DNA from: Desulfatibacillum sp.
Lineage (GTDB): Bacteria > Desulfobacterota > Desulfobacteria > Desulfobacterales > SpSt-501
Length of the DNA stretch: 64,000 nucleotides
Direction of reading: 5' to 3'
Assembly (NCBI GenBank): GCA_020725555.1
Contig: DYEU01000034.1
Coordinates: forward strand, 62,001-126,000
In this document: in pieces, positions 1 through 64,000 of the stretch
Position numbering within the stretch: position 1 is the first letter of the stretch
How the letters are laid out: each line of letters begins with the position of its first letter
Program-made: the position numbers and the translations under genes
The notes under the pieces: generated by a model
The model's input: the letters and a program-made list of their open reading frames with translations, nothing else
Database searches by the model: none
What the model was told of the DNA's origin: nothing

Positions 1-417
1 TTCGACGTGCGCGACCCCGAGGTGATCCGCGCTTGGGCCCGCGGCGGGCAGGACGTCTTTTCGATCGTCGCCGAGTGCGGGGACCGGATCATCGCCCACG
101 CCCGCCTGCACACCCACCGCTACGGCTGCTACCACCACCAGGGGAGGCTGCGCATCATCGTGCTTCCCGACTTCCGGCAGAAGCGCCTGGGCAGCTGGAT
201 GCTGCTCGATCTCATCCGCTACGCCATGGAAAAGGGCCTGCGCGAGGTGCGCGCCGATTTCGTGGTCGGGGTCGAGGACGCGGCGATCGAGTCGGCCCGC
301 AAGCTCGACTTCTTCAAAAAGGCGCTGCTGGAGGACTTCGTCATCGGGCCCGACGGCGCGCTGCACGATCTCCTGATCATGACCAAGCAGCTTCACAAGG
401 ACTGGGGGGATTTCTAA
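1..417 (+). CDS. GNAT-family N-acetyltransferase, 5' truncated by window edge
   Basis: The frame is open from base 1 and ends with TAA at 415-417, so the N-terminus lies outside the window. About 138 residues remain. The acetyl-CoA-binding signature of the GNAT fold is visible as RIIVLPDFRQKRLGSWML, the beta4-alpha3 segment with a Q/R-x-x-G-x-G/S-like pyrophosphate loop. It is followed by a helix and the ESARKLDFF segment typical of the C-terminal GNAT strand. The protein would transfer an acetyl group from acetyl-CoA to an amine, but the substrate cannot be read from the sequence. A second GNAT gene begins 8 bases downstream, so the two are probably co-transcribed. Family assignment is solid; function is open. 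Confidence 0.8.
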   Translation, partial: FDVRDPEVIRAWARGGQDVFSIVAECGDRIIAHARLHTHRYGCYHHQGRLRIIVLPDFRQKRLGSWMLLDLIRYAMEKGLREVRADFVVGVEDAAIESARKLDFFKKALLEDFVIGPDGALHDLLIMTKQLHKDWGDF

Positions 418-424
418 GCCGGCG

Positions 425-1060
425 ATGGGTTCGTTCCCGCAAAACGAGATCCTGCTGGCCACACCGGAGGGAGGAGAGCTCCGCATCCGCTCCTTTTGCA
501 CGCCCGAGCAGATCCGGCAGCTCAACTTCGACCGCCAGTTCGGGACCCACGCCCACTACCGCTCGCTCTACACGCGGCGCGAGAGCCTCGAGAAGATCGC
601 CGCCACCCCCGATGCGAGCGTCGTCCTCGCCATCGCCGACGGAAAGCACATCGTGGGCTTCGGGGTGCTCGCCTACCCCGACCCCGAGGAGCGCTGGGCG
701 CAGCTCGGGCCGCTGCTCATGGAGGTGAACGCGATCGAGGTGAGCCGGCCCTGGCGCGCCCGCCGGATCGGCCAGGCGATCGTGCGCATGATGATGGTGC
801 ACCCCCTCATCGAGGAGAAGATCGTCTATTTCGTGGGCTATTCCTGGACCTGGGACCTCGACGGAAACCGCCTGAGCGCCCAGCAGTACCGCCGCATGAT
901 GGAAAAACTCTTCGAGCCCTTCGGCTTCCAGGAATACGAGACCAACGAGCCCAACCTTTGCCTCAAGCCCGAGAACATCTTCATGGCCCGGATCGGCGCC
1001 CGGGTCTCGGCCGAGGACCAGAACCGCTTCAAGTGGCTGCGCTTCGGCATGACCCCCTGA
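425..1060 (+). CDS. GNAT-family N-acetyltransferase (AcuA-like)
   Basis: This 211-residue protein starts at ATG 425, behind a G-rich ribosome-binding stretch (GGGGGGA). It carries a GNAT-like core: the strand SVVLAIADGKHIVGFGVL, then AIEVSRPWRARRIGQAIV, in which R-x-R-R-I-G-Q-A is the acetyl-CoA pyrophosphate-binding loop. The overall look is similar to AcuA-type protein acetyltransferases, which acetylate acetyl-CoA synthetase, but no acs gene is in the window and this link is inference. It follows another GNAT gene by 8 bases and precedes a class IV aminotransferase by 19 bases, so a three-gene unit is likely. Confidence 0.75.
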   Translation: MGSFPQNEILLATPEGGELRIRSFCTPEQIRQLNFDRQFGTHAHYRSLYTRRESLEKIAATPDASVVLAIADGKHIVGFGVLAYPDPEERWAQLGPLLMEVNAIEVSRPWRARRIGQAIVRMMMVHPLIEEKIVYFVGYSWTWDLDGNRLSAQQYRRMMEKLFEPFGFQEYETNEPNLCLKPENIFMARIGARVSAEDQNRFKWLRFGMTP

Positions 1061-1079
1061 GCTTCGCCTGGAGGACTCC

Positions 1080-2003
1080 GTGCTGCGCGAACGGCGAATC
1101 TACCGCAACGGCGATTTCATCGGCTGGGAAGAGGCGACCGTCCACCTCATGAGCCACAGCGTGGCCCGGGGGACGACGATCTTCGAGGTGATCCGCTTCG
1201 ACGCGACGGAGCGGGGGCCGGCCGTCTTCCGCCTCCACGACCACATCGCCCGCTTCGAGAACTCCGCGCGCCTGCTTGCGATGCGGCTGCCCCTCGCTCA
1301 CGACGCCCTGTGCCGCGCGGTGGCCGGGACGGTCGCCCGCAACGGCCTCGAGCGCGGCATCGTAAAACTCGTGGGCTACCACGCGGCCCCCAAGCTCGAT
1401 GTCCTGCCCCCGGAGGGCGCGCTGGACCTGGCCGTCTTCGTCCTCGACCCGGTCGCGGACCTGGGCCTTTTGCCCTTCGATTTCGAGGCCGGCGTCACGG
1501 CCGTCGTCGCCGAGACGCGCAAGCTTGACCCGCGGACGGTCCCGGTTGCGGCCAAGGCCGCGGCCCACTACCTGAACGGCATGATCGCCGCCCTCGAGGC
1601 CAGACGCCGCGGGGCCGATCTCGCCGTGCTCCTCGACCCCGAGGGCTTTCTCGCCGAGGGGCCGACCGAGTCGCTCTTTCTCGTCTCCGGCGGGGTCCTC
1701 CGGACCGCGCCGCTCGGCGGGGTCCTCGATTCCATCACCCGCCGCTCGCTCCTCGAGGTCGCGCGGCATATCGGCCTCGAGGCCCGCGAGGAGCGCATGC
1801 GGCCCGAGCGGCTCCTCGAGGCCGAGGAGGTCTTCTTCGCCAACACCCCCTTCCAGGTCATCCCCGTTAGGCGGATCGACGGCCGCGAGCTGCCCGACGC
1901 CCCCGGCCCCGTCGCCCGCCGGCTCCACGAGGCCCTCCAGAGGATCGTCTCCGGCCGGGAGCCCGCCTTCGCCTCCTGGCTCTACCCCGTCTCCGGCTCC
2001 TGA
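1080..2003 (+). CDS. Class IV PLP-dependent aminotransferase (branched-chain aminotransferase / aminodeoxychorismate lyase family)
   Basis: The protein has 307 residues and starts at GTG 1080, six bases after a good GGAGG. The N-terminal pattern of an IlvE/PabC-like enzyme is present (YRNGDFIGWEEATV, then LHDHIARFENSARLL). The PLP lysine is most likely the K of VPVAAKAAAHYLNGM (near residue 161), and the phosphate-binding TES motif follows in EGPTESLFLV. The C-terminal EEVFFANTPFQVIPV is typical of the fold. Fold-type IV enzymes cover branched-chain aminotransferase, D-amino acid transaminase and aminodeoxychorismate lyase. Sequence reading alone does not discriminate between them, though the length of about 300 residues fits IlvE-like enzymes. 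Confidence 0.85.
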   Translation: MLRERRIYRNGDFIGWEEATVHLMSHSVARGTTIFEVIRFDATERGPAVFRLHDHIARFENSARLLAMRLPLAHDALCRAVAGTVARNGLERGIVKLVGYHAAPKLDVLPPEGALDLAVFVLDPVADLGLLPFDFEAGVTAVVAETRKLDPRTVPVAAKAAAHYLNGMIAALEARRRGADLAVLLDPEGFLAEGPTESLFLVSGGVLRTAPLGGVLDSITRRSLLEVARHIGLEAREERMRPERLLEAEEVFFANTPFQVIPVRRIDGRELPDAPGPVARRLHEALQRIVSGREPAFASWLYPVSGS

Positions 2004-2138
2004 AGCCGCCCCCCCGGGTGCCTGCCCGCCTTGTCGCTTCCCCGCGCGCCGCGGGCCTTCCGCGGTCCGACGGGGTGGGCCTTGCCGCGCCCGAAAGGGC
2101 AGCCCTCGCCCCCGCGCACCGATCGCTTCTTCGGCGCA

Positions 2139-2177
2139 GAGTATATTCTTGACATACTCGCAATATATTTGTAATCA
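2139..2177 (+). promoter_or_regulatory. Candidate promoter and palindromic operator for the GntR-led cluster
   Basis: An AT-rich island sits in otherwise very GC-rich DNA upstream of the GntR gene. A perfect inverted repeat with 6-base arms, GAGTAT (2139-2144) and ATACTC (2154-2159), is separated by 9 bases. Its right arm overlaps a perfect TTGACA -35 box (2149-2154), with TAATCA at 2172-2177 as a weaker -10 at 17-base spacing. GntR/FadR-type regulators commonly bind short palindromes of this size, so autoregulation is the simplest reading. The arms and -35 box are seen; the binding factor is inferred. Confidence 0.5.
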
Positions 2178-2278
2178 TCCCCACCATGCGCTTTCCGCAG
2201 CGGGCCGGATCGCCCCAGCGCGCGTTCCGGCTTCTTCCCGGCCGCCCCGCGGTGGAAGGGCCGGCCGCAGGGGAGGCG

Positions 2279-3070
2279 ATGAGGAACCGATCGCAGACGA
2301 AGGAGCGCCTGGGCGACAGGGCCTACGCCCTGATCCGCGAGCGCATCGTCACCCTGAGGCTCCTTCCCGGCCAGCAGATCGATGAAGCCCTGCTCGGGAA
2401 AACCCTCGCCATCGGCCGCACCCCCGTCCGTGAGGCCCTCCAGCGGCTGACCGCCGAGAAGCTCCTGGATTCCGTCCCGGGGAGGGGGTTTTTCGTCCGC
2501 CCCGTCAGCATCGACGACGTCAAAAGCCTCTTCGAGGTCCTGACCACCCTCGAGCGCTTCGCCGTCCATCTGGCCGCCCAGCGGATCACGCCGGAAGAGG
2601 TCCGGCGGCTGGCCGAGGTAAGCGCGCGGCACAAGGCGGCCATGGCCCGGCAGGACTTTCTCAAGGTCACCACCCTGAACAGCGACTTTCACCGCCTCAT
2701 CCACGAAGCCGCCCACAACTCCTTTCTCTTGAACGCCCTGAAGGGCATGTACCACCAGTCCGAGCGGCTCGCCTTCCTCACCTACACCAAGGAAGCGCAT
2801 CCCAAGAACATGGAGGTGTTCAACCGCAAGGCCATCGAAGACCACGAGCGGCTGATCGCACACCTCGCGGCGGCCGAGGGGGAAAAAGCCGTCGAGGTCA
2901 TCACCGCCCACTTCCAGCGTTTTTTCCTGCGCGTCTGCCACTACATGGAGCCCCGGGTCTACTCCCTGGGCCCCTTCCTCAACCAGGAACCCTTCCCCCC
3001 CGGTCCGCCCTCTTCGGGCCTCTCCGTCCCCCGGCCCCGACGGCGGGAGGTGTCGCGGGGAAAGACATGA
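2279..3070 (+). CDS. GntR-family transcriptional regulator (FadR/FCD type)
   Basis: This 263-residue protein starts at ATG 2279, just behind GGGGAGG. An upstream in-frame ATG at 2186 would add 31 low-complexity residues. The N-terminal winged helix-turn-helix is clear: AYALIRERIVTLRLLPGQ, then the recognition region IGRTPVREALQRL and the wing GRGFFVRPV. The rest is an all-helical FCD effector-binding domain, with the metal/ligand residues expected around LNSDFHRLIHEAAHNSF and EDHERLIAHLAAAEGE. GntR-FCD repressors usually respond to a carboxylate related to the pathway they control. The position ahead of an amidohydrolase and TRAP genes indicates it regulates them. The tail after residue 235 is Pro-rich. 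Confidence 0.9.
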   Translation: MRNRSQTKERLGDRAYALIRERIVTLRLLPGQQIDEALLGKTLAIGRTPVREALQRLTAEKLLDSVPGRGFFVRPVSIDDVKSLFEVLTTLERFAVHLAAQRITPEEVRRLAEVSARHKAAMARQDFLKVTTLNSDFHRLIHEAAHNSFLLNALKGMYHQSERLAFLTYTKEAHPKNMEVFNRKAIEDHERLIAHLAAAEGEKAVEVITAHFQRFFLRVCHYMEPRVYSLGPFLNQEPFPPGPPSSGLSVPRPRRREVSRGKT

Positions 3071-3086
3071 ATCGGCGAGGAGCATC

Positions 3087-4322
3087 ATGAACGTCACGGT
3101 CTTGAAGAACCTCACGCTGATCGACGGCACCGGAGCCGAGCCGCGGGAAGACGTCCGCGTGGTCATCGAAGCCGGTCGCATCCGGGAGACCCTGGAGCGG
3201 TCGCGCGAGACGCTCCCCCCGTCGGCCCGGGTGATCGACTGCCGCGGGCAGTTTCTCCTCCCCGGCCTGATCGACGCGCACGTCCATCTGCAGGCTGTGG
3301 AGCCGACCCTCGTGGAGCAGCAGCGGCGCTGTCTTCCCTCCTACGTCCTGCTCAAAAGCCTGGCCATCATCCGCGAAACCCTGGAGCAGGGGTTCACGAC
3401 GGTCCGGGACTGCGGGGGGGCCGATGCCGGCCTGCGCCAGGCCCTGGCCGAAGGCCTGATCCCGGGACCACGCCTTTTCTTCTGCGGGCGGATCCTTTCC
3501 CAGACCGGGGGACACGGCGATTTCCGCCTCGCCACCGAGTCCCATGCGCCGGTCGAGGCTTGGGGCGGGGTGGCGACCGGGGTCTACGACGGGGTGGACG
3601 AGGTCCGGCGGGCGGCGCGGGAGCAGATCCGGCGCGGGGCCGACTTCCTCAAGGTGATGGCGGGCGGGGGGGTCGCCTCGCCGGCCGACGAAATCGCCCA
3701 TTCCCAGTATTCGCCCGAAGAGCTGCGGGCGGTCGTGTTCGAGGCCGAGTCGGCCGGCAAATACGTCGCCGCGCATTGCTATTCCGACCGCAGCATCGTC
3801 CTCTGCGCCGAAGCCGGGATCCGCACCATCGAGCACGGCAACCTCATGACCGAGGTCGGCGCGCAGGCGATGAAGCGCGCCGGGTGCTATCTCGTCCCCA
3901 CGATGGTCACCTACGAGGCGATGGCGCGCGAGGGGAAACGGCTCGGCCTGCCGGAATTCACCACGCGCAAGAACGTGCTCGCCCTCGAGCGCGCCGAGCA
4001 ATCGCTGCGCGAAGCGCTGCGCTGCGGCGTGAAGATCGGATCGGGAAGCGACCTCCTCGGCCCGATGCAGGTCCACAAGGGGGAGGAACTTGCGCTCCAG
4101 GCGCGGGTCCTCGGCAGTATGGGGGCGATCGTCGCCGCGACACGCACAAACGCCGAGATTTTAGGCTGGGAGCGCGAGATCGGAACGGTCGAGGCGGGCA
4201 AGCGGGCCGACCTCATCCTCGTGAACTCCGACCCCTTGAAGGACATCCGGGTCTTCCAGAACTACCGCGAAACCATCACCCTCATCATGCAGGAAGGACG
4301 GGTGGTCAAGCACATGCTCTGA
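3087..4322 (+). CDS. Metal-dependent amidohydrolase (imidazolonepropionase-like)
   Basis: This 411-residue cytosolic hydrolase of the amidohydrolase superfamily starts at ATG 3087 after GGCGAGGAGC. The TIM-barrel metal ligands can be followed in order: the HxH of DAHVHL after strand 1, a probable carboxylated lysine in FLKVMAGGG, His in AAHCY, His in IEHGN, and the catalytic Asp in GSGSDLLG. The C-terminal beta-sandwich ends with the usual GKRADLILV. The family cleaves cyclic or linear amides and dipeptides; the substrate is not identifiable. It lies 16 bases after the GntR gene and directly before a TRAP operon, so it probably hydrolyses a compound imported by that system. Confidence 0.88.
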   Translation: MNVTVLKNLTLIDGTGAEPREDVRVVIEAGRIRETLERSRETLPPSARVIDCRGQFLLPGLIDAHVHLQAVEPTLVEQQRRCLPSYVLLKSLAIIRETLEQGFTTVRDCGGADAGLRQALAEGLIPGPRLFFCGRILSQTGGHGDFRLATESHAPVEAWGGVATGVYDGVDEVRRAAREQIRRGADFLKVMAGGGVASPADEIAHSQYSPEELRAVVFEAESAGKYVAAHCYSDRSIVLCAEAGIRTIEHGNLMTEVGAQAMKRAGCYLVPTMVTYEAMAREGKRLGLPEFTTRKNVLALERAEQSLREALRCGVKIGSGSDLLGPMQVHKGEELALQARVLGSMGAIVAATRTNAEILGWEREIGTVEAGKRADLILVNSDPLKDIRVFQNYRETITLIMQEGRVVKHML

Positions 4323-4359
4323 ACCGTCCCTTCCCGCGATTCACTGCAGGAGGTGCCCC

Positions 4360-5499
4360 ATGAAGCGTCGTCTCGTTGCCGCAGCCGGGTTGCTCTGCCT
4401 GGTGCTGGCCGGGGTGTTGCCGCCGGCGGCCGGCGCCCAGACGAAGGAGTTCGTGGCGAACATTTTCTTCCCCGACAAGCACCCCATCGCGAAGTACAGC
4501 TATGCGGACTGGGCGGTCGATCTCGAAAAGGCCTCCGGGGGGCGCCTGAAGGCCAAGGTCTTCTACGGGTCCTCGCTCCTCGAACCCCGCGCCGGTCTTT
4601 CCGGCGTGCGCGACGGGATCGCCCATATCGGGCACCACGCGGCGCTCTACACCCCCTCGGAGCTTCCCGAATCGAACGTCTTGAACGAGCTCAGCTTCGC
4701 CATCACCGATCCCCTGGTCGCCATGGCCGCGGTCACCGAGTTCGAGATGACCGATCCCCAGATGCAGGCCCAGTGGAAAAAGGCCGGGGTCGTCTTCGCG
4801 GGCGGCTACAGCACGCCGCAATACGTGATGATGTGCTCCAAGCCCGTGCGCAACCTCGAGGAGATCAAGGGCAAGCGGCTGCGCACGGCGGGGGCTTCGG
4901 TTTCGCGCTGGGTGCAGACCGTCGGCGCCGTGGCCGTGAACATCCCCTCCACGGAGATGTACACCGGCCTGGAGAAGGGCAGCCTCGATTGCGCCACGAA
5001 CGTGGTGAGCGACTTGAAGTCCCGCAGCCTCTGGGACGTGGCCAAGCACACGACGATGGCCTCCCTGGGGATGTACTACGCCGGCCCGAACTGGGCGGTG
5101 AACCCCGGGTTCTGGCAGGGACTGAGCCCGGCCGACCGGCGCCTGCTCTTCCAGGTGAACGCCCAGGCCATGGCCAACCTCTACGTGGGCTACCAGGAGG
5201 CGATCGCCGAGGCCCTGGCCGAGGCGCGGCAGCACGGCGTCTCCTTTTACGAGCCCGGCGAGGACCTGAAGGCCTCGATCCGCTCCTTCATCAAGACGAG
5301 CTTCGAGGACATCTACAGCCTGGCCCGGGAGAAATACAAGATTTCCCAGCCGGAAGCGCTGGTCGACCGCTTCATGAAAACGGTCGCGAAATGGGAAACG
5401 CGCTTCGCCCAGACCGACCGCAAGGACAGCCGGGCGATCGGCAAGATCCTCCGCGAGGAGCTCTTTGACCGCATCGACGCGGCGGCCTACGGCAAATGA
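4360..5499 (+). CDS. dctP: TRAP transporter substrate-binding protein DctP (system 1)
   Basis: This 379-residue periplasmic receptor starts at ATG 4360, behind a strong AGGAGG. It has a Sec signal peptide (MKRRL, then a Leu/Val/Ala core, with cleavage expected after AGA near residue 26). The DctP fold is recognisable, including the segment EEIKGKRLRTAGA, whose second Arg corresponds to the conserved arginine that pairs with the carboxylate of TRAP ligands. The receptor delivers its ligand to the DctQM permease, driven by an ion gradient. The stop overlaps the start of dctQ (ATGA), so the genes are coupled. Ligands are usually organic acids; this one is unknown. Confidence 0.92.
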   Translation: MKRRLVAAAGLLCLVLAGVLPPAAGAQTKEFVANIFFPDKHPIAKYSYADWAVDLEKASGGRLKAKVFYGSSLLEPRAGLSGVRDGIAHIGHHAALYTPSELPESNVLNELSFAITDPLVAMAAVTEFEMTDPQMQAQWKKAGVVFAGGYSTPQYVMMCSKPVRNLEEIKGKRLRTAGASVSRWVQTVGAVAVNIPSTEMYTGLEKGSLDCATNVVSDLKSRSLWDVAKHTTMASLGMYYAGPNWAVNPGFWQGLSPADRRLLFQVNAQAMANLYVGYQEAIAEALAEARQHGVSFYEPGEDLKASIRSFIKTSFEDIYSLAREKYKISQPEALVDRFMKTVAKWETRFAQTDRKDSRAIGKILREELFDRIDAAAYGK

Positions 5500-6050
5500 C
5501 GGGCTCCGCGACCGCGAGCGGGGAAAGGGCCTCGTCGATGGGCGGGCGGATCATCCGGGGCGTCAGCCGGCTGTTCGAACACCTCTCGAGCCTGTTCCTG
5601 CTGCTCATGATGCTTCACGTCACGGCCGACGTGTTCATGAAATATTTCTTCAACGCCCCGATCGAGGCCACCATCGAGACCGTGACCTATTACTACATGA
5701 TCGGGATCGTCTTTCTCCCCCTCGCCGCGGTCGAGCTGCGCAGCGAGCACATCGTCGTCGATCTCTTCGTCAAGCGCTTCCCCCCCCGCGTCCAGCTTGC
5801 CTGCTACGGCTTCGCCTGCCTCTGCGGGATGCTCTATTTCGGCATCCTGACGCGGCAGACGTTCCTCGACGCCTTGCGGGCCACCGCCGGCCGGGAGACC
5901 GTCATGGCCAACTTCCTGTTCTACGTCTGGCCGAGCCGCTGGGCGCTTCCGATCGGCATGGGCTGCATGGTGCTCGCCCTGGGGTGGAACCTCCTGCGCG
6001 CGCTTCGATCCGGGCGGCCGCTCGAGCCCGCGAAGGCGGAGGAGGAGTGA
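5496..6050 (+). CDS. dctQ: TRAP transporter small permease DctQ (system 1)
   Basis: This 184-residue membrane protein has four predicted transmembrane helices, at roughly residues 25-50, 55-80, 98-120 and 135-165. The DctQ hallmark F-N-A-P follows the first helix (YFFNAPIEATIET). DctQ forms the small membrane subunit that packs on DctM. It overlaps dctP by four bases and ends one base before the dctM start, so stoichiometric expression is likely. The N-terminal 15 residues are hydrophilic. Confidence 0.9.
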   Translation: MTGSATASGERASSMGGRIIRGVSRLFEHLSSLFLLLMMLHVTADVFMKYFFNAPIEATIETVTYYYMIGIVFLPLAAVELRSEHIVVDLFVKRFPPRVQLACYGFACLCGMLYFGILTRQTFLDALRATAGRETVMANFLFYVWPSRWALPIGMGCMVLALGWNLLRALRSGRPLEPAKAEEE

Positions 6051-6051
6051 G

Positions 6052-7356
6052 ATGGATTCCGCCGCGATCGGCACCGCCGGGATTCTGATCGCGCTCCTGC
6101 TGATGGGCCTGCGCGTCCCGGTCGCCGTCGCCATGGGGCTGGTGTCGTTTTTCGGGCTCGTCGTGATGACCACCCCCCGGGCCGCCTGGGGCATGATCAG
6201 CGCCGTCGCCTTCGATTTCATCGGCAACTGGTCCTTCACGGCCGTGCCCATGTTCCTGCTCATGGGCTACCTCTGCACCGCCTCCGGCATGACCCGGACC
6301 CTCTTCCGCTGCATGCGGATCCTGCTGGCGCGCCTGCCGGGGGGGCTCGCCGTGACCGGGGTCGGCGCCTGCGCGCTCTTCGCCGCGGCCTCGGGCTCGA
6401 GCGTGGCCACGGCCTCGGCGCTGGCGCGGATCGCGGTGCCCGAGATGCTCCGCCATCGCTATCACCCCGGCCTCGCCACCGGCGTGATCGCGGCCTCGGG
6501 GACCCTCGGTTCGCTCATTCCGCCCAGCGTGCTCATGATCCTCTATGCGGTCTACGCCGAGGTTTCGGTCGGCAAACAGTTCATGGCCGGGTTCATCCCG
6601 GGCATCGTCTCGGCGTTGATCTACATGGCGATGATCGTGATCCGGGTCACGATCGACCCGCGGCTCGCCCCGCCCCTGGAGGAGCGCGTCTCCTGGGGGG
6701 CGGTCTGGGCCTCGCTCCGCGACATCTGGCCGCTGCCGACGCTGATCGTCTTCGTCCTGGGCGGCATTTTCTTCGGCTGGTTCAGCCCGACCGAGGCGGG
6801 GGCCGTCGGCGCCTTCCTCGCCCTGGCGATGGCCCTGCTGCGCGGATCGCTTGACCGCCGCGCCTTTCTCCGGGCGCTCGGGCAGACCGCAAGCAGCACG
6901 ACGAGCATCTTCATCATCCTCGTCGGCACGATGCTGATCACGAAGTTCCTGGCCCTCTCCGGGCTGCCGACCCGGCTTTCCGCGATGCTGCTGGGGGTGA
7001 GCACGTCCCCCCTCTGGGTCATCTTCGCCGTGAGCGTGCTCTACGTGATCCTGGGCATGTTCGTCGAGACCATGGGGCTCCTGCTCCTCACGTTGCCTCT
7101 CATCCTTCCCGTCGCGAACGCCGCCGGGATCGACCTCATCTGGTTCGGCATCATCCTCATCAAGCTTCTCGAAATCAGCCTGATCACCCCGCCGGTGGGG
7201 CTGAACGTCTACGTCATCAAAGGCGCCGTGGGGCCGCTCGTCCCGCTGGATGAGATTTTCCGCGGGGTGGGCTGGTTTCTCGTCATGGACGTGCTGACCC
7301 TGGGGATCCTCGTCGCCTTTCCGGGCTTGAGTCTCTACCTGCCCGGACTGATGTGA
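6052..7356 (+). CDS. dctM: TRAP transporter large permease DctM (system 1)
   Basis: The 434-residue transport subunit starts at ATG 6052, two bases after the dctQ stop. It is hydrophobic throughout, with about 11-12 transmembrane segments. The DctM family features are visible: the GxxTASALARIAVPEM-type helix, GTLGSLIPPSVLMILY, the FSPTEAGAVGAF segment, and the closing LITPPVGLNVYV motif. The protein catalyses Na+- or H+-coupled movement of the ligand handed over by DctP. The next gene is another dctP, so two complete TRAP systems sit back to back. Confidence 0.92.
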   Translation: MDSAAIGTAGILIALLLMGLRVPVAVAMGLVSFFGLVVMTTPRAAWGMISAVAFDFIGNWSFTAVPMFLLMGYLCTASGMTRTLFRCMRILLARLPGGLAVTGVGACALFAAASGSSVATASALARIAVPEMLRHRYHPGLATGVIAASGTLGSLIPPSVLMILYAVYAEVSVGKQFMAGFIPGIVSALIYMAMIVIRVTIDPRLAPPLEERVSWGAVWASLRDIWPLPTLIVFVLGGIFFGWFSPTEAGAVGAFLALAMALLRGSLDRRAFLRALGQTASSTTSIFIILVGTMLITKFLALSGLPTRLSAMLLGVSTSPLWVIFAVSVLYVILGMFVETMGLLLLTLPLILPVANAAGIDLIWFGIILIKLLEISLITPPVGLNVYVIKGAVGPLVPLDEIFRGVGWFLVMDVLTLGILVAFPGLSLYLPGLM

Positions 7357-7404
7357 ACGGCGCTGGGTGCCGTGAACGGCCAACCCGCAACGCAGGAGGA
7401 AACC

Positions 7405-8460
7405 ATGTGCAGGAAGGTCTGGAAGAACGGATGGTTCTGGCTCGCCGTCCCCCTCGCCCTGTCGGTGTTCATCCCGTCCCTCGGGCCCGGGGCGCAGGCG
7501 CAGACGGCGGTGATCAAGTGGCGCATGCAGTCGATCGACCCGCCGTCCCTGATCGGGCCGCAGATCACGCAGAAGGATTTCTGCGACCGGATCCGCAAGA
7601 TGTCGAACGGCCGGCTCGACATCACGCTCTACACGGCGGGGCAGCTCGCCCCTTCGCTCGAACTGGTGGACAGCCTGGCCAAGGGCAGCGTGGACATCGC
7701 CTACACGAGTTCCGTCTACTATACCGGGATCGTGCCGGAGGCGAACATCGACCTGGTGACGCTCCCGCCCAACATGCTGAAAACCCTCCAGGACGCGCTC
7801 CAGGTCTACTGGTACCTGGGGGTCGACGAGCTGATGCGCGAGGGCTACCGCCAGCACGGGGTCTACTACGTGGGAAGCCTCTTCTTCACGGAACCGAACA
7901 CCTTCTGGAGCAAGAAGCCGATCCAGAAGGTCGAGGACCTGAAAGGCTTCAAAGTCCGCGGCTACGGCTACTACGCGAAGACGCTCGCCAAGCTGGGCGC
8001 ATCGCCGACCTTCATCCCCCACGAGGAAGTCTACACGGCGCTCGCCCAAGGGGTGATCGACGGCTCCATGACCGCCGGCTCCTACTACAAGCGCTTCAAG
8101 TACTACGAGGTCGCGCCGAACTACTACCTCCCCGGCTTTGCGCCCGTCTGGTCGATGTGCATCCTCGCCTCGCAGAAATCCTGGGAGGCCCTGCCCGAGG
8201 ATCTGAAGGCCATCGTCCAGGAGGCCTTCAAGGTCTTCGCCATCGATCACCAGCAGCGGACCTGGTGGGAGCATGAGCAGATGCTGAAAGAGCTGCCGAA
8301 CCTCAAGGCGACGCTCATCACCTGGCCGGATGCGGAGGTGGCCAAGCTGCGCAGGGCGGGGCTCGAGTTCCTTCCCGAGATCGCCAAAAAGGGGGATCGC
8401 TGCGCCAAGGGCCTGGAGATCATCCGCTCCTACATGAAGACCCAGGGGTACATCGACTGA
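7405..8460 (+). CDS. dctP: TRAP transporter substrate-binding protein DctP (system 2)
   Basis: This 351-residue periplasmic receptor starts at ATG 7405, chosen because AGGAGG lies five bases upstream. An upstream in-frame start at 7372 would add 11 hydrophilic residues before the signal peptide. The signal peptide runs to about residue 33 (core FWLAVPLALSVFIP, cleavage after AQA). The ligand-binding arginine is in VEDLKGFKVRGYG. It shares the fold with the system 1 receptor but differs clearly in sequence and length, so the two probably bind different ligands. A strong hairpin separates it from its dctQ. Confidence 0.92.
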   Translation: MCRKVWKNGWFWLAVPLALSVFIPSLGPGAQAQTAVIKWRMQSIDPPSLIGPQITQKDFCDRIRKMSNGRLDITLYTAGQLAPSLELVDSLAKGSVDIAYTSSVYYTGIVPEANIDLVTLPPNMLKTLQDALQVYWYLGVDELMREGYRQHGVYYVGSLFFTEPNTFWSKKPIQKVEDLKGFKVRGYGYYAKTLAKLGASPTFIPHEEVYTALAQGVIDGSMTAGSYYKRFKYYEVAPNYYLPGFAPVWSMCILASQKSWEALPEDLKAIVQEAFKVFAIDHQQRTWWEHEQMLKELPNLKATLITWPDAEVAKLRRAGLEFLPEIAKKGDRCAKGLEIIRSYMKTQGYID

Positions 8461-8473
8461 ACCCTCTCCCCGT

Positions 8474-8516
8474 CGTCCCCGCCCCGCGGCGCCCCGGCCC
8501 GGCGGAGGCGGGGACG
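8474..8516 (+). other. Intercistronic stem-loop between dctP and dctQ of TRAP system 2
   Basis: A perfect 10-base-pair GC-rich stem pairs CGTCCCCGCC (8474-8483) with GGCGGGGACG (8507-8516) in the 75-base gap between the receptor and small permease genes. No T tract follows, so it is not a standard intrinsic terminator. Stem-loops at this place in TRAP operons are thought to protect the upstream mRNA or reduce read-through, giving more receptor than permease. TRAP system 1 has no gap here at all. The stem is seen; its role is inferred. Confidence 0.55.
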
Positions 8517-8535
8517 GCCCTCTGCGGAGCCGGCC

Positions 8536-9075
8536 GTGAACGCCCTGCTGCGGTTTTTTTCCGCCGTCGACCGCCTGAACGACGTCGTGGGCAAGGCGGT
8601 CTCGTTTCTGGTCTATCCCCTGATCGCGATCCTGGTCTGGGAGGTGACCCTGCGCTACCTGTTCAACGCCCCGACCATCTGGGCTCACGAGCTGAGCGCG
8701 CTCCTTTACGCGGTCTTCTTTCTTCTCGGCGGCGCCTACACCCTGCGCTGGAACGCGCACATCAGCGTCGACGTCCTCTCCGCCCGGCTTCCCCCCCGGG
8801 CGCGGGCGATCCTGGATCTCGCGACGTGGCTTCTCTTCTATGTCTTCTGCGGCGTGATGCTCTGGCAGGGGGGGCAGGCGGCCTGGAAGTCCTTTCTGAG
8901 GATGGAGCGGGCCTCGACCGTCTGGGAGCCCTACGTCTGGCCCGTGAAATGCGTCATCCCCCTCGCGGCCCTCCTCATGCTGCTGCAGGGATTCACGAAA
9001 ACCGCCAAAGACCTCCACCTCGCCCTGACCGGCCGGCAGTGGCCGGATGCGCCGCAGGAGGGTCCCCCCGCGTGA
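8536..9075 (+). CDS. dctQ: TRAP transporter small permease DctQ (system 2)
   Basis: This 179-residue membrane protein starts at GTG 8536, behind a weak GCGGAG. Four hydrophobic segments are seen, with the DctQ-typical RYLFNAPTIWAHE after the first helix (compare RY-x-F-N in the family) and an ALLYAVFFLLGGAYTL second helix. It would form the small subunit of the second TRAP permease. Its TGA overlaps the GTG start of dctM, so translation is coupled. Confidence 0.9.
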   Translation: MNALLRFFSAVDRLNDVVGKAVSFLVYPLIAILVWEVTLRYLFNAPTIWAHELSALLYAVFFLLGGAYTLRWNAHISVDVLSARLPPRARAILDLATWLLFYVFCGVMLWQGGQAAWKSFLRMERASTVWEPYVWPVKCVIPLAALLMLLQGFTKTAKDLHLALTGRQWPDAPQEGPPA

Positions 9076-10388
9076 GCGTCGAAGCCGTCACCCTGCTCAT
9101 GTTCCTCACCATGCTGCTGCTCCTCGCGAGCGGGCTTCCGGTCGTCTTCGTCCTGGGGGGCTCCGCGCTCGTGTTCGGCTACACCGTCTGGGGGCCCGCC
9201 TCGCTGAACGTGGTCGTCGCCGCGGCGAGCGATCTCTTGCGGGCCAACCTCCTGGTCGCGGTGCCTCTGTTCGTGTTCATGGCCTACATGCTGGAAAAAT
9301 CGGGGATCGCCGAAGACCTCTACGGGGCCATGCACCGGTGGATGGGGGGGCTGAGGGGGGGGCTCGCCGCGGGGACGGTGCTCGCCTGCACGCTGGTGGC
9401 CGCGATGAGCGGGATCAGCACCACCGGGGTCCTGATGATGGGGATCATCGGGCTGCCGGCGATGCTGCGGCGCGGCTACGACCGCCGCCTCGCCATGGGA
9501 TCCATCATGGCCGGGGGGGCGCTCGGGCCGCTCATCCCGCCGAGCATCGTGATGATCATCTACTCGCTGCTTTCCGGCCAATCCATCGGCAAGCTCTTCG
9601 TCGGCGGCATCCTGCCGGGGCTGCTCCTCTCCGGCCTCTTCATCACCTACATTCTGATCCGATGTTTCCTGCGGCCGGACCTCGGCCCGCCCCTTCCCCC
9701 GCAGGAGCGGGCCGGCTGGAAGGAAAAGGCGGCCGCGCTGAAAGGGGTTCTCCTCCCCGGGCTGATCGTGCTCGGTGTCCTGGGGTCGCTGTTCGTCGGC
9801 ATCGCCACCCCCACCGAGGCCGCCTCCGTGGGAGCCCTGGGGGCGATCCTCTCGGCGGCCGTCTACCGCAGGCTCTCCCCGGCCGTCCTCAAGGCGGTCG
9901 CCTTCCAGAGCCTCAAGACCGTCTCCATGGTGATGTGGGTCATCTTCGGCGCGGGATGCTTTGCGACCATCTACCAGGGAATCGGGGCCTCGGAGTTCAT
10001 CCAGAACCTCATCAAGGGCTGGCCGGTCGGCACCTGGGTCGTGCTTCTCCTGATCCAGGCGACCTGGATCTTTCTCGGCTGCCTGATGGACGCGATTTCG
10101 ATCCTGATGGTCACGGCGCCGGTTTTCATCCCCGTCGCCCAGTTCCTGGGGGTGGATCTCCTGTGGTTCGGCGTCCTGTATGCGGTCAACACGGAGATGG
10201 GCTATCTGACCCCGCCCTTCGGCGTCAATCTGTTCGTCATGCGCGGCATCACCCAGGAGCTGGGAATTTCCACCAAGGAGATCTACCTCGCCGCCGCCCC
10301 GTTCATCGGCATCCAGTTCCTGGGGTTGGTCCTGGTCATGGTTTTTCCGGGGATCATCACTTGGCTTCCCGGCCTCTTGCTGAAATAA
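9072..10388 (+). CDS. dctM: TRAP transporter large permease DctM (system 2)
   Basis: This 438-residue, strongly hydrophobic protein starts at GTG 9072, overlapping the dctQ stop (GTGA). The open frame continues upstream, but that part is the shadow of dctQ. DctM signatures include MSGISTTGVLMMGIIGLPAM, GALGPLIPPSIVMIIY, TPTEAASVGALGA and the final YLTPPFGVNLFVMRG. It has about 12 predicted transmembrane helices and would be the ion-coupled transport subunit of system 2. The segment around 9344-9362 holds runs of seven and eight G in frame. The next gene, xdhC, follows after 42 bases. Confidence 0.92.
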   Translation: MSVEAVTLLMFLTMLLLLASGLPVVFVLGGSALVFGYTVWGPASLNVVVAAASDLLRANLLVAVPLFVFMAYMLEKSGIAEDLYGAMHRWMGGLRGGLAAGTVLACTLVAAMSGISTTGVLMMGIIGLPAMLRRGYDRRLAMGSIMAGGALGPLIPPSIVMIIYSLLSGQSIGKLFVGGILPGLLLSGLFITYILIRCFLRPDLGPPLPPQERAGWKEKAAALKGVLLPGLIVLGVLGSLFVGIATPTEAASVGALGAILSAAVYRRLSPAVLKAVAFQSLKTVSMVMWVIFGAGCFATIYQGIGASEFIQNLIKGWPVGTWVVLLLIQATWIFLGCLMDAISILMVTAPVFIPVAQFLGVDLLWFGVLYAVNTEMGYLTPPFGVNLFVMRGITQELGISTKEIYLAAAPFIGIQFLGLVLVMVFPGIITWLPGLLLK

Positions 10389-10430
10389 TCCCCCCAGACC
10401 CGGAAGATCCCCTGCAGAGCGAGCGTCGCC

Positions 10431-11513
10431 TTGAACTCGAGCCCGGCCGGATTGTACGAAACGCTGGTTTCCATCCTGGAGGGCGGCGAAACGGCGGTCC
10501 TGGCGAGAATCCTCGCCGTTCGCGAACCGGGGCCGCGGCGGCCGGGGGCGGCGCTGCTCGTGACCGGCCGGGGGCGGCTTAGAGGGACCGTCGGGGGTGG
10601 ACCGCTCGAGGAGGCCGTCCGCGCGCAGGCGGGTCGGGTTCTCCGGGAAGGCAGGACGGCGCTGCTGCGCTACGAGGCAAGGAGCGCCCAAGACTCCGGC
10701 TGCGGCGGGGAGGCCCAGGTCTTCCTCGAGCCCCTGTTCCCCGAAGACGAGGGGGTGCTGCGCCTCTTGCGCGCGAGAAACGAGCTCGTGTGCCGCGGCG
10801 GCGCGGGCCTATTCGGAACCCGCATTCTCGAGGGGGTCCCGCGGCCGCCGCGCTTTCTTATCACCGCCGCAGGCGGGCTGACGTGCTCGGCAGGGGCGCT
10901 TCCCGAGGAGCTGCGGCCGGCGCTCGCGGCGTGCCTGCCGCCGGCTGCGCCCCGCCTGGAGAGGCTTCCCGCCGCAGGCGGCGCCTGGCTCGTCTTCCTC
11001 GAGCCGGTTGTCCCCGGGCCGCTTCTTGTGCTCCTCGGCGCGGGGCACATCGCCGCCGCCCTCGCCCCTTGGGCGCGGCGCGTGGGGTTTCGCGTGCGGG
11101 TCGCCGGCGTGCGCCCCGGGGATGCGGATCCCGCGCGCTTTCCCGACGCCGAGCGCGTGGCCGACGGCGGGGCTGCGGCGCTGCTCGCGGAACTTGCGCC
11201 GGGCGAGCGGCCGTTCATTCTCGTCGCGGGGCCCTCCCACGAGGCGGACCGCGAGCTCCTGGCCGCGGCGCTGCAGGCGGATGCCGCCTATGTCGGCATG
11301 GTGGGAAGCCGGCGGAAACGCGAGGCGATCTTCCAGGCCCTGCGGCGCCAGGGGGTCGCCGAGGAAGCGCTCGCCCGCGTCCACTGCCCGGCCGGGCTTC
11401 CGATCGGCGCCGAAACCCCCGAGGAGATCGCCGTGAGCATCGTTGCCCAACTCGTTCTCGAGCGCTCGCGCGGGGAACCCTCGCCCCGGCCGGAAGAGAC
11501 CCCGCCGCGATGA
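10431..11513 (+). CDS. xdhC: XdhC/CoxI-family molybdenum hydroxylase maturation protein
   Basis: The protein has 360 residues and probably starts at TTG 10431; no ATG or GTG fits the alignment expectation for the N-terminus (LYETLVSILEGGETAVLARI). The N-terminal XdhC domain shows RGRLRGTVGGGPLEEAV and SGCGGEAQVFLEP. The C-terminal Rossmann domain starts at LLVLLGAGHIAAALAPW and ends with the family's YVGMVGSRRKREAIF. XdhC proteins bind sulfurated molybdenum cofactor and insert it into xanthine-dehydrogenase-type enzymes. The Cys usual after GGG (GGGCVE) is Pro here. No molybdenum hydroxylase is in the window. Its stop overlaps the MFS start (ATGA). Confidence 0.85.
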   Translation: MNSSPAGLYETLVSILEGGETAVLARILAVREPGPRRPGAALLVTGRGRLRGTVGGGPLEEAVRAQAGRVLREGRTALLRYEARSAQDSGCGGEAQVFLEPLFPEDEGVLRLLRARNELVCRGGAGLFGTRILEGVPRPPRFLITAAGGLTCSAGALPEELRPALAACLPPAAPRLERLPAAGGAWLVFLEPVVPGPLLVLLGAGHIAAALAPWARRVGFRVRVAGVRPGDADPARFPDAERVADGGAAALLAELAPGERPFILVAGPSHEADRELLAAALQADAAYVGMVGSRRKREAIFQALRRQGVAEEALARVHCPAGLPIGAETPEEIAVSIVAQLVLERSRGEPSPRPEETPPR

Positions 11514-12709
11514 CCCCTTCGCCCGCAGACGAAGCCGCCGCCCCGGCCGACGCCGCCGGCGCGTTCCGGGCGCACCTCGGGGCGCTCGCGCTCTTGACCC
11601 TCCTGTTCTTCCTGAACTTTCTGGCGCGGATCATCCAGGCGCCGCTTCTGCCGGCGATCGAGCAGGAACTGGCGATCTCCCACGCCCAGGCGGGGTCGCT
11701 CTTCTTCTTTCTCGCCGCCGGCTATTTCCTTTCGCTTCTGGGCTCCGGCTTCGTCTCCGCGCGGATCGGCCACCGGCGGACGATGATCCTCTCCGCCGCC
11801 CTGACGGGGATCGCTCTCGGCGCGACGGCCGCCGCGGGGTCGCTCGCCGTCCTGCGGCTGGGGCAGTTCCTCGTGGGGGCGGCCTCCGGGCTCTACCTGC
11901 CCTCGGCCATCGCCACGATCACCGCCGTCGTGCCTCGCCGGCACTGGGGCAAGGCGATCGCCATCCACGAGGTCGCCCCCAACGCCGCCTTCGTGCTCGC
12001 CCCGGTGCTGGCCGAGGCGCTGCTGTCCGTGGTGCCCTGGCAGGGGGTCCTCGCCGTCCTGGGGGCGGGGTCCCTCCTCGGGGGGGCGGTCTTTCTCGCC
12101 TGCGGCCGCGCCGGGGCCTTTGCGGGCGAGGCGCCCTCCTTCGGGCCGCTCCGGGATCTGGCGCGGAGCCGCAATTACTGGGTTCTCGTGATCCTCTTCG
12201 GCCTGGGCATCGGGGGCAGCATGGGCCTCTACACCATGCTGCCGCTGTTTCTCGTGAGCGGCCACGGCTTCGAGCGGGTGTGGGCGAACGGGCTGATCGC
12301 CTTTTCGCGGCTGCCCGGGGTGGCCGCCGCCTTCGGCAGCGGCTGGCTGACCGACCGCTTCGGCGCCGGCCGGACCATCGCCTTCGTTCTCCTGGGAAAC
12401 GGCCTGCTCACCGTGGGCCTGGGCCTTTGCCCGGCGGCGTGGGTCCCGGGGCTGGTCGCGATCCAGCCCGCCCTCGCCGTCTGCTTCTTTCCCGCGGGCT
12501 TTGCCGCGATCGCGCTTGCCTCCCCGCCGGCCGCACGCAACATCGCCGTCTCTCTCGTCACCCCCCTCGGCTTCCTCCTCGGGGCGGGGGCGCTCCCCTC
12601 GCTCATCGGCGCCGTGAGCGAGGCCGTTTCCTTTTCCGCGGGGTTTGCGGCGGCGGGGGTCCTGATCGCCGCCGGGGCGTTTCTGCCGCGGCGGCTTCGT
12701 TTCCGCTGA
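11510..12709 (+). CDS. MFS transporter
   Basis: This 399-residue inner-membrane protein starts at ATG 11510, overlapping the xdhC stop by four bases. A hydrophilic Ala/Pro-rich N-terminus of about 22 residues precedes roughly 12 transmembrane segments. The MFS loop 2-3 signature is seen as GSGFVSARIGHRRTM, and its repeat in the second half is GSGWLTDRFGAGRTI. The family moves small solutes by proton-coupled symport or antiport; the substrate is unknown. Coupling to xdhC and position at the end of the GntR/TRAP run suggest a role in the same catabolic set, possibly export or uptake of a related metabolite. It converges on the minus-strand redox operon with only seven bases between them. Confidence 0.85.
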   Translation: MTPSPADEAAAPADAAGAFRAHLGALALLTLLFFLNFLARIIQAPLLPAIEQELAISHAQAGSLFFFLAAGYFLSLLGSGFVSARIGHRRTMILSAALTGIALGATAAAGSLAVLRLGQFLVGAASGLYLPSAIATITAVVPRRHWGKAIAIHEVAPNAAFVLAPVLAEALLSVVPWQGVLAVLGAGSLLGGAVFLACGRAGAFAGEAPSFGPLRDLARSRNYWVLVILFGLGIGGSMGLYTMLPLFLVSGHGFERVWANGLIAFSRLPGVAAAFGSGWLTDRFGAGRTIAFVLLGNGLLTVGLGLCPAAWVPGLVAIQPALAVCFFPAGFAAIALASPPAARNIAVSLVTPLGFLLGAGALPSLIGAVSEAVSFSAGFAAAGVLIAAGAFLPRRLRFR

Positions 12710-12716
12710 GGGGCTC

Positions 12717-13934
12717 TCAGTCGAGGACGAGCAGCTCCGCCACGAGTTCCCAGAGGTACTGCACCTCGAGCCCCGGCATGCCGCAGGCGTCGCGGAGGGC
12801 TTCGAGCTGGGCGTGGCAGCTGTGGCAGGGGACGACGACCGTCTCGGCGCCGGTTGCGCGGATCTGGTCCATCTTGCGGCGGCCGTAGTGGATGCGCTCC
12901 TCGTTGTACCCCGTGACGAGCGTTCCCCCCCCGCCGCCGCAGCAGGTCTGGAAGGTGCGGTTGGGGTAAAGATCCACCCAGTCGCTCACGCAGCGGTCGA
13001 GGATCCAGCGGGGTTCCTCGAAGAAGCCGTGTCCGAAGCGCCGCTCGGCCTTGCGGCCGTAGTTGCAAGGGTCGTGGTAGGTGACGCGCCGGCGGTGGCG
13101 CGTGGGGTCGAGGCGGATGCGGCCCTCGCGCAGGTATTCGATCAGGAGGTCGAAGACCGTGACGAAGCGGAAGCGCCGCAGCGCCTCGGGGTAGTGCCGT
13201 TCGAACCCGGACCGGGTCGCGAGGTAGGCGTGCCCTCATTCGGGCCAAAGGAGGGTGTCGATCTCGAGCGCCTCCATCTGCCGCAGGATGCGGCCCGCCA
13301 TGACCTTCATCGCCTCGTCGTCGCCGGTGAAGTAGCCCCAGCTCGTTCCCTCCCAGTGTTCCGAGGAAACCGTCCAGCGCTCGCCGGCGGCGTGGAAGAT
13401 CTTCCACCAGTGCTTCAGGTCCTCGGTGTGGGTGTTGACGAGCTTGTTGTGGATCGTGGTGAGGAGCCGCGCCCCCTTGCGGTCGACGGCCACCTCGAAG
13501 CCCTCGAACCCCGCCTCCTCGCGGATTTCGGAGGCGACGTCCTCGAGGATGAAGAGGTAGTCCTCCCGGGGGAGGCGGAGGTTGTTTCCGGTCTCGAGCG
13601 CCGCGGCGAGCCCCTTGTGCAGGATCCCCGGGACGCGGTCGCGCTCGCGGCGCGAGCGCACGCGGCGCACGAGGTCGGCGATCTCGACCCCCATCGGGCA
13701 CAGGGCCTCGCACTTGCCGCAGAGCGTGCAGATCCAGGGCCAGCGGGCCTCGACCAGCGGCTCGATCCGCCCCAGGAAAGCGAGCCGGACGACCTTGCGC
13801 GGGTCGAAGCCGTCGATCCCGGCGACCGGGCAGGCGGCGGAGCACATCCCGCAGGCCATGCACCGTTCCTGGAAAAAGCTCCAGTCCGCGGGGCAGGGCG
13901 GATCGAAATCGAGCGCATCTTCCTTCGGGCTCAT
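12717..13934 (-). CDS. HdrD/DsrK-like iron-sulfur protein, probable selenoprotein (UGA read through as Sec)
   Basis: The minus-strand frame from ATG 13934 to 12717 encodes 405 residues if the single in-frame TGA at 13238-13236 (residue 233) is read as selenocysteine. The N-terminus carries two [4Fe-4S] ferredoxin motifs (CMACGMCSAACP and CTLCGKCEALCP). The C-terminal half contains a CCG domain: DPCNYGRK, TCCGGGGG and VVPCHSCHAQL. The TGA lies in E-TGA-GHAY, where HdrD, DsrK and related proteins have ECGHAY, and reading continues for 172 family-like residues with no other defect. A hairpin follows 16 bases later (separate entry). Such proteins pass electrons to disulfides or similar acceptors. 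It starts one base after the stop of the QmoB-like gene. The alternative is a nonsense mutation or sequencing error. Confidence 0.85.
13202..13219 (-). promoter_or_regulatory. Candidate bacterial SECIS element downstream of the in-frame UGA
   Basis: On the coding (minus) strand, 16 bases after the TGA, CGACCC (13219-13214) can pair with GGGT-T-CG (13208-13202), leaving one bulged T and the five-base loop GGTCC (13213-13209). The loop has the adjacent G and T needed in known SelB-binding hairpins, and resembles the GGUCU of the E. coli fdhF element. The distance to the UGA is within the usual range for bacterial SECIS. The stem is short (six pairs) and the bulged U is on the 3' side rather than the 5' side, so the fit is good but not perfect. 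Confidence 0.6.
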
Positions 13935-13935
13935 C

Positions 13936-15510
13936 TCAGGCTTCCTTTCGCGTCGTGGCCTCTTCCAGGGCCTCCGCCAGGCGGGCGATGGCGGCCGCGG
14001 CCTCGCCGGGCATGTTCGCGGCGAGCGTCCCCCAGGCGATGCGGCCGCCGCCCAGGCCGGCCCGCTCGAGGAAGGCGCGCGTTTCCTCGGCCCGCCGCCC
14101 GGCGAGGAGGTTTCCGTGCCGGGAATGGCAGTTCCCCTCGTGGCAGGTGAGAACGAGAACGCCGTCCGCCCCGCGGGAAAACGCCGTGCGGATCACCTCC
14201 GGCGCAAGTGCGCCCGCGCAGGGGAGCTCGACCACCCGCAGCGCGGCCGGCAGGGGGAGACCGGCCGCGCGCGCCTCCCGGAGCGCGGGGGCCGCCGAGC
14301 GGGAACAGGCGAAGACGCTGATCCGCGGCGCGCCCGCCGGCGCCGTCTCCGGGGGGGGATCGAGGAGCCGCGAAAGCCCGGGGCGGTCGAGCCCCTCGAG
14401 GCGGATCGCCTCGCGAGGGCATTCGGCGGCGCAGACGCCGCAGCGCTCGCAGGCCGGGGGGAGAACCCGCGGCCGCTCCCCCTCGAGCGCGATCGCCCGG
14501 TAGGGGCAAAGCCGCAGGCAGGTGAGGCAGCGGATGCAGCGCCCCGGCTCGATCGCGGCGGCTGCCTGCGGGTCGACCTCCCGGCCGAGGCTCTCGAGGA
14601 CCGCCAGGGCCGCGTTGGCCGCCTCGAGCTCCGGGTCGGACCCCGCAAGGCGGCCGGGGCCGGCGACGACGACCCCGCGGCGGTTGGTGAAGACAGGCAG
14701 GCGGTGGACGTTTTCCGACTGCAGAAAGCCGCCGGGGTCCCGCTCGAGCCCGAGGACCGCCGCGATCTCCTCGGCCGCCGCGGGCGGGCAGGCGGCCTCC
14801 TCGGCGACGACGACGTCGGCGGCGAGGCCGAAAGGTTCGCCGGTTGCGGGATCGGTGAAGCGGATCTCGATTCTCCCGTCGGGGAGCGGCCGGAAGGCGG
14901 GCCGGGTGCGTTCGAACTTGAAGAAACGTACCCCGGCCGAGCGCGCGCGGTGGGCGAGCGCCTCGAGCCCTTCGCCGGCCACTTTGAGGTTGCCGCAGAG
15001 AATGATCGCATGGGCGCTGCGCCGGGACTCGAGCTCGAGGGCGAAGCCCATCACCCGGCCGGAGAGGTCGGGGCGGCCTTCGCGCACGAGCCCGTCGAGA
15101 AAGACGACGACCGGGAGGGGCGCCCCCTCCGGCTGCGGGGGAAAGGCGTCCGTGCGAAACCGGGAGAGGCCTTGCAGCGCGGGTAGGGCGGCCAGGCCGG
15201 GATCGGGGACCAGGGGGAGCGTCTCTTCCCGGCAGGCGACGACGACGGCCTGGACCCGCCGCACCAGCCGCTCCGTCCCGCGCGCCAGGCGGATCTCGAA
15301 ATCCCCCGCCGCCCCGCGGCAGGAGCGAAGCCTCGTCCCGGGAAGCGCTTCGAGCGGGGCCGCGGCCGGGGCGGCCCGGAAACCCGGGGGCGGGGAGAGC
15401 CCCGGGTCGGGGGCGGACATCGCGACCGGGACGCCCGCCGCGGTGAGCAGCTCCGCGACCCGCCAGGCGCAGCGGGAATCCCCCAGGAGGAGCACCCCTT
15501 GCGGCCTCAT
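13936..15510 (-). CDS. QmoB/HdrA-like protein with ferredoxin and C-terminal MvhD domain
   Basis: This 524-residue protein starts at ATG 15510, overlapping the stop of the QmoA-like gene (ATGA). An N-terminal HdrA-like region (residues 1-310) is divergent: the expected GxGxxG nucleotide loop reads LLGDSRCAWRVAELL. Two [4Fe-4S] motifs follow (CIRCLTCLRLCP and CERCGVCAAECP, about residues 330-375). The last 130 residues are an MvhD-type domain (VFACSRSAAPAL, VELPCAGAL, LTCHEGNCHSRHGN), in which the second Cys of the first CxxC is Ser. The HdrA-ferredoxin-MvhD order matches QmoB, which is longer. The likely role is electron transfer between the QmoA-like flavoprotein and the HdrD-like selenoprotein encoded next. 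Confidence 0.8.
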   Translation of the reverse strand: MRPQGVLLLGDSRCAWRVAELLTAAGVPVAMSAPDPGLSPPPGFRAAPAAAPLEALPGTRLRSCRGAAGDFEIRLARGTERLVRRVQAVVVACREETLPLVPDPGLAALPALQGLSRFRTDAFPPQPEGAPLPVVVFLDGLVREGRPDLSGRVMGFALELESRRSAHAIILCGNLKVAGEGLEALAHRARSAGVRFFKFERTRPAFRPLPDGRIEIRFTDPATGEPFGLAADVVVAEEAACPPAAAEEIAAVLGLERDPGGFLQSENVHRLPVFTNRRGVVVAGPGRLAGSDPELEAANAALAVLESLGREVDPQAAAAIEPGRCIRCLTCLRLCPYRAIALEGERPRVLPPACERCGVCAAECPREAIRLEGLDRPGLSRLLDPPPETAPAGAPRISVFACSRSAAPALREARAAGLPLPAALRVVELPCAGALAPEVIRTAFSRGADGVLVLTCHEGNCHSRHGNLLAGRRAEETRAFLERAGLGGGRIAWGTLAANMPGEAAAAIARLAEALEEATTRKEA

Positions 15511-16652
15511 CGTCCGCCCTCCCGTCGCGGGGGGGCGGGCTGCGCCCCGGAAGCGGCGGCCGCCTTGGGGACGGGGTCGAACGCCGGGTCGGCTCGGGGC
15601 CCTTCCCACCCCAGGGCCGCGAGCAGGCGGCGGGCGGCGCGGCGGCTGTCGGCGATCGCCTCGGCGATCGTCATCGGCCGGCGCACGGAACCGGCCGCGA
15701 ACACCCGGTCGCCTTCCTCGGCCGCGAAACCGAAGCTGTCGCGCGGGAGCCCGAGGGGCGCCAGCGTCTCCTCGAGATCGGCCGGGGGCTGCATCCCGGC
15801 CGAGAGGACCACGAGATCGAAGGCCTCCTCGCGGCTCATGCGGCCGGCGTCGTCGAACCAGGTGAGCCGGATCCCCCCGTCCGCGGCGCCGAGGGCCTCG
15901 CCGGGCACGGCGCGGATGAGCCGCAGGCCCCGGCGGCATTCCTCGAGGAAGGCGTCCGGCGCCCGGCCGACGCTCTGGAGGTCGATGTAGAAGACGGTGA
16001 TCTCGGTTTCCGGGTGCAGGTGCCGGATCTTGCGGGCCGCGCGCAAGGCGGCCGCGCAGCAGAAGGCGGAGCACCAGAGGTGCCCGATTTGGGCGTTCCG
16101 GCTGCCGACGCACTGGATGAAGGCGACGCGGCCGGGGACCCGGCCGTCGGAGGGCCGGGTCAGGCGCCCCTCGGCCCGCAGCCGGTCTTCGAGCTCGAGG
16201 TTGGTGAGGACGTTGGCGAACACGCCCCAGCCGAGCGGCCGTTCCGCGGGCGAAAAGGCGGAGAAGCCGGTCGCGACAAAGACCGCCGCCGCCTCCTTAG
16301 CCGGGGCGCCGGGGCCCGGGCCGCAGGCGGGATCAAGCTCGAAGGAAAAGGCCCCGCCCCGGCGCCGGATGCGGGCCGAGGCGGAGAGATGGACCGTGAC
16401 CTGCGGCATCGCCCGCACCGCCTGGAGGGCGGCTTCGAGGAGGCAGGCCCCGCAGTGGACGCAGCCGCTGGTCGCCTTGCAGGAAAGCCGCGCCGCGTGC
16501 CCGCCGAGCCGTGCGGCGCGCTCGACGAGGGACACCGCGAGCCCGCAGCGGGCGAACACGGCCGCGGCCGTGAGGCCGGCCACCCCGCCGCCCAGGACGA
16601 GAACCCGGGGAGGGGAGCCGGCAGCCGGGGGCGATGGGGCCGGTCGGCTCAT
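15507..16652 (-). CDS. QmoA/HdrA-like FAD-dependent oxidoreductase
   Basis: This 381-residue flavoprotein starts at ATG 16652, overlapping the stop of the isochorismatase-like gene (ATGA). The FAD-binding loop VLVLGGGVAGLTAAAVFA is at residues 17-34. A Cys cluster follows in CKATSGCVHCGACLLEAAL. The HdrA-family block is clear: FIQCVGSRNAQ, then WCSAFCCAAALRAARKI and VFYIDLQSVG. Length and architecture (no ferredoxin domains) fit QmoA rather than full HdrA. Such subunits bifurcate or relay electrons with partner iron-sulfur proteins, here the two downstream gene products. The C-terminus is Pro/Ala-rich. Confidence 0.85.
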   Translation of the reverse strand: MSRPAPSPPAAGSPPRVLVLGGGVAGLTAAAVFARCGLAVSLVERAARLGGHAARLSCKATSGCVHCGACLLEAALQAVRAMPQVTVHLSASARIRRRGGAFSFELDPACGPGPGAPAKEAAAVFVATGFSAFSPAERPLGWGVFANVLTNLELEDRLRAEGRLTRPSDGRVPGRVAFIQCVGSRNAQIGHLWCSAFCCAAALRAARKIRHLHPETEITVFYIDLQSVGRAPDAFLEECRRGLRLIRAVPGEALGAADGGIRLTWFDDAGRMSREEAFDLVVLSAGMQPPADLEETLAPLGLPRDSFGFAAEEGDRVFAAGSVRRPMTIAEAIADSRRAARRLLAALGWEGPRADPAFDPVPKAAAASGAQPAPPRREGGR

Positions 16653-17221
16653 TTGACGATCCGGGCGATTTCCTTGAACACCGCCCCCTCGGCGACGCGC
16701 AGGAGCTCGAAGAGTGCGGTTTCCACGCTGGTCACCCCGGCGCCGGCGTCGCGGCATTTTTCCAGGCCGATCGCCCTGTCCGCCGGGTTGCGCGAGGAGC
16801 AGGCGTCGGCGACGACCTCCACGCGCCAGCCCTCGGCGAGAAGCCCGCAGGCGGTCTGGTAGACGCAGACGTGGGTTTCGATGCCGCACAGGAGCGCGCT
16901 CCGTCGCCCGGTGTCGCGCAGGGCGGCGCCGAAGGCCTCGCAGCCGAGGCAGCCGAAGCTCGTTTTCGGGATCGGGCGGACGCCCTCGAGCAGGCGGGCG
17001 ATCTCGGGCACGGTCGGGCCGAGGCCCTGCGGGTTCTGCTCGGTGACGAGGAGGGGGAGGCCGAGGGCCTTCGCCCCCGCGATCAGCCGGCGGGCGCGGT
17101 CAAGCAGCGTCTCGCGGTCGGGCATCGCGGCCACGAGCCGCTCCTGCAGGTCGATCACGACGAGGAGGCTGTCCTCTCGTTTCAGCATGGCCGGGGCGTC
17201 CTTGCTCCGTAGGTGGCGCAT
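16649..17221 (-). CDS. Isochorismatase-like cysteine hydrolase, first gene of the redox operon
   Basis: The protein has 190 residues and starts at ATG 17221 behind AAAGGAAG; a start at 17188 (MLKREDS) is possible. The cysteine hydrolase triad is visible: Asp in [10 protein letters not shown], Lys in [11 protein letters not shown], and the nucleophilic Cys in [15 protein letters not shown]. Family members hydrolyse amides, imides or vinyl ethers, and many have unknown substrates; YcaC-like hydrolases of this size are common. The gene overlaps the QmoA-like gene by four bases, so it belongs to the same transcript. Its relation to Hdr-type electron transfer is not evident. A divergent promoter region of about 125 bases separates it from the ABC ATPase gene. 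Confidence 0.88.
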
Positions 17222-17346
17222 TTGGGTCTTCCTTTCATAGAAAGCCCGGAGGCGCCTGTCAAATCCCGGCCGCACCGGTTGCGCCGCGGCCCGCGCAAGG
17301 GGGTCTTTCTTGCCAGGCCGGACCCCGCTCTGGTAGGATCCCGGCC

Positions 17347-18117
17347 ATGCCATCGCCGCAGGATGCGGGGCGATCGCGGCCGTCTGCGCCGATGATCCTC
17401 CTCGAGGACGTCCACAAGCGCTACGGTGGGCTGCCCGTGCTGCGCGGGGTCGACCTCCGGGTGGATGCGGGGGAGCGGATCGTGCTCTTCGGCCCCTCGG
17501 GGTCGGGGAAATCCACGCTCCTTCGCTGCCTCAACCGCCTGGAGACCCACCAGCAGGGGCGGATCGTCGTCTGCGGGATCGAGTTGAACGAGGGCCTGCG
17601 CAACATCGAGAAGGTGCGTGCCGAGGTGGGCCTCGTGTTCCAGGGGTTCAACCTCTTTCCGCACCTCACGGTGCTCGAGAACCTGACCCTGGGGCCGATC
17701 CACGTGCGCAAGCTGCCCCGCCGCCGGGCCGAAGAGATCGCCTGGGCGATGCTCGAGAAGGTGCACATCGCCGACCAGGCGCACAAGCGGCCGGCGCAGC
17801 TCTCCGGCGGCCAGCAGCAGCGGGCGGCCATCGCGCGCAGCCTCTGCATGGGGCCGCGGGTGATGCTCTTCGACGAGCCCACCTCGGCCCTCGACCCGGA
17901 GATGAAGATCGAGGTGCTCGACGTCATGACCGAGCTCGCCCGGGAGGGGATGACCATGATCGTCGTCACCCACGAGATGGGCTTTGCGCGGCGCGTCGCC
18001 GACCGCATGGCCTTCCTCGAAGAGGGGCGGATCCTCGAAGAGGCCCCCCCCGAGGCGATGTTCAGCCGGCCCCGCTCGGAGCGCACGCGGCGCTTCCTGG
18101 AAACCATCCTGCACTGA
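17347..18117 (+). CDS. ABC transporter ATP-binding protein (polar amino acid type, GlnQ-like)
   Basis: This 256-residue ATPase starts at ATG 17347, with TAGGA nine bases upstream; an internal ATG at 17392 would remove 15 extra residues. Walker A is GPSGSGKST, the Q-loop lies in [13 protein letters not shown], the signature is [15 protein letters not shown], Walker B is [15 protein letters not shown], and the switch His is in VVTHEMGF. These are the textbook GlnQ-subfamily sequences, which energise amino acid uptake. No permease or binding-protein gene is adjacent, so it is an orphan ATPase here and could serve a permease encoded elsewhere. The next gene, der, begins seven bases later. Confidence 0.92.
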
Positions 18118-18123
18118 GGCCCC

Positions 18124-19455
18124 ATGGACCCCCTGGTCGCCGTTCTCGGACGGCCCAACGCCGGCAAATCGACCTTTTTCAACCGCGTAACCCGCAGCCG
18201 CGACGCCCTCGTGGACGACACGCCCGGGGTGACCCGCGACCGCCACTACGGGCACGCCGTCTGGAACGGGGTTTCCTTCGGGGTGGTGGACACCGGCGGG
18301 TTCATCGAGGGGGAGGACTTCTCCGCCGAGATCCGCGCGCAGATCGAACAGGCGGTCGCCGAAGCCGACCTGATCGTGCTCCTCTTCGACGGCCGCGCCG
18401 GCCTTTCGCCCTACGACCGGGACCTCGTCGATCTCGTGCGCCGGACGGACAAGCCGCTGTTGTGCGCCGTGAACAAGATCGACGGGCCGCAGGACGAGGT
18501 GCGGCTCGCCGAGTTCCACCGCCTGGGCCTCGCCCCGCTGCACCCCCTCTCGGCCGAACACCGCTACGGGTGGAACGATTTCCTGGACGCGCTGGTCGCC
18601 CGCCTGCCGCGGCAGGCGGCCCCCGCCGCGCCGGGGCAGGACGAGCGGCCCGTCGCCGTGGCCTTCGTCGGCCGGCCGAACGTCGGCAAGTCCTCCCTGA
18701 TCAACCGCATCCTGGGGACCGAGCGCATGATCGTGAGCCCCTTTCCCGGGACGACGCGCGATGCGGTCGACGTCGACTACCGCCGCGCGGGCCGCAGCTA
18801 CCGCCTCGTCGACACCGCAGGCATCCGGCGCAAGTCGGCCGTCACGGCGAAGCTCGAGAAATTCTCCGTGCTCAAGGCGCTGCAGCGCCTCGAGCGCTGC
18901 GACGTCGCCCTCATCGTGCTCGATGCCTCGGAGGGGGTGGTGGATCAGGACCTCACGATCGCCGGCTATGCCCTCGAGCGGGGCTGCGGCTGCATTTTCC
19001 TGGCGAACAAGTGGGACCTCGCCGCGCGGGAAAAGATCTCCCCCAAGGCCTTTCTCGATGACCTGCGCCGGCGGGCCGGCTTTCTTTCCTTCGCCCCCAT
19101 GCTCGCCGTTTCCGCCCGCACCGGGAGGGGCGTGGGGAAGATCTTCCCCCTGGTCGACCGCGTGGCCGAGCAATACGCCGCGCGCATCCCGACCGGGCGC
19201 CTGAACCGGCTGATCGCCGAGGCGGTCGCCCGCAACCCGCCCCCGCTTTACCGCGGCCGGCCGGTCAAGGTCTACTACGCCACCCAGGCGGCGACGCGGC
19301 CCCCCTCGTTTGTGCTCTTCACCAACCACCCCGAGGCCGTCCCCCAGGCCTACCGGCGGTACCTGCTGAACCGCATCCGGGAGGAGGCCGGCCTGGAGGC
19401 GACGCCGATCCGCCTGGGGTTCCGCGAGCGCGAACGCCGGCGGCCCGGAGGCTGA
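18124..19455 (+). CDS. der: Ribosome-associated GTPase Der (EngA)
   Basis: This 443-residue protein has the two tandem GTPase domains that define Der, plus the C-terminal KH-like domain. The first domain has G1 GRPNAGKST, G3 DTGGF and G4 NKID. The second has G1 GRPNVGKSS, G3 DTAGI and G4 NKWD. The C-terminus shows RGRPVKVYYATQAATRPPSF, a conserved KH-domain segment. Der is essential for 50S ribosomal subunit maturation. Length matches the family (about 440-490). It lies between the ABC ATPase gene and rarA with two-base spacing to the latter, suggesting co-transcription. Confidence 0.97.
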   Translation: MDPLVAVLGRPNAGKSTFFNRVTRSRDALVDDTPGVTRDRHYGHAVWNGVSFGVVDTGGFIEGEDFSAEIRAQIEQAVAEADLIVLLFDGRAGLSPYDRDLVDLVRRTDKPLLCAVNKIDGPQDEVRLAEFHRLGLAPLHPLSAEHRYGWNDFLDALVARLPRQAAPAAPGQDERPVAVAFVGRPNVGKSSLINRILGTERMIVSPFPGTTRDAVDVDYRRAGRSYRLVDTAGIRRKSAVTAKLEKFSVLKALQRLERCDVALIVLDASEGVVDQDLTIAGYALERGCGCIFLANKWDLAAREKISPKAFLDDLRRRAGFLSFAPMLAVSARTGRGVGKIFPLVDRVAEQYAARIPTGRLNRLIAEAVARNPPPLYRGRPVKVYYATQAATRPPSFVLFTNHPEAVPQAYRRYLLNRIREEAGLEATPIRLGFRERERRRPGG

Positions 19456-19457
19456 CG

Positions 19458-20840
19458 ATGGAGCTCTTCGATCATTTCGCCGACCGCGAGGCCCAGGCCG
19501 GGCGGCCGCTCGCCGAGCGCATGCGGCCGCGGAGCCTCGCCGAGTTCATCGGCCAGCGCCGCGCCGTAGGCGAGGGGTCGCTCGTGCGGCTGGCGATCGA
19601 GCAGGACCGGATCTTCTCGATGATTCTCTGGGGCCCGCCGGGCTGCGGCAAGACGACGCTGGCGCGCCTGATCGCCGCCGAGACCCGCGCCCACTTCATC
19701 CACTTTTCGGCGGTGCTCTCCGGGGTCAAGGAGATCCGCGGCGTGATCGAGGAGGCCCGCGAGCAGCGGCGCCTCCACCGGCGGCGGACCGTCCTCTTCG
19801 TCGACGAGATCCACCGGTTCAACAAGAGCCAGCAGGACGCCTTCCTGCCCCACGTGGAGTCGGGCCTGATCACCCTGATCGGCGCCACGACCGAAAACCC
19901 CTCCTTCGAGGTGATCGCGCCGCTGCTCTCGCGCTGCCGGGTCGTGACCCTCGAGCGGCTGGATGAGGAGGAGCTTGCGGCCATCGCCGAGCGCGCGCTC
20001 GCGGACGAGGAGCGCGGCCTGGGAAGGCTTCGCCTGCGGCTTGCGCCCGAGGCGCGCGATCTCCTCGCGCGCGCCGCCGACGGGGACGCCCGCGTCCTGT
20101 TGAACGCGCTCGAGATCGCCGCCGCCATGGTCCCTCCGGGGGCGGGGGGGGAGCCCGCCGTGATCCCGGCCGCGGTGCTGGAGCGGGCGCTCGAGAAAAA
20201 GGCGCTCCTCTACGACAAGCAGGGCGAGGAGCACTACAACCTGATCTCCGCGCTGCACAAGAGTCTGCGCGGCAGCGACCCGGACGCCGCCCTCTACTGG
20301 CTGGCGCGCATGCTCGCCGCGGGGGAGGACCCCCTCTACATCGCCCGGCGCATGGTGCGCTTCGCCTCCGAAGACGTGGGCAACGCCGACCCCCAGGCGC
20401 TTCCCCTCGCGCTCGCCGCCATGGAGGCCTTCCGCTTCCTCGGCCCCCCGGAGGGGGAGCTCGCCCTCGCCCAGGCGGCGGTCTACCTCGCCGCCGCGCC
20501 CAAGAGCAACCGCGTCTACACCGCCTGGGGGCTCGCGCGCGAGGAGGCCGAACGCTCGGGTTCGCTTCCGGTGCCGCTCCACCTGCGCAACGCCCCGACG
20601 GCCCTGATGCGCGGGCTGGGCTACGGCCGGGGCTACCGCTACGCCCACGATTTCGCCGAGGGGTACGTCCCCCAGGAGCACCTCCCGGAGGCGCTGCGGG
20701 GGCGGGCCTTCTACCGGCCGAGCCGCCACGGGGAGGAGCGCGCGATCGCCGAGCGCCTGGAGCGCTGGCGCCGGGGCGGCGGGGAGCCCGGCCCGGGCGC
20801 GGAGCCGGGCGGCCGCGTTGACCCGGGGAAGATGCCGTGA
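19458..20840 (+). CDS. rarA: Replication-associated recombination protein A (RarA/MgsA)
   Basis: The protein has 460 residues and starts at ATG 19458, two bases after der. The AAA+ ATPase core shows Walker A GPPGCGKTT, Walker B VLFVDEIHRFNKSQQDAF and sensor I GATTENPSFEV. The C-terminal MgsA region includes YDKQGEEHYNLISALHKS and AARRMVRFASEDVGNADP-like helices, typical of the tetramerisation domain. RarA acts at stalled forks and single-stranded DNA gaps. The 3' end adds a Gly/Pro-rich tail of about 20 residues. Identification is secure. Confidence 0.95.
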   Translation: MELFDHFADREAQAGRPLAERMRPRSLAEFIGQRRAVGEGSLVRLAIEQDRIFSMILWGPPGCGKTTLARLIAAETRAHFIHFSAVLSGVKEIRGVIEEAREQRRLHRRRTVLFVDEIHRFNKSQQDAFLPHVESGLITLIGATTENPSFEVIAPLLSRCRVVTLERLDEEELAAIAERALADEERGLGRLRLRLAPEARDLLARAADGDARVLLNALEIAAAMVPPGAGGEPAVIPAAVLERALEKKALLYDKQGEEHYNLISALHKSLRGSDPDAALYWLARMLAAGEDPLYIARRMVRFASEDVGNADPQALPLALAAMEAFRFLGPPEGELALAQAAVYLAAAPKSNRVYTAWGLAREEAERSGSLPVPLHLRNAPTALMRGLGYGRGYRYAHDFAEGYVPQEHLPEALRGRAFYRPSRHGEERAIAERLERWRRGGGEPGPGAEPGGRVDPGKMP

Positions 20841-20928
20841 TAGCCATCTCAAGCGCGCTTCCGGGGATTGCAAGCGGCGTGGAGAACGGGTTCGGCGGGC
20901 GGAATCGGAATGCGACAAGGAGGATGCG

Positions 20929-22221
20929 ATGAGGAACGAGGTGGTGATCGTAAGCGGTGCACGGACGGCGATCGGCTCCTTCGGGGGCGCCCTGAAGGAT
21001 GTGCCGGCGATCGACCTCGCCGCCCTCGTGGTGCGCGAGGTGCTCAAACGGGCCGGGCTGCGGCCGGTGGCGAGCGAGGCCATGCAGGCGGCCGCGCCCG
21101 ACGCCCTGAAGGGCCGGGGCCGGATCGAACTGGAAGAGAAGGCGGGGGCCTGGGACGCGGCGGCCCGGCCCGTCGCCGTGGACGAGGTGATCCTCGGCAA
21201 CGTGCTGCAGGCCGCCCAGGGGCAGAACCCCGCGCGCCAGGCGCTGATCCGCGCCGGGCTCTGCAAGGAGACCCCGGCGATGACGGTGAACAAGGTCTGC
21301 GGCTCGGGCCTGAAGGCGATCGCCTTGGGCGCCGCGGCCATCCAGACCGGCCAAGCCGAGGTCGTCGTGGCCGGCGGCATGGAGAACATGAGCCTCGCCC
21401 CCTTCGCCCTCCCTAAGGCCCGCTGGGGCTACCGCATGGAGCTCTCCGGCAAGGGGGACGTCCTCGACCTCATGGTCTTCGACGGCCTCTACGAGATTTT
21501 CTACGGCTACCACATGGGGGTGACGGCCGAGAACATCGCCGCCCTCTACCAGATCAGCCGCCGCGAGCAGGACGAGCTCGGGGTCCTCAGCCACACGCGC
21601 GCCCGGGCCGCGATCCAGAAGGGGCTCTTCGCCGAGGAGATCGTGCCGGTCGTGATCCGCGACCGCAAGGGCGACATCACGGTCGCCGTCGACGAGCGGC
21701 CCATGGACACCGACCTTGAGAAGATGTCCAAGCTGCGCCCCGCCTTCAAGCCCGACGGCACGGTCACCGCCGGCAACGCCTCCGGGATCAACGACGGCGC
21801 GGCGGCCGTGCTGTTGATGAGCGCGGCCAAGGCGCAGGAGCTGGGGCTGAAGCCCTTCGTGCGCATCCGCTCCTTCGCCGCCGGCGGCGTCGATCCCGCC
21901 TACATGGGCCTCGGCCCGGTGCCCGCGGTGCGCAAGGCGCTCGCCGCGGCCGGCCTCACGATCGCCGACATCGAGCTGATCGAGCTCAACGAGGCCTTCG
22001 CCGCCCAGGCGATCGGCTGCATGCGCGAGCTGGGGTTGCCCAACGACCGCCCCAACGAGCTCGGCAGCGGAATCTCCCTCGGTCACCCCATCGGCGCGAC
22101 CGGGGCGCGGCAGACCGTGACCGCGATGCACCACATGCGGCGCCGCGGCTACCGCACCGGGCTGATCACCATGTGCATCGGCGGCGGGATGGGCATGGCC
22201 ATGGTCGTGGAAAGCTGCTGA
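20929..22221 (+). CDS. Acetyl-CoA acetyltransferase (thiolase)
   Basis: The 430-residue enzyme starts at ATG 20929, behind AAGGAGG. It condenses or cleaves acyl-CoA. The thiolase residues are all present: nucleophilic Cys in [15 protein letters not shown] in [11 protein letters not shown], His in [11 protein letters not shown], and the final Cys in CIGGGMGMA. It is about 35 residues longer than standard AtoB/PhaA enzymes. The extra length sits near residues 46-80 (around [20 protein letters not shown]), between the first helix pair and the [15 protein letters not shown] strand. The 88 bases upstream hold no other gene. Acetoacetyl-CoA thiolase is the most likely activity, with biosynthetic or fermentative use undetermined. 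Confidence 0.92.
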
Positions 22222-22305
22222 GGCGCGGGGATTTTTCCCTTTACTTCGGCCGCTGCATCTGATATCGAATGTAAAGTTAAGGGGTTGCGGAAGGAGCCGC
22301 TCGAA

Positions 22306-22461
22306 ATGGACGTTGCGCGCAAGCTGGGAATCCTGGTCTTCTGTGCCGTTCCGGCCATCATCGGCGGCGGGATCGTCTATTTCGCTTTCGGCACGCCGAC
22401 CGCCGTCGCGATCTACGAGATCATGCTGCTCGCGGCCGCGGGAGCGTTCGTCAGCCGCTGA
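22306..22461 (+). CDS. Small predicted membrane protein (51 aa)
   Basis: An open frame of 52 codons starts at ATG 22306, with a good ribosome-binding site (GGAAGGAG, about ten bases upstream) and a TGA at 22459-22461. The product is hydrophobic with two likely transmembrane segments (about residues 8-28 and 33-48), joined by a short YFAFGTPT turn. No family is recognised. The AT-richer stretch just upstream (22230-22280) may hold its promoter, although no strong -10/-35 pair is seen. Codon use is GC-rich at third positions as in neighbouring genes, which supports real coding. Confidence 0.6.
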   Translation: MDVARKLGILVFCAVPAIIGGGIVYFAFGTPTAVAIYEIMLLAAAGAFVSR

Positions 22462-22484
22462 GGGTTTTTCGACCGCGAAACGAC

Positions 22485-22541
22485 GGCCGCCCGCCCCGCC
22501 CCCTGCGGGCCGCAGCCTGCGCGGGCCGGGGCCGGGCGGCC
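22485..22541 (+). other. Long GC hairpin in the leader region upstream of gyrA
   Basis: The 266-base gap between the small membrane protein gene and gyrA contains an inverted repeat: nine perfect pairs GGCCGCCCG (22485-22493) with CGGGCGGCC (22533-22541), extended inwards by further imperfect G-C pairs. There is no T tract, so a standard terminator is not indicated. It may be a transcription pause or leader structure for gyrA. The rest of the gap shows no gene or clear promoter. Confidence 0.4.
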
Positions 22542-22727
22542 GGCATCCGTCCGGACGCGGATCGCCAAACGACCGCGCCTTCCCGCAGTATCCCCGAGTG
22601 AGCCCGCACAGCCGGTGAAGCGACGGCTTGGCCGGGGGGCGGCCCCGTGGCGACGCCTCCGGCCGCTTGCCGCCGCGGCACTGCCCTGAGCCGGCACCCC
22701 GGGAACGCCCCCGACGGAAGCAAGCCC

Positions 22728-25179
<2,452 letters not shown>

Positions 25180-25199
<20 letters not shown>

Positions 25200-26214
25200 G
25201 GAGGCCCCTCTGCGGATCGGGGTCCTCGGCGCCGGCAGCTGGGGCACGGCGCTGGCCGATCTCTTGGCCGCCAAGGGACACCGCGTCGAGCTCTGGGCGC
25301 GCGAGCCCGAGGTGGCCGCCCAGATCAACGGGGGGGGCGAAAACCGCCTCTTCCTGCCCGGCTTCCGCCTGGCCGAGGGCCTCGTGGCCTCCAACGACCT
25401 TGAGGCCGTCGCCGCCGCGAAGGATCTCCTGCTCGTCGTCGTGCCCTCCCACGCCGTGCGCCGGACGCTCCAGGCGCTCTCCGGCCGCCTTGCGCCCGCA
25501 ACCGGCGTCGTCTCGGCCGCCAAGGGGATCGAGACCGACACCCTGTGCACCCTCTCCCAGGTTCTCGAGCAGGCCCTCGGGCTCGGCCCCGAGCGGATCG
25601 CGGTTCTTTCGGGGCCGAGCTTCGCGGTCGAAGTCGCGCGGCGTTTTCCCACCGCCGTCGCCGTCGCCTCGAAAAACGCGGAACTCGCGCGCCGCGTCCA
25701 GCACGCCTTCGCCACCCCCGTCTTTCGCGTCTACACGAGCGAGGACGTGATCGGGGTCGAGCTGGGCGGCGCGGTGAAGAACGTGATCGCCATCGCCGCC
25801 GGCCTGATCGACGGCCTCGGCATGGGGCTGAACACGCGCGCCGCCCTGATCACGCGCGGCATGGCCGAGATCCGCCGCCTGGGAAAACGCCTGGGGGCGA
25901 ACCCGCGCACCTTCACCGGGCTCGCGGGCTACGGGGACCTCATCCTCACCTGCACGGGCGAGCTCAGCCGCAACCACACCCTCGGCCGGCGGATCGCCGA
26001 GGGCCGCAAGCTCGAGGAGCTGCTCGCCGAGACCCGCAGCGTGGCCGAGGGCGTGCACACGGCCCGCGCCGTGCACCAGCTCGCGGAGTCGCTGGCTGTG
26101 GAGATGCCGATCTGCCGGCAGGTCTACCGCATTCTCTACGAGGGGCTGCCCCCGCTCGAGGCGCTCACGCAATTGATGACCCGGAACCTGAGACCCGAAC
26201 TGGACGAAGACTGA
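25180..26214 (+). CDS. gpsA: Glycerol-3-phosphate dehydrogenase [NAD(P)+]
   Basis: This 344-residue enzyme reduces dihydroxyacetone phosphate to sn-glycerol-3-phosphate for phospholipid synthesis. It starts at ATG 25180 inside the end of gyrA, with GGAGC just upstream. The NAD(P) loop is [18 protein letters not shown], and the family motifs [17 protein letters not shown] and [16 protein letters not shown] (catalytic Lys in VKN) are intact, as is [13 protein letters not shown]. Length is typical (about 330-345). The stop overlaps the start of radC (TGATG), indicating a coupled gyrA-gpsA-radC unit. Confidence 0.96.
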
Positions 26215-27035
26215 TGGCGGCCACGGAACCGCAAGCGCGGCGCGGCAAAAGGGGGCGGGGACGGGGGGGCCTCTCCGCGGCGCTTGGGCGCGAGGGCCAC
26301 CGCGCGCGGTTGCGCGAGCGTTTTCTGGCCGGAGGCCTCGCGGGCTTTCTCGACTACGAGGTGATCGAGCTTCTCCTCACGCTCGCCACCCCGCGGCGCG
26401 ACTGCAAGGCCGCGGCGAAGGAAGCCCTGGCCCGCTTCAAGACCCTGCCCGGCGTGTTCGCGGCCGACCCCGCCGAGCTCCTCGACGTGCCGGGGATCGG
26501 CCCGAAGAACGCCTTCGGCATCCGGCTCGTCAAGGCGGTCGCCGAGCGCTATCTCGCCGAGCGGGCCGTGGGCGGGGATCCCCTCTCCAGCCCGGCCGAG
26601 CTCTTCGACTACTTAAACGGCGCGATCCGCGACAAGAGCCGCGAGTGCTTCGTCTGCGTCTTTCTCGATGCGCGAAACCGCGCCCTGGCGATCGAGACCC
26701 TCTTCGAAGGGACCCTCACGGCGGCCTCCGTCTACCCCCGCGAGGTGATCCGCGCCGCGCTCGGCCACCGGGCAGCCGGGCTGATCTTCGCCCACAACCA
26801 CCCCTCGGGGGAACCGCGGCCCTCGGCCGAGGACTTCGCGGTCACGCGGCAGCTCGTGTTCGCCGCGCAGGTGATGGGGATTGCCGTCCACGAGCACCTG
26901 GTCGTCGGCGACAGGGGCTACTACAGCTTCGCCGAGCAGGGCCTGATCGAGCGGATGCGGCGGGAATGCACCGCGGTCGCCGAACCCCGCGGGCCGGGGC
27001 CGATTCAAGCCGGAGGGGAAGATGGCCGATCCTGA
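26214..27035 (+). CDS. radC: RadC family protein (JAB/MPN domain)
   Basis: The protein has 273 residues; start ATG 26214 overlaps the gpsA stop by one base. After a basic N-terminus, a helix-hairpin-helix DNA-binding motif is seen (LLDVPGIGPKNAFGIRLVKA, residues 85-104). The C-terminal JAB1/MPN metalloprotease-like domain carries the zinc motif HNHPSGEPRPSAED. RadC was named from a DNA repair allele, but its biochemical role remains unsettled; HNHPSG-x(8)-D is diagnostic of the family. The 3' end overlaps the next small gene by 14 bases. Confidence 0.94.
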   Translation: MAATEPQARRGKRGRGRGGLSAALGREGHRARLRERFLAGGLAGFLDYEVIELLLTLATPRRDCKAAAKEALARFKTLPGVFAADPAELLDVPGIGPKNAFGIRLVKAVAERYLAERAVGGDPLSSPAELFDYLNGAIRDKSRECFVCVFLDARNRALAIETLFEGTLTAASVYPREVIRAALGHRAAGLIFAHNHPSGEPRPSAEDFAVTRQLVFAAQVMGIAVHEHLVVGDRGYYSFAEQGLIERMRRECTAVAEPRGPGPIQAGGEDGRS

Positions 27036-27351
27036 AACCGGGACCCCTCCCGAGTGCTTCGGCCGGATCGAGCGCGTGTTTCCCTTAGGCGAGGACGGCC
27101 TGCGCCACAGCCCGCCGGGGTGCCTCGCCTGCGCCTGCAAGACGGCCTGCCTGCGCCGGGCGTTGGCGGGGGAGGGGGGGCTGCAGGTGCGGGAGGAGCG
27201 GCTGCGGCGCGCCTGGGAGTCGGGGACGATGCCGTTCTGGGAACGCTGGGCGCGCCAAAAGACCCTTCACGCCCATCCGGCCGGGTCTCCAGGCGGGATC
27301 CGGGGCTGGCTGGCGCGCCGGAGGCGGGCGGCCGCGCCCGGGGAGGATTGA
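27022..27351 (+). CDS. Conserved small protein with Cys cluster, function unknown
   Basis: This 109-residue protein starts at ATG 27022, with GGAGGGGAAG upstream. The N-terminal half carries ECFGRIERVFPLGEDGLRHS and then CLACACKTACLRRAL, so five cysteines lie within 35 residues. The spacing C-x2-C-x-C-x3-C could bind a metal or an iron-sulfur cluster. Similar small Cys-rich proteins are, to my recollection, common in Desulfobacterota genomes, but no function is known to me. The C-terminus is basic. It overlaps radC and is followed after eight bases by a membrane protein gene. Confidence 0.75.
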   Translation: MADPETGTPPECFGRIERVFPLGEDGLRHSPPGCLACACKTACLRRALAGEGGLQVREERLRRAWESGTMPFWERWARQKTLHAHPAGSPGGIRGWLARRRRAAAPGED

Positions 27352-27359
27352 GGCCGACG

Positions 27360-28094
27360 ATGGAACGACGCTCCTCCCTGGGACGTGCCCTGCTCCTCAT
27401 CGTTCTCGCGATCTTTCTGCTCTCCTGCCTTGCGGTCTTCGGGTTCCTGAACAGCGGGCTCTGGGAGAGGATCGTCGCCTACCACGACCTGCTCACCGAC
27501 CGCGAATGGGTGCGCGGGGCCGTGGAGCGCGCGCCGTGGACCTCGGCGGGGATCCTGGTCGCCCTCCAGATCGGCCAGGTGCTGCTCGCCCCGATCCCCG
27601 GGGAGCTGACCGGCTTTCTCGGGGGATACCTCTTCGGGGCGACCCGCGGGTTTCTCCTCTCCACCCTCGGCCTCACGGTCGGCTCCCTCATCAACTTCAT
27701 GATCGGCCGCTTCCTCGGCGACCAGGTGGTCCGCAAGCTCATCCCCTGCGAGACCTACGAGAAATACAACCAGATCGTCCAGTTCCGCGGGATCCTCTAC
27801 ATCTTCATTTTCTTTTTGATTCCGGGGTTTCCCAAGGACTACCTCTGCATGTTCCTCGGCTTGACGACCCTTCCGCTGCGCGTCTTTTTCGTCGTCTCCA
27901 CGATCGGCCGCGCCCCCGGGACGCTGGCGCTGAGCCTCCAGGGGGCCTCGGTTTTCCAGAAAGATTACATCCTCTTCCTCATCATCACGGCCGTCAGCCT
28001 GGTGCTGGCCGCCGTGGCCTTTTTCTGCCGGGATGTGCTCTACCGCTGGATGGTGAACCACCAGCGCAAGCGGGCCTGCCCCCCCCCGCCGTGA
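27360..28094 (+). CDS. TVP38/TMEM64 (DedA/VTT-like) family membrane protein
   Basis: The protein has 244 residues and starts at ATG 27360, with GAGG six bases upstream. A cleavable or anchoring first helix (residues 8-30) is followed by about four or five further membrane segments. The VTT/SNARE-associated core is recognisable: PGELTGFLGGYLFGATRGFLL (a G-x-x-x-G-x-x-x-G-rich re-entrant segment) and FFLIPGFPKDYLCMFLGLT, with the family's IPGxPxD/K element. DedA/TVP38 proteins are implicated in lipid flipping and membrane homeostasis. The last four codons before the stop lie in a run of nine C (28079-28087). Confidence 0.85.
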   Translation: MERRSSLGRALLLIVLAIFLLSCLAVFGFLNSGLWERIVAYHDLLTDREWVRGAVERAPWTSAGILVALQIGQVLLAPIPGELTGFLGGYLFGATRGFLLSTLGLTVGSLINFMIGRFLGDQVVRKLIPCETYEKYNQIVQFRGILYIFIFFLIPGFPKDYLCMFLGLTTLPLRVFFVVSTIGRAPGTLALSLQGASVFQKDYILFLIITAVSLVLAAVAFFCRDVLYRWMVNHQRKRACPPPP

Positions 28095-28189
28095 GGCCGG
28101 GGCAGGACCTTTCGTTTTCCCGGGTCCCGTGCTAAGGGGAAACCATTGGGACGTCGCGCCGCCCCATCCCCGCCGAAAGGGATCCTGCG

Positions 28190-29251
28190 TTGGCCTACTG
28201 GAAATTCCGCGAAGAGCTCAGCCTCGCCCACCGGCTGCGGCGCTCCTACTACGAGCTCTTGCGCGACGACCTCGACCAGTTCCTCATCCAGCACGCCCTC
28301 GTCGATTCCTACGGGAACTTCGTCGGCCGCGGCATCAGCTACCCCTTCGTCGAGAAGCGCGAGCTCAAGCCGCGGGCGCGGATCCCGGAGCAGGAATACG
28401 AGCTCCACAACGTTTTTCTCGTGATCTTTCTCGAGGACGCGATCCCCCCCGAGCACAAGAAATACATCCGCTTCTTCGAGGAAAACCGCACCACCAAGAT
28501 CAACCTGATGCGCGCCGAGGTGGGCTTTTCGCTTCTCGAGGGGGAACGGCAGGCGCGCTACCTGGACTCGGTCCACTTCCGGAACTTCATCCGCCAGCTT
28601 CTGCCGGTCGATTACGCGCTGCTCATCCAGCGCGATCCGGCGGTGAAGACGACCAGCCGCTACTTCCTTTCCCATTTCCACGTGCGGATCGACTGGCCGA
28701 TCAGCGAGGCGGCCGAGGATCTGGGACGGAGCCTGCGCTACATCTCCAAGGAGCTCTACGAGCGGGGCGAGAAATACGCCGAGGATTTGCAGCGCAAATT
28801 CTTCGAATACTACAACCAGCCCTTCATCGCCGGCGGTCGGCGCACGGCGGCCGTCGTCGCCTCGCAGTACCTGCGGCGCATCCCGGGCATCCACACCGTC
28901 TACGTCAGCAGCAGCGCCTCGCGCGCCCTCATCCGCATCTGCGAGCGCGGGGTCTCGAAGATCGTGCTCATGAAGTTTCTCAAGTCCGATCTCGAGCAGA
29001 TCGCGGCCGCAAACCAACTTTCCTTCCACAAGGTGAAGAAGTACTACGTGCTGGCACGCGAGGGAAAGGAGCGCGTGCTCCTCGTCCAGGCGACCTACGC
29101 GCTTACCACCCCGGCGCGGCCCCCGGAGGACGGGAAACTTCGCGAGCTCAAGCCCGACCTGAACTGGCTCAGCGTGGGCGAGCAGCACATCCTGCCCAAG
29201 CCCGGCGTCTGGAAATACCCGCCGCTCCCCGTGAACGTGATCTACACCTGA
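28190..29251 (+). CDS. Conserved hypothetical protein (353 aa)
   Basis: A cytosolic-looking 353-residue protein probably starts at TTG 28190 (AAAGG eleven bases upstream); no ATG or GTG is available in the same region. It is rich in Arg, Tyr and Phe and has no transmembrane segment or signal peptide. No domain was recognised. Notable features are the block HFHVRIDWPISEAAEDLGRS, the AGGRRTAAVVASQYLRR segment and a VYVSSSASRALI stretch that could be a nucleotide-binding-like turn, but this is speculation. Third-position GC is high and the frame is uninterrupted, so it is a real gene. It converges with the minus-strand TPR gene. Confidence 0.75.
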   Translation: MAYWKFREELSLAHRLRRSYYELLRDDLDQFLIQHALVDSYGNFVGRGISYPFVEKRELKPRARIPEQEYELHNVFLVIFLEDAIPPEHKKYIRFFEENRTTKINLMRAEVGFSLLEGERQARYLDSVHFRNFIRQLLPVDYALLIQRDPAVKTTSRYFLSHFHVRIDWPISEAAEDLGRSLRYISKELYERGEKYAEDLQRKFFEYYNQPFIAGGRRTAAVVASQYLRRIPGIHTVYVSSSASRALIRICERGVSKIVLMKFLKSDLEQIAAANQLSFHKVKKYYVLAREGKERVLLVQATYALTTPARPPEDGKLRELKPDLNWLSVGEQHILPKPGVWKYPPLPVNVIYT

Positions 29252-29339
29252 AGCCGCCGCAAGGCGCAGGGAAGCAGCGCGGGCGGGCCTCGGGGGGGCT
29301 GTGTGCACCCGCTTGGCCGGGCCGGCCGAAGGGCGGAGC

Positions 29340-30539
29340 TCAGTAGACGCCGCGGAACCCGGTGAACTGATTGTAGCGTGGGTTCATGGTGAGCCCGTAG
29401 CGGTCTTTGCCGAAGAAGCGGAACTCGATGTGGGCGGGGTCGATCGTTCCGTTGGCGGACGCGTTTTGGGTGACGGTGAAATAGACGGTCGCCGTCAAAT
29501 TTTTATCGTCCCAGGTGACCGCGGTCGGCAGGGGCGATAGGGTGACCTCCGTCGCCGGGACGGGCAGGCCGAAGTTGTAGGCCTGGCCGGGACCTTCGCC
29601 CGCGGCGCGGCCGATCCGCCAGTTGGCCGGGTTTTCGATCGCCGCGCGGTCCATCTGCTTGTTGAACGCGATCTGGATCGAGAGGGTTTTCGATGCGTTC
29701 GGCTGTGCGAGGTAGGAGCCCAGGGCGATGACCGGGGTTCCCCGGCCCATGGGGAAGGGGAAGGTGCTCCCGGAGAGCGCCAGGACCATGCGCGGGGGAT
29801 CCACCCTGTAAATATAGTCTTTCAGCGTCGCCGCAAGCCCGTCTTGCCCCAGCCTTTCAAGATTCCTTGCCATTTCAGTTGCTTCACCGATCTCCCCCAG
29901 GTCCGCGCGGGAAAACCCGATCTGCAGCCTGGCCTCGTGGAGGCTGCCGTCGAGCGCCAGCGCCCGCTCGAACTGGAGGATCGCCGCCGTGTGCTCGCCC
30001 TTGCGCCGCAAAAGAAGCCCCATCCCGAGGTAGCCGCCCGCCTCCTGCGGTGAAATTCTCTGAATTTCATTGTATTGCGCTTCCGCCTCGGCATATCGGC
30101 CAAGCTCGATCAGCGCCTGCCCCAGGGCGTAGCGGTTTGGGGCCGTCGGGTTCACGCGCACGGCCTCGGCGTACTGGCCGGCCGCCTCTTCGTAGTTTTT
30201 GTCGGCGAAATAGAGATTGCCGAGCTTGACCCGCAGGTCGTCGCGGTAGGGGTCGATCTGGATGCCGGAACGGTAGGCCTTGACGGCGTTTTCCCGGTCG
30301 TCGAGCGCGAGATAGGCCATGGCCAGGAACTGGGCGGCATCGGCCGCGAAGGCCGAACCCCGCCCCAAACCCACCGCCCGCTTGAAGTCGGCGACCGCCC
30401 GTTCGTAGTCCTTCTGCACGTAGGCGTCGATCCCGCGCTGCAGGGCGGCGTTGGCGAGCCCCTCCAGGCCGTTTGAGCGCGTCAGCATGGCCGAGAAGAG
30501 GCTGTCCGCAAAAAAGGGGTCGTATCCACTGATTTTCAT
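29340..30539 (-). CDS. TPR protein with C-terminal SbsA-like Ig domain
   Basis: This 399-residue protein starts at ATG 30539. Residues 20-235 form five or six tetratricopeptide repeats (for example AYVQKDYERAVADFKRAVGL and AVKAYRSGIQIDPYRDDLRV), a protein-interaction scaffold. Residues 245-385 form a beta-rich domain with FNKQMDRAAIENPANWRI, the pattern of SbsA/Big-like Ig domains found in surface proteins. There is no signal peptide, so export would need another route, for example flagellar. A sigma-28-type promoter lies 59 bases upstream of the start, which places it in the late flagellar regulon. Its function is unknown; a flagellum-associated or surface-assembly role is inferred. Confidence 0.8.
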   Translation of the reverse strand: MKISGYDPFFADSLFSAMLTRSNGLEGLANAALQRGIDAYVQKDYERAVADFKRAVGLGRGSAFAADAAQFLAMAYLALDDRENAVKAYRSGIQIDPYRDDLRVKLGNLYFADKNYEEAAGQYAEAVRVNPTAPNRYALGQALIELGRYAEAEAQYNEIQRISPQEAGGYLGMGLLLRRKGEHTAAILQFERALALDGSLHEARLQIGFSRADLGEIGEATEMARNLERLGQDGLAATLKDYIYRVDPPRMVLALSGSTFPFPMGRGTPVIALGSYLAQPNASKTLSIQIAFNKQMDRAAIENPANWRIGRAAGEGPGQAYNFGLPVPATEVTLSPLPTAVTWDDKNLTATVYFTVTQNASANGTIDPAHIEFRFFGKDRYGLTMNPRYNQFTGFRGVY

Positions 30540-30597
30540 CGGTCAAGGCAGGAAACGTTGTTTCCCTTGAGATACCTTTCCGCGGCTTTCCTCGAGG

Positions 30598-30624
30598 TTA
30601 TCGGCTTTTTTCCCGGGGACTTGA
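30598..30624 (-). promoter_or_regulatory. Sigma-28 (FliA)-type promoter of the TPR/Ig gene
   Basis: Read on the minus strand, TCAAGTCC (30624-30617) is followed by 11 bases and then a perfect GCCGATAA -10 element (30605-30598). This is the enterobacterial FliA spacing (TAAAGTTT-N11-GCCGATAA), with a weaker -35. The start codon at 30539 is 59 bases downstream. The -10 is identical to the FliA consensus, so the match is unlikely to be chance in DNA this GC-rich. Confidence 0.65.
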
Positions 30625-30845
30625 AAGGAATAAGAACTCCTCGATCTACAAAAAAATGTCAGGTTTTTTAGATAGTTGCTTTTTCGAGGGGTTCCGGGGG
30701 CGACGATCCGCCAAGCAAGGGAGGGGCGTGCGTATCAGGCTTCCGGCGCTGCCCCGGGAAAGATGCGGGATTGCGATCCTTGACGGCCAAGGGATTTCCC
30801 GCGGGGGCTCTTTCGGATGATCGTCCCGGGGAGTTTTTTACGAGT

Positions 30846-30861
30846 TGGCATATTCCCTGCA
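30846..30861 (+). promoter_or_regulatory. Sigma-54-type promoter of the 1970-aa modification gene
   Basis: TGGCATATTCCCTGCA has GG at -24 and GC at -12 with the exact spacing of the sigma-54 consensus (TGGCAC-N5-TTGCA). It is nearly identical to the fliK promoter in the same window (TGGCATGTTCCCTGCT), differing at two positions. It lies about 215 bases before the start of the large gene. Transcription would need an enhancer-binding activator, such as either of the two encoded at 49-51.6 kb. Confidence 0.6.
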
Positions 30862-31076
30862 GATTCAATTTCACCACTGAATGTACCGACTGACCCGACG
30901 GATTGACGATCTACCACTCGACAACCTCTTCGCCAGCGCCTGGCGTCGAGATTCGTCCTGGGGCGGATGAAACTCACCGGTTGTCGCGGAACACCGTTGC
31001 GAGACAGCGTTGGTAATCCGACCTCCGAAAAACCTCGGGTTGCTGACAGCTTTCCGTTCTGACGGGGAGGAGAGAG

Positions 31077-34000
31077 ATGATGGCCAACACGGATCGTGGG
31101 GTGTCGACGGTTTGCATCGCCGGTATGCACCGCTCCGGCACCTCGATGGTTGCGCGGCTGCTTTCTGATTGTGGTGTGTACCTGGGATCGCCACAAGACC
31201 TCCTTCCCCCTCAGCCGGACAATCCCAAGGGGTACTTTGAACACAAGGGCATGCTGGCCCTGAATGAGGCTCTTCTGGAGCATCTAGGGGGAGCCTGGGA
31301 CCTTCCCCCTGAACCGGCGGCCGGCTGGGAGTCGGCCGCCGAACTCGAGGGATTGAGAAAACAAGCGGCCGAACTGATCGCGGGCTTCCGGGGCCACGAA
31401 CCCTGGGGCTGGAAGGATCCTCGGAATTCCTTGACCCTTCCCTTTTGGAGTTCGCTGATTCCCGATCTCAAAGTGGTCGTTTGCCTGCGAAATCCGATTG
31501 AAGTGGCCGCCTCTCTGCAAAAGAGGGGATACAGCTCGCCGCGGTTTTCGCTTCGTTTGTGGGAAACCTACAACCGCATGCTTCTGAAAGCGATTCCTCC
31601 GCGGCGGCGGATCGTGATCCGCCACGACCGCGTTCTGGCGAACCCGGCAAACGAGCTGAGGCGAATGCTTCGGTTTCTCGGCCTTTCCGCGCAACCCGAG
31701 ACGATCTCTCAGGCCTGTGCAAGCGTTGACCCTGACCTCTACCATCACCGGAACCTCGATCCCCAGTTGGAGGATCTGCCCTTAGATCTTCTCTCCCTTT
31801 ACCTGGATCTTTGCCTCGAGTCCTCCCGGGATGAATCCCTCCGTCCAGAGGAGGCGATGCTGAGCTCTTCGCCGGGCACCGGCTTCTCGGAGGGATCTAT
31901 CTCCGAAGTCCCTCGGCCCGGGGGGGATCATGCGGCGGGAATGCCGCGGGGTGTATGCCGGGCATCCGCCGAAGCGGCATGGCAGCCGGCAAGCGAAGCG
32001 CAGCCGGCGTTCCCCGGCCTGTGGTCTGATTGCTTGACGGCCCAGGCCCATGCCACGGAGATGGATCCGGGGACGGCTTCGAGCCCGTCCCCGTTAGAAA
32101 TCGAGGATCCGGCGGTTCTTCTCCGAGTCGGCCGGGTGATGATCAGACGAGAGAAGCCGGAGGCCGCTCGTCGCTTTTTGGTTCGCGCCCTCAATCTGTT
32201 TTTTTCCGAGGAAGGTGGCCTGCGGGGGAGCGATTCTACCGGGACTTCAGCCGCCCGAAGTTCCACAGATTTCGAAACGGATCTTTGCTTGGCTCGACAA
32301 GCGCTGCAAGAAGGGAACGCCGCAAAGGCCAAGGAGATCCTCGAGGTCTTGTTGGAAATAAACCCGCGGAATCCGTGGGCGCATCACTTGCTGGGGCATG
32401 TGATGGCCGCCCTGAAGGAGACGGGGCGTGCCCTATCCCACCTCCAGACGGCGGTTGAGATCGAGGGTGACAATCCGGTGTTCCTTCTCGATTGTGCCGA
32501 TTTCGCAGCCGCCGAGTTCGGCAGGCTGAAAGAGGCGATTGATCTCTATCACCGCTTGCTCGTCCGGAAACCAACCGACATCGATGTCCTTTTGCGCTTG
32601 GGAACACTTTACGCGGTGAGCAAGTCGTTTGAAGAGGCCCGTTTTATTTACAGCCGGGTCCTTGAGCTGGCACCCGATCACCCCCAGGCGGTGGAAAATG
32701 TCCGCTACCTGGAGGAGATGGCGGGCCCGGACGCCCCGCGGGACGCCGACGAGCCGTTTTTTCAGCCGCTTGGGGAGACCCCTGACCCCCCCAAACCCCG
32801 GCTCGTGAGCCCGCTCAACGAGTTGCAGCTCCATTGCTTTTTTCATGGGGGCGATGAGCAATGGGTCAAACCGCTGGTGGCCCCTGATCTGAAACGGCCC
32901 GAGAGGTTCTGTCTCTGGTTTGAGTTGAGCGACCTCCCGGCCCCGTCCTCGTTGCGACTGGATCTGCCCTCATCGACCGGCGCGGTGCGAATCGTTCGCC
33001 TGGTGCTGGAACGCGCCACGCGGCCGCCCCTGGATCTGACCCGGTGTTTGGTCTCCACGGGCAAATCGTTCGGAGGCCTGAGGTATTTTTTTCAAACGGA
33101 ACCAAGCCATTTCGCCTTTTCCCCCTTGCCGCAGGAGGAGATCCGGGACGCCAAAAGGCTCAAGGCGGTCCTGGATTACGCCGCACACGGCCCGGCTTCC
33201 CTGAGCGCGTGTTTGCAGGAAACGGAGCGCTTGCAGGACACCGTGCAACAAGGCACGATCCTGATCAGGAACCAGAAGGAGACGATCGCCTCCTACGAGC
33301 AGGCGCTTCGCGAGGCAAACGAAGCTTTACGTCAGGCGCTGCAGGCGGCCCCCGCGGGGTCGCCCGTCCCCCGCTCGCGCTCCGGTGCCCCGCAGTCGTT
33401 CACCGCGATCGTGCCGCTTGGGCGGCAACCGGGGAAAGTCGCCATCCACGTCCATCTCTATTACCTCGATATGCTCGAGGAAATGATGTCCTGGCTTTCC
33501 CGGATGCCCTTCGCCTATGACGCCCTGTTGACCATCACGAGACCGGAGGCGGCGCGCGAGGTCGAACAGGAAGTTCTTCGCCGCGGCGGATCCAACCTGC
33601 GCAAGTTGCAGGTTCAGGTCGTTCCCAACCGGGGCCGGGACATCGCCGCATTCTTGCACGCCCTGGGTCCCGTTTACCGGCAATACGACTACATCGCCCA
33701 CGTCCACACGAAAAAAAGCCTCTATTCGGGAAGTGAAAAAACCGGCTGGCGGAATTATCTCCTTAAGTCCCTGTTTTGCGACGAAACGCACATCCGGCGC
33801 ATTTTCGCGTTATTGGAGAACCACCCCGAGATCGGCCTGGTCTACCCGGAAACGGCAAAAGAGATGCCGTATTGGTGCCACTCGTGGCTTGCCAATCAAC
33901 GCTCGGCGGCGGATCTCTTCGGCCGGTTGGGGATCGGGTTCGACACCTCCTTCTACATCGACTATCCGGTCGGCTCGATGTTCTGGGCCCGTTCCCAAGC

Positions 34001-36989
34001 GTTGGCCCCGCTGTTCGAACTCGGGCTGAAATTCGAGGACTTTCCCGGCGAGCCGGCTCCGAACGACGGCACGCTCGCGCACGCGATCGAGCGCAGTTTC
34101 TGCATCGCCGCCCATCTGCGGAAAATGACCTTCGCGGTGCTGGACCTGCCCCGCAATAGTTTTAGCGTCGGTTGCGGTCAGAAAAATCTCGCGTCCTATT
34201 GGGCACAGTCGCTACCGCATCTCTGGAATGCTCTCCGCCCGTTTCGCAGGGTTTCCTTCGATGTGTTTGATACGCTGATCACCCGGCCGGTCTTGGACCC
34301 GGATCACGTGTTCTGCCTGGTGGAAAAGCGATTAAAAGCGGTTTGCGGGATCGACGTCGATTTTCTGCGCTTGCGCAAACAGGCCGAGCTCCATGCCCGC
34401 CAAAAGAAACAGGGCGATGTCTCTATCGAAGAGATTTATGAAGCGCTAAAGGCGATCGCCGGGTTTTCCGAAACGCAAGCCGAGCAGATCCGCCGGCTGG
34501 AAATCGAAACCGAGGCGAGGCTCTGTCGCGCGCGTGACGGCATGCGGGAGCTGATCACCCGTTTGCTCGACGAGGGGAAACAACTGACGTATCTGTCGGA
34601 TATGTATCTCCCTTCCCGGGAGATCGAAGCCCTGCTTGAGCGCTGCGGCATCCCCACCGATTCCTGCCGGATTCTCGTTTCCTGCGAAACCGGTAAGCGA
34701 AAAGACGACGGGCGGATCTGGCAGCGGTTCCGCGAAGAGATCGCCGATGCCCACGTTGGGGACAACGAACACGCCGACATGCAAATGGCGGTGGATCACG
34801 GAATTCCCTGCTACCACGTCATGAGTCCCCGGCGTCTCGCCGAACTTGTAACCCCCCGGCTTCTGCCGCCGCAATGGCGTCAACCGGAAGCCTCGATCTT
34901 CGCGGGGCCGGTTTGGGAGCGGATGTTTTCCTCCCCCTTCGCGCTGCACCGCTCCCAAGGGCAGTGGCTCATCGACGACCCGCGGGAAATGGGGTACGCC
35001 TGTTTCGGGCCGATTCTTCTCTATTTCACGCTCTGGCTCTATCATCTCTCCCGCAAGCGGAACATTCGGCATCTGTACTTCCTCGCCCGCGAAGGCTATC
35101 TGCTGCAGGAACTCTTTCAGATCGCCGAGAAGGCGCTCGGGGACACAGGGATTCGGCAAACGTATCTCCTTTGCTCGCGCCGTGCGGTGAGCGTTCCCGC
35201 GTTGAACAGCGAGCGGGACATCCTGGAGCTGCTGGATGCACCTTATCAGGGAAGCTTTGAGAACCTCCTGGTCAGCCGTTTCGGCGTCAACCCCGGCCAA
35301 CCGCCGGGTCCTGCCATGGGTCAGGAAGACCTCCAGCGGGAAGCCGCCTTGCGATTGCCCGAGGACCGGGACCGGATTGCCACCGAACTGTTGAGAATCA
35401 AGAAGCGGATTCTCGAAAACGCGGAGCGGGAGCGAAGCGCCTATCTCCGATACTTAAAGAAAAACGCCGCGCTCGATTCCGAGGCCGCTGCGGTGGTCGA
35501 CATCGGCTTTTCGGGCACGATTCAAAAATATCTCGCCCGGCTGACTGGGAAGGCGACGGAGGGGTTTTATTTCGTCACCAGCGAGAGGGCAAAAGGCCAC
35601 CCACTCGCCGAGAGGTTGCACAGTTGCTTTGGCTCTTTCTTAAAGCCCAACTCGGGAAACCCCGTCTACGATTATTCCCTGATTCTCGAGTCGGTCTTGA
35701 CGGCACCGCAAGGTCAATTGCTGCGTTTCGACCCGGACGGAAACGCCGTTTTTGCCGAAAATGTCTACAACGAGGAACAATGGCCCATTCTTCGTTCCAT
35801 CCACCTGGGGATCATCGATTACGTTCAACACACGATCGGATGGTTCAAGGAGGCGTTGCCGGGATTCGAAGCGGCCAAAGAGACGGCGGTCTTTTTCTTC
35901 CAGCAGACCGCCGAAACCCCCCCGGTGATCAGCCGCTCCCTCCGGGAAACCCTGAAAGTCGACGATGCCTACGTGTCCGGCGGCGTCCGAAGCAGTTTCC
36001 ATTATGCGCGAGCCGTGGGCGGAGGAAGCGGCGGGGAGCCAGCCCACCAAGTTTTTCTCAAGAATTATCTGGCCCAGAGGGCCGGTGAGGACCATCGGCG
36101 CTTCCGATCGAAAGCGGAGTTTGAAGATTACTTTCAGCGGATACGATATACTTACGAGGAGCGGCTGCTCGCCGAAAAAATTCTATCCCGGCAAGCAGGC
36201 AAGACCGGCCGGCTGGAATGCCAGGGGTGGTGCGACGCCTGTGAATCGAAAACCACCTTTCACTCCGACTGGTCGTTCAGCGAGTTTACGCTTCGCCATC
36301 CGGCCTATCTGTTCAACGCCGCAGCTTATCGGGAGTGGTACGGCAAGGTCCTGTTGTTCCGCGATCAGCTCATCTGTGAGCGGTGCCGGCTGAACAATCG
36401 CCAACGGGGAGTTCTCTTCACCGCAAAACGGCTCGGGCTGAATCTCTCCGGTCTGCAGGTGTGTGTGTATGAGCAGATCACGCCCTTTTACCAGACCCTG
36501 CTCAAGATCAACCCGCGGGTTTCCGGCAGCGAGTACCTGGGCCCGGATGTCCCGAAAGGCGCGGTCGTCAACGGCATTCGGCACGAAGACGCGATGGGGC
36601 TCACGTATCCGGAGAATTCCTTCGATTTGCTGATTTCGAACGATGTCTTTGAGCATGTCCCCGATCTCCAGGCATCGCTCCGGGAGACCTGGCGCGTCTT
36701 GAAACCCGGTGGGGTGTTGATCTTCTCCATTCCCTTCGATCTATCGCGAGACCAAAGCCGCATCCGGGCGGTGTTAAGAAACGGACTCGTGGAGCATCTG
36801 CTGGACCCGGAATATCACGGGAACCCCTTGTCCGAAAAAGGCAGCCTCGTGTTCACCGATTGCGGCTGGGACGTGATCGATCGTTGTCGCGAGGCGGGAT
36901 TCAACGATGCCTTCATGTTTTACTACTATTCCCCCGGGCATGCCCTGATCGGGGGCGGCCTGCAGTTCGCCTTCGTCGGGATCAAATGA
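31077..36989 (+). CDS. Giant multidomain protein: sulfotransferase, TPR, RgpF-type, HAD-like and methyltransferase
   Basis: This 1970-residue protein starts at ATG 31077 behind GGGGAGGAG. Domains in order: a sulfotransferase-like fold (residues 10-250; PAPS loop IAGMHRSGTSMVARLL, second motif LRNPIEVAASL); TPRs (about 380-550); a coiled coil (720-765); a rhamnan-synthesis-F-type domain (about 785-1025, with HVHTKKSLYS); a HAD-like phosphatase domain (1058-1250, DVFDTLITRP, YLSDMYLP, GDNEHAD); an associated helical domain (1325-1650, FLAREGYLLQELF); a CxxC..CxxC ribbon (1714-1760); and a SAM methyltransferase (1775-1970, NDVFEHVPDL). It probably builds or decorates a surface or flagellin glycan in the cytoplasm. 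Third-position GC is lower than in the flanks. Confidence 0.88.
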   Translation: MMANTDRGVSTVCIAGMHRSGTSMVARLLSDCGVYLGSPQDLLPPQPDNPKGYFEHKGMLALNEALLEHLGGAWDLPPEPAAGWESAAELEGLRKQAAELIAGFRGHEPWGWKDPRNSLTLPFWSSLIPDLKVVVCLRNPIEVAASLQKRGYSSPRFSLRLWETYNRMLLKAIPPRRRIVIRHDRVLANPANELRRMLRFLGLSAQPETISQACASVDPDLYHHRNLDPQLEDLPLDLLSLYLDLCLESSRDESLRPEEAMLSSSPGTGFSEGSISEVPRPGGDHAAGMPRGVCRASAEAAWQPASEAQPAFPGLWSDCLTAQAHATEMDPGTASSPSPLEIEDPAVLLRVGRVMIRREKPEAARRFLVRALNLFFSEEGGLRGSDSTGTSAARSSTDFETDLCLARQALQEGNAAKAKEILEVLLEINPRNPWAHHLLGHVMAALKETGRALSHLQTAVEIEGDNPVFLLDCADFAAAEFGRLKEAIDLYHRLLVRKPTDIDVLLRLGTLYAVSKSFEEARFIYSRVLELAPDHPQAVENVRYLEEMAGPDAPRDADEPFFQPLGETPDPPKPRLVSPLNELQLHCFFHGGDEQWVKPLVAPDLKRPERFCLWFELSDLPAPSSLRLDLPSSTGAVRIVRLVLERATRPPLDLTRCLVSTGKSFGGLRYFFQTEPSHFAFSPLPQEEIRDAKRLKAVLDYAAHGPASLSACLQETERLQDTVQQGTILIRNQKETIASYEQALREANEALRQALQAAPAGSPVPRSRSGAPQSFTAIVPLGRQPGKVAIHVHLYYLDMLEEMMSWLSRMPFAYDALLTITRPEAAREVEQEVLRRGGSNLRKLQVQVVPNRGRDIAAFLHALGPVYRQYDYIAHVHTKKSLYSGSEKTGWRNYLLKSLFCDETHIRRIFALLENHPEIGLVYPETAKEMPYWCHSWLANQRSAADLFGRLGIGFDTSFYIDYPVGSMFWARSQALAPLFELGLKFEDFPGEPAPNDGTLAHAIERSFCIAAHLRKMTFAVLDLPRNSFSVGCGQKNLASYWAQSLPHLWNALRPFRRVSFDVFDTLITRPVLDPDHVFCLVEKRLKAVCGIDVDFLRLRKQAELHARQKKQGDVSIEEIYEALKAIAGFSETQAEQIRRLEIETEARLCRARDGMRELITRLLDEGKQLTYLSDMYLPSREIEALLERCGIPTDSCRILVSCETGKRKDDGRIWQRFREEIADAHVGDNEHADMQMAVDHGIPCYHVMSPRRLAELVTPRLLPPQWRQPEASIFAGPVWERMFSSPFALHRSQGQWLIDDPREMGYACFGPILLYFTLWLYHLSRKRNIRHLYFLAREGYLLQELFQIAEKALGDTGIRQTYLLCSRRAVSVPALNSERDILELLDAPYQGSFENLLVSRFGVNPGQPPGPAMGQEDLQREAALRLPEDRDRIATELLRIKKRILENAERERSAYLRYLKKNAALDSEAAAVVDIGFSGTIQKYLARLTGKATEGFYFVTSERAKGHPLAERLHSCFGSFLKPNSGNPVYDYSLILESVLTAPQGQLLRFDPDGNAVFAENVYNEEQWPILRSIHLGIIDYVQHTIGWFKEALPGFEAAKETAVFFFQQTAETPPVISRSLRETLKVDDAYVSGGVRSSFHYARAVGGGSGGEPAHQVFLKNYLAQRAGEDHRRFRSKAEFEDYFQRIRYTYEERLLAEKILSRQAGKTGRLECQGWCDACESKTTFHSDWSFSEFTLRHPAYLFNAAAYREWYGKVLLFRDQLICERCRLNNRQRGVLFTAKRLGLNLSGLQVCVYEQITPFYQTLLKINPRVSGSEYLGPDVPKGAVVNGIRHEDAMGLTYPENSFDLLISNDVFEHVPDLQASLRETWRVLKPGGVLIFSIPFDLSRDQSRIRAVLRNGLVEHLLDPEYHGNPLSEKGSLVFTDCGWDVIDRCREAGFNDAFMFYYYSPGHALIGGGLQFAFVGIK

Positions 36990-37023
36990 GCCATCGGCCG
37001 CCGGGCGCTAGAAGGAGAAACCG

Positions 37024-40000
37024 GTGAAGGAAGAAACGAAGGGCGATTGTTTTCTGCCGGCGCAAGGCCACGTGTCTTCCCCGCGGCGGATTCCCCCCGC
37101 GACCGGTCCCGCCCCAGGGGGAGGGCGCCCGCTTCTTTCCGTGATCATCCCCCTGCACAACGGTTGCGCTTTGACCCGGAGATGCCTTTCCTCTCTCCTG
37201 ACGGCCCTGCAAGACGTCCACGCCGAGATCCTTCTCGTCGACAACGGCTCCGACGACGAGACTCCCGACTGGCTGGCGTCTCTGCCGGAGGGGATCCGGA
37301 TCCTACGCAACGCCGAAAATCTCGGTTTTGCGACCGCCTGCAACCAGGGCGCGCTGGCATCCTGCGGGCGATACCTTCTTTTCCTGAACAACGACACCGA
37401 AGTCTCCCCCGGATGGCTCGCACCGCTCTTGCAGGCGGTCGAGCAACCCGCAGTGGGCGTGGTCGGATGCAAACTGCTCTACCCCGATGGGACGATTCAA
37501 CATGCCGGCATTGAGCTGATCCGGGGGGTGCCGGATCACCCGTTTCGATTCGCTCCGTCCGATGTGCCCGAGGCCAACCGGCCGCGGGAGATGGACATGG
37601 TCACCGGCGCCTGCCTGTTGATCCCGCGCACGCTGTTTTTCCCGCTTCTGGGTTTTGACGAGGCGTTTCTCAACGGTGTCGAAGACGTGGATCTCTGCCT
37701 TCGGGCCCGGATGGCGGGCTTTCGCGTCTTCTATGAGCCGCGGGCTGCCGCTCTCCACCGGGAGGGACAAACCCCGGGCCGGTTTCAACATGCCCGGCGC
37801 AACCTGCAGCTTTTTTTCACGCGCTGGGGGCAGCGGTTCGATGGGCAGGGTGCGTTTCGCACGGACCCCACCCCGCGTCTGATTCCCGCATCCCGGAGTC
37901 GTCTTCGCGGCACCCGGCTTTCCATCGTTTGGGAGGGGTCCCAATTTGCTTTGCACTCCCTGGCCAAGGTCAATCGCGAGCTGTGCCGCAGGCTTCTCGA
38001 AGAGGGCCATGCGCTGACGCTGCTCACCCCGGACCACGAACAGGCATTTCCCGGCGACTCGCCGGTGTGGCAGTGGCTTGCCGCCCAACGAAAGGACGCG
38101 AGCCCCGCCCCGGAAGGGGTATGGGTCCGCCACCAGTGGCCGCCCCTTTTCCGGCCGCCGGGGCCTATGCCGTGGGTGATGATTCAGCCCTGGGAATACG
38201 GAAGCCTGCCTCGGGAGTGGATTGCCCCCCTGTCCACCCGGGTCGATGAGGTCTGGGTTCCCACGCACTACGTCCGAAATTGTTTCCTGCAGAGCGGAGT
38301 CGACCCCGATCGGGTCGTCGTCGTCCCCAACGGGGTCGACGTCGGCTGCTATCGGCCGGGGCGGGCGCCCTATCCGCTGAAGACCCGAAAGAGCTTCCGC
38401 TTTCTTTTCGTCGGCGGAACGATCTGGAGAAAAGGGATCGACATTCTGCTGGGCGCCTATGCGAACGCGTTCACCGCAAGGGATGATGTTTGCCTGGTCA
38501 TCAAGGACATGGGCGGGGATACGTTCTACCGAGGCCAAACGGCCCGGCAGAGAATCCGGGAGTTTAATTCCGTCCCCGGGCACCCGGAAATCGAGTACGT
38601 GGAGGATCCCATCGCCCGGGAGGAAGACATGGCGGGGCTCTACGCCGCCTGCCACTGCCTGGTCCACCCCTATCGCGGGGAAGGCTTCGGCCTCCCGATC
38701 GCCGAGGCGATGGCTTGCGGGTTGCCGGTCATCGTCACCGGCCATGGGGCGGCGCTGGATTTCTGCAACGAAGAAATCGCCTATCTGATTCCCGCTCGGG
38801 AAATCCGGCTCCCGGAAAAACGGGTAGGCACTCTGGAAACCGTCGATTACCCTTGGGTTGCCGAAGTCGACCGGGACGCCCTTTGCACCCTGTTGCGGCG
38901 CGTCGTTCAGGACCGCGAGGAGGCCTCTCGAAAAGGAAAACGCGCGGCCGACTTCGTGGCCGAGCGCTTTTCCTGGGAAAACGCGGTGCACATCGCTCTG
39001 AGCCGCTTGCAGGCCCTGGCGCAGAAACCGGTCGCCAAGCCGCGCGCGGCAGGCAGGAGTTCCGGTCAGAAGGCCCCGACACGATATCAGGAACCTGAAC
39101 TGGCGGTGGTGGTGATTTCCTCGGGCGGCGCTCAGGCCCTTCGCGGATGCCTTCGGAGCCTTTACGCGACGGCCGGCACAAGTTTCTCGCTGCAGGTGCT
39201 GTTCCCCCGTGGTGACCTTGCCGGGGAGCACCAGCCGAAGCGGCTCGCGAAGCGGTTCCCGGGTTGCCAGGCGCATTGCTGCGCACCGGACCGGCTGGCC
39301 GAGGCGCTCTCCCGGGTGATCGACTCTGGCCGCAGCCGCTATGTATGTCTCTTGTCCGATGAAATCCGGCTGCTGCCCAACTGGTTCGAAGGGCTGCGCG
39401 AGCATCTCGAGGCGGTTCCCGATGGCGGGATCTGGGCCCCGATGATCTTCGGCGGAGGAGGGGTCCAGGGAGTAGAGCCGGTTGCGGCGGCGGCGGACCA
39501 TCACGCGAAGCGGGCCGAGGCATACCGGCAGCGATATCGGTACCGGCGGATCCCCGTGGATGTTCCCGAACCGTCTTGCCTGCTGTTCAGGCGCGGGCTG
39601 ATCGCGCAGGTCCCGATCCCGAGCACCCCCCATCCGGCCCGGGCGGACGGACTTCTCCGCCGCTGGTGTGCAGCGGTCGCCGCCGCGGGTTATGCAAACA
39701 CCGTTGCCGGCGACGTCTTCGTCGTTGCCGCAAACCCAAGCCCCATGCGCCGCAGGGGTTCCCGTAACGTGTCGGTGCGGTCGCACGTCCTGCAGTCTTT
39801 CCGCAACGGGGACCTGACGGGGGCTCTTTCCCGGCTGGTCCGGTCGCTCCAAGACGATCCCCGCCGTGTCGCCAACCATCTGTTTCTGGCGGAGCTTCTC
39901 CTTCAGGCCAACCGGCCGCATGAGGCCCTGGAGATCCTCGAGGCTCTGCCGCCGAGCCACGAAGGGGCCTTGCAGGCGGCTCTCTGCGGGCTTGCCTATC

Positions 40001-41826
40001 GGCTTCTGGGGCGGCGGGATCTGGCCGAGCAAAAGTCCGCGGAAGCTCTTTGTTCCCGGGGCGGCCATCCCATGGCATGGCGGCTCGCCGGGCTGCTGGC
40101 CGAGGATGCCGGCGTGATGGCTTCGGCGCAGCAGGCCTTCGCCGAAGCCATTCGGGTGGACCCCTCCTGGGGGCTTCCGCGGGCGGATTTAGGGCGAGTG
40201 CTTCTTGCGCTAGGCCAACGGCAAGAGGCCCTCGAGGAGCTTGAGAAGGCCTTTATTCTCTCCCCGACGGAGCCCGAGATTTCCACCGCCTATTTCGAGC
40301 GGATGTTCGCCGCCGATCCGCCCCCTCAGGCCGAGGAGCTGTTTCGGGAGGCCGTGCGGTTGCACCCCGAGGACCGCCGGCTTCGTTTCCTGTGGATCGC
40401 CGCCCTGTTGAAAAGGGAACGGCACGACGAGGCCATGAACGAGATCGAGGAAGCGATGGCCGTCTTTCCGGTGGACGACGGCATGCTGCAATCCGCCTTG
40501 GCGGTCCGCAGGCGAGTCGGCCCGATGGGTCCGAAACCGGCCGGTTCGTCGCCCCCGCGGGTCTCGGCTTGCCTGATCGTCAAAAACGAAGAAAGCCGTC
40601 TCCCTCGGGCGCTCTTCAGCCTGCGCGGGCTGGTCGACGAAATCGTCATCGTGGACACCGGCTCGACGGATCGCACGCGACCGATCGCGGAAGCGCTGGG
40701 CGCACGGGTCTTCGCGACCGCATGGAACGACGATTTCGCCGCCGCCCGCAATGTCGGCCTTGCACAAGCCCGCGGGGAATGGATCCTCATCTTGGATGCC
40801 GACGAAGAAATCGCACCGCAGGACCATGATGCCCTCCGGCGACTGGTCTCATCGCGGCGGAACAAGAAGGCGGCGTTCCGCCTGACGACGCGCAACTATA
40901 CCGAAGAGTGCGGCGCGCGGGGTTGGGTCGCCAATGACGGGAGTTACCCCGACCTGGAAAAGGGAAGCGGGTGGTTCCCGAGCGTCAAAGTGCGGCTTTT
41001 CCCGCGGGATCCGCGCATCCGCTTCGTCTACCCGGTGCACGAGGTGGTCGAACCGACGCTTGAGAAGCTCGGCATCCCGATTCTCGACGGGGATGTCCCC
41101 ATCCATCACTACGGCCGGCTGGACAAGGCCCGGTTGATCGAAAAAGGGAAAACGTATCTCTCGCTCGGTCTGAAAAAGCTCGACCAACTGGGCGATGACC
41201 CGACCGCACTGCGCGAACTGGCCGGCCAGGCGGCGGGGATCCAAGACTACGAACTGGCGTTGCGTCTCTGGGAGCGATTGCTCGCCGGCCACCCCGAGGA
41301 TGCCGCGGCGTGGATGAACGCGGGCTTCGCCGCCCTGCGCTGCGGGCGGCTCCCCCAGGCGATTGCCTGCTCGCAACGGGCGCTCGCGCTCGACCCCGCG
41401 ATGCGCGAGGCCGCGCTCAACCTGGCGGCCGGCCACTGGGCCTCGGGCGATCTCGAAGGCGCCGAAGAGGTCCTCGTGCGGCTGCTCCCGAATGAAGCGG
41501 ATTACCCCCCGGCTCTCTGCCGCATGGCCGCCTTGCGCTTCGCCCAGGGGAAAACCGAAGAGGCGCTTGCCCTCGCGCGGCGACTGCGCGCCCTCGGCTT
41601 TGATCCCCAGGCCGCCTTCCGCGAACTGGCCGCCGAGCTGCGCCACGGGGGGCGGGAGGATCTGGCGCGGCTTCTCCTCGAGCGCTGGGAGGATGCCGGC
41701 GAGCGCGGCGCGGGAAGCGGGCCTCCTTTCCCGGCATGGGATCCTCCCGCGGCGGGGAAAGGGCCTCTTCTCCCCTCCCGCCGTACCGAAGCGCAGGCCA
41801 AGGCCGCGCCGGCTTCTCTTTCTTAG
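37024..41826 (+). CDS. Multidomain glycosyltransferase (GT2, GT4, GT2-like, TPR, GT2, TPR)
   Basis: This 1600-residue protein starts at GTG 37024, with AAGGAG upstream. A first GT2 domain begins at about residue 38 (SVIIPLHNG; nucleotide-sugar site FLNNDTEVSPGW near 120). A GT4 domain follows (about 299-670; EGFGLPIAEAMACGLPV). A degenerate GT2-like domain starts near 693 (AVVVISSGG), then TPRs (about 919-1170). Another GT2 domain starts near 1180 (CLIVKNEESRLPRAL; acidic motif LILDADEEIAP), followed by more TPRs (1383-1543). It lies 34 bases after the 1970-residue gene in the same island. Combining several transferases with TPRs suggests assembly of a whole glycan on a protein acceptor, for example flagellin. 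The acceptor is inferred. Confidence 0.88.
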   Translation: MKEETKGDCFLPAQGHVSSPRRIPPATGPAPGGGRPLLSVIIPLHNGCALTRRCLSSLLTALQDVHAEILLVDNGSDDETPDWLASLPEGIRILRNAENLGFATACNQGALASCGRYLLFLNNDTEVSPGWLAPLLQAVEQPAVGVVGCKLLYPDGTIQHAGIELIRGVPDHPFRFAPSDVPEANRPREMDMVTGACLLIPRTLFFPLLGFDEAFLNGVEDVDLCLRARMAGFRVFYEPRAAALHREGQTPGRFQHARRNLQLFFTRWGQRFDGQGAFRTDPTPRLIPASRSRLRGTRLSIVWEGSQFALHSLAKVNRELCRRLLEEGHALTLLTPDHEQAFPGDSPVWQWLAAQRKDASPAPEGVWVRHQWPPLFRPPGPMPWVMIQPWEYGSLPREWIAPLSTRVDEVWVPTHYVRNCFLQSGVDPDRVVVVPNGVDVGCYRPGRAPYPLKTRKSFRFLFVGGTIWRKGIDILLGAYANAFTARDDVCLVIKDMGGDTFYRGQTARQRIREFNSVPGHPEIEYVEDPIAREEDMAGLYAACHCLVHPYRGEGFGLPIAEAMACGLPVIVTGHGAALDFCNEEIAYLIPAREIRLPEKRVGTLETVDYPWVAEVDRDALCTLLRRVVQDREEASRKGKRAADFVAERFSWENAVHIALSRLQALAQKPVAKPRAAGRSSGQKAPTRYQEPELAVVVISSGGAQALRGCLRSLYATAGTSFSLQVLFPRGDLAGEHQPKRLAKRFPGCQAHCCAPDRLAEALSRVIDSGRSRYVCLLSDEIRLLPNWFEGLREHLEAVPDGGIWAPMIFGGGGVQGVEPVAAAADHHAKRAEAYRQRYRYRRIPVDVPEPSCLLFRRGLIAQVPIPSTPHPARADGLLRRWCAAVAAAGYANTVAGDVFVVAANPSPMRRRGSRNVSVRSHVLQSFRNGDLTGALSRLVRSLQDDPRRVANHLFLAELLLQANRPHEALEILEALPPSHEGALQAALCGLAYRLLGRRDLAEQKSAEALCSRGGHPMAWRLAGLLAEDAGVMASAQQAFAEAIRVDPSWGLPRADLGRVLLALGQRQEALEELEKAFILSPTEPEISTAYFERMFAADPPPQAEELFREAVRLHPEDRRLRFLWIAALLKRERHDEAMNEIEEAMAVFPVDDGMLQSALAVRRRVGPMGPKPAGSSPPRVSACLIVKNEESRLPRALFSLRGLVDEIVIVDTGSTDRTRPIAEALGARVFATAWNDDFAAARNVGLAQARGEWILILDADEEIAPQDHDALRRLVSSRRNKKAAFRLTTRNYTEECGARGWVANDGSYPDLEKGSGWFPSVKVRLFPRDPRIRFVYPVHEVVEPTLEKLGIPILDGDVPIHHYGRLDKARLIEKGKTYLSLGLKKLDQLGDDPTALRELAGQAAGIQDYELALRLWERLLAGHPEDAAAWMNAGFAALRCGRLPQAIACSQRALALDPAMREAALNLAAGHWASGDLEGAEEVLVRLLPNEADYPPALCRMAALRFAQGKTEEALALARRLRALGFDPQAAFRELAAELRHGGREDLARLLLERWEDAGERGAGSGPPFPAWDPPAAGKGPLLPSRRTEAQAKAAPASLS

Positions 41827-41845
41827 AGGCGAGGCTGCACCGCCG

Positions 41846-43819
41846 ATGCGTGAAGGGCATCCCCAGGACATCGTGGGCCGATCGCAGCGGCTCTATGCCA
41901 TGGGCCGCTGCGACGAGGCCGTCGGCCGGCTCTCCGCCTGCCTCGAGCGCGGGCCGGGAAATGACGCGGTCCGGGTGGCGCTCGCCGAGCTGTTGCTCGA
42001 TTCCGAGCGGGTCGAGGATGCCCTCGCCGTCCTTGCGGCAGGCCCGCCCCCGGAGAGCGACCCCAGGTTCCTTCTTCTTCGGGGGCGGTGCCTGCTTCCG
42101 CTTGGGCAAGCCTCCCAGGCCGCGGAAATCGCAGACCGCCTTCTCGCGGCCGACCCTCAACACGTCGCGGCGCTGTGCCTCAAGGGCGAGGCGCTTCTTG
42201 CCGCTTCGCAGCCCGCCGCGGCCGGAGAGCATTTCCGCCGCGCGCTCGATCTCGACCCCCAATGCGCCGCGGCCTGGCATGGCACCGCACGGTGCAGGCT
42301 TGCGCTTTGCCCGGGGGAAAACGTTCTGGACGCCTTGGAGCGGGCCGTTTGCGCCGGCCCGGGATCGCGGCACGGCACGCTCGCCTTTCACGCCGCGTGC
42401 CTGCGCTGGGACGCGCTCGAACGCGGCCTTTCCGTGTACGAGGGCGTGCTGGGACGGGAGCCTTTCCACCGGCGGATCCGCTTCCTGCGGATCGAGCTTC
42501 TCCTGCGGCTGGGCCGCCGAAGCGAGGCCATGTGCGCCGTGGAAGATGCGCTCGCCGATTTCGGAGGCGACGAGGGGCTTCTTTCCGCGGCCTTAGGGCT
42601 TCGAGAATCGCTTGGCCCCAAACGCCCAATCTCAGGGGCGCGGGCGACGGTCTCGCTCTGCATGATCGTGAAAGACGAAGGGGATACCCTGCCGCGCTGC
42701 CTCCGCAGCGCGCGCGATTTCGTGGACGAAATCATCGTCGCGGACACCGGCTCGTCCGACCGAACGCCGGATCTGGCCGCGATCTTCGGGGCAAAGGTGT
42801 TCCCGGTTACCTGGGAGGACGATTTTTCGGCTGCGCGCAACGCCTCCCTGGCGAAGGCATCCTGCGATTGGATCCTCGTCCTCGACGCCGACGAAGCGCT
42901 ATCGCCTTTAGATCTCCCGGCCTTTCGCACGCTCCTTGCGAGTCACCCCCGCAAAGATTGCGCCTTCCGCGTTCGGACGCGGAATTACTCCTATGACGCA
43001 AACGCCGTCGGCTTTGTCGGAAACCGCGGGGAGTTTCCGGAGGAGGCGGGCCTGGGGTGGTTTCCCAGCGACAAGGTGAGGCTTTTCCCCAACGACCCGC
43101 GCATCCGCTTTCGCTTCCCGGTGCACGAGCTGGTCGAGCCTTCGCTTGCGGCCGCGGGGATTCCCATTCGGGATGGCCCCCTCCTCGTGCACCACTACGG
43201 GACGCTCCGGGTAGAGAGGACGGCTTGCAAGACGCAGGCCTACCGCCGGCTCGAGGAACGAAAATTCCAGGGGGAAAAAGCGCGCACGGCCGCCCTGCGC
43301 GAGGCCGCGATCCAGGAGGCGAGGCTCGGCCGCCATCGGGAGGCGATCTCCCTCTGGAGGCGGTTTGTGCGCCTCAGGCCCCGATCGGCCGAGGCCTGGT
43401 TGAACCTGAGCGGCTGTTACTGGAACACGGCCGAATACGACGAAGCCGCCGCCTGCGCCGCGCGGGCCCTGAGGATCGACCCGCGGCTCAAGGAAGCACG
43501 CTTCAACCTGGCCTATGCCCGGCTGCTTCAAGGGGACGGGCAAAAAGCGTTTCAAGTTCTGGAGGGGCTGGTCGCGGCCGAGCCCCACTATGCTCCGGCC
43601 CGCTTTCTTTTGGGGGTGGCCGCGGCCGGCCTGGGGGAGGAGGAGCGGGCGGCCGAGGCCTTTTCTTTCCTTGCGAAATCACCCTTCGGGCCGGCGCTGG
43701 GCGAGGCCTTGCGGGAGGCCGCAAGACGGCTTTCTTCCGCCGGCCGCAGGCTCGAGGCAGGACGCCTCGCAACATGGATCGACCGGCAGGCCTCGGCCCC
43801 GGATGCCGCGGCGGGGTAG
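41846..43819 (+). CDS. TPR-GT2-TPR glycosyltransferase
   Basis: The 657-residue protein starts at ATG 41846; the frame is open upstream, but that part is a shadow of the previous gene. TPRs (residues 5-250) precede a GT2 domain starting near 269 (SLCMIVKDEGDTLPRCL; VADTGSSDRTPD; LVLDADEALSPLD near 343), then TPRs again (486-632). It is a clear paralogue of the C-terminal part of the preceding protein: both share GWFPS-KVRLFP-DPRIRF and a VHHYG or IHHYG tail. Fused TPR-GT2 proteins often act as O-glycosyltransferases of surface proteins. Its position before flaF/flbT/flagellin suggests flagellin as acceptor, which is inference. Confidence 0.88.
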   Translation: MREGHPQDIVGRSQRLYAMGRCDEAVGRLSACLERGPGNDAVRVALAELLLDSERVEDALAVLAAGPPPESDPRFLLLRGRCLLPLGQASQAAEIADRLLAADPQHVAALCLKGEALLAASQPAAAGEHFRRALDLDPQCAAAWHGTARCRLALCPGENVLDALERAVCAGPGSRHGTLAFHAACLRWDALERGLSVYEGVLGREPFHRRIRFLRIELLLRLGRRSEAMCAVEDALADFGGDEGLLSAALGLRESLGPKRPISGARATVSLCMIVKDEGDTLPRCLRSARDFVDEIIVADTGSSDRTPDLAAIFGAKVFPVTWEDDFSAARNASLAKASCDWILVLDADEALSPLDLPAFRTLLASHPRKDCAFRVRTRNYSYDANAVGFVGNRGEFPEEAGLGWFPSDKVRLFPNDPRIRFRFPVHELVEPSLAAAGIPIRDGPLLVHHYGTLRVERTACKTQAYRRLEERKFQGEKARTAALREAAIQEARLGRHREAISLWRRFVRLRPRSAEAWLNLSGCYWNTAEYDEAAACAARALRIDPRLKEARFNLAYARLLQGDGQKAFQVLEGLVAAEPHYAPARFLLGVAAAGLGEEERAAEAFSFLAKSPFGPALGEALREAARRLSSAGRRLEAGRLATWIDRQASAPDAAAG

Positions 43820-43869
43820 GGGGCCCGCGGGGCGATCGCCGAGCAGGGAGACTCCTTTAACCCCGGGGT

Positions 43870-44268
43870 TCAGGCGGCCGCCGCCTTCTCGGAGAGCGGC
43901 CGGCTTCGCAGGCCGGCGGCGATGTTGCGGTTGATCTCGATCAGGATGGTCAGCTTCTCGGGCTTCGGCTCGGCCAAGATCTCGAGGGTCCGCCGGTCGA
44001 TGAAGAGGCTGAGTCGCAGGAGGTCGATTTTCAGCGCTTCCGGAAGCGGGTTCTCGGGCTTTTCGAGCTCCGCCTGAAATACGGTCCAGATCCGCTGGTT
44101 GTACTTGAGGGCGGCGTGCAACCGGTCGCCTTGTTCCTTCTCCCCCCAGCGGTCCCGGCACTGCTGCAGCCGGAGTGCCGCCTTCTCCAGGACTTCGGCC
44201 TCGAGATCGCGGCCGTTCTGGGTCGCCCGCCGCACCTGGTCATAGTGTTTGAGCGCCGCCGGATACAC
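43870..44268 (-). CDS. flaF: Flagellar biosynthesis regulator FlaF
   Basis: This 132-residue protein probably starts at GTG 44268, overlapping the end of flbT by 29 bases. The FlaF sequence is recognisable (YPAALKHYDQVRRATQNGRDLEAEVLEKAALRL is typed over two helices; later LRLSLFIDRRTLEIL and LIEINRNIAAGLR). In alphaproteobacteria FlaF and FlbT work together to control flagellin translation and secretion. Here it is the last gene of a flagellin-flbT-flaF unit. Presence together with flbT strongly supports the assignment. Confidence 0.88.
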   Translation of the reverse strand: MYPAALKHYDQVRRATQNGRDLEAEVLEKAALRLQQCRDRWGEKEQGDRLHAALKYNQRIWTVFQAELEKPENPLPEALKIDLLRLSLFIDRRTLEILAEPKPEKLTILIEINRNIAAGLRSRPLSEKAAAA

Positions 44269-44650
44269 GGGATAAGACCTCCTCTTCGTAGTCGATCAGT
44301 TTGCGCGTGAGCTTGAGCGCCTGGTAGTAGCGCTGCCGCAGGATCTGCTCGTTGATGGCATCGATCAGGAAAACCGTCCTCGGCGCCGCCTGAACCACGT
44401 CGCGGACCAGGTTCCAGTAAAGGCGGGTGTAGGCTGCAAGGTTCCCCTCATCGATGTACATCAGCTGGATCGTGTAATAGATGCGGCGGCAGGGCGAGTC
44501 CGCCTGCTCCTCGGTCAGGATGTCTTTTTCGCGGAGGATGGGGACGCGGTTTTCGATCAAAAGATCGCAGGACGAGGGGCCGCCGTTGGTCACGACGGCA
44601 CCGCCCAGGATCATTCGTTCGCCGGGTTTGAGGCTGAGTTTGAGCGCCAT
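44240..44650 (-). CDS. flbT: Flagellar biosynthesis repressor FlbT
   Basis: This 136-residue protein starts at ATG 44650. It shows the FlbT pattern: LSLKPGERMILGGAVV at the N-terminus, RRIYYTIQLMYIDEGN in the middle, and ALKLTRKLIDYEEEVL at the end. In Caulobacter FlbT destabilises flagellin mRNA by acting on its 5' untranslated region; the flagellin gene here also has a long leader with a hairpin. The gene follows flagellin on the same strand after 76 bases, which include a hairpin terminator. Confidence 0.92.
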   Translation of the reverse strand: MALKLSLKPGERMILGGAVVTNGGPSSCDLLIENRVPILREKDILTEEQADSPCRRIYYTIQLMYIDEGNLAAYTRLYWNLVRDVVQAAPRTVFLIDAINEQILRQRYYQALKLTRKLIDYEEEVLSRVSGGAQTL

Positions 44651-44685
44651 GCCCTCGGGGGCCCTCCGCCGCGGCCGTTTTCGGG

Positions 44686-44719
44686 AAAAGCGCGGCGGGA
44701 GGGCTTCCCTCCCGCCGCG
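44686..44719 (-). terminator. Intrinsic terminator or attenuator after flagellin
   Basis: A perfect 13-base-pair stem (44691-44703 with 44707-44719) and a three-base loop lie directly behind the flagellin stop. On the minus strand the stem is followed by CTTTTCCC, a short T tract, so partial termination is expected. It probably lets flagellin be expressed far above flbT-flaF. Confidence 0.65.
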
Positions 44720-44726
44720 GAGAAGG

Positions 44727-45578
44727 TTAGAAGAGCCTCAGGACCGACTGCGCCGCCTGCGAGGCGAGGCTGAGCGAGGTGGTGCCCAGAGCCTGGCGCG
44801 TCTGGAGCATGAGCATGTTCGCTCCCTCCTCGTTCATGTCGGCGTTGGTGAGATTGGCCGCACCGTCCTTCAAGACATTGATCATCCCCTGGGTGAATTC
44901 CTGGCGCGCGGTGATGATCGAGAGGTTGTTGGCGAGCTTGCTCGACTCCGTGCGCAGCGTGATCGTGGCGTTGTCGAGCGCGGTGATCGCGGCCTCGATG
45001 TTGTCTGTGCTGATCGCTCCGCCCGAGACCCAGGCGCTGGTCGAGGAGCTCACGAGATCGAGCCCCGTGACCGCGGAGGCGTCGAACCCCTGGAGGCTCA
45101 GGCTGGATTGCCCGGTTTCGTCGAACTTGACCGTGAGGGTCGATCCGGGATCCGTCGGGGCTTTCAGGAGATTCACGCCCTTGTAGCCGGAGTCGGCGAC
45201 CATCAGGTCGATCTGGTCGAGCACCTCGTCGTACTGCGTGGCGAGCGTCGCAGCCGCAGCCGTGGTGTCGGCCGAGAGGGCGCTCGTCGCCAGGGATTTC
45301 GCGGCGGCGATCAGGGTCTTGATCGACTCGATGCCCGTGTCGGCCGCCTTGACGAGCTGGACCGCCTCGGACATCTCATCCTTCCGCGAGGCAAGGTCGG
45401 TGGCTCGCTGCTCGTGGGCGACCGCGGTGAAGTAGGCGACGGGGTCGTCCAACGCGCTGTTGACCTTTTTCCCGGTCGCCAGGCGCTTCTGGGTCACTTC
45501 CATGAAGCTGTTGGTCTGCTGCAGGCTGACAAGGTTCGCCCGCATGCCCGAGGTCAGGGTGATGGGTTGCATGGCCAT
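44727..45578 (-). CDS. fliC: Flagellin (short, alphaproteobacterial type)
   Basis: This 283-residue filament protein starts at ATG 45578 (AAAGGAG about ten bases upstream; a second in-frame ATG is at 45572). The conserved N-terminal D0/D1 region is clear (LVSLQQTNSFMEVTQKRLAT, then GKKVNSALDDPVAYF). The C-terminal D1/D0 helix ends with NMLMLQTRQALGTTSLSLAS and a final LRLF. The central domain is short, so the protein resembles flagellins of Magnetospirillum/Rhodospirillum type. The sequence is rich in Ser and Thr, potential O-glycosylation sites. A sigma-28-type promoter and a hairpin leader precede it; flbT and flaF follow. Confidence 0.95.
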   Translation of the reverse strand: MAMQPITLTSGMRANLVSLQQTNSFMEVTQKRLATGKKVNSALDDPVAYFTAVAHEQRATDLASRKDEMSEAVQLVKAADTGIESIKTLIAAAKSLATSALSADTTAAAATLATQYDEVLDQIDLMVADSGYKGVNLLKAPTDPGSTLTVKFDETGQSSLSLQGFDASAVTGLDLVSSSTSAWVSGGAISTDNIEAAITALDNATITLRTESSKLANNLSIITARQEFTQGMINVLKDGAANLTNADMNEEGANMLMLQTRQALGTTSLSLASQAAQSVLRLF

Positions 45579-45607
45579 GGTGTTCGTTCTCCTTTTCTAG
45601 TGGGTTC

Positions 45608-45630
45608 GCCCCGGCCTTCTGGCCGGAGGC
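45608..45630 (-). promoter_or_regulatory. Hairpin in the flagellin 5' untranslated region (candidate FlbT target)
   Basis: On the plus strand GCC-CCGGCC (45608-45616), TTCT (45617-45620) and GGCCGG-A-GGC (45621-45630) form a nine-pair stem with one bulged A. It lies about 30-50 bases upstream of the start codon inside a leader of about 150 bases. FlbT of Caulobacter acts on a structured leader of a flagellin mRNA, so this hairpin is the obvious candidate site. The structure is seen; the role is inferred. Confidence 0.45.
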
Positions 45631-45730
45631 CTACATTCCGCGTGAGTGTTCTGGAACGGCATCGGCGTCTCGGGGCTCCTCCTTTCCTTCGCCTCCTTTC
45701 CCGCCCGCGATTGCGACGCCTACGCTGGGA

Positions 45731-45758
45731 TTATCGGAGGCGGGGGGGGAAAACTTTA
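45731..45758 (-). promoter_or_regulatory. Sigma-28-type flagellin promoter with a G8/C8 spacer tract
   Basis: Read on the minus strand, a perfect TAAAGTTT -35 (45758-45751) and TCCGATAA -10 (45738-45731, one mismatch to GCCGATAA) are separated by 12 bases, eight of which form a run of C (G on the plus strand, 45742-45749). The same 12-base spacing occurs in the CheX promoter, so it may be normal for this organism. The flagellin start is about 150 bases downstream. Confidence 0.7.
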
Positions 45759-45830
45759 GTTTTTTTCCGCGGGCGCTTTCGGAGGGCGGGAAGGCGGCGC
45801 GGCAAGGGGCTTCCGGGGGCCCCCCGGCTG

Positions 45831-45839
45831 TGATACAAT
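45831..45839 (+). promoter_or_regulatory. Extended -10 promoter upstream of the DUF3391-like gene
   Basis: TGATACAAT at 45831-45839 is an extended -10 (TGn plus TACAAT). It stands alone, without a clear -35 at 17-18 bases (TTCCGG is the nearest). It points towards the gene starting at 45888, about 50 bases downstream, and is divergent from the flagellin promoter. Confidence 0.4.
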
Positions 45840-45887
45840 GAATTTACTTTCTTCTGCGGCTACATAGTGTCCGCGCCCGGTGAAGCG

Positions 45888-46220
45888 ATGATCCTTGCGG
45901 TTGACGAACTCGAACCCGGCATGATTCTCGACGAGGCCGTGCGCACCCACCAGGACCAGCTGCTCCTTGAGGCGGGGCGGCGGATCACGGAACGCTCGAT
46001 CAGGCTTTTCAAGACCTGGGGCATCCGGCGGGTCGCCGTGCGCCTGCCGGGGGAAAAGGCGAAAGTCGCCGTGTCCCAGGCCATGCCGGAGGACGAGGAG
46101 GGGATCCCCTGGCGCCTGAAAGAGCGCTGCGGCCGGGGATGGGACGACCCCGTGATGCGTGAGCTCCTGCGCGCCGCGGCGCGCCAGCTCCGCCTGCGCC
46201 GGCCGGCGAGCGAAGGCTGA
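45888..46220 (+). CDS. Small DUF3391-like protein, probable HD-GYP-associated domain
   Basis: ATG 45888 is preferred because MILAVDELEPGMILDEAV matches the usual start of DUF3391-like domains that head HD-GYP proteins (pattern V-x-E-L-x-P-G-M-x-L). GTG 45867 is an alternative giving 117 residues. The conserved block LLEAGRRITERSIRLFKTWG is also typical. No HD-GYP catalytic domain follows in this gene, so it is a stand-alone domain, perhaps interacting with the HDOD protein encoded two bases later. The C-terminus is basic. Confidence 0.65.
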   Translation: MILAVDELEPGMILDEAVRTHQDQLLLEAGRRITERSIRLFKTWGIRRVAVRLPGEKAKVAVSQAMPEDEEGIPWRLKERCGRGWDDPVMRELLRAAARQLRLRRPASEG

Positions 46221-46221
46221 G

Positions 46222-47067
46222 ATGTCCCGCCCCGCACTCCGGCGCGAACTGCCGCGCATCGAGGATTTGCCCACGCTTCCGCGCACCGTGCTGCGGATCA
46301 CCGAGCTGATCAACGACCCCGCCACCTCGGCGCGCGATCTCGCCCGCATCATCGCCGAGGACCAGGTCCTGACCGCGCGGCTGCTCAAGCTCGTGAACTC
46401 GTCCTTCTACGGGTTCCGGCGCAAGATCGCGACCGTGACCGAGGCCGTGCTGATGATCGGCTTCGAGGCCGTGCGCAACCATCTGCTGACGACCTCGGTC
46501 TTCGATCTCTTCCCCTCGCGCTCCCCCGCGCTGCGCCGCGGCCAGGAGCTTCTCTGGGACCACTCGCTCGGCTGCGCCGTGGCCGCCAAGGCGATCGCCG
46601 CCGCGCTGCGCCGCGACAACCTGGAGGAGATCTTCGTCGCCGGGCTGCTCCACGACATCGGCAAGATCGTCCTGATCGCGAAGTTCCCCGCCGAAGCCGA
46701 GGCCGTGGCCGCGCGCGTCGCCCGGGGCGCGGCCATCCTCGAGGCCGAGGAGGACATCCTCGGCTGCACCCACGCCGCGGTCGGCCGCAGGCTCGCCGAG
46801 CACTGGAACCTCCCCGCCGCCCTCGCCCGCGCGATCGAGGGCCATCACCCCCCCTTCGCCGGGGGCACACCCGATGAGCAGGCGGCGATCGTGCACCTCG
46901 CCGACATTCTGGCGCGGGTGCTCGAGCTCGGCTCCGGCGGCGACGACCGCATCCCGGCGCTCGACCCGGCGGCCTGGCGCACGCTCAGGCTGGCGCCCAC
47001 GGCCTTCGACGCCATCCTGGCCTCCACGCTCGCCGATTTCGACGACATCGGCTCCTTTCTGCGCTAG
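46222..47067 (+). CDS. HDOD domain protein
   Basis: This 281-residue protein starts at ATG 46222. The HDOD fold is identified by IEDLPTLPRTVLRITELIND at the N-terminus, ARLLKLVNSSFYGF (family hallmark LVNSAFYG), and the metal-site-like FVAGLLHDIGKIVL. HDOD domains are regulatory relatives of HD phosphodiesterases, often linked to c-di-GMP, chemotaxis or stress. The gene starts after the DUF3391-like gene and before cheX, within a motility region, so a role in signalling of the flagellar system is likely. Enzymatic activity is not assumed. Confidence 0.88.
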   Translation: MSRPALRRELPRIEDLPTLPRTVLRITELINDPATSARDLARIIAEDQVLTARLLKLVNSSFYGFRRKIATVTEAVLMIGFEAVRNHLLTTSVFDLFPSRSPALRRGQELLWDHSLGCAVAAKAIAAALRRDNLEEIFVAGLLHDIGKIVLIAKFPAEAEAVAARVARGAAILEAEEDILGCTHAAVGRRLAEHWNLPAALARAIEGHHPPFAGGTPDEQAAIVHLADILARVLELGSGGDDRIPALDPAAWRTLRLAPTAFDAILASTLADFDDIGSFLR

Positions 47068-47077
47068 CAGATTCCGC

Positions 47078-47105
47078 TGAAGTTTTTCCTTGACCCGGCC
47101 GATAA
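47078..47105 (+). promoter_or_regulatory. Sigma-28-type promoter of cheX
   Basis: TGAAGTTT (47078-47085; one mismatch to TAAAGTTT) and a perfect GCCGATAA (47098-47105) are separated by 12 bases. The cheX start lies about 72 bases downstream. The -10 element is identical to the FliA consensus, and the spacing equals that of the flagellin promoter. Confidence 0.65.
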
Positions 47106-47176
47106 GGGCATTGCCGGCGCCGCCTCGTTTCCCCGGCCGCGCCGCAAACGATGCAGAGAAAAGGGCAGGGAGGGAT

Positions 47177-47662
47177 ATGACGGAGCTCGATCGCCTCGAT
47201 TTGAAGGGATTCGTTACGAACAGCGTGCAGCGCGTCTTCCAGACCATGCTGTCGATGTCGCTGACACCCGGTGAGCCGCCGCCCCGCGAGCGGATCGCCG
47301 ACGGGCGGCACATCGTCGGGACCGTGGGGTTTGCCGGCGCGGTCATGGGCAACGTCAACCTGTTCGTCAGCCTCGAGTTCGCCCGCGAGATGACGTCCGC
47401 CATGCTCGGCGTCCCCGCCGAGGAGGTCGGGGGCGAGGAGGAGGTCAAGGACGTCGTCGGCGAGGTCTGCAACATGGTGGGCGGGGATCTCAAGTCGCGT
47501 CTGTGCGACGCGGGGTTTCCCTGCTCCCTGTCGATCCCGACGATCACTTTCGGGGAGCACTTCCACATCGAATCGAAGGGCTGGGTGCGGCAGGAGCGGC
47601 TGGGCTTCCAGAACAGCCGCCACCCGGCCCTGCTCGAAGTCTACGTCAAAATCTCAACCTAG
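47177..47662 (+). CDS. cheX: CheX-like chemotaxis phosphatase
   Basis: This 161-residue protein starts at ATG 47177, behind GGGAGGGATAT. The CheX/FliY-like fold is recognised by the paired acidic helix motif E-x2-N: GEVCNMVGGDLKSRL, preceded by FVSLEFAREMTSAMLG. CheX dephosphorylates CheY-P; catalytic residues are Glu and Asn of the EVCN segment. The next gene encodes a receiver domain that could be its substrate. The sigma-28-type promoter upstream supports expression with flagellar genes. Confidence 0.82.
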   Translation: MTELDRLDLKGFVTNSVQRVFQTMLSMSLTPGEPPPRERIADGRHIVGTVGFAGAVMGNVNLFVSLEFAREMTSAMLGVPAEEVGGEEEVKDVVGEVCNMVGGDLKSRLCDAGFPCSLSIPTITFGEHFHIESKGWVRQERLGFQNSRHPALLEVYVKIST

Positions 47663-47680
47663 CGCATCCGGAGGCACGAC

Positions 47681-48424
47681 ATGGCATTGAAGGTCTTGAC
47701 GGTCGACGACAGCAAGACGATCCGCATGATCGTCAAGAAGGCGTTCCAGCCCTTCGACTGCACGCTGATCGAGGCCGAAAACGGCGTCGAGGGGCTCGCC
47801 GCGGCGACGCGCGAAAAACCCGGCCTCATCATCCTCGACATCACCATGCCCGTGATGAACGGGGTCGAGATGCTCGACCGCCTCAAGGCGGACGCCGACC
47901 TGAAGGACATCCCCGTCATCATGCTGACGGCGGAGTCCGGCAAGGACAACGTCGTCAACATCGTGAAGAAAGGGGTCCGGGACTACATGGTCAAGCCCTT
48001 CAAGGGCGAGGACCTGATCGCGCGCGTAAGGAAGATCCTGCCGCTTGCGGAGCGCGCGGCCGAGGAGAGCCCCGAGGCGAAGCCCGCGAAATACTTCACC
48101 CAAATCGACGACATCATCGTGCTCACGCTCCCCGCCAAGGTGACGCGCCCCGTGACCGTGGAGATCGAGGGCTCGCTGCAGTCCAAGATCAAGGAGATGA
48201 GCGAGGCGAGCCTCAAGAAGCTCATCCTCGACATGGGGGGGGTCACCGAGACGAACGTCTCGCTGATCAAGCTCATCATCAGCTCGATCCAGCAATGCCA
48301 GAAGTCGAGCATCGCCGTGAAGCTCGTCGCCACCCCGAAGCAGGGGGAAGAACTCAAGGGGTTCCAGGAGACGAGCGCCCTTTCGGTGACGCACTCGATC
48401 GAGGAGGCGAAGACGGCCTTTTGA
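47681..48424 (+). CDS. Response regulator with STAS-like output domain
   Basis: The protein has 247 residues; start ATG 47681 lies 18 bases after cheX. Residues 1-118 form a receiver: acidic pair in VLTVDDSKTIR, phosphorylation Asp in LIILDITMPVMNG, Thr in IMLTAESG and Lys in YMVKPFKGEDL. Residues 135-245 are STAS-like (VLTLPAKVTRPVTVEIEG, then ILDMGGVTETNVSLIKLI), an anti-sigma-antagonist-type fold. Such REC-STAS proteins relay phosphorylation into partner-switching control or chemotaxis. A run of eight G (48234-48241) lies in frame. Confidence 0.85.
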   Translation: MALKVLTVDDSKTIRMIVKKAFQPFDCTLIEAENGVEGLAAATREKPGLIILDITMPVMNGVEMLDRLKADADLKDIPVIMLTAESGKDNVVNIVKKGVRDYMVKPFKGEDLIARVRKILPLAERAAEESPEAKPAKYFTQIDDIIVLTLPAKVTRPVTVEIEGSLQSKIKEMSEASLKKLILDMGGVTETNVSLIKLIISSIQQCQKSSIAVKLVATPKQGEELKGFQETSALSVTHSIEEAKTAF

Positions 48425-49032
48425 AATCCGCCCGGCCCCGGGCGCTTCGCAAAATGAAAACGGCCTTTGCATTCTGCACATCCCGGCCGTTCTGCGCCGA
48501 AAGGCGCCCGCTTCGGCCCCGCCGCGGCACAGCCGGCCGGGTGTCCCGAGGTCTCAAGGCGAAAAAAACGGCGGCGATTCAGGGCCGTTAACGGCCTGCC
48601 GCCCCGCATCCGCCCCGTTTGCGGCAAAAGGCCCATCCCGCGGCCGGGCGATGGGGCAAGGGGCCGGCGGGGCCGCCTTGCCTTGCAATCTGCAAATCCC
48701 TTGCGGTCCCCGGGTCTTCGCCGGGCGGGGCCGGCCCCTTTCCCGGTCGCGCGCGGGTCCCCCCGGGCCGCGAGCGGCCGCCGCTAAATCTTGTGCCCGC
48801 CGGCTCCGCCCCCACCCCACCGGTTGCCACGCGCCCCCGGTCCGCCCTCCTCCCCGTCCGGCGGTCCGACGCCGGTGCCGAACGCTTGACGGCTGCGGCA
48901 TGGATGTTGCTTTGTGCCCTCGACGTCGCCGGTTTTGACGCCGCCCGACTCCTCTTTTGACGGCGTCCGCTTCGCTTCCGGCTGCGGGTCACGAACCGCG
49001 GTTCAACGACTGACGATCGAGGAGGCTTCCCC
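48425..49032. other. Intergenic region (608 bp) upstream of the sigma-54 activator genes
   Basis: No gene was recognised. A short perfect hairpin (CGCCCGG-CC-CCGGGCG, 48429-48444) directly follows the response regulator but has no T tract. A perfect 14-base palindrome, GGCCGTTAACGGCC, lies at 48583-48596. Two copies of TTTTGACG, each followed by C/G-CG, lie exactly 22 bases apart (48933 and 48955), with a shorter CTTGACGGC at 48885. These could be operator or activator sites for the regulator at 49033. The gene itself has a strong GAGGAGG site just before its GTG start. Confidence 0.5.
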
Positions 49033-50121
49033 GTGCAGAACTCCGCCGTCCGCAAGCCCCCCTCCGAGCAGCTCGATCTCTTCACCGCCGCTCCGGCCGC
49101 CGCCCCCCCGCCCGAGCCCTCCGGGGCCTGCCGCTACGACGAGATGATCGGCTACGGGCCGCGCATGCGCGGGATCTTCGATCTGATCGAGCGCGTCGCC
49201 GACTGCGACAGCACGATCCTGATCCACGGCGAGACGGGAACCGGCAAGGGCCTCGTCGCCCGCGCGATCCACCGCAAATCGCGGCGCCGGGACAAACCGT
49301 TCATTTCCATCAACTGCGGGGCGATCCCCGAAAACCTGCTCGAGAGCGAGCTCTTCGGCCACGTGAAGGGGGCCTTCACCGGGGCGACGGCGAACAAGCC
49401 GGGCAAGTTCGAGCTGGCCGACGGCGGCACGGTCTTCCTCGACGAGATCGGCGACATGAGCCCCGACCTCCAGGTGAAGGTGCTCAAGGTGCTGGAGGAG
49501 GGGGAGTTCGAACCCGTGGGCGGCTCGAAGACGGTCCGCGTGGACGTGCGCATCCTCGCCGCCACGCACCGCGATCTCTCCGAGGAGGTGCAGAAGGGGA
49601 ACTTCCGCGAGGATCTCTTCTACCGCCTCTACGTCATCCCCCTTTCCCTTCCCCCCCTGCGCGAGCGCCGCGAGGACATCCCCCACCTGGTCGACTACTT
49701 CATCGCCCAGGCGAACTGCAAAAACCGCCGCAGCGTGGAAGGCATCGACGGGGAGGCGCTCGAACGGCTGAAAAGCCACGGCTGGCCCGGCAACGTCCGC
49801 GAACTCAAGAACCTGATCGAGCGCCTGATCGTTCTCAAGGGCGCAGGAAAGCTCGGCCTCGATGACCTGCCGGCCGATCTCCTCGGCAAGGGGCGGCCGG
49901 CCGCATCCCCGCCGGCGATCGAGCTGACCGACGAGGGGATCTGCCTGAACAGCGCCGTGACCGAGTTCGAGAAGGCCCTCATCCTGCAGTCGCTCGAGAA
50001 GACCCGCTGGGTCAAAAACAAGGCCGCGAAACTCCTGCACCTCAACCGCACGACCCTCGTCGAAAAAATCAAGCGCCACCGCCTCACACCCGCCGGCGCG
50101 GTCGAACCCGAGGAGGACTGA
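49033..50121 (+). CDS. Sigma-54-dependent transcriptional activator without receiver domain (FleQ/FlrA-like)
   Basis: This 362-residue activator starts at GTG 49033, with GAGGAGG seven bases upstream. After a short Pro/Ala-rich N-terminus, the AAA+ domain shows Walker A GETGTGKG, the sigma-54 contact loop KGAFTGA, and Walker [12 protein letters not shown]. The C-terminal Fis-type helix-turn-helix is seen in [21 protein letters not shown]. It lacks a receiver or GAF domain, so control must come from partner proteins or its own expression. It sits upstream of the flagellar operons with sigma-54-type promoters, so a master flagellar activator is the probable role. Confidence 0.88.
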
Positions 50122-50248
50122 CTTCCCGCCCGCCGCCCTCCATGGCATGGGAATTGCTCCACTTCCCGCTCCGGAGCCTGCGGGCAGGATCCGCGGCCGG
50201 GTCGCGCCCGACAGGCGCACCCGGCCCCGCGGAAGGGCGATCTCGCCG

Positions 50249-51637
50249 ATGAACGACGAACGGGTGATTCTCTTGCTCGAGCCGGACGGTGCCCTGCGGG
50301 CCGGGCTGCGCCGCAGCCTCGAGGGCGGTGGGTTCCGCGTGCGCGAGGCCGCGGAGCTCGGCGCCGGGGGGCTTGCCCGCGAAGCGGGGGAGGGGGTGGC
50401 GCTCGTGGTCGCGCGCGACGGGGCGGCCGGCGGCCGGCGGGAAGTCTTCGCCTGGGCCTCTCGGTTCGACCCCCCGCCGCCCGTGATCCTCACGAGCCCC
50501 CGGCCGGGGATCGCGGAGGCCGTCTCCGCCGTGCGCGAAGGGGCCTGCGATTACCTCGCGCTCCCGGCCGCACCGGAATTGCTGCTCTCCTCGGTGCGCC
50601 GGGCGCTGCCGCCTGTGCGGCCGGATGCGCCGCAGCCTGCGGGTCCGCCCCCCGAGGGCGCGAAACCCTTTCTCACGCGCGACCCGCGGCTCCTCGAGGT
50701 GCTCAAGACCGCGCGGCGCGTCGCCCGCAGCACGGCGACCGTCCTCATCCGCGGCGAGAGCGGGACGGGCAAGGAACTCCTCGCCTCCTTCATCCACCGC
50801 CACGGGCTGCATCCCGAGGAACCCTACGTCGCCGTGAACTGCGCGGCGCTTCCCGAAACCCTCGCCGAAAGCGAGCTCTTCGGCCACGAGCGCGGCGCCT
50901 TTACCGGCGCCGTGGCGCGCAAGATCGGCAAGTTCGAGCTCGCCGGGCGCGGGACCCTCGTGCTCGACGAGATCGGCGAGATGCCCCTCCCGCTGCAGGC
51001 GAAGCTGCTCCGGGCGCTCCAGGAGCGGACGATCGACCGCCTCGGGGGGACCTCCCCGGTGCCGGTCGCGGCCCGGCTCATCGCCATCACCCACCGCGAT
51101 CTCGGCTGCGCCGTCGCCGCGGGCGCCTTTCGCGAGGATCTCTACTTCCGCATCCAGGTGGTCGAGCTCGTGATCCCCCCCTTGAGGGAGCGGCCGGCCG
51201 ACATCCTGCTGCTCGCCGATCATTTCCTTGCCCGCTTCGGCGCCCGCCACGGCCGCGCAGCGCTCGGCTTCACCGAGGAGGCCCTCCGGGTCCTCACCCG
51301 CCACGAGTGGCGCGGCAACGTCCGCGAACTCGAAAACCGGGTCGAACGCGCGGTCCTGCTCGCCGAGGAGGGCCGGATCTGCCCCGAGCACCTGGGGATG
51401 GCCGAAGAGGCCGGCCGGGCGCTTTCCCAGCCCACGCCCTTTTCCTTCCGGCCCGGGACGACGGTTTCAGAGATGGAGCGCCAGCTCATCCTGAACACGC
51501 TCCGCCAGGTGAACCACAACCGCACGCGCGCCGCGGAATTGCTCGGGATCAGCATCCGCACCCTGCGCAACAAGCTGCGCGAGTACCGCGCGGCGGGGGA
51601 GGAAGCCGGCCGGGTGCAGGCGGCCCATCCGGGTTAA
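50249..51637 (+). CDS. Sigma-54-dependent activator with degenerate receiver (FlbD/FlrC-like)
   Basis: This 462-residue protein starts at ATG 50249, with GGAAGGG upstream; the frame is open to 50147, but that extension is low-complexity. The first 120 residues resemble a receiver, but the phosphorylation Asp (ALVVARDGAAGG) is shifted and the conserved Lys is Leu (DYLALPA). The AAA+ core has GESGTGKE, RGAFTGA and LVLDEIGEMP. The C-terminal Fis helix-turn-helix ends in NRTRAAELLGISIRTLRNKL. Caulobacter FlbD likewise has a divergent receiver and controls flagellar sigma-54 promoters. It stops directly before the flgB promoter. Confidence 0.88.
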   Translation: MNDERVILLLEPDGALRAGLRRSLEGGGFRVREAAELGAGGLAREAGEGVALVVARDGAAGGRREVFAWASRFDPPPPVILTSPRPGIAEAVSAVREGACDYLALPAAPELLLSSVRRALPPVRPDAPQPAGPPPEGAKPFLTRDPRLLEVLKTARRVARSTATVLIRGESGTGKELLASFIHRHGLHPEEPYVAVNCAALPETLAESELFGHERGAFTGAVARKIGKFELAGRGTLVLDEIGEMPLPLQAKLLRALQERTIDRLGGTSPVPVAARLIAITHRDLGCAVAAGAFREDLYFRIQVVELVIPPLRERPADILLLADHFLARFGARHGRAALGFTEEALRVLTRHEWRGNVRELENRVERAVLLAEEGRICPEHLGMAEEAGRALSQPTPFSFRPGTTVSEMERQLILNTLRQVNHNRTRAAELLGISIRTLRNKLREYRAAGEEAGRVQAAHPG

Positions 51638-51643
51638 ACGGGA

Positions 51644-51659
51644 TGGAACGAAACTTGCT
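51644..51659 (+). promoter_or_regulatory. Sigma-54-type promoter of flgB operon
   Basis: TGGAACGAAACTTGCT matches the sigma-54 consensus TGGCACG-N4-TTGCW at every conserved position but one (A for C). GG and GC have the correct spacing. The flgB start is about 65 bases downstream. This is the strongest sigma-54 match in the window. Confidence 0.8.
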
Positions 51660-51723
51660 ACACCATGCGTTCACGAACGGCGGGCCGGGGACCGGGCCGG
51701 CCCGGGGGGAGGAGGTCTGATTC

Positions 51724-52146
51724 ATGCCGCAACCGACGGGACTCTTCGACGGGAACCTCGCCCTGCTCGAGCGCGCGCTCAGCCTGCGCTCGGCGCAACA
51801 CCGCACCCTCTCCGCCAACATCGCCAACGCCGACACCCCCCATTACAAGGCCTTCGAGGTCGCCGTGGAGGAGGCGCTCGCGCGGATGCGGCCGGTCGGG
51901 GGCAGGCTCGCGCTCGCGCGCACGGACGCGGGGCACCTTCCGGCGGCTGCCGGCGCCGCCCGCGAGAGGCCGCCGCTTCGGGTCGCGGCCCCGCCCGCCT
52001 TCAGCCTGCGGGCCGACGGCAACACGGTCGATCTCGACCGCACCATGGGCGCCCTCTCCGAGAACGCCCTGGCCTACAAGACCTCGGCCCAGCTCGCCGC
52101 CTCGAAACTCAAGGGGCTGCGCAACGTGATCATCGGAGGCAAATGA
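51724..52146 (+). CDS. flgB: Flagellar basal body rod protein FlgB
   Basis: This 140-residue protein starts at ATG 51724, with GGAGG upstream. The family motif is present (ERALSLRSAQHRTLSANIAN, then ADTPHYKA), and the C-terminus has the usual LKGLRNVIIGGK. FlgB forms the proximal rod with FlgC and FliE. It is the first gene of the rod/MS-ring/export-ATPase operon and overlaps flgC by four bases. Confidence 0.95.
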   Translation: MPQPTGLFDGNLALLERALSLRSAQHRTLSANIANADTPHYKAFEVAVEEALARMRPVGGRLALARTDAGHLPAAAGAARERPPLRVAAPPAFSLRADGNTVDLDRTMGALSENALAYKTSAQLAASKLKGLRNVIIGGK

Positions 52147-52583
52147 CCATGGATCTCTACGACGCGATGCGCACGAGCGCATCCGGGCTCTCGGCCCAGA
52201 GGCTCCGCATCAACCTGATTTCGGCCAACCTCGCCAACGTCCACACCACGCGGACCCCGGAGGGCGGGCCCTACCGGCGCAAGGAGGTGGTCTTCCAGGC
52301 CGCCGGCGGGGCCTTCGGCGACGCCCTGCGCCGGGCCGCCGCGGGCGGGCACCCCGGCGAGGTGCGGCCGCTCAAGATCGTCGAAGACGTGCGCCCGCCG
52401 GTGCTCAAGTACGACCCCGGGCACCCGGACGCCGACGAAAACGGCTATGTGGCCCTGCCCCACGTGAACGTGATGGAAGAGATGGTGAACCTGATGTCGG
52501 CCACGCGCAGCTACGAAGCCAACCTGAACGCCGTGCGCGCGGCGCGCGACATGGCCCTCAAGGCCCTGGAGATCGGCAAATGA
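52143..52583 (+). CDS. flgC: Flagellar basal body rod protein FlgC
   Basis: The protein has 146 residues; its start ATG 52143 overlaps the flgB stop, and ATG 52149 is also possible. The rod-protein N-terminal motif AMRTSASGLSAQRLRINLIS and SANLANVHTTRTPEGGPYRR are clear, as is the C-terminal EEMVNLMSATRSYEANLNAV. FlgC is a structural rod component exported by the flagellar apparatus. It overlaps fliE by four bases. Confidence 0.96.
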   Translation: MTMDLYDAMRTSASGLSAQRLRINLISANLANVHTTRTPEGGPYRRKEVVFQAAGGAFGDALRRAAAGGHPGEVRPLKIVEDVRPPVLKYDPGHPDADENGYVALPHVNVMEEMVNLMSATRSYEANLNAVRAARDMALKALEIGK

Positions 52584-52891
52584 ACCTGGACGCGATCGGT
52601 GCATCGTGGTTGCCCGAGGGGGCCCCCGGCCTCCCGGCCGCGGCCCCCCGCCCCGAACCCGCCGGCGAAGGCGGCGCCTTCGGCCGCCTGCTGGTGCAGT
52701 CCCTCGAGCGCGTCGACGGCATGCAGCGCGAGGCCGAGCGGGCCGTGGAGGATTTGACGATCGGCCGTCAACAGGACGTGCACTCCGTGATGATCGCCGT
52801 CGAGAAGGCGGGGATCGCCCTCGAGCTCGCCCTCCAGATCCGCAACAAACTGCTCAACGCCTACGAGAGCCTGATGCGCCAGCAGATCTAG
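52580..52891 (+). CDS. fliE: Flagellar hook-basal body complex protein FliE
   Basis: This 103-residue protein starts at ATG 52580, overlapping flgC. The FliE C-terminus is unmistakable: VHSVMIAVEKAGIALELALQ, followed by IRNKLLNAYESLMRQQI. FliE joins the MS ring (FliF) to the rod and is exported first. The N-terminal 35 residues are Pro/Ala-rich. Confidence 0.95.
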   Translation: MNLDAIGASWLPEGAPGLPAAAPRPEPAGEGGAFGRLLVQSLERVDGMQREAERAVEDLTIGRQQDVHSVMIAVEKAGIALELALQIRNKLLNAYESLMRQQI

Positions 52892-52915
52892 CGTTACCTC
52901 CGGGGGGAGTCTTCC

Positions 52916-54523
52916 ATGGCCACGGTGTCGCAAGTCGTTCAACAGGGACTCGCCGCGCTGCGCGGGATGAACCCGTCCCGCCGCGCGGCGCTGATCGTGC
53001 TCACGGCCGGGACGGCCGTGGGCCTCACCCTACTCGCTCTCTGGGGGGGCGGGGTGGACATGCGGGTCCTCTACAGCCAGCTCGACCCCCAGGACGCGGG
53101 GGCCGTGATCAGCCGCCTCAAGGAGATGAAGATCCCCTACCGGCTCGAGGGCGACGGCCGCACGATCGCGATTCCCGCCCCGAGCATTCCCGAGGTGCGC
53201 ATGCAGCTCGCCTCCGAGGGGCTGCCCCAGGGAGGGGGCATCGGCTTCGAGGTCTTCGACAACACCCGCCTCGGGATCAGCGAATTCGCCCAGAACGTCA
53301 ATTTCCAGCGGGCCCTCCAGGGGGAGCTCGCCCGCACGATCGCCCGCATCGCCGAGGTCGAAAGCTGCCGCGTGCACCTGGTGATGCCGGAGAAATCGCT
53401 CTTCGTCGGCGAGGAGCGGCCCGCCTCGGCCTCGGTCGCCGTGAAGCTGAAACCCGGCCGGCGCCTGAGCGCGGAGCAGGTGAGCGGCATCGTGCACCTG
53501 GTCTCCTCGAGCGTCCCGCGCCTGGCGCCCGACCAGGTGACGGTCGTCGACCAGAGCGGCAAGCTGCTCGCCGGGCCGCGCGGCAAGCTCTTCCCGGGCG
53601 CGGTCCACCCCGACCACTTCGAGTACCAGGCCCAGGTCGAAAAGGCGCTCGAGGCGCGGGTGCGCTCCATGCTCGAGCAGGCCCTCGGGGAGGGCAAGGC
53701 CGTCGTGCGCCTGGCCTGCGAGATGGATTTCCGGCGGGCGGAAAAGACCGAGGAGCAGTTTCTTCCCGAAAACCGGGTGATCCGCAGCGAGCAGAGCCTG
53801 AGCGAATCCTCGCGCAACGCCGAGGGCCCGCCCCAGGGGGTCCCCGGCATCCGCTCGAACGCCCCCGGCCCCGACCTCCTCCAGAACCAGGCGGCCGCAC
53901 CCGGCGGCGGCGCAAGCTTCGAGAAGCAGGACCGCACGGTCAACTACGAGATCGGCAAGGTCACCCAGCGCGTGCTCGAGCCCGTGGGCAAGCTGATGCG
54001 CGTCTCGGTCGCCGTCCTCGTCGACGGGACCTATCGGAGCGTCCCCCAGAAGGGCGGGGAGCCGGTGCGCGAGTTCGTGCCGCGAAGCGCCGAAGAGCTC
54101 CAGAAGATCGAGGCGCTCGTCAAGCGCGCCGTGGGCTTCGACGCCGAGCGCGGCGACAAGGTCGAGGTGGTGAACATCCCCTTCCAGGCGGCCGAGGGGG
54201 TCTTCGCCGACGCCGCCCAGGCCCCTTCGGGCTGGAAAGCGGCCCTCGAGGGGGTCGTCCCGTACGTCAAGCCCGGCGCAATCGGCCTCTTCCTGCTGCT
54301 CCTCTTTTTCTTCTTCGTGCGACCCATCGTCCGCTGGCTGACCGACTCCGTCTCCTCGGAGGTGGAGATCGTCAAGCAGCTTCCCATGCGCTTGGGGGAT
54401 CTCGAGCAGGAGCTCGCCGGGGTGAAGAGCCTGCCCTCCCTCAACCAGGCCTCGCTGCTCGTCGCCAGCGACTCCGAGGCCTCGCTCGGGGCCGTGCGCA
54501 ACTGGCTCAAGGAGAACGGCTGA
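52916..54523 (+). CDS. fliF: Flagellar M-ring protein FliF
   Basis: This 535-residue inner-membrane protein starts at ATG 52916, behind GGGGGGAG. Transmembrane helices lie near residues 21-45 and 450-475. Ring-building motifs are recognisable: VLYSQLDPQDAGAVISRLKE, the YSQL-type region, and RALQGELARTIARIAEVES. The FliG-binding C-terminus follows the second helix. FliF multimers form the MS ring, the foundation of the basal body. The neighbouring genes fliE and fliG confirm the identification. Confidence 0.96.
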   Translation: MATVSQVVQQGLAALRGMNPSRRAALIVLTAGTAVGLTLLALWGGGVDMRVLYSQLDPQDAGAVISRLKEMKIPYRLEGDGRTIAIPAPSIPEVRMQLASEGLPQGGGIGFEVFDNTRLGISEFAQNVNFQRALQGELARTIARIAEVESCRVHLVMPEKSLFVGEERPASASVAVKLKPGRRLSAEQVSGIVHLVSSSVPRLAPDQVTVVDQSGKLLAGPRGKLFPGAVHPDHFEYQAQVEKALEARVRSMLEQALGEGKAVVRLACEMDFRRAEKTEEQFLPENRVIRSEQSLSESSRNAEGPPQGVPGIRSNAPGPDLLQNQAAAPGGGASFEKQDRTVNYEIGKVTQRVLEPVGKLMRVSVAVLVDGTYRSVPQKGGEPVREFVPRSAEELQKIEALVKRAVGFDAERGDKVEVVNIPFQAAEGVFADAAQAPSGWKAALEGVVPYVKPGAIGLFLLLLFFFFVRPIVRWLTDSVSSEVEIVKQLPMRLGDLEQELAGVKSLPSLNQASLLVASDSEASLGAVRNWLKENG

Positions 54524-54540
54524 GCCCCGGAGCCTGAACG

Positions 54541-55533
54541 ATGACCACCCTGCCCGCAGAATCCGTGCCTCTCCCGGGATCGCTCAAGGCGGCGATCCTC
54601 GTGCGCTCGATGGGGGAGCAGGCCGCGGCCGGCCTCCTCAACCGGCTGACCGCGGAGGAGCGCGAGCGCATCCAGCGCCACCTCAAGCAGATCGGCACCC
54701 CGCCGCCGGAGCTGGTCGACCGCGTGGCCCGCGAGTTCACCCTGCTCGCCCGCCAGGGACGCGGCGGGGCGGGCGCCCCGGCCGCGACCCCCGCCCCCGC
54801 AAGCCCCCCCTCCGCGGCGGCGGGCGGCCCGGGCGAGACCGAGGGCATGAAGGCCCTCTCCGCGCTCAGCGCGGAGGAGGTCTACGAGATGATCAAGGAC
54901 GAGCACCCGCAGACGATGGCGATCGTCCTGATCCATCTCAAGACCGCCGTCGCCAGCGAGGTCCTCTCGCGCATGCCCGATGAGATCAAGACCGACGTGG
55001 CCCTGCGCGTCGCCGGCATGGACAAGGTCGTCGGCTCCATGGTCGAGGAGGTGAACCGCGTCTTCCAGGAGCTCCTGCGCAACAAGAAAGGCTCGACGGC
55101 GAGCGTCAAGGGCGGCATCGACCGCCTGGCCGAGATCCTCAACCAGACCGACGAGATCTCCAGCGAGCTCATCCTCAACGAGATCGAGGAGGCCAACCCC
55201 GAGCTCGCCGCCCAGATCAAGCAGAAGATGTTCGTTTTCGAAGACCTCGTCCTGGTCGACGACCGCGGCTTCCAGAAGCTCTTGCGCCGTGTCGAGACCA
55301 AGGAACTGGCGGTCGCCCTCAAGGCGGCCTCCGACGAGGTCAAGCAGAAGGTCTTCAAGAACATGTCCGAGCGGGCGGCCGAAATGTTGCGCGAGGAGAT
55401 GGAGACCCTGGGGCCGGTGCGCATGAAGGAGGTCTCCGACGCCCAGCAGGCGATCACGGCGATCATCCAGGAAATGGAAGCCAAGGGCGAACTCATCATC
55501 AGCGGCAGACGCGGCGAGGAAATCGTCTCCTGA
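54541..55533 (+). CDS. fliG: Flagellar motor switch protein FliG
   Basis: The protein has 330 residues and starts at ATG 54541. The EHPQTMAIVLIHL motif (near residue 120) is the FliG middle-domain signature. The C-terminal charged helix with VDDRGFQKLLRRVETKELAV matches the torque-generating region facing MotA. An Ala/Pro-rich linker of about 25 residues (around 77-100) separates the N-terminal and middle domains and is longer than usual. FliG sits on the FliF ring and, with FliM and FliN, forms the switch. Confidence 0.96.
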   Translation: MTTLPAESVPLPGSLKAAILVRSMGEQAAAGLLNRLTAEERERIQRHLKQIGTPPPELVDRVAREFTLLARQGRGGAGAPAATPAPASPPSAAAGGPGETEGMKALSALSAEEVYEMIKDEHPQTMAIVLIHLKTAVASEVLSRMPDEIKTDVALRVAGMDKVVGSMVEEVNRVFQELLRNKKGSTASVKGGIDRLAEILNQTDEISSELILNEIEEANPELAAQIKQKMFVFEDLVLVDDRGFQKLLRRVETKELAVALKAASDEVKQKVFKNMSERAAEMLREEMETLGPVRMKEVSDAQQAITAIIQEMEAKGELIISGRRGEEIVS

Positions 55534-55548
55534 CCGGAGGGGATCGGC

Positions 55549-56271
55549 ATGCAACCCAGGCACCGGGACGGGGCGGGCTACGCCTTTCCGGAGATCGCCG
55601 CCGCGACCGCGGCCGAAGGCCGCCGCCGCGGCGAGGCGGCTGCCCCCTTCCGCCGCACCGCTCCGGGGCAGGGGGTCTGCGGCGGCTTCGCACCGCAGGA
55701 GGTCGCCCTCCGCAAGACGCCCGCCGATCTCGAGCAGGAGGCTTACTGCCGCGGGTTCTCCGACGGCGAGCAAAGCGGCTTTGCCCGCGGCGAGGCGGCC
55801 GGCCGCGAGCGGGCCGCAGCCGAGCTCGCCCCGCTGCTCTCCAGCCTGAAGGGGATCCTGGCCGAGCTCGAGGGGCTGCGGGAACGGGTCGTGCGCGGGG
55901 CCGAAGAGGAGATCGTTCGCTTTGCGCTCGAAGTGGCCCGGCGCGTCGTGGGGCGCGAGGCGCGTTCGGGGACCGAGGTCGTCGGAGCGATCGTCTCCGG
56001 GGTGCTCGGCCGGCTCGAGCACGCCGAGCGCATCACCTTGCGGCTCAACCCGGAGGATCTCGAGCGCCTCAAGCGCAGCCAGGCCGAGCTCGTCGCCGCC
56101 TGGACGCGCGGGGGCAGGGTGCGGCTCGAGGCCGATCCCGCCGTGACCGCCGGGGGCTGCCTGGCCGACTCCGACTGCGGGGACATCGACGCCCGGCTCG
56201 AGCGCTGTTTCGCCGTGGTGGAAAAGGCCCTGCTCGGGGAACGGGCGTCCCCGGCCCCGCCGGAGGGATAG
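55549..56271 (+). CDS. fliH: Flagellar assembly protein FliH
   Basis: This 240-residue protein starts at ATG 55549, with GGAGGGG upstream. The N-terminal half is helical and charged, with the G-x3-G-like repeats of FliH (YCRGFSDGEQSGFARGEAAG). The C-terminal domain has EEEIVRFALEVARRVVGREA and LRLNPEDLERL, typical of the FliH/HrpE family. FliH regulates the export ATPase FliI, whose gene follows after seven bases. Confidence 0.9.
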   Translation: MQPRHRDGAGYAFPEIAAATAAEGRRRGEAAAPFRRTAPGQGVCGGFAPQEVALRKTPADLEQEAYCRGFSDGEQSGFARGEAAGRERAAAELAPLLSSLKGILAELEGLRERVVRGAEEEIVRFALEVARRVVGREARSGTEVVGAIVSGVLGRLEHAERITLRLNPEDLERLKRSQAELVAAWTRGGRVRLEADPAVTAGGCLADSDCGDIDARLERCFAVVEKALLGERASPAPPEG

Positions 56272-56278
56272 CGCGGCC

Positions 56279-57604
56279 ATGGCCCCCCAGGCGGACCTCG
56301 GGCCCTACCGCGCACGGCTCAGGGCGATCGACCCGCTCGAGCCGCGCGGCCGCGTCATCCAGGGGGTCGGCATGGTGGTCGAGGCCGCCGGGCCGGCCTG
56401 CCGCCTGGGCGCCGTGTGCGAGATCCACACCCCGGAAAGCGCGCGGCCGCTTTCGGCCGAGGTGATGGGCTTTCGCGACGGCCGGGTGCTCCTTTTGCCG
56501 CTCGAGGAAATCCGCGGCATCGGTCCCGGCTGCCGCGTGGTGGCGCGCGAGGAGCGGGCCGCGGTGCGCGTGGGCGAGGATCTGCTCGGCCGGGTGATCG
56601 ACGGCCTGGGCTCCCCGATCGACGGCCGGGGCCCCGTGGCCGGCTCCGCCGATTACCCCCTCTACGCACCCGCCCTGAACCCCCTCTTGCGCCGCCGCAT
56701 CACTCAGCCTCTCGACCTCGGCGTGCGCGCGATCAACACACTGCTCACCGTCGGCTGCGGGCAGCGGATCGGGATCTTCGCCGGCTCCGGCGTGGGGAAG
56801 AGCGTGCTCCTCGGCATGATCGCCCGCAACACGACCGCCGACGTGAACGTGATCGCGCTCATCGGCGAGCGCGGCCGCGAGGTGAACGAGTTTCTCGAGC
56901 GCGACCTCGGCCCCCAGGGGTTGCGCCGCTCGGTCGTCGTGGTGGCGACCTCGGACCGCCTGCCGCTCATCCGCACCCGGGGGGCCTTTGTCGCCACGGC
57001 CGTGGCCGAGTATTTCCGGGACCGGGGGGCAAGGGTCAACCTCATGATGGACTCGGTGACCCGCTTCGCCATGGCGCAGCGGGAGATCGGGCTGGCGCTG
57101 GGCGAGCCGCCCACGACCAAGGGCTACCCGCCGACGACCTTCACGCTTCTGCCGAAGCTGCTCGAGCGCGCCGGGACCTGCGCCGGGCCGGGGTCCATCA
57201 CCGGGCTCTACACCGTTCTCGTCGAGGGCGACGACACCAACGAGCCCGTCGCCGACGCCGCCCGCTCCGTGCTCGACGGCCACATCGTGCTCTCGCGGGA
57301 GCTTGCCCGCCAGAACCACTACCCGGCGATCGACGTGTTGGCGAGTATCAGCCGGCTGATGGACGACCTCCTCACCGCCGAGCAGCGCGCGCTCGCCGGC
57401 CGGCTGCGGGAGATCCTCGCGGTCTACCGCAAGAGCGAGGACCTCGTGCAGATCGGCGCCTACGTCCCCGGGTCGAACCCCCGGCTCGACACGGCGATCC
57501 GCATGCTCCCGGACATCCAGGCCTTTCTGCGCCAGGACGTGAACCGGAAGGTGACTTTCGCGGAGAGTTGGGCCGAGCTCGAGGCCCTCCTCGCACGGTG
57601 CTGA
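56279..57604 (+). CDS. fliI: Flagellum-specific ATP synthase FliI
   Basis: This 441-residue ATPase starts at ATG 56279. Walker A is GIFAGSGVGKS (near residue 164), with LIGERGREVNEFLE and the DSVTRFAMAQREIGLALGEP segment typical of FliI rather than F1 ATPase. It powers early steps of protein export through the flagellar type III apparatus, with FliH and FliJ. Operon position between fliH and fliJ fits. Confidence 0.97.
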   Translation: MAPQADLGPYRARLRAIDPLEPRGRVIQGVGMVVEAAGPACRLGAVCEIHTPESARPLSAEVMGFRDGRVLLLPLEEIRGIGPGCRVVAREERAAVRVGEDLLGRVIDGLGSPIDGRGPVAGSADYPLYAPALNPLLRRRITQPLDLGVRAINTLLTVGCGQRIGIFAGSGVGKSVLLGMIARNTTADVNVIALIGERGREVNEFLERDLGPQGLRRSVVVVATSDRLPLIRTRGAFVATAVAEYFRDRGARVNLMMDSVTRFAMAQREIGLALGEPPTTKGYPPTTFTLLPKLLERAGTCAGPGSITGLYTVLVEGDDTNEPVADAARSVLDGHIVLSRELARQNHYPAIDVLASISRLMDDLLTAEQRALAGRLREILAVYRKSEDLVQIGAYVPGSNPRLDTAIRMLPDIQAFLRQDVNRKVTFAESWAELEALLARC

Positions 57605-57608
57605 CGCC

Positions 57609-58046
57609 ATGTTCGTCTTCCGCTTCGAGGCCGTGCTCACGGCGCGCACGAACGCCGAGGAGCTGCGCCGCAAGGCGCTCGCCGAGGCCGAGCGCGCCCT
57701 CGCCGCGTGCCGGGAGGCCCTGCGCGAAAGCCGCCGCAGGCGGCGGATGGGTCTGCACGAGCTCGACGCCGCCCGGCGCTCGGGGTTCCGCGCCGCCGAG
57801 ATCCCGCTCCACCTCGCCTACCTCGGCCGGCTGGAGGAGGAGCTCCGCGAGCGCGCGCGGGCGCTCGCGGCGGCCGAGCAGAAGGTTCACCGCTGCCGCC
57901 GGGAGCTCCTCGAGGCGGCCAAAGCGCGGCGGATGCTCGAGAAGCTGCGGGAAAAGGATCTAGCCGCCTACGAGGCGGGTCTCGCCGCGGCCGAGCGCAA
58001 GTTCCTGGACGAGGTCGCCGGCCGCCGCGCCTTCGAGCGTACCTGA
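57609..58046 (+). CDS. fliJ: Flagellar export protein FliJ
   Basis: This 145-residue, highly charged coiled-coil protein starts at ATG 57609, four bases after fliI. It has the FliJ start FVFRFEAVLTARTNAEELRR and a long Arg/Glu-rich helix. The last ten or so residues are typical (AGRRAFERT-like end). FliJ is the central stalk of the export ATPase ring. It is the last gene of the first flagellar unit. Confidence 0.88.
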   Translation: MFVFRFEAVLTARTNAEELRRKALAEAERALAACREALRESRRRRRMGLHELDAARRSGFRAAEIPLHLAYLGRLEEELRERARALAAAEQKVHRCRRELLEAAKARRMLEKLREKDLAAYEAGLAAAERKFLDEVAGRRAFERT

Positions 58047-58254
58047 GGAGCCGGCCGCCTGCCGGCAAAGTTTGCCCGCGCGGAAAGAATTGCCCGGCCG
58101 AACCGGTCTCCTTCCCTATCGTCCGACCCGCGCGACCCGCATTCGCGGCGGTGCCGAAGTCCATGCGGCTTTCACGAAACACCCCGGAATGGCAAGCGAT
58201 CGGCTTTGGTTGCGTCCCCCCCCCGGCCCCGGCGGCAAACCTCCGCGGCCGCTT

Positions 58255-58270
58255 TGGCATGTTCCCTGCT
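58255..58270 (+). promoter_or_regulatory. Sigma-54-type promoter of fliK operon
   Basis: TGGCATGTTCCCTGCT has GG and GC at -24/-12 spacing and agrees with the sigma-54 consensus at nearly all positions. It lies about 51 bases before the fliK start, in the 274-base gap behind fliJ. A weaker site with the right spacing, TGGCAAGCGATCGGCT, lies upstream near 58190. The rest of the gap holds no gene. Confidence 0.75.
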
Positions 58271-58320
58271 TTGAAACGGCGGCGTCTGCAGTCGCATGAC
58301 GGTTTTCCTTAAGGAGGCTC

Positions 58321-59961
58321 ATGGTTCCAGCCCTTCCTGAAGCGGTGATCGTCGCCCCCCCTGCGGCCTCAGTGGGGCCGGGGAGGAATGCGCCTGCGCC
58401 CCGGGGCGCGGCGGGCGCGGGCCAGCACCCCGGCGCGGCGGGGTTTCCGGGCGAACTGGACCGCGCCTTCCAGCGCGGGGAAGACGCGCCGGCCGCCCCC
58501 GGCGCGGCGGCCGAAGAAGGCGAAGCGGCCGCGGCGGCGGACGGAGAAACAGCGGAAAATCCTCCACCCGCGCCCGAGCGGATTTCCGGGAACGGCAGCG
58601 GGGCGGCCGAGGGGGCCGGGGGGGGACCTGCGGCAGAAGCGGCGATCCACCCTTCCCTCGCACAAGCCCCAAGGGTGGCCGGGGGCGCCGCCCTGGAGGC
58701 GAATTCCTTGCCGGCTCAAGCCCTCGAGGCCGCACCGGAGGCGGCATCGGCTTCGCCCCCTTTTTCATCCCCGTCGGCCGTACCGGGCGAACAAGGCGTA
58801 ATTCCCGCGACCGCTCCGGCGCCCGAGGCGCCCGAGGCGCCCGCAGGCGACCCTCCGCTTCCGGGATCCTGCGCGGCGGGGCCTCCCCCCCGCTCCGGGG
58901 CGGCCTTCGCGGCGGGCGACGGGCCTGCCGAGGCGGCGGAGGCCCCTCCTTCACCGGCTGCGGGGAAGCCGGCCGCGGGGGAGGGCACCGCCGTGGAGGA
59001 CGGCTCCGGGAACGCGCGCGCGCTTCCGCCGGGGGAGGCCCTTGCGGGGGTGCCGCGCGGGCAGGCGGCGGAGAAGACCGCGTCCGGGAGCTGCGAGCCC
59101 CGCGCCGAGGGCCAGGCTGCGGCTTCGTCCCCTCAGCCCGCTGCGGAAACCTCACGGCCGGAGCACGAAGGGGGAAGACGCCCCGCTGCGCAAACCGCGG
59201 CACCGGCCGACCCGCAGCCGGCCGCCCGGGCCCGCACCCATGCCGACTCCCAGGGCGTCGCCCCGCCGGCCGTCGAGGAGAAGGAGACACCGGCGCCTGA
59301 GCCGGCCGCGGCGGCCGCCGCACCGGCTGCCGCCGCGAAAAGGCCGCTTCCCGCGGAGGCGCACGCGGCTTCCTCCCCGGAGCCGGCCGCCGGGCCGTTG
59401 GATTCCCCCGAGGCCGGCGCCGCCGGCCCGCGGGGGCTCAAGGCCGAAGCCCCGCTTTCGCCCCGCACGCCCGTTTCGCCCGCCGCCGCTGCCGAGAGGG
59501 AGCTTCCCGGCATGCCGAGCCGCTCCCAGGTGTTCGACCCCATCGTGCAGCGGGCGACTCTCCAGGTTCGCGGGGGGCGCGAGGAGATCCGCATCGAGCT
59601 CAAGCCCGAGTTTTTAGGCCCGGTCCGCATGCAGATCGCGACCGCCAGCCAGGCCGTTTCCGTGCGCATCCTAGCCGAGGTGCCGCTGGTCCGGGACTGG
59701 ATCGAGGCGGGGCTGGCGCAGCTGAAATCCGAGCTGGAGCAGCAGGGCCTGCGCGTGGAGAAGCTGGAAGTGGCCGTCGCCGCCGACGGCCGCGAGGGCT
59801 CGGCGCGCAGGGAGGAATTCCGCGGGTCGTATGCTTTCCCGCCGGCGTCGCAGGCGGGTTCCGCGCCGCCGATCGGCCCGGCCTACCCGCCGGGCTGGGA
59901 GCTCGCCCCGGGGCTGCGGCAGGCGGCGGCGGGCCGGGGGCGGCTCGACCTCTTCGCCTGA
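58321..59961 (+). CDS. fliK: Flagellar hook-length control protein FliK
   Basis: The 546-residue protein starts at ATG 58321, behind AAGGAGG. The first 400 residues are Pro/Ala-rich, unstructured and poorly conserved, the ruler part typical of FliK. The C-terminal Flg_hook domain is clear (REEIRIELKPEFLGPVRMQI, then SVRILAEVPLVRDWIEAGL, LKSELEQQGLRVEKLEVAVA). FliK measures hook length and switches export specificity. It heads the hook operon with flgD and flgE. Confidence 0.92.
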   Translation: MVPALPEAVIVAPPAASVGPGRNAPAPRGAAGAGQHPGAAGFPGELDRAFQRGEDAPAAPGAAAEEGEAAAAADGETAENPPPAPERISGNGSGAAEGAGGGPAAEAAIHPSLAQAPRVAGGAALEANSLPAQALEAAPEAASASPPFSSPSAVPGEQGVIPATAPAPEAPEAPAGDPPLPGSCAAGPPPRSGAAFAAGDGPAEAAEAPPSPAAGKPAAGEGTAVEDGSGNARALPPGEALAGVPRGQAAEKTASGSCEPRAEGQAAASSPQPAAETSRPEHEGGRRPAAQTAAPADPQPAARARTHADSQGVAPPAVEEKETPAPEPAAAAAAPAAAAKRPLPAEAHAASSPEPAAGPLDSPEAGAAGPRGLKAEAPLSPRTPVSPAAAAERELPGMPSRSQVFDPIVQRATLQVRGGREEIRIELKPEFLGPVRMQIATASQAVSVRILAEVPLVRDWIEAGLAQLKSELEQQGLRVEKLEVAVAADGREGSARREEFRGSYAFPPASQAGSAPPIGPAYPPGWELAPGLRQAAAGRGRLDLFA

Positions 59962-60005
59962 AGGCGGCTTGCGCCGGCGAGGAGCCGGAGCGGAAAGGAA
60001 CGACG

Positions 60006-60698
60006 ATGGACCTGAATGCGCTCTCCACGGTGAACACGACGGGAACGAAGACCTCCGCCGCACAACAGGGCGCAGCCGCAAAGGAGATGGGCAAGGACGC
60101 CTTTCTGCGGCTCCTGATCAGCCAGCTCCAGCACCAGGACCCGCTCAACCCCGCCGACAGCACCGAGTTCACCGCCCAGCTCGCGCAGTTCAGCTCGCTT
60201 GAGCAGCTCTCCAACATCCACGCCGCGCTCGCCGAGCTCAAGCTCTACCAGGCCTCGATCAACAACGCCCAGAGCGTCTCCTTCATCGGCCGGGAGATCG
60301 AGTTCCAGGGAAACCAGGTGGAGCTCGAGGCGGGGAGGCCGGTCGGCCTCGAATTCGAGCTCCAGGGCGCCGCGCGGCAGGCGTCGGTGAGCCTCTACGA
60401 CGCCTCCGGCCGGTTCGTCCGCGACCTCGCCCTCGAGGGCCTCGCGGCCGGCCGGCAGACCGTCACCTGGGACGGGCGCGACCGCAACGGCAGCCCGGTC
60501 CCCGCCGGCCTCTACCGCTTCGAGGTCCAGGCCCAGGGGCCAAAGGGCGAAGCGGTGGCGGCGACCCCCTATGCCCGGGGCCGGGTGAGCGGGGTATTGT
60601 TCGAGAACGGGATCACCTACCTGACGGTCGGCCCGCGCCAGGTGGCCGTCGGCGAGGTGACCCGCATCACGCAGCCTTCCCTCGAAGCGTTGCGGTAG
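60006..60698 (+). CDS. flgD: Flagellar hook assembly scaffold protein FlgD
   Basis: This 230-residue protein starts at ATG 60006, behind AAAGGAA. The FlgD motif is evident: KDAFLRLLISQLQHQDPLNP, then ADSTEFTAQLAQFSSLEQLS. The C-terminal FlgD Ig/tudor-like domain (TVTWDGRDRNGSPVPAGLYR) is also present. FlgD caps the growing hook. It lies between fliK and flgE. Confidence 0.95.
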   Translation: MDLNALSTVNTTGTKTSAAQQGAAAKEMGKDAFLRLLISQLQHQDPLNPADSTEFTAQLAQFSSLEQLSNIHAALAELKLYQASINNAQSVSFIGREIEFQGNQVELEAGRPVGLEFELQGAARQASVSLYDASGRFVRDLALEGLAAGRQTVTWDGRDRNGSPVPAGLYRFEVQAQGPKGEAVAATPYARGRVSGVLFENGITYLTVGPRQVAVGEVTRITQPSLEALR

Positions 60699-60723
60699 GA
60701 AGATCAACCCAGGAGGAATCGCC

Positions 60724-61959
60724 ATGATCGCATCCCTTTACGCGGGAATCTCCGGCCTGAGCGCCAACGCCACCGCGATGACGGTGATCGGCGACAACAT
60801 CGCCAACGTCAACACGACGGCCTTCAAGAGCAACCGGGCCCACTTCGCCAACATCCTGAGCACCTCCCTCGGCGGCGAGGCCGCCACGGCGAACGTCGGC
60901 CGGGGGGTCGAATTCTGGGGCGCAAACGCCCAGTGGACCCAGGGCTCGCTCGAGAATTCCTCGAGCCCCACCGACCTCGCGATCAACGGCAAAGGGTTCT
61001 TCATGGTGCAGGACCCGAACGGGTTGCGCTATTACACGCGGGCCGGGAATTTCGTCTTCGACAAGCAGGGCTACCTCGTCAACCCCGACGGCTACCGCCT
61101 GCAGGGCTACCAGCTCGACGCCGACGGCAACATCGGGAGCATCACCTCGATCTACATCCCCGGCGAGCGGGTCGCCCCGCCGCGGGCCACGAGCAACTTC
61201 AACTTCGACATCAACCTGAGCTCGACCGCCGTCGCCGGCGACAGCTACACCACGGCCCAGACCTTCTACGATTCCCTGGGGAACGCGATCCCGGTCACCT
61301 TCACCTTCACCCGCCAGGCGGCCGACCGCACCTGGTCGGTCAGCGCCTCGATTCCGGCAACGGCCGGCTCCGGCGTCACCATCGACGGCGGGGCCAGCCT
61401 CACGATTGTCTTCGACGAAAACGGGGCGATGACCTCGCCCGCGGCCGACGTGCCGCTCGCCCTCACCCTCACCAACGGGGCGGCGAGCCCCCAGGTCGTC
61501 ACCTGGGATCTCTACAACCCGACCGGCGGCAGCTTCGGCGACATCACCGGCTACGCCTCGGCCTCGGGCACGACCTTCCAGTACCAGGACGGCTACCCGC
61601 CGGGCATGCTGCGGGGGATTTCGATCGACGAGTCGGGGATCGTGACCGCGGCCTACTCGAACGGCGAGATGACCCCCATGTTCCAGCTCGCGCTCGTCGA
61701 CTTCCCCTCCTACGACGGGCTGACCAAGATGGGGAAAAACCTCTACGCCGAGTCGCTCGACTCCGGCCAGGCCCTGATCGGGACGGCCGGGACGGGCCGG
61801 CTGGGCTCCGTCGCCCCGAGCAGCCTGGAGATGTCCAACGTCGATCTCGCCGAGGAGTTCGTGAAGATGATCACCACCCAGCGCGCCTTCCAGGCGAACT
61901 CCCGGGTGATCACCTCGAGCGACGAGATTCTCCAGGAACTGATCAACATCAAGCGGTAG
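60724..61959 (+). CDS. flgE: Flagellar hook protein FlgE
   Basis: This 411-residue structural protein starts at ATG 60724, behind AGGAGG. The N-terminal rod/hook motif is SLYAGISGLSANATAMTVIG, with DNIANVNTTAFKSNRAHFAN; the C-terminal motif is EEFVKMITTQRAFQANSRVI. The central part has FlgE beta-domain features (AQTFYDSLGNAIPVTFTFT). FlgE forms the hook, the universal joint of the filament. It is at the lower end of the usual length range (400-700). Confidence 0.96.
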   Translation: MIASLYAGISGLSANATAMTVIGDNIANVNTTAFKSNRAHFANILSTSLGGEAATANVGRGVEFWGANAQWTQGSLENSSSPTDLAINGKGFFMVQDPNGLRYYTRAGNFVFDKQGYLVNPDGYRLQGYQLDADGNIGSITSIYIPGERVAPPRATSNFNFDINLSSTAVAGDSYTTAQTFYDSLGNAIPVTFTFTRQAADRTWSVSASIPATAGSGVTIDGGASLTIVFDENGAMTSPAADVPLALTLTNGAASPQVVTWDLYNPTGGSFGDITGYASASGTTFQYQDGYPPGMLRGISIDESGIVTAAYSNGEMTPMFQLALVDFPSYDGLTKMGKNLYAESLDSGQALIGTAGTGRLGSVAPSSLEMSNVDLAEEFVKMITTQRAFQANSRVITSSDEILQELINIKR

Positions 61960-61982
61960 GGATCGGAGGAGGAACGCCGCCC

Positions 61983-62210
61983 ATGATCCAGGTCACCCGC
62001 CTGAACGATTCGGTCCTGCTCATCAACGCCGAGACCATCCAGTCGGTGGAGGCCAACCCCGACACCGTCATCACCTTCCTCAACCGCGACCGCCTGATCG
62101 TGAAGGAACCCGCCGAGGAGGTGAGCCGCCGCATCCTGCGCTACCGCCGCGCCGTGAGCGAGCCGCCCCCCCCGGCGGGGGGGTGCGAAGCGCCCCCGCC
62201 CGCCGCCTGA
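61983..62210 (+). CDS. swrD: FlbD/SwrD-family flagellar protein
   Basis: This 75-residue protein starts at ATG 61983, behind GGAGGAGG. The family pattern is complete: MIQVTRLNDSVLLINAETIQ, then SVEANPDTVITFLNRDRLIV and KEPAEEVSRRIL. The SwrD/FlbD small proteins are found after flgE in many flagellar operons; SwrD of Bacillus affects motor power. This is not the regulator FlbD of Caulobacter, despite the name. The C-terminus is Pro-rich and contains runs of C and G. Confidence 0.9.
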   Translation: MIQVTRLNDSVLLINAETIQSVEANPDTVITFLNRDRLIVKEPAEEVSRRILRYRRAVSEPPPPAGGCEAPPPAA

Positions 62211-62246
62211 GGCGCCGGCGGGGGCCCTTGGGCCCGCAAGCGGCAC

Positions 62247-62292
62247 GCCGCCCCGTCAAGCCCTTGACTCCGGGACGGGCGGGGCGGCTTTA
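62247..62292 (+). terminator. Terminator-like hairpin between swrD and fliL
   Basis: GCCGCCCC (62247-62254) can pair with GGGGCGGC (62281-62288), supported by GTC/GAC inside the loop, and is followed by TTTA. The T tract is short, so this is a weak intrinsic terminator or an attenuator at the end of the hook unit. It precedes the fliL promoter by about 90 bases. Confidence 0.4.
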
Positions 62293-62377
62293 CGCCGCCG
62301 CAGCCGGCTTCCCGGGACGACCCGGGGGGAGCCGCTTTTTGCGCCTATCCCGCCGTTCCCGGCCGTTTTCCCCTCCC

Positions 62378-62393
62378 TGGCACAGTCCTTGCT
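62378..62393 (+). promoter_or_regulatory. Sigma-54-type promoter of fliL operon
   Basis: TGGCACAGTCCTTGCT matches the sigma-54 consensus TGGCACG-N4-TTGCW at all conserved positions but one (A for G). The fliL start is about 95 bases downstream. It is the cleanest match next to the flgB promoter. Confidence 0.8.
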
Positions 62394-62487
62394 CATCTTC
62401 CCTAGCGCAAGACGCCAAGCGCGCGGGCCTTTCCGGCCCCTGGGCCCGGGAGGGAAGGGCGGGACAACCCGCGGCGGAGGAACGGAC

Positions 62488-62955
62488 ATGTCGAACAAGC
62501 TCTTGACCATCCTGGTGGGGGTGCTCTTTCTCTTCGTCCTGGGGCTGGGCGGGGGTCTGTTTTTGATCTGGCAGAAGCTCGGCCACCTCCAGGGTGCGGG
62601 CGATGCCGCCCAGGCCGCCGCCGAGGCCGAGAAGGCGAAGACCGAGCCGGCGGGGAAACTCGTCTCGCTCGAGACCTTCGTTGTCAATCTCGCCGACCCC
62701 GGCGGGAACCGCTACCTCCGCGTCACCATGGATCTCGAGGTGAGCGGCGGAAAGGCGGCCGAGGAGGAGTTCGCCGCCCGCATCCCGCACCTGCGGGATG
62801 CGGTGCTCATGATCCTGCCCACCAAGCGCTACGCCGACATCAGCACGACCGAGGGCAAGACCGCCATGCGCGAGGAGCTCGCCCAGGCCCTGAACGGGCT
62901 TCTCGCCAAGGCCCGCGTGAACCGCATCTATTTCAAGGAATTCGTCATCCAGTAG
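62488..62955 (+). CDS. fliL: Flagellar basal body-associated protein FliL
   Basis: This 155-residue protein starts at ATG 62488, behind GGCGGAGGAAC; the frame is open to 62389, but the family start follows the site. One transmembrane helix (residues 5-28) is followed by the FliL periplasmic domain (VSLETFVVNLADPGGNRYLR, then VTMDLEV). FliL surrounds the stator and supports torque. It leads fliM and fliN. Confidence 0.93.
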   Translation: MSNKLLTILVGVLFLFVLGLGGGLFLIWQKLGHLQGAGDAAQAAAEAEKAKTEPAGKLVSLETFVVNLADPGGNRYLRVTMDLEVSGGKAAEEEFAARIPHLRDAVLMILPTKRYADISTTEGKTAMREELAQALNGLLAKARVNRIYFKEFVIQ

Positions 62956-62973
62956 CCGGCCGCGAAACGCGCC

Positions 62974-63960
62974 ATGCCCGACCAGATCCTCAGCCAGGAA
63001 GAAATCGACGCCCTCCTCTCGGCGATGGACCGGGGGGACGTCGACCTCGAGCCCGCCAAGGGGGAAAGCGAGGCCAAGCCCTACAACCTGACCTCGCAGA
63101 ACATCATGCTGCGCGACCAGTTCAGCGCGCTCGAGGAGGTCTACGACAAGTTCGGGGCCCTGCTCACCGGTTCGCTCTCGGCCCTGCTGCAGCGCAGCGT
63201 CGAGGTCGCGTTCGTCTCCACCGAGATGGTGAAGTACCAGGAATGCATCAGCGCCTTTTCCGCGCCGACGAGCTTCATCATCTTCTCCATGGAGCCGCTC
63301 ATCGGCTCGGCGCTTCTGGCGATCGAGCCGAACCTCGTCTTTTCCCTGATCGACATGATGTTCGGCGGCAAGGGCAAGCCCCTCAACCGCGTGCGGGAGT
63401 TCACCGCGGTCGAGCAGCGCATGATCCTGCGCCTGGCGGGCGAGATTCTCGAGCAGCTGCAGCAGGCCTGGCGGCTCGTCCACCCCGTGACGATCGGCAT
63501 CAAGAAGACCGAGACCAAGCCCGACTACGTGCATCTGGTGTCCCCGCACGACATGATGGTCGTGATCGTCTTTTCCATCAAGAGCAAGGAGTACACGGGG
63601 AACCTGCATTTCTGCATCTCCTACCTGATGCTCGAGCCGATCAAGGACAAGCTCTCCCACAAGTACCTGCGCGAGCGGGACATCGAGAACACCTGGAGCC
63701 TCCCGCTGCAGCGGCTGATCCGCGAGGTGCCGGTGACGCTCGTCGCCGAGCTCGGCCGCACCCAGGCCACGATCGGCCGCATCCTGAGCCTCCAGGTGGA
63801 CGACGTGCTGATGCTGCCGACCGGGCCCGAGGACGCGATCGTCCTCAGCATCGATCACGTGCCCAAATACCTGGCGTACCCCGGGGTGATGAAGGGCAAC
63901 CGGGCCGTTGAGATCGCATCCCGGATCCTGCCCCCGGGGGAAGGCGAGGCGCACCCATGA
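62974..63960 (+). CDS. fliM: Flagellar motor switch protein FliM
   Basis: This 328-residue protein starts at ATG 62974. The N-terminal CheY-binding peptide QILSQEEIDALLSA is diagnostic. The middle CheC-like domain has MMFGGKGKPLNRVREFTAVE, and the C-terminal SPOA domain carries LGRTQATIGRILSLQVDDVL. FliM is the CheY-P receptor and part of the C ring. Its TGA overlaps the fliN start (ATGA). Confidence 0.97.
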   Translation: MPDQILSQEEIDALLSAMDRGDVDLEPAKGESEAKPYNLTSQNIMLRDQFSALEEVYDKFGALLTGSLSALLQRSVEVAFVSTEMVKYQECISAFSAPTSFIIFSMEPLIGSALLAIEPNLVFSLIDMMFGGKGKPLNRVREFTAVEQRMILRLAGEILEQLQQAWRLVHPVTIGIKKTETKPDYVHLVSPHDMMVVIVFSIKSKEYTGNLHFCISYLMLEPIKDKLSHKYLRERDIENTWSLPLQRLIREVPVTLVAELGRTQATIGRILSLQVDDVLMLPTGPEDAIVLSIDHVPKYLAYPGVMKGNRAVEIASRILPPGEGEAHP

Positions 63961-64000
63961 CCACGGCGAACGAAACCCGGCCGCCCGCCGACGGCGGCGC
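63957..64000 (+). CDS. fliN: Probable start of fliN, cut by window edge
   Basis: ATG 63957 overlaps the fliM stop and opens a frame that continues to the end of the window (14 complete codons, Thr/Pro/Ala-rich). fliN follows fliM in most flagellar operons, and FliN starts often have such a flexible N-terminus. The identification rests on context only, because no conserved residue is visible yet. Confidence 0.5.
   Translation, partial: MTTANETRPPADGG

Follow-up and report, generated by a model that had tools for sequence, protein, structure and literature searches.

An iron-sulfur protein gene with an in-frame TGA

The window analysed here, a stretch of 64,000 nucleotides from Desulfatibacillum sp. 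(contig DYEU01000034.1), carries on its minus strand a frame of 406 codons (13934-12717) that stays open once a TGA at 13238-13236 is read through. This triplet, codon 233 in the context ...LLWPE-U-GHAYLAT..., is the only internal stop in the frame and the point where a plain ORF caller terminates the gene, and the 172 codons beyond it lead to a terminal TGA (12719-12717) at the same end point as in the homologues. The first-pass annotation of this DNA had placed a single TGA at the Cys of an ECGHAY motif, followed by 172 in-frame codons keeping DPCNYGRK, CCGGGGG and PCHSCH, and all of these features were recovered in the frame. With the TGA read through, the gene (12717..13934, minus strand) would encode a selenocysteine (Sec)-containing HdrD-like (HdrC+HdrB-type) iron-sulfur protein of 405 residues. 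Its HdrC-like 2x[4Fe-4S] ferredoxin domain (13698..13862, minus strand; Cys 25, 28, 31, 35, 69, 72, 75 and 79) was detected through Pfam Fer4_8 and Fer4_17 and through HdrC matches with E~1e-18 (profile A1), and its cysteines are kept in practically all homologues aligning there. In Pfam terms, this Fer4 dicluster (Fer4_8) spans residues 23-83 and a CCG domain residues 284-377 (3.7e-13), with the TGA falling between the two.

The gene lies at the end of a compact series on the same strand. An isochorismatase-family hydrolase gene (16649..17188; PF00857, 2.8e-30) overlaps the start of HA1 (15507..16652; HdrA2, 2.5e-52), which encodes an HdrA-like FAD protein of QmoA-like size and domains; HA1 in turn overlaps the start of HA2 (13936..15510; FlpD, 4.7e-28; HdrA2, 1.7e-42), encoding an HdrA-like protein with 2x[4Fe-4S] and a C-terminal FlpD/MvhD domain in a QmoB-like architecture, and the Sec gene follows directly after HA2. 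Of the 66 loci of the window clade (see below), 57 have the HdrA-like cluster ahead of the Sec gene, several of the others being cut by contig ends, and the isochorismatase-family gene was found only in the closely related loci L001-L004. The three-gene operon is conserved in bacteria of sulfate-reducing type and also occurs in the cultured Desulfosarcina alkanivorans (locus L041). A motif scan of the window-clade loci revealed no hydrogenase genes. The Sec protein probably forms a soluble complex with HA1 and HA2, in which it would be the terminal subunit, of HdrC+HdrB type.

The two flavoproteins were also considered as possible carriers of Sec, and both candidates were rejected. Stop marks in the HA1 alignments fall at gene ends, and the position equivalent to the U of a CxxU motif in the FlpD domain of HA2 is occupied by Ser, not by Cys or Sec, in 54 of 54 orthologues (CxxS at residues 402-405 of HA2), the FlpD of some related loci having a CxxU with an in-frame TGA. 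On the plus strand, past the 3' end of the operon, positions 4360-11513 of the window encode an XdhC-family protein and two sets of TRAP transporter genes. The XdhC-family protein matches best an aldehyde oxidoreductase maturation factor, its 228 bits falling short of the 350 set as the equivalog cut-off.

Evidence for decoding of the TGA as selenocysteine

The same codon is a TGA (13236..13238) in 80 of the 80 best relatives. These sequences, identified on genome contigs with 50-90% identity, belong to many independent metagenome-assembled genomes and isolates, mostly of Desulfobacterales and other Desulfobacterota and, by record title, some Syntrophobacterales. Since the tblastn query had Cys at position 233, any bias of the search ran against TGA. 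When homologues from further genomes were added to these relatives, a set of 185 distinct sequences showed TGA in 140 cases, Cys in 45 and no other residue, so that the alignment of homologues proposed in the first-pass annotation leaves Cys and Sec as the sole occupants of the column. Moreover, codon 233 is the sole internal stop in every TGA form, internal stops being absent from the Cys forms, and the E-U-G-H motif around the codon (residues 232-235; 13230..13241, minus strand) is kept without exception in the 140 Sec forms, His235 included.

The machinery for Sec insertion, for which the first-pass annotation had advised a search, is complete in the host genome: a tRNA-Sec with anticodon UCA (ARAGORN: tca; C33:22572-22665) accompanies SelB on C15, SelA on C20 and SelD on C18, all three above curated cut-offs. 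The host SelD is a selenoprotein candidate itself, with one in-frame TGA (L098, G000:C18:22871-23794). SelB was detected in 79 of the 80 genomes with a close homologue, the remaining one (G327, 740 contigs) having the TGA form and no detected SelB, and also in 353 of the 395 genomes of a phylum sample (89%), a background frequency at which the co-occurrence of SelB discriminates little.

In the RNA, a bacterial SECIS-like hairpin with a G-rich apical loop extends from +20 to +34, counting from the T of the TGA (13204..13218, minus strand). The early report of such a hairpin was right as to its existence, and it proved to be Sec-specific, although the core stem begins 17 nt past the TGA and not 16. 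Folding was evaluated against synonymous-codon shuffles that preserve the protein and the codon usage of the gene. From +9 to +48, the folding energy gave a mean z of -1.49 for the 140 Sec forms versus +0.02 for the 45 Cys forms (Mann-Whitney p 2e-13, a value that overstates independence and is no true probability, the sequences being related), the signal being strongest in 33-nt windows starting from +9 to +15 and absent at +24. Pairing at the core positions, +20/+33 through +24/+29, reaches 81% of cells in Sec forms against 43% in Cys forms, and sliding the partner lowers the pairing in Sec forms to 15-65%; pairs +20/+33 and +24/+29 also exceed column shuffles, and a GG in the apical loop occurs in 130 of 139 Sec forms versus 14 of 45 Cys forms. 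An RNAalifold consensus over all Sec rows retains two pairs only (+22/+31 and +23/+30), in part because the register of the stem varies, and in the minimum-energy fold of the window's own sequence the register is shifted by one base. Bacterial SECIS elements are diverse, and the lack of any Rfam match at gathering score within the window is therefore no argument against a SECIS. The hairpin behaves as an element under selection in Sec and not in Cys homologues, as fits a bacterial SECIS.

There is accordingly little room for doubt, on these comparative grounds, that TGA233 would act as a Sec codon and that the gene would encode a selenoprotein. The end called at 13236 by a plain ORF caller is what one would expect of a true stop, be it in a decaying pseudogene, through a sequencing error or in a truncated protein of 232 residues; such a reading is nevertheless highly improbable, as the same TGA recurs across many genomes with no other stops in the frame, the downstream motifs are invariant, and both the Sec machinery and a Sec-specific RNA structure are present. 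Reading of the TGA as another residue such as Trp, through a variant genetic code or nonspecific suppression, has the open frame alone in its favour and is scarcely credible given Cys in 45 of 45 non-TGA forms, a tRNA-Sec with anticodon UCA in the genome, and a TGA that also terminates the gene where homologues end.

Place among known families and Hdr-type systems

The Sec inference of the first-pass annotation was right, but it amounts to the rediscovery of a known selenoprotein family. As early as 2006, the survey of Zhang et al. included Fe-S oxidoreductase (GlpC) among its selenoprotein families, with the operon context glpC-hdrA-frhD-frhG-frhA (PMC1794560); the 2009 genome paper of Desulfobacterium autotrophicum HRM2 described a Sec-containing HdrD4 (PMC2702500), and a Sec Fe-S oxidoreductase has been reported from a marine deltaproteobacterium (PMC8318568). 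The GlpC-like Fe-S oxidoreductase Sec family (PTHR43551) has also been reviewed (PMC9312934), and a 2026 review lists the motif UGH in the class 'predicted with high confidence' (PMC13188914). The novelty implied at first for a Sec at this position in HdrD/GlpC-type proteins was consequently overstated (PMC1794560, PMC2702500, PMC13188914). With its U-G-H motif in a COG0247/GlpC-like Fe-S oxidoreductase, the window protein very probably belongs to this UGH family, with which it shares an origin in Deltaproteobacteria/Desulfobacterota and a linkage to hdrA/frhD-type genes, and by description it also resembles HdrD4 of HRM2, a soluble HdrC+HdrB-type fusion reported with Sec. A literature search for DsrK together with selenocysteine found no paper.

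In the tree of homologues, the window clade, with a support of 98, comprises 25 rows that all carry Sec. It is nested in a larger family A with a support of 100, whose 90 rows consist of 68 Sec and 22 Cys forms, and which is adjoined by a family B (31 rows, 17 Sec and 14 Cys). Neither family includes the other Cys rows, among them those of HmcF/TmcB type. The distribution of residues requires 10 Sec/Cys changes, and well-supported branches make no fewer than 8 of these unavoidable. Some other members of family A adjoin MvhA-type hydrogenase genes with DPU (mostly) or DPC motifs, in keeping with the published glpC-hdrA-frhD-frhG-frhA context, whereas in the window subclade the operon is of the HA1-HA2-Sec type, with a pair of HdrA-like flavoproteins and no hydrogenase. 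It is this all-Sec subclade, its operon and the mechanism proposed below that have been less described so far, the operon context and the mapping of ligands being what the present analysis adds. The host genome has two more Sec copies, both of family B (C10:91064-92194 and C12:137019-138152). Elsewhere, a family-B Sec protein, HA1, HA2 and a family-A Sec protein follow each other consecutively (L021:1825-7161), so that one flavoprotein pair lies between two Sec HdrD-like subunits, and at another locus (L123:4825-9900) a family-B Sec gene and HdrA-like genes lie beside an ORF whose start, judged by eye, is MetF-like (methylenetetrahydrofolate reductase).

The description of the product as an HdrD/DsrK-like iron-sulfur protein stands as regards fold and motifs, but its scores lie far under the NCBIfam curated cut-offs of the named families (HmcF, 177 bits against 750; TmcB, 159 against 735; DsrK, 141 against 400), and membership in any of the three was rejected. 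DsrK, HmcF and TmcB have the same domain order and one complete CCG motif, with Cys-Gly-His at the Sec position of HmcF/TmcB-type homologues; they are, however, Cys-containing subunits of membrane complexes and not partners of HdrA-like flavoproteins. The Qmo system offers another parallel, as QmoABC also combines an HdrA-like protein, an HdrA-like protein with FlpD and an HdrC-like module, but the window operon has no QmoC-type membrane subunit. Membership in Qmo was likewise rejected: the host genome has a separate Qmo locus, with QmoC on a different contig (C12:282069-283169), and the 30-39% identity of HA1 with the HdrA-like genes of that locus does not exceed its similarity to other HdrA paralogues.

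Cluster ligands and a possible role of the selenol

An AlphaFold2 model built with 71 homologues reached a pLDDT of 91.7, and its top matches among solved structures were EtfD, LutA, HdrB and HdrC. The CCG domain (12804..13085, minus strand), when aligned with HdrB and EtfD, presents five presumed ligands of a noncubane [4Fe-4S] cluster, Cys290, 331, 332, 370 and 373, which are invariant in all 140 Sec forms, Cys370 and Cys373 being also kept in 44 of 44 aligned Cys forms. In EtfD, a noncubane cluster is held by Cys637/672/673/709/712 and His583, and a linear [3Fe-4S] cluster by Cys503/538/581/584 (PMC13083937). Profile alignments set the E-U-G-H motif against Thr580-Cys581-Pro582-His583 of EtfD, so that U233 corresponds to Cys581 and His235 to His583, and Trp187-Thr188 against Cys538-Thr539. 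Of the four ligands of the second cluster, the Sec is the only one still in place, the other three having no counterpart (Trp187 stands at the position of Cys538 and Ala236 at that of Cys584). We infer one noncubane [4Fe-4S] cluster on Cys290/331/332/370/373, possibly with His235 as a further ligand, and Sec233 would lie in the putative active site of the protein. HdrB and HdrC of HdrABC-MvhAGD share with the window system the HdrC-like ferredoxin, the HdrB-like fold and the HdrA-like and FlpD partner modules. In HdrB, however, both CCG motifs are complete and there are two noncubane clusters, whereas in the window protein the C-terminal motif alone is complete and U233 is the only N-terminal ligand retained.

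The conservation of all five noncubane cysteines, the retention of U233 alone among the linear-cluster ligands and the invariance of EUGH led us to propose a selenol beside a single noncubane cluster. UGA233 would be decoded as Sec through SelB and tRNA-Sec with the help of the SECIS hairpin just downstream, and the protein would exchange electrons with the HdrA-like flavins along a path running from the two N-terminal cubane clusters to the one noncubane [4Fe-4S] cluster. The selenol of Sec233, sited where HdrB and EtfD have their second noncubane or linear cluster, could then cleave, jointly with the noncubane cluster, a disulfide or a related S-S/persulfide substrate, with Fe capturing one half and Sec taking up the other as a selenenyl sulfide; the substrates to consider first would be a small-thiol disulfide and a DsrC-type trisulfide. 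That Sec and a single noncubane cluster form a disulfide-cleaving site is a tentative proposal, and with equal reserve the single selenol may be thought to replace functionally one of the two noncubane clusters of heterodisulfide reductase, in a site fed by a hydrogenase-free, QmoAB-like flavoprotein pair. If true, this would define a distinct soluble complex of Desulfobacterota, possibly electron-bifurcating or -confurcating.

A somewhat less likely alternative accepts Sec233 as real and makes it a cluster ligand or a structural residue in a pure electron-transfer subunit instead of a catalytic selenol, for instance by coordinating a linear [3Fe-4S]-type or modified cluster or by tuning the noncubane one. 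In its favour, the aligned Cys581 of EtfD ligates the linear cluster (D1), and His583, whose counterpart His235 is present in all Sec forms, ligates the noncubane cluster (D2), an arrangement that makes EtfD non-catalytic. Against it, the D1 ligands Cys503, Cys538 and Cys584 lack counterparts, and with three of four ligands missing a D1-type cluster can hardly form; moreover, the frequent exchange between Sec and Cys fits a redox or nucleophilic role.

The catalytic selenol beside the noncubane cluster, as drawn from the EUGH motif, the EtfD/HdrB ligand mapping and the three-gene operon, would provide a testable enzyme model for a vague 'Fe-S oxidoreductase', listed among selenoproteins for twenty years with neither a function nor a mechanism assigned. 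In this regard, the natural Sec/Cys pairs occurring in one fold offer a probe of the role of selenium beside a noncubane iron-sulfur cluster. Within family A, a Cys subfamily (L170, L174, L117, L179 and relatives) has DCGG in place of E(U/C)GH, with loss of the conserved His and, in most members, a further Cys seven residues on, and its sequence suggests that it possibly has a different function.
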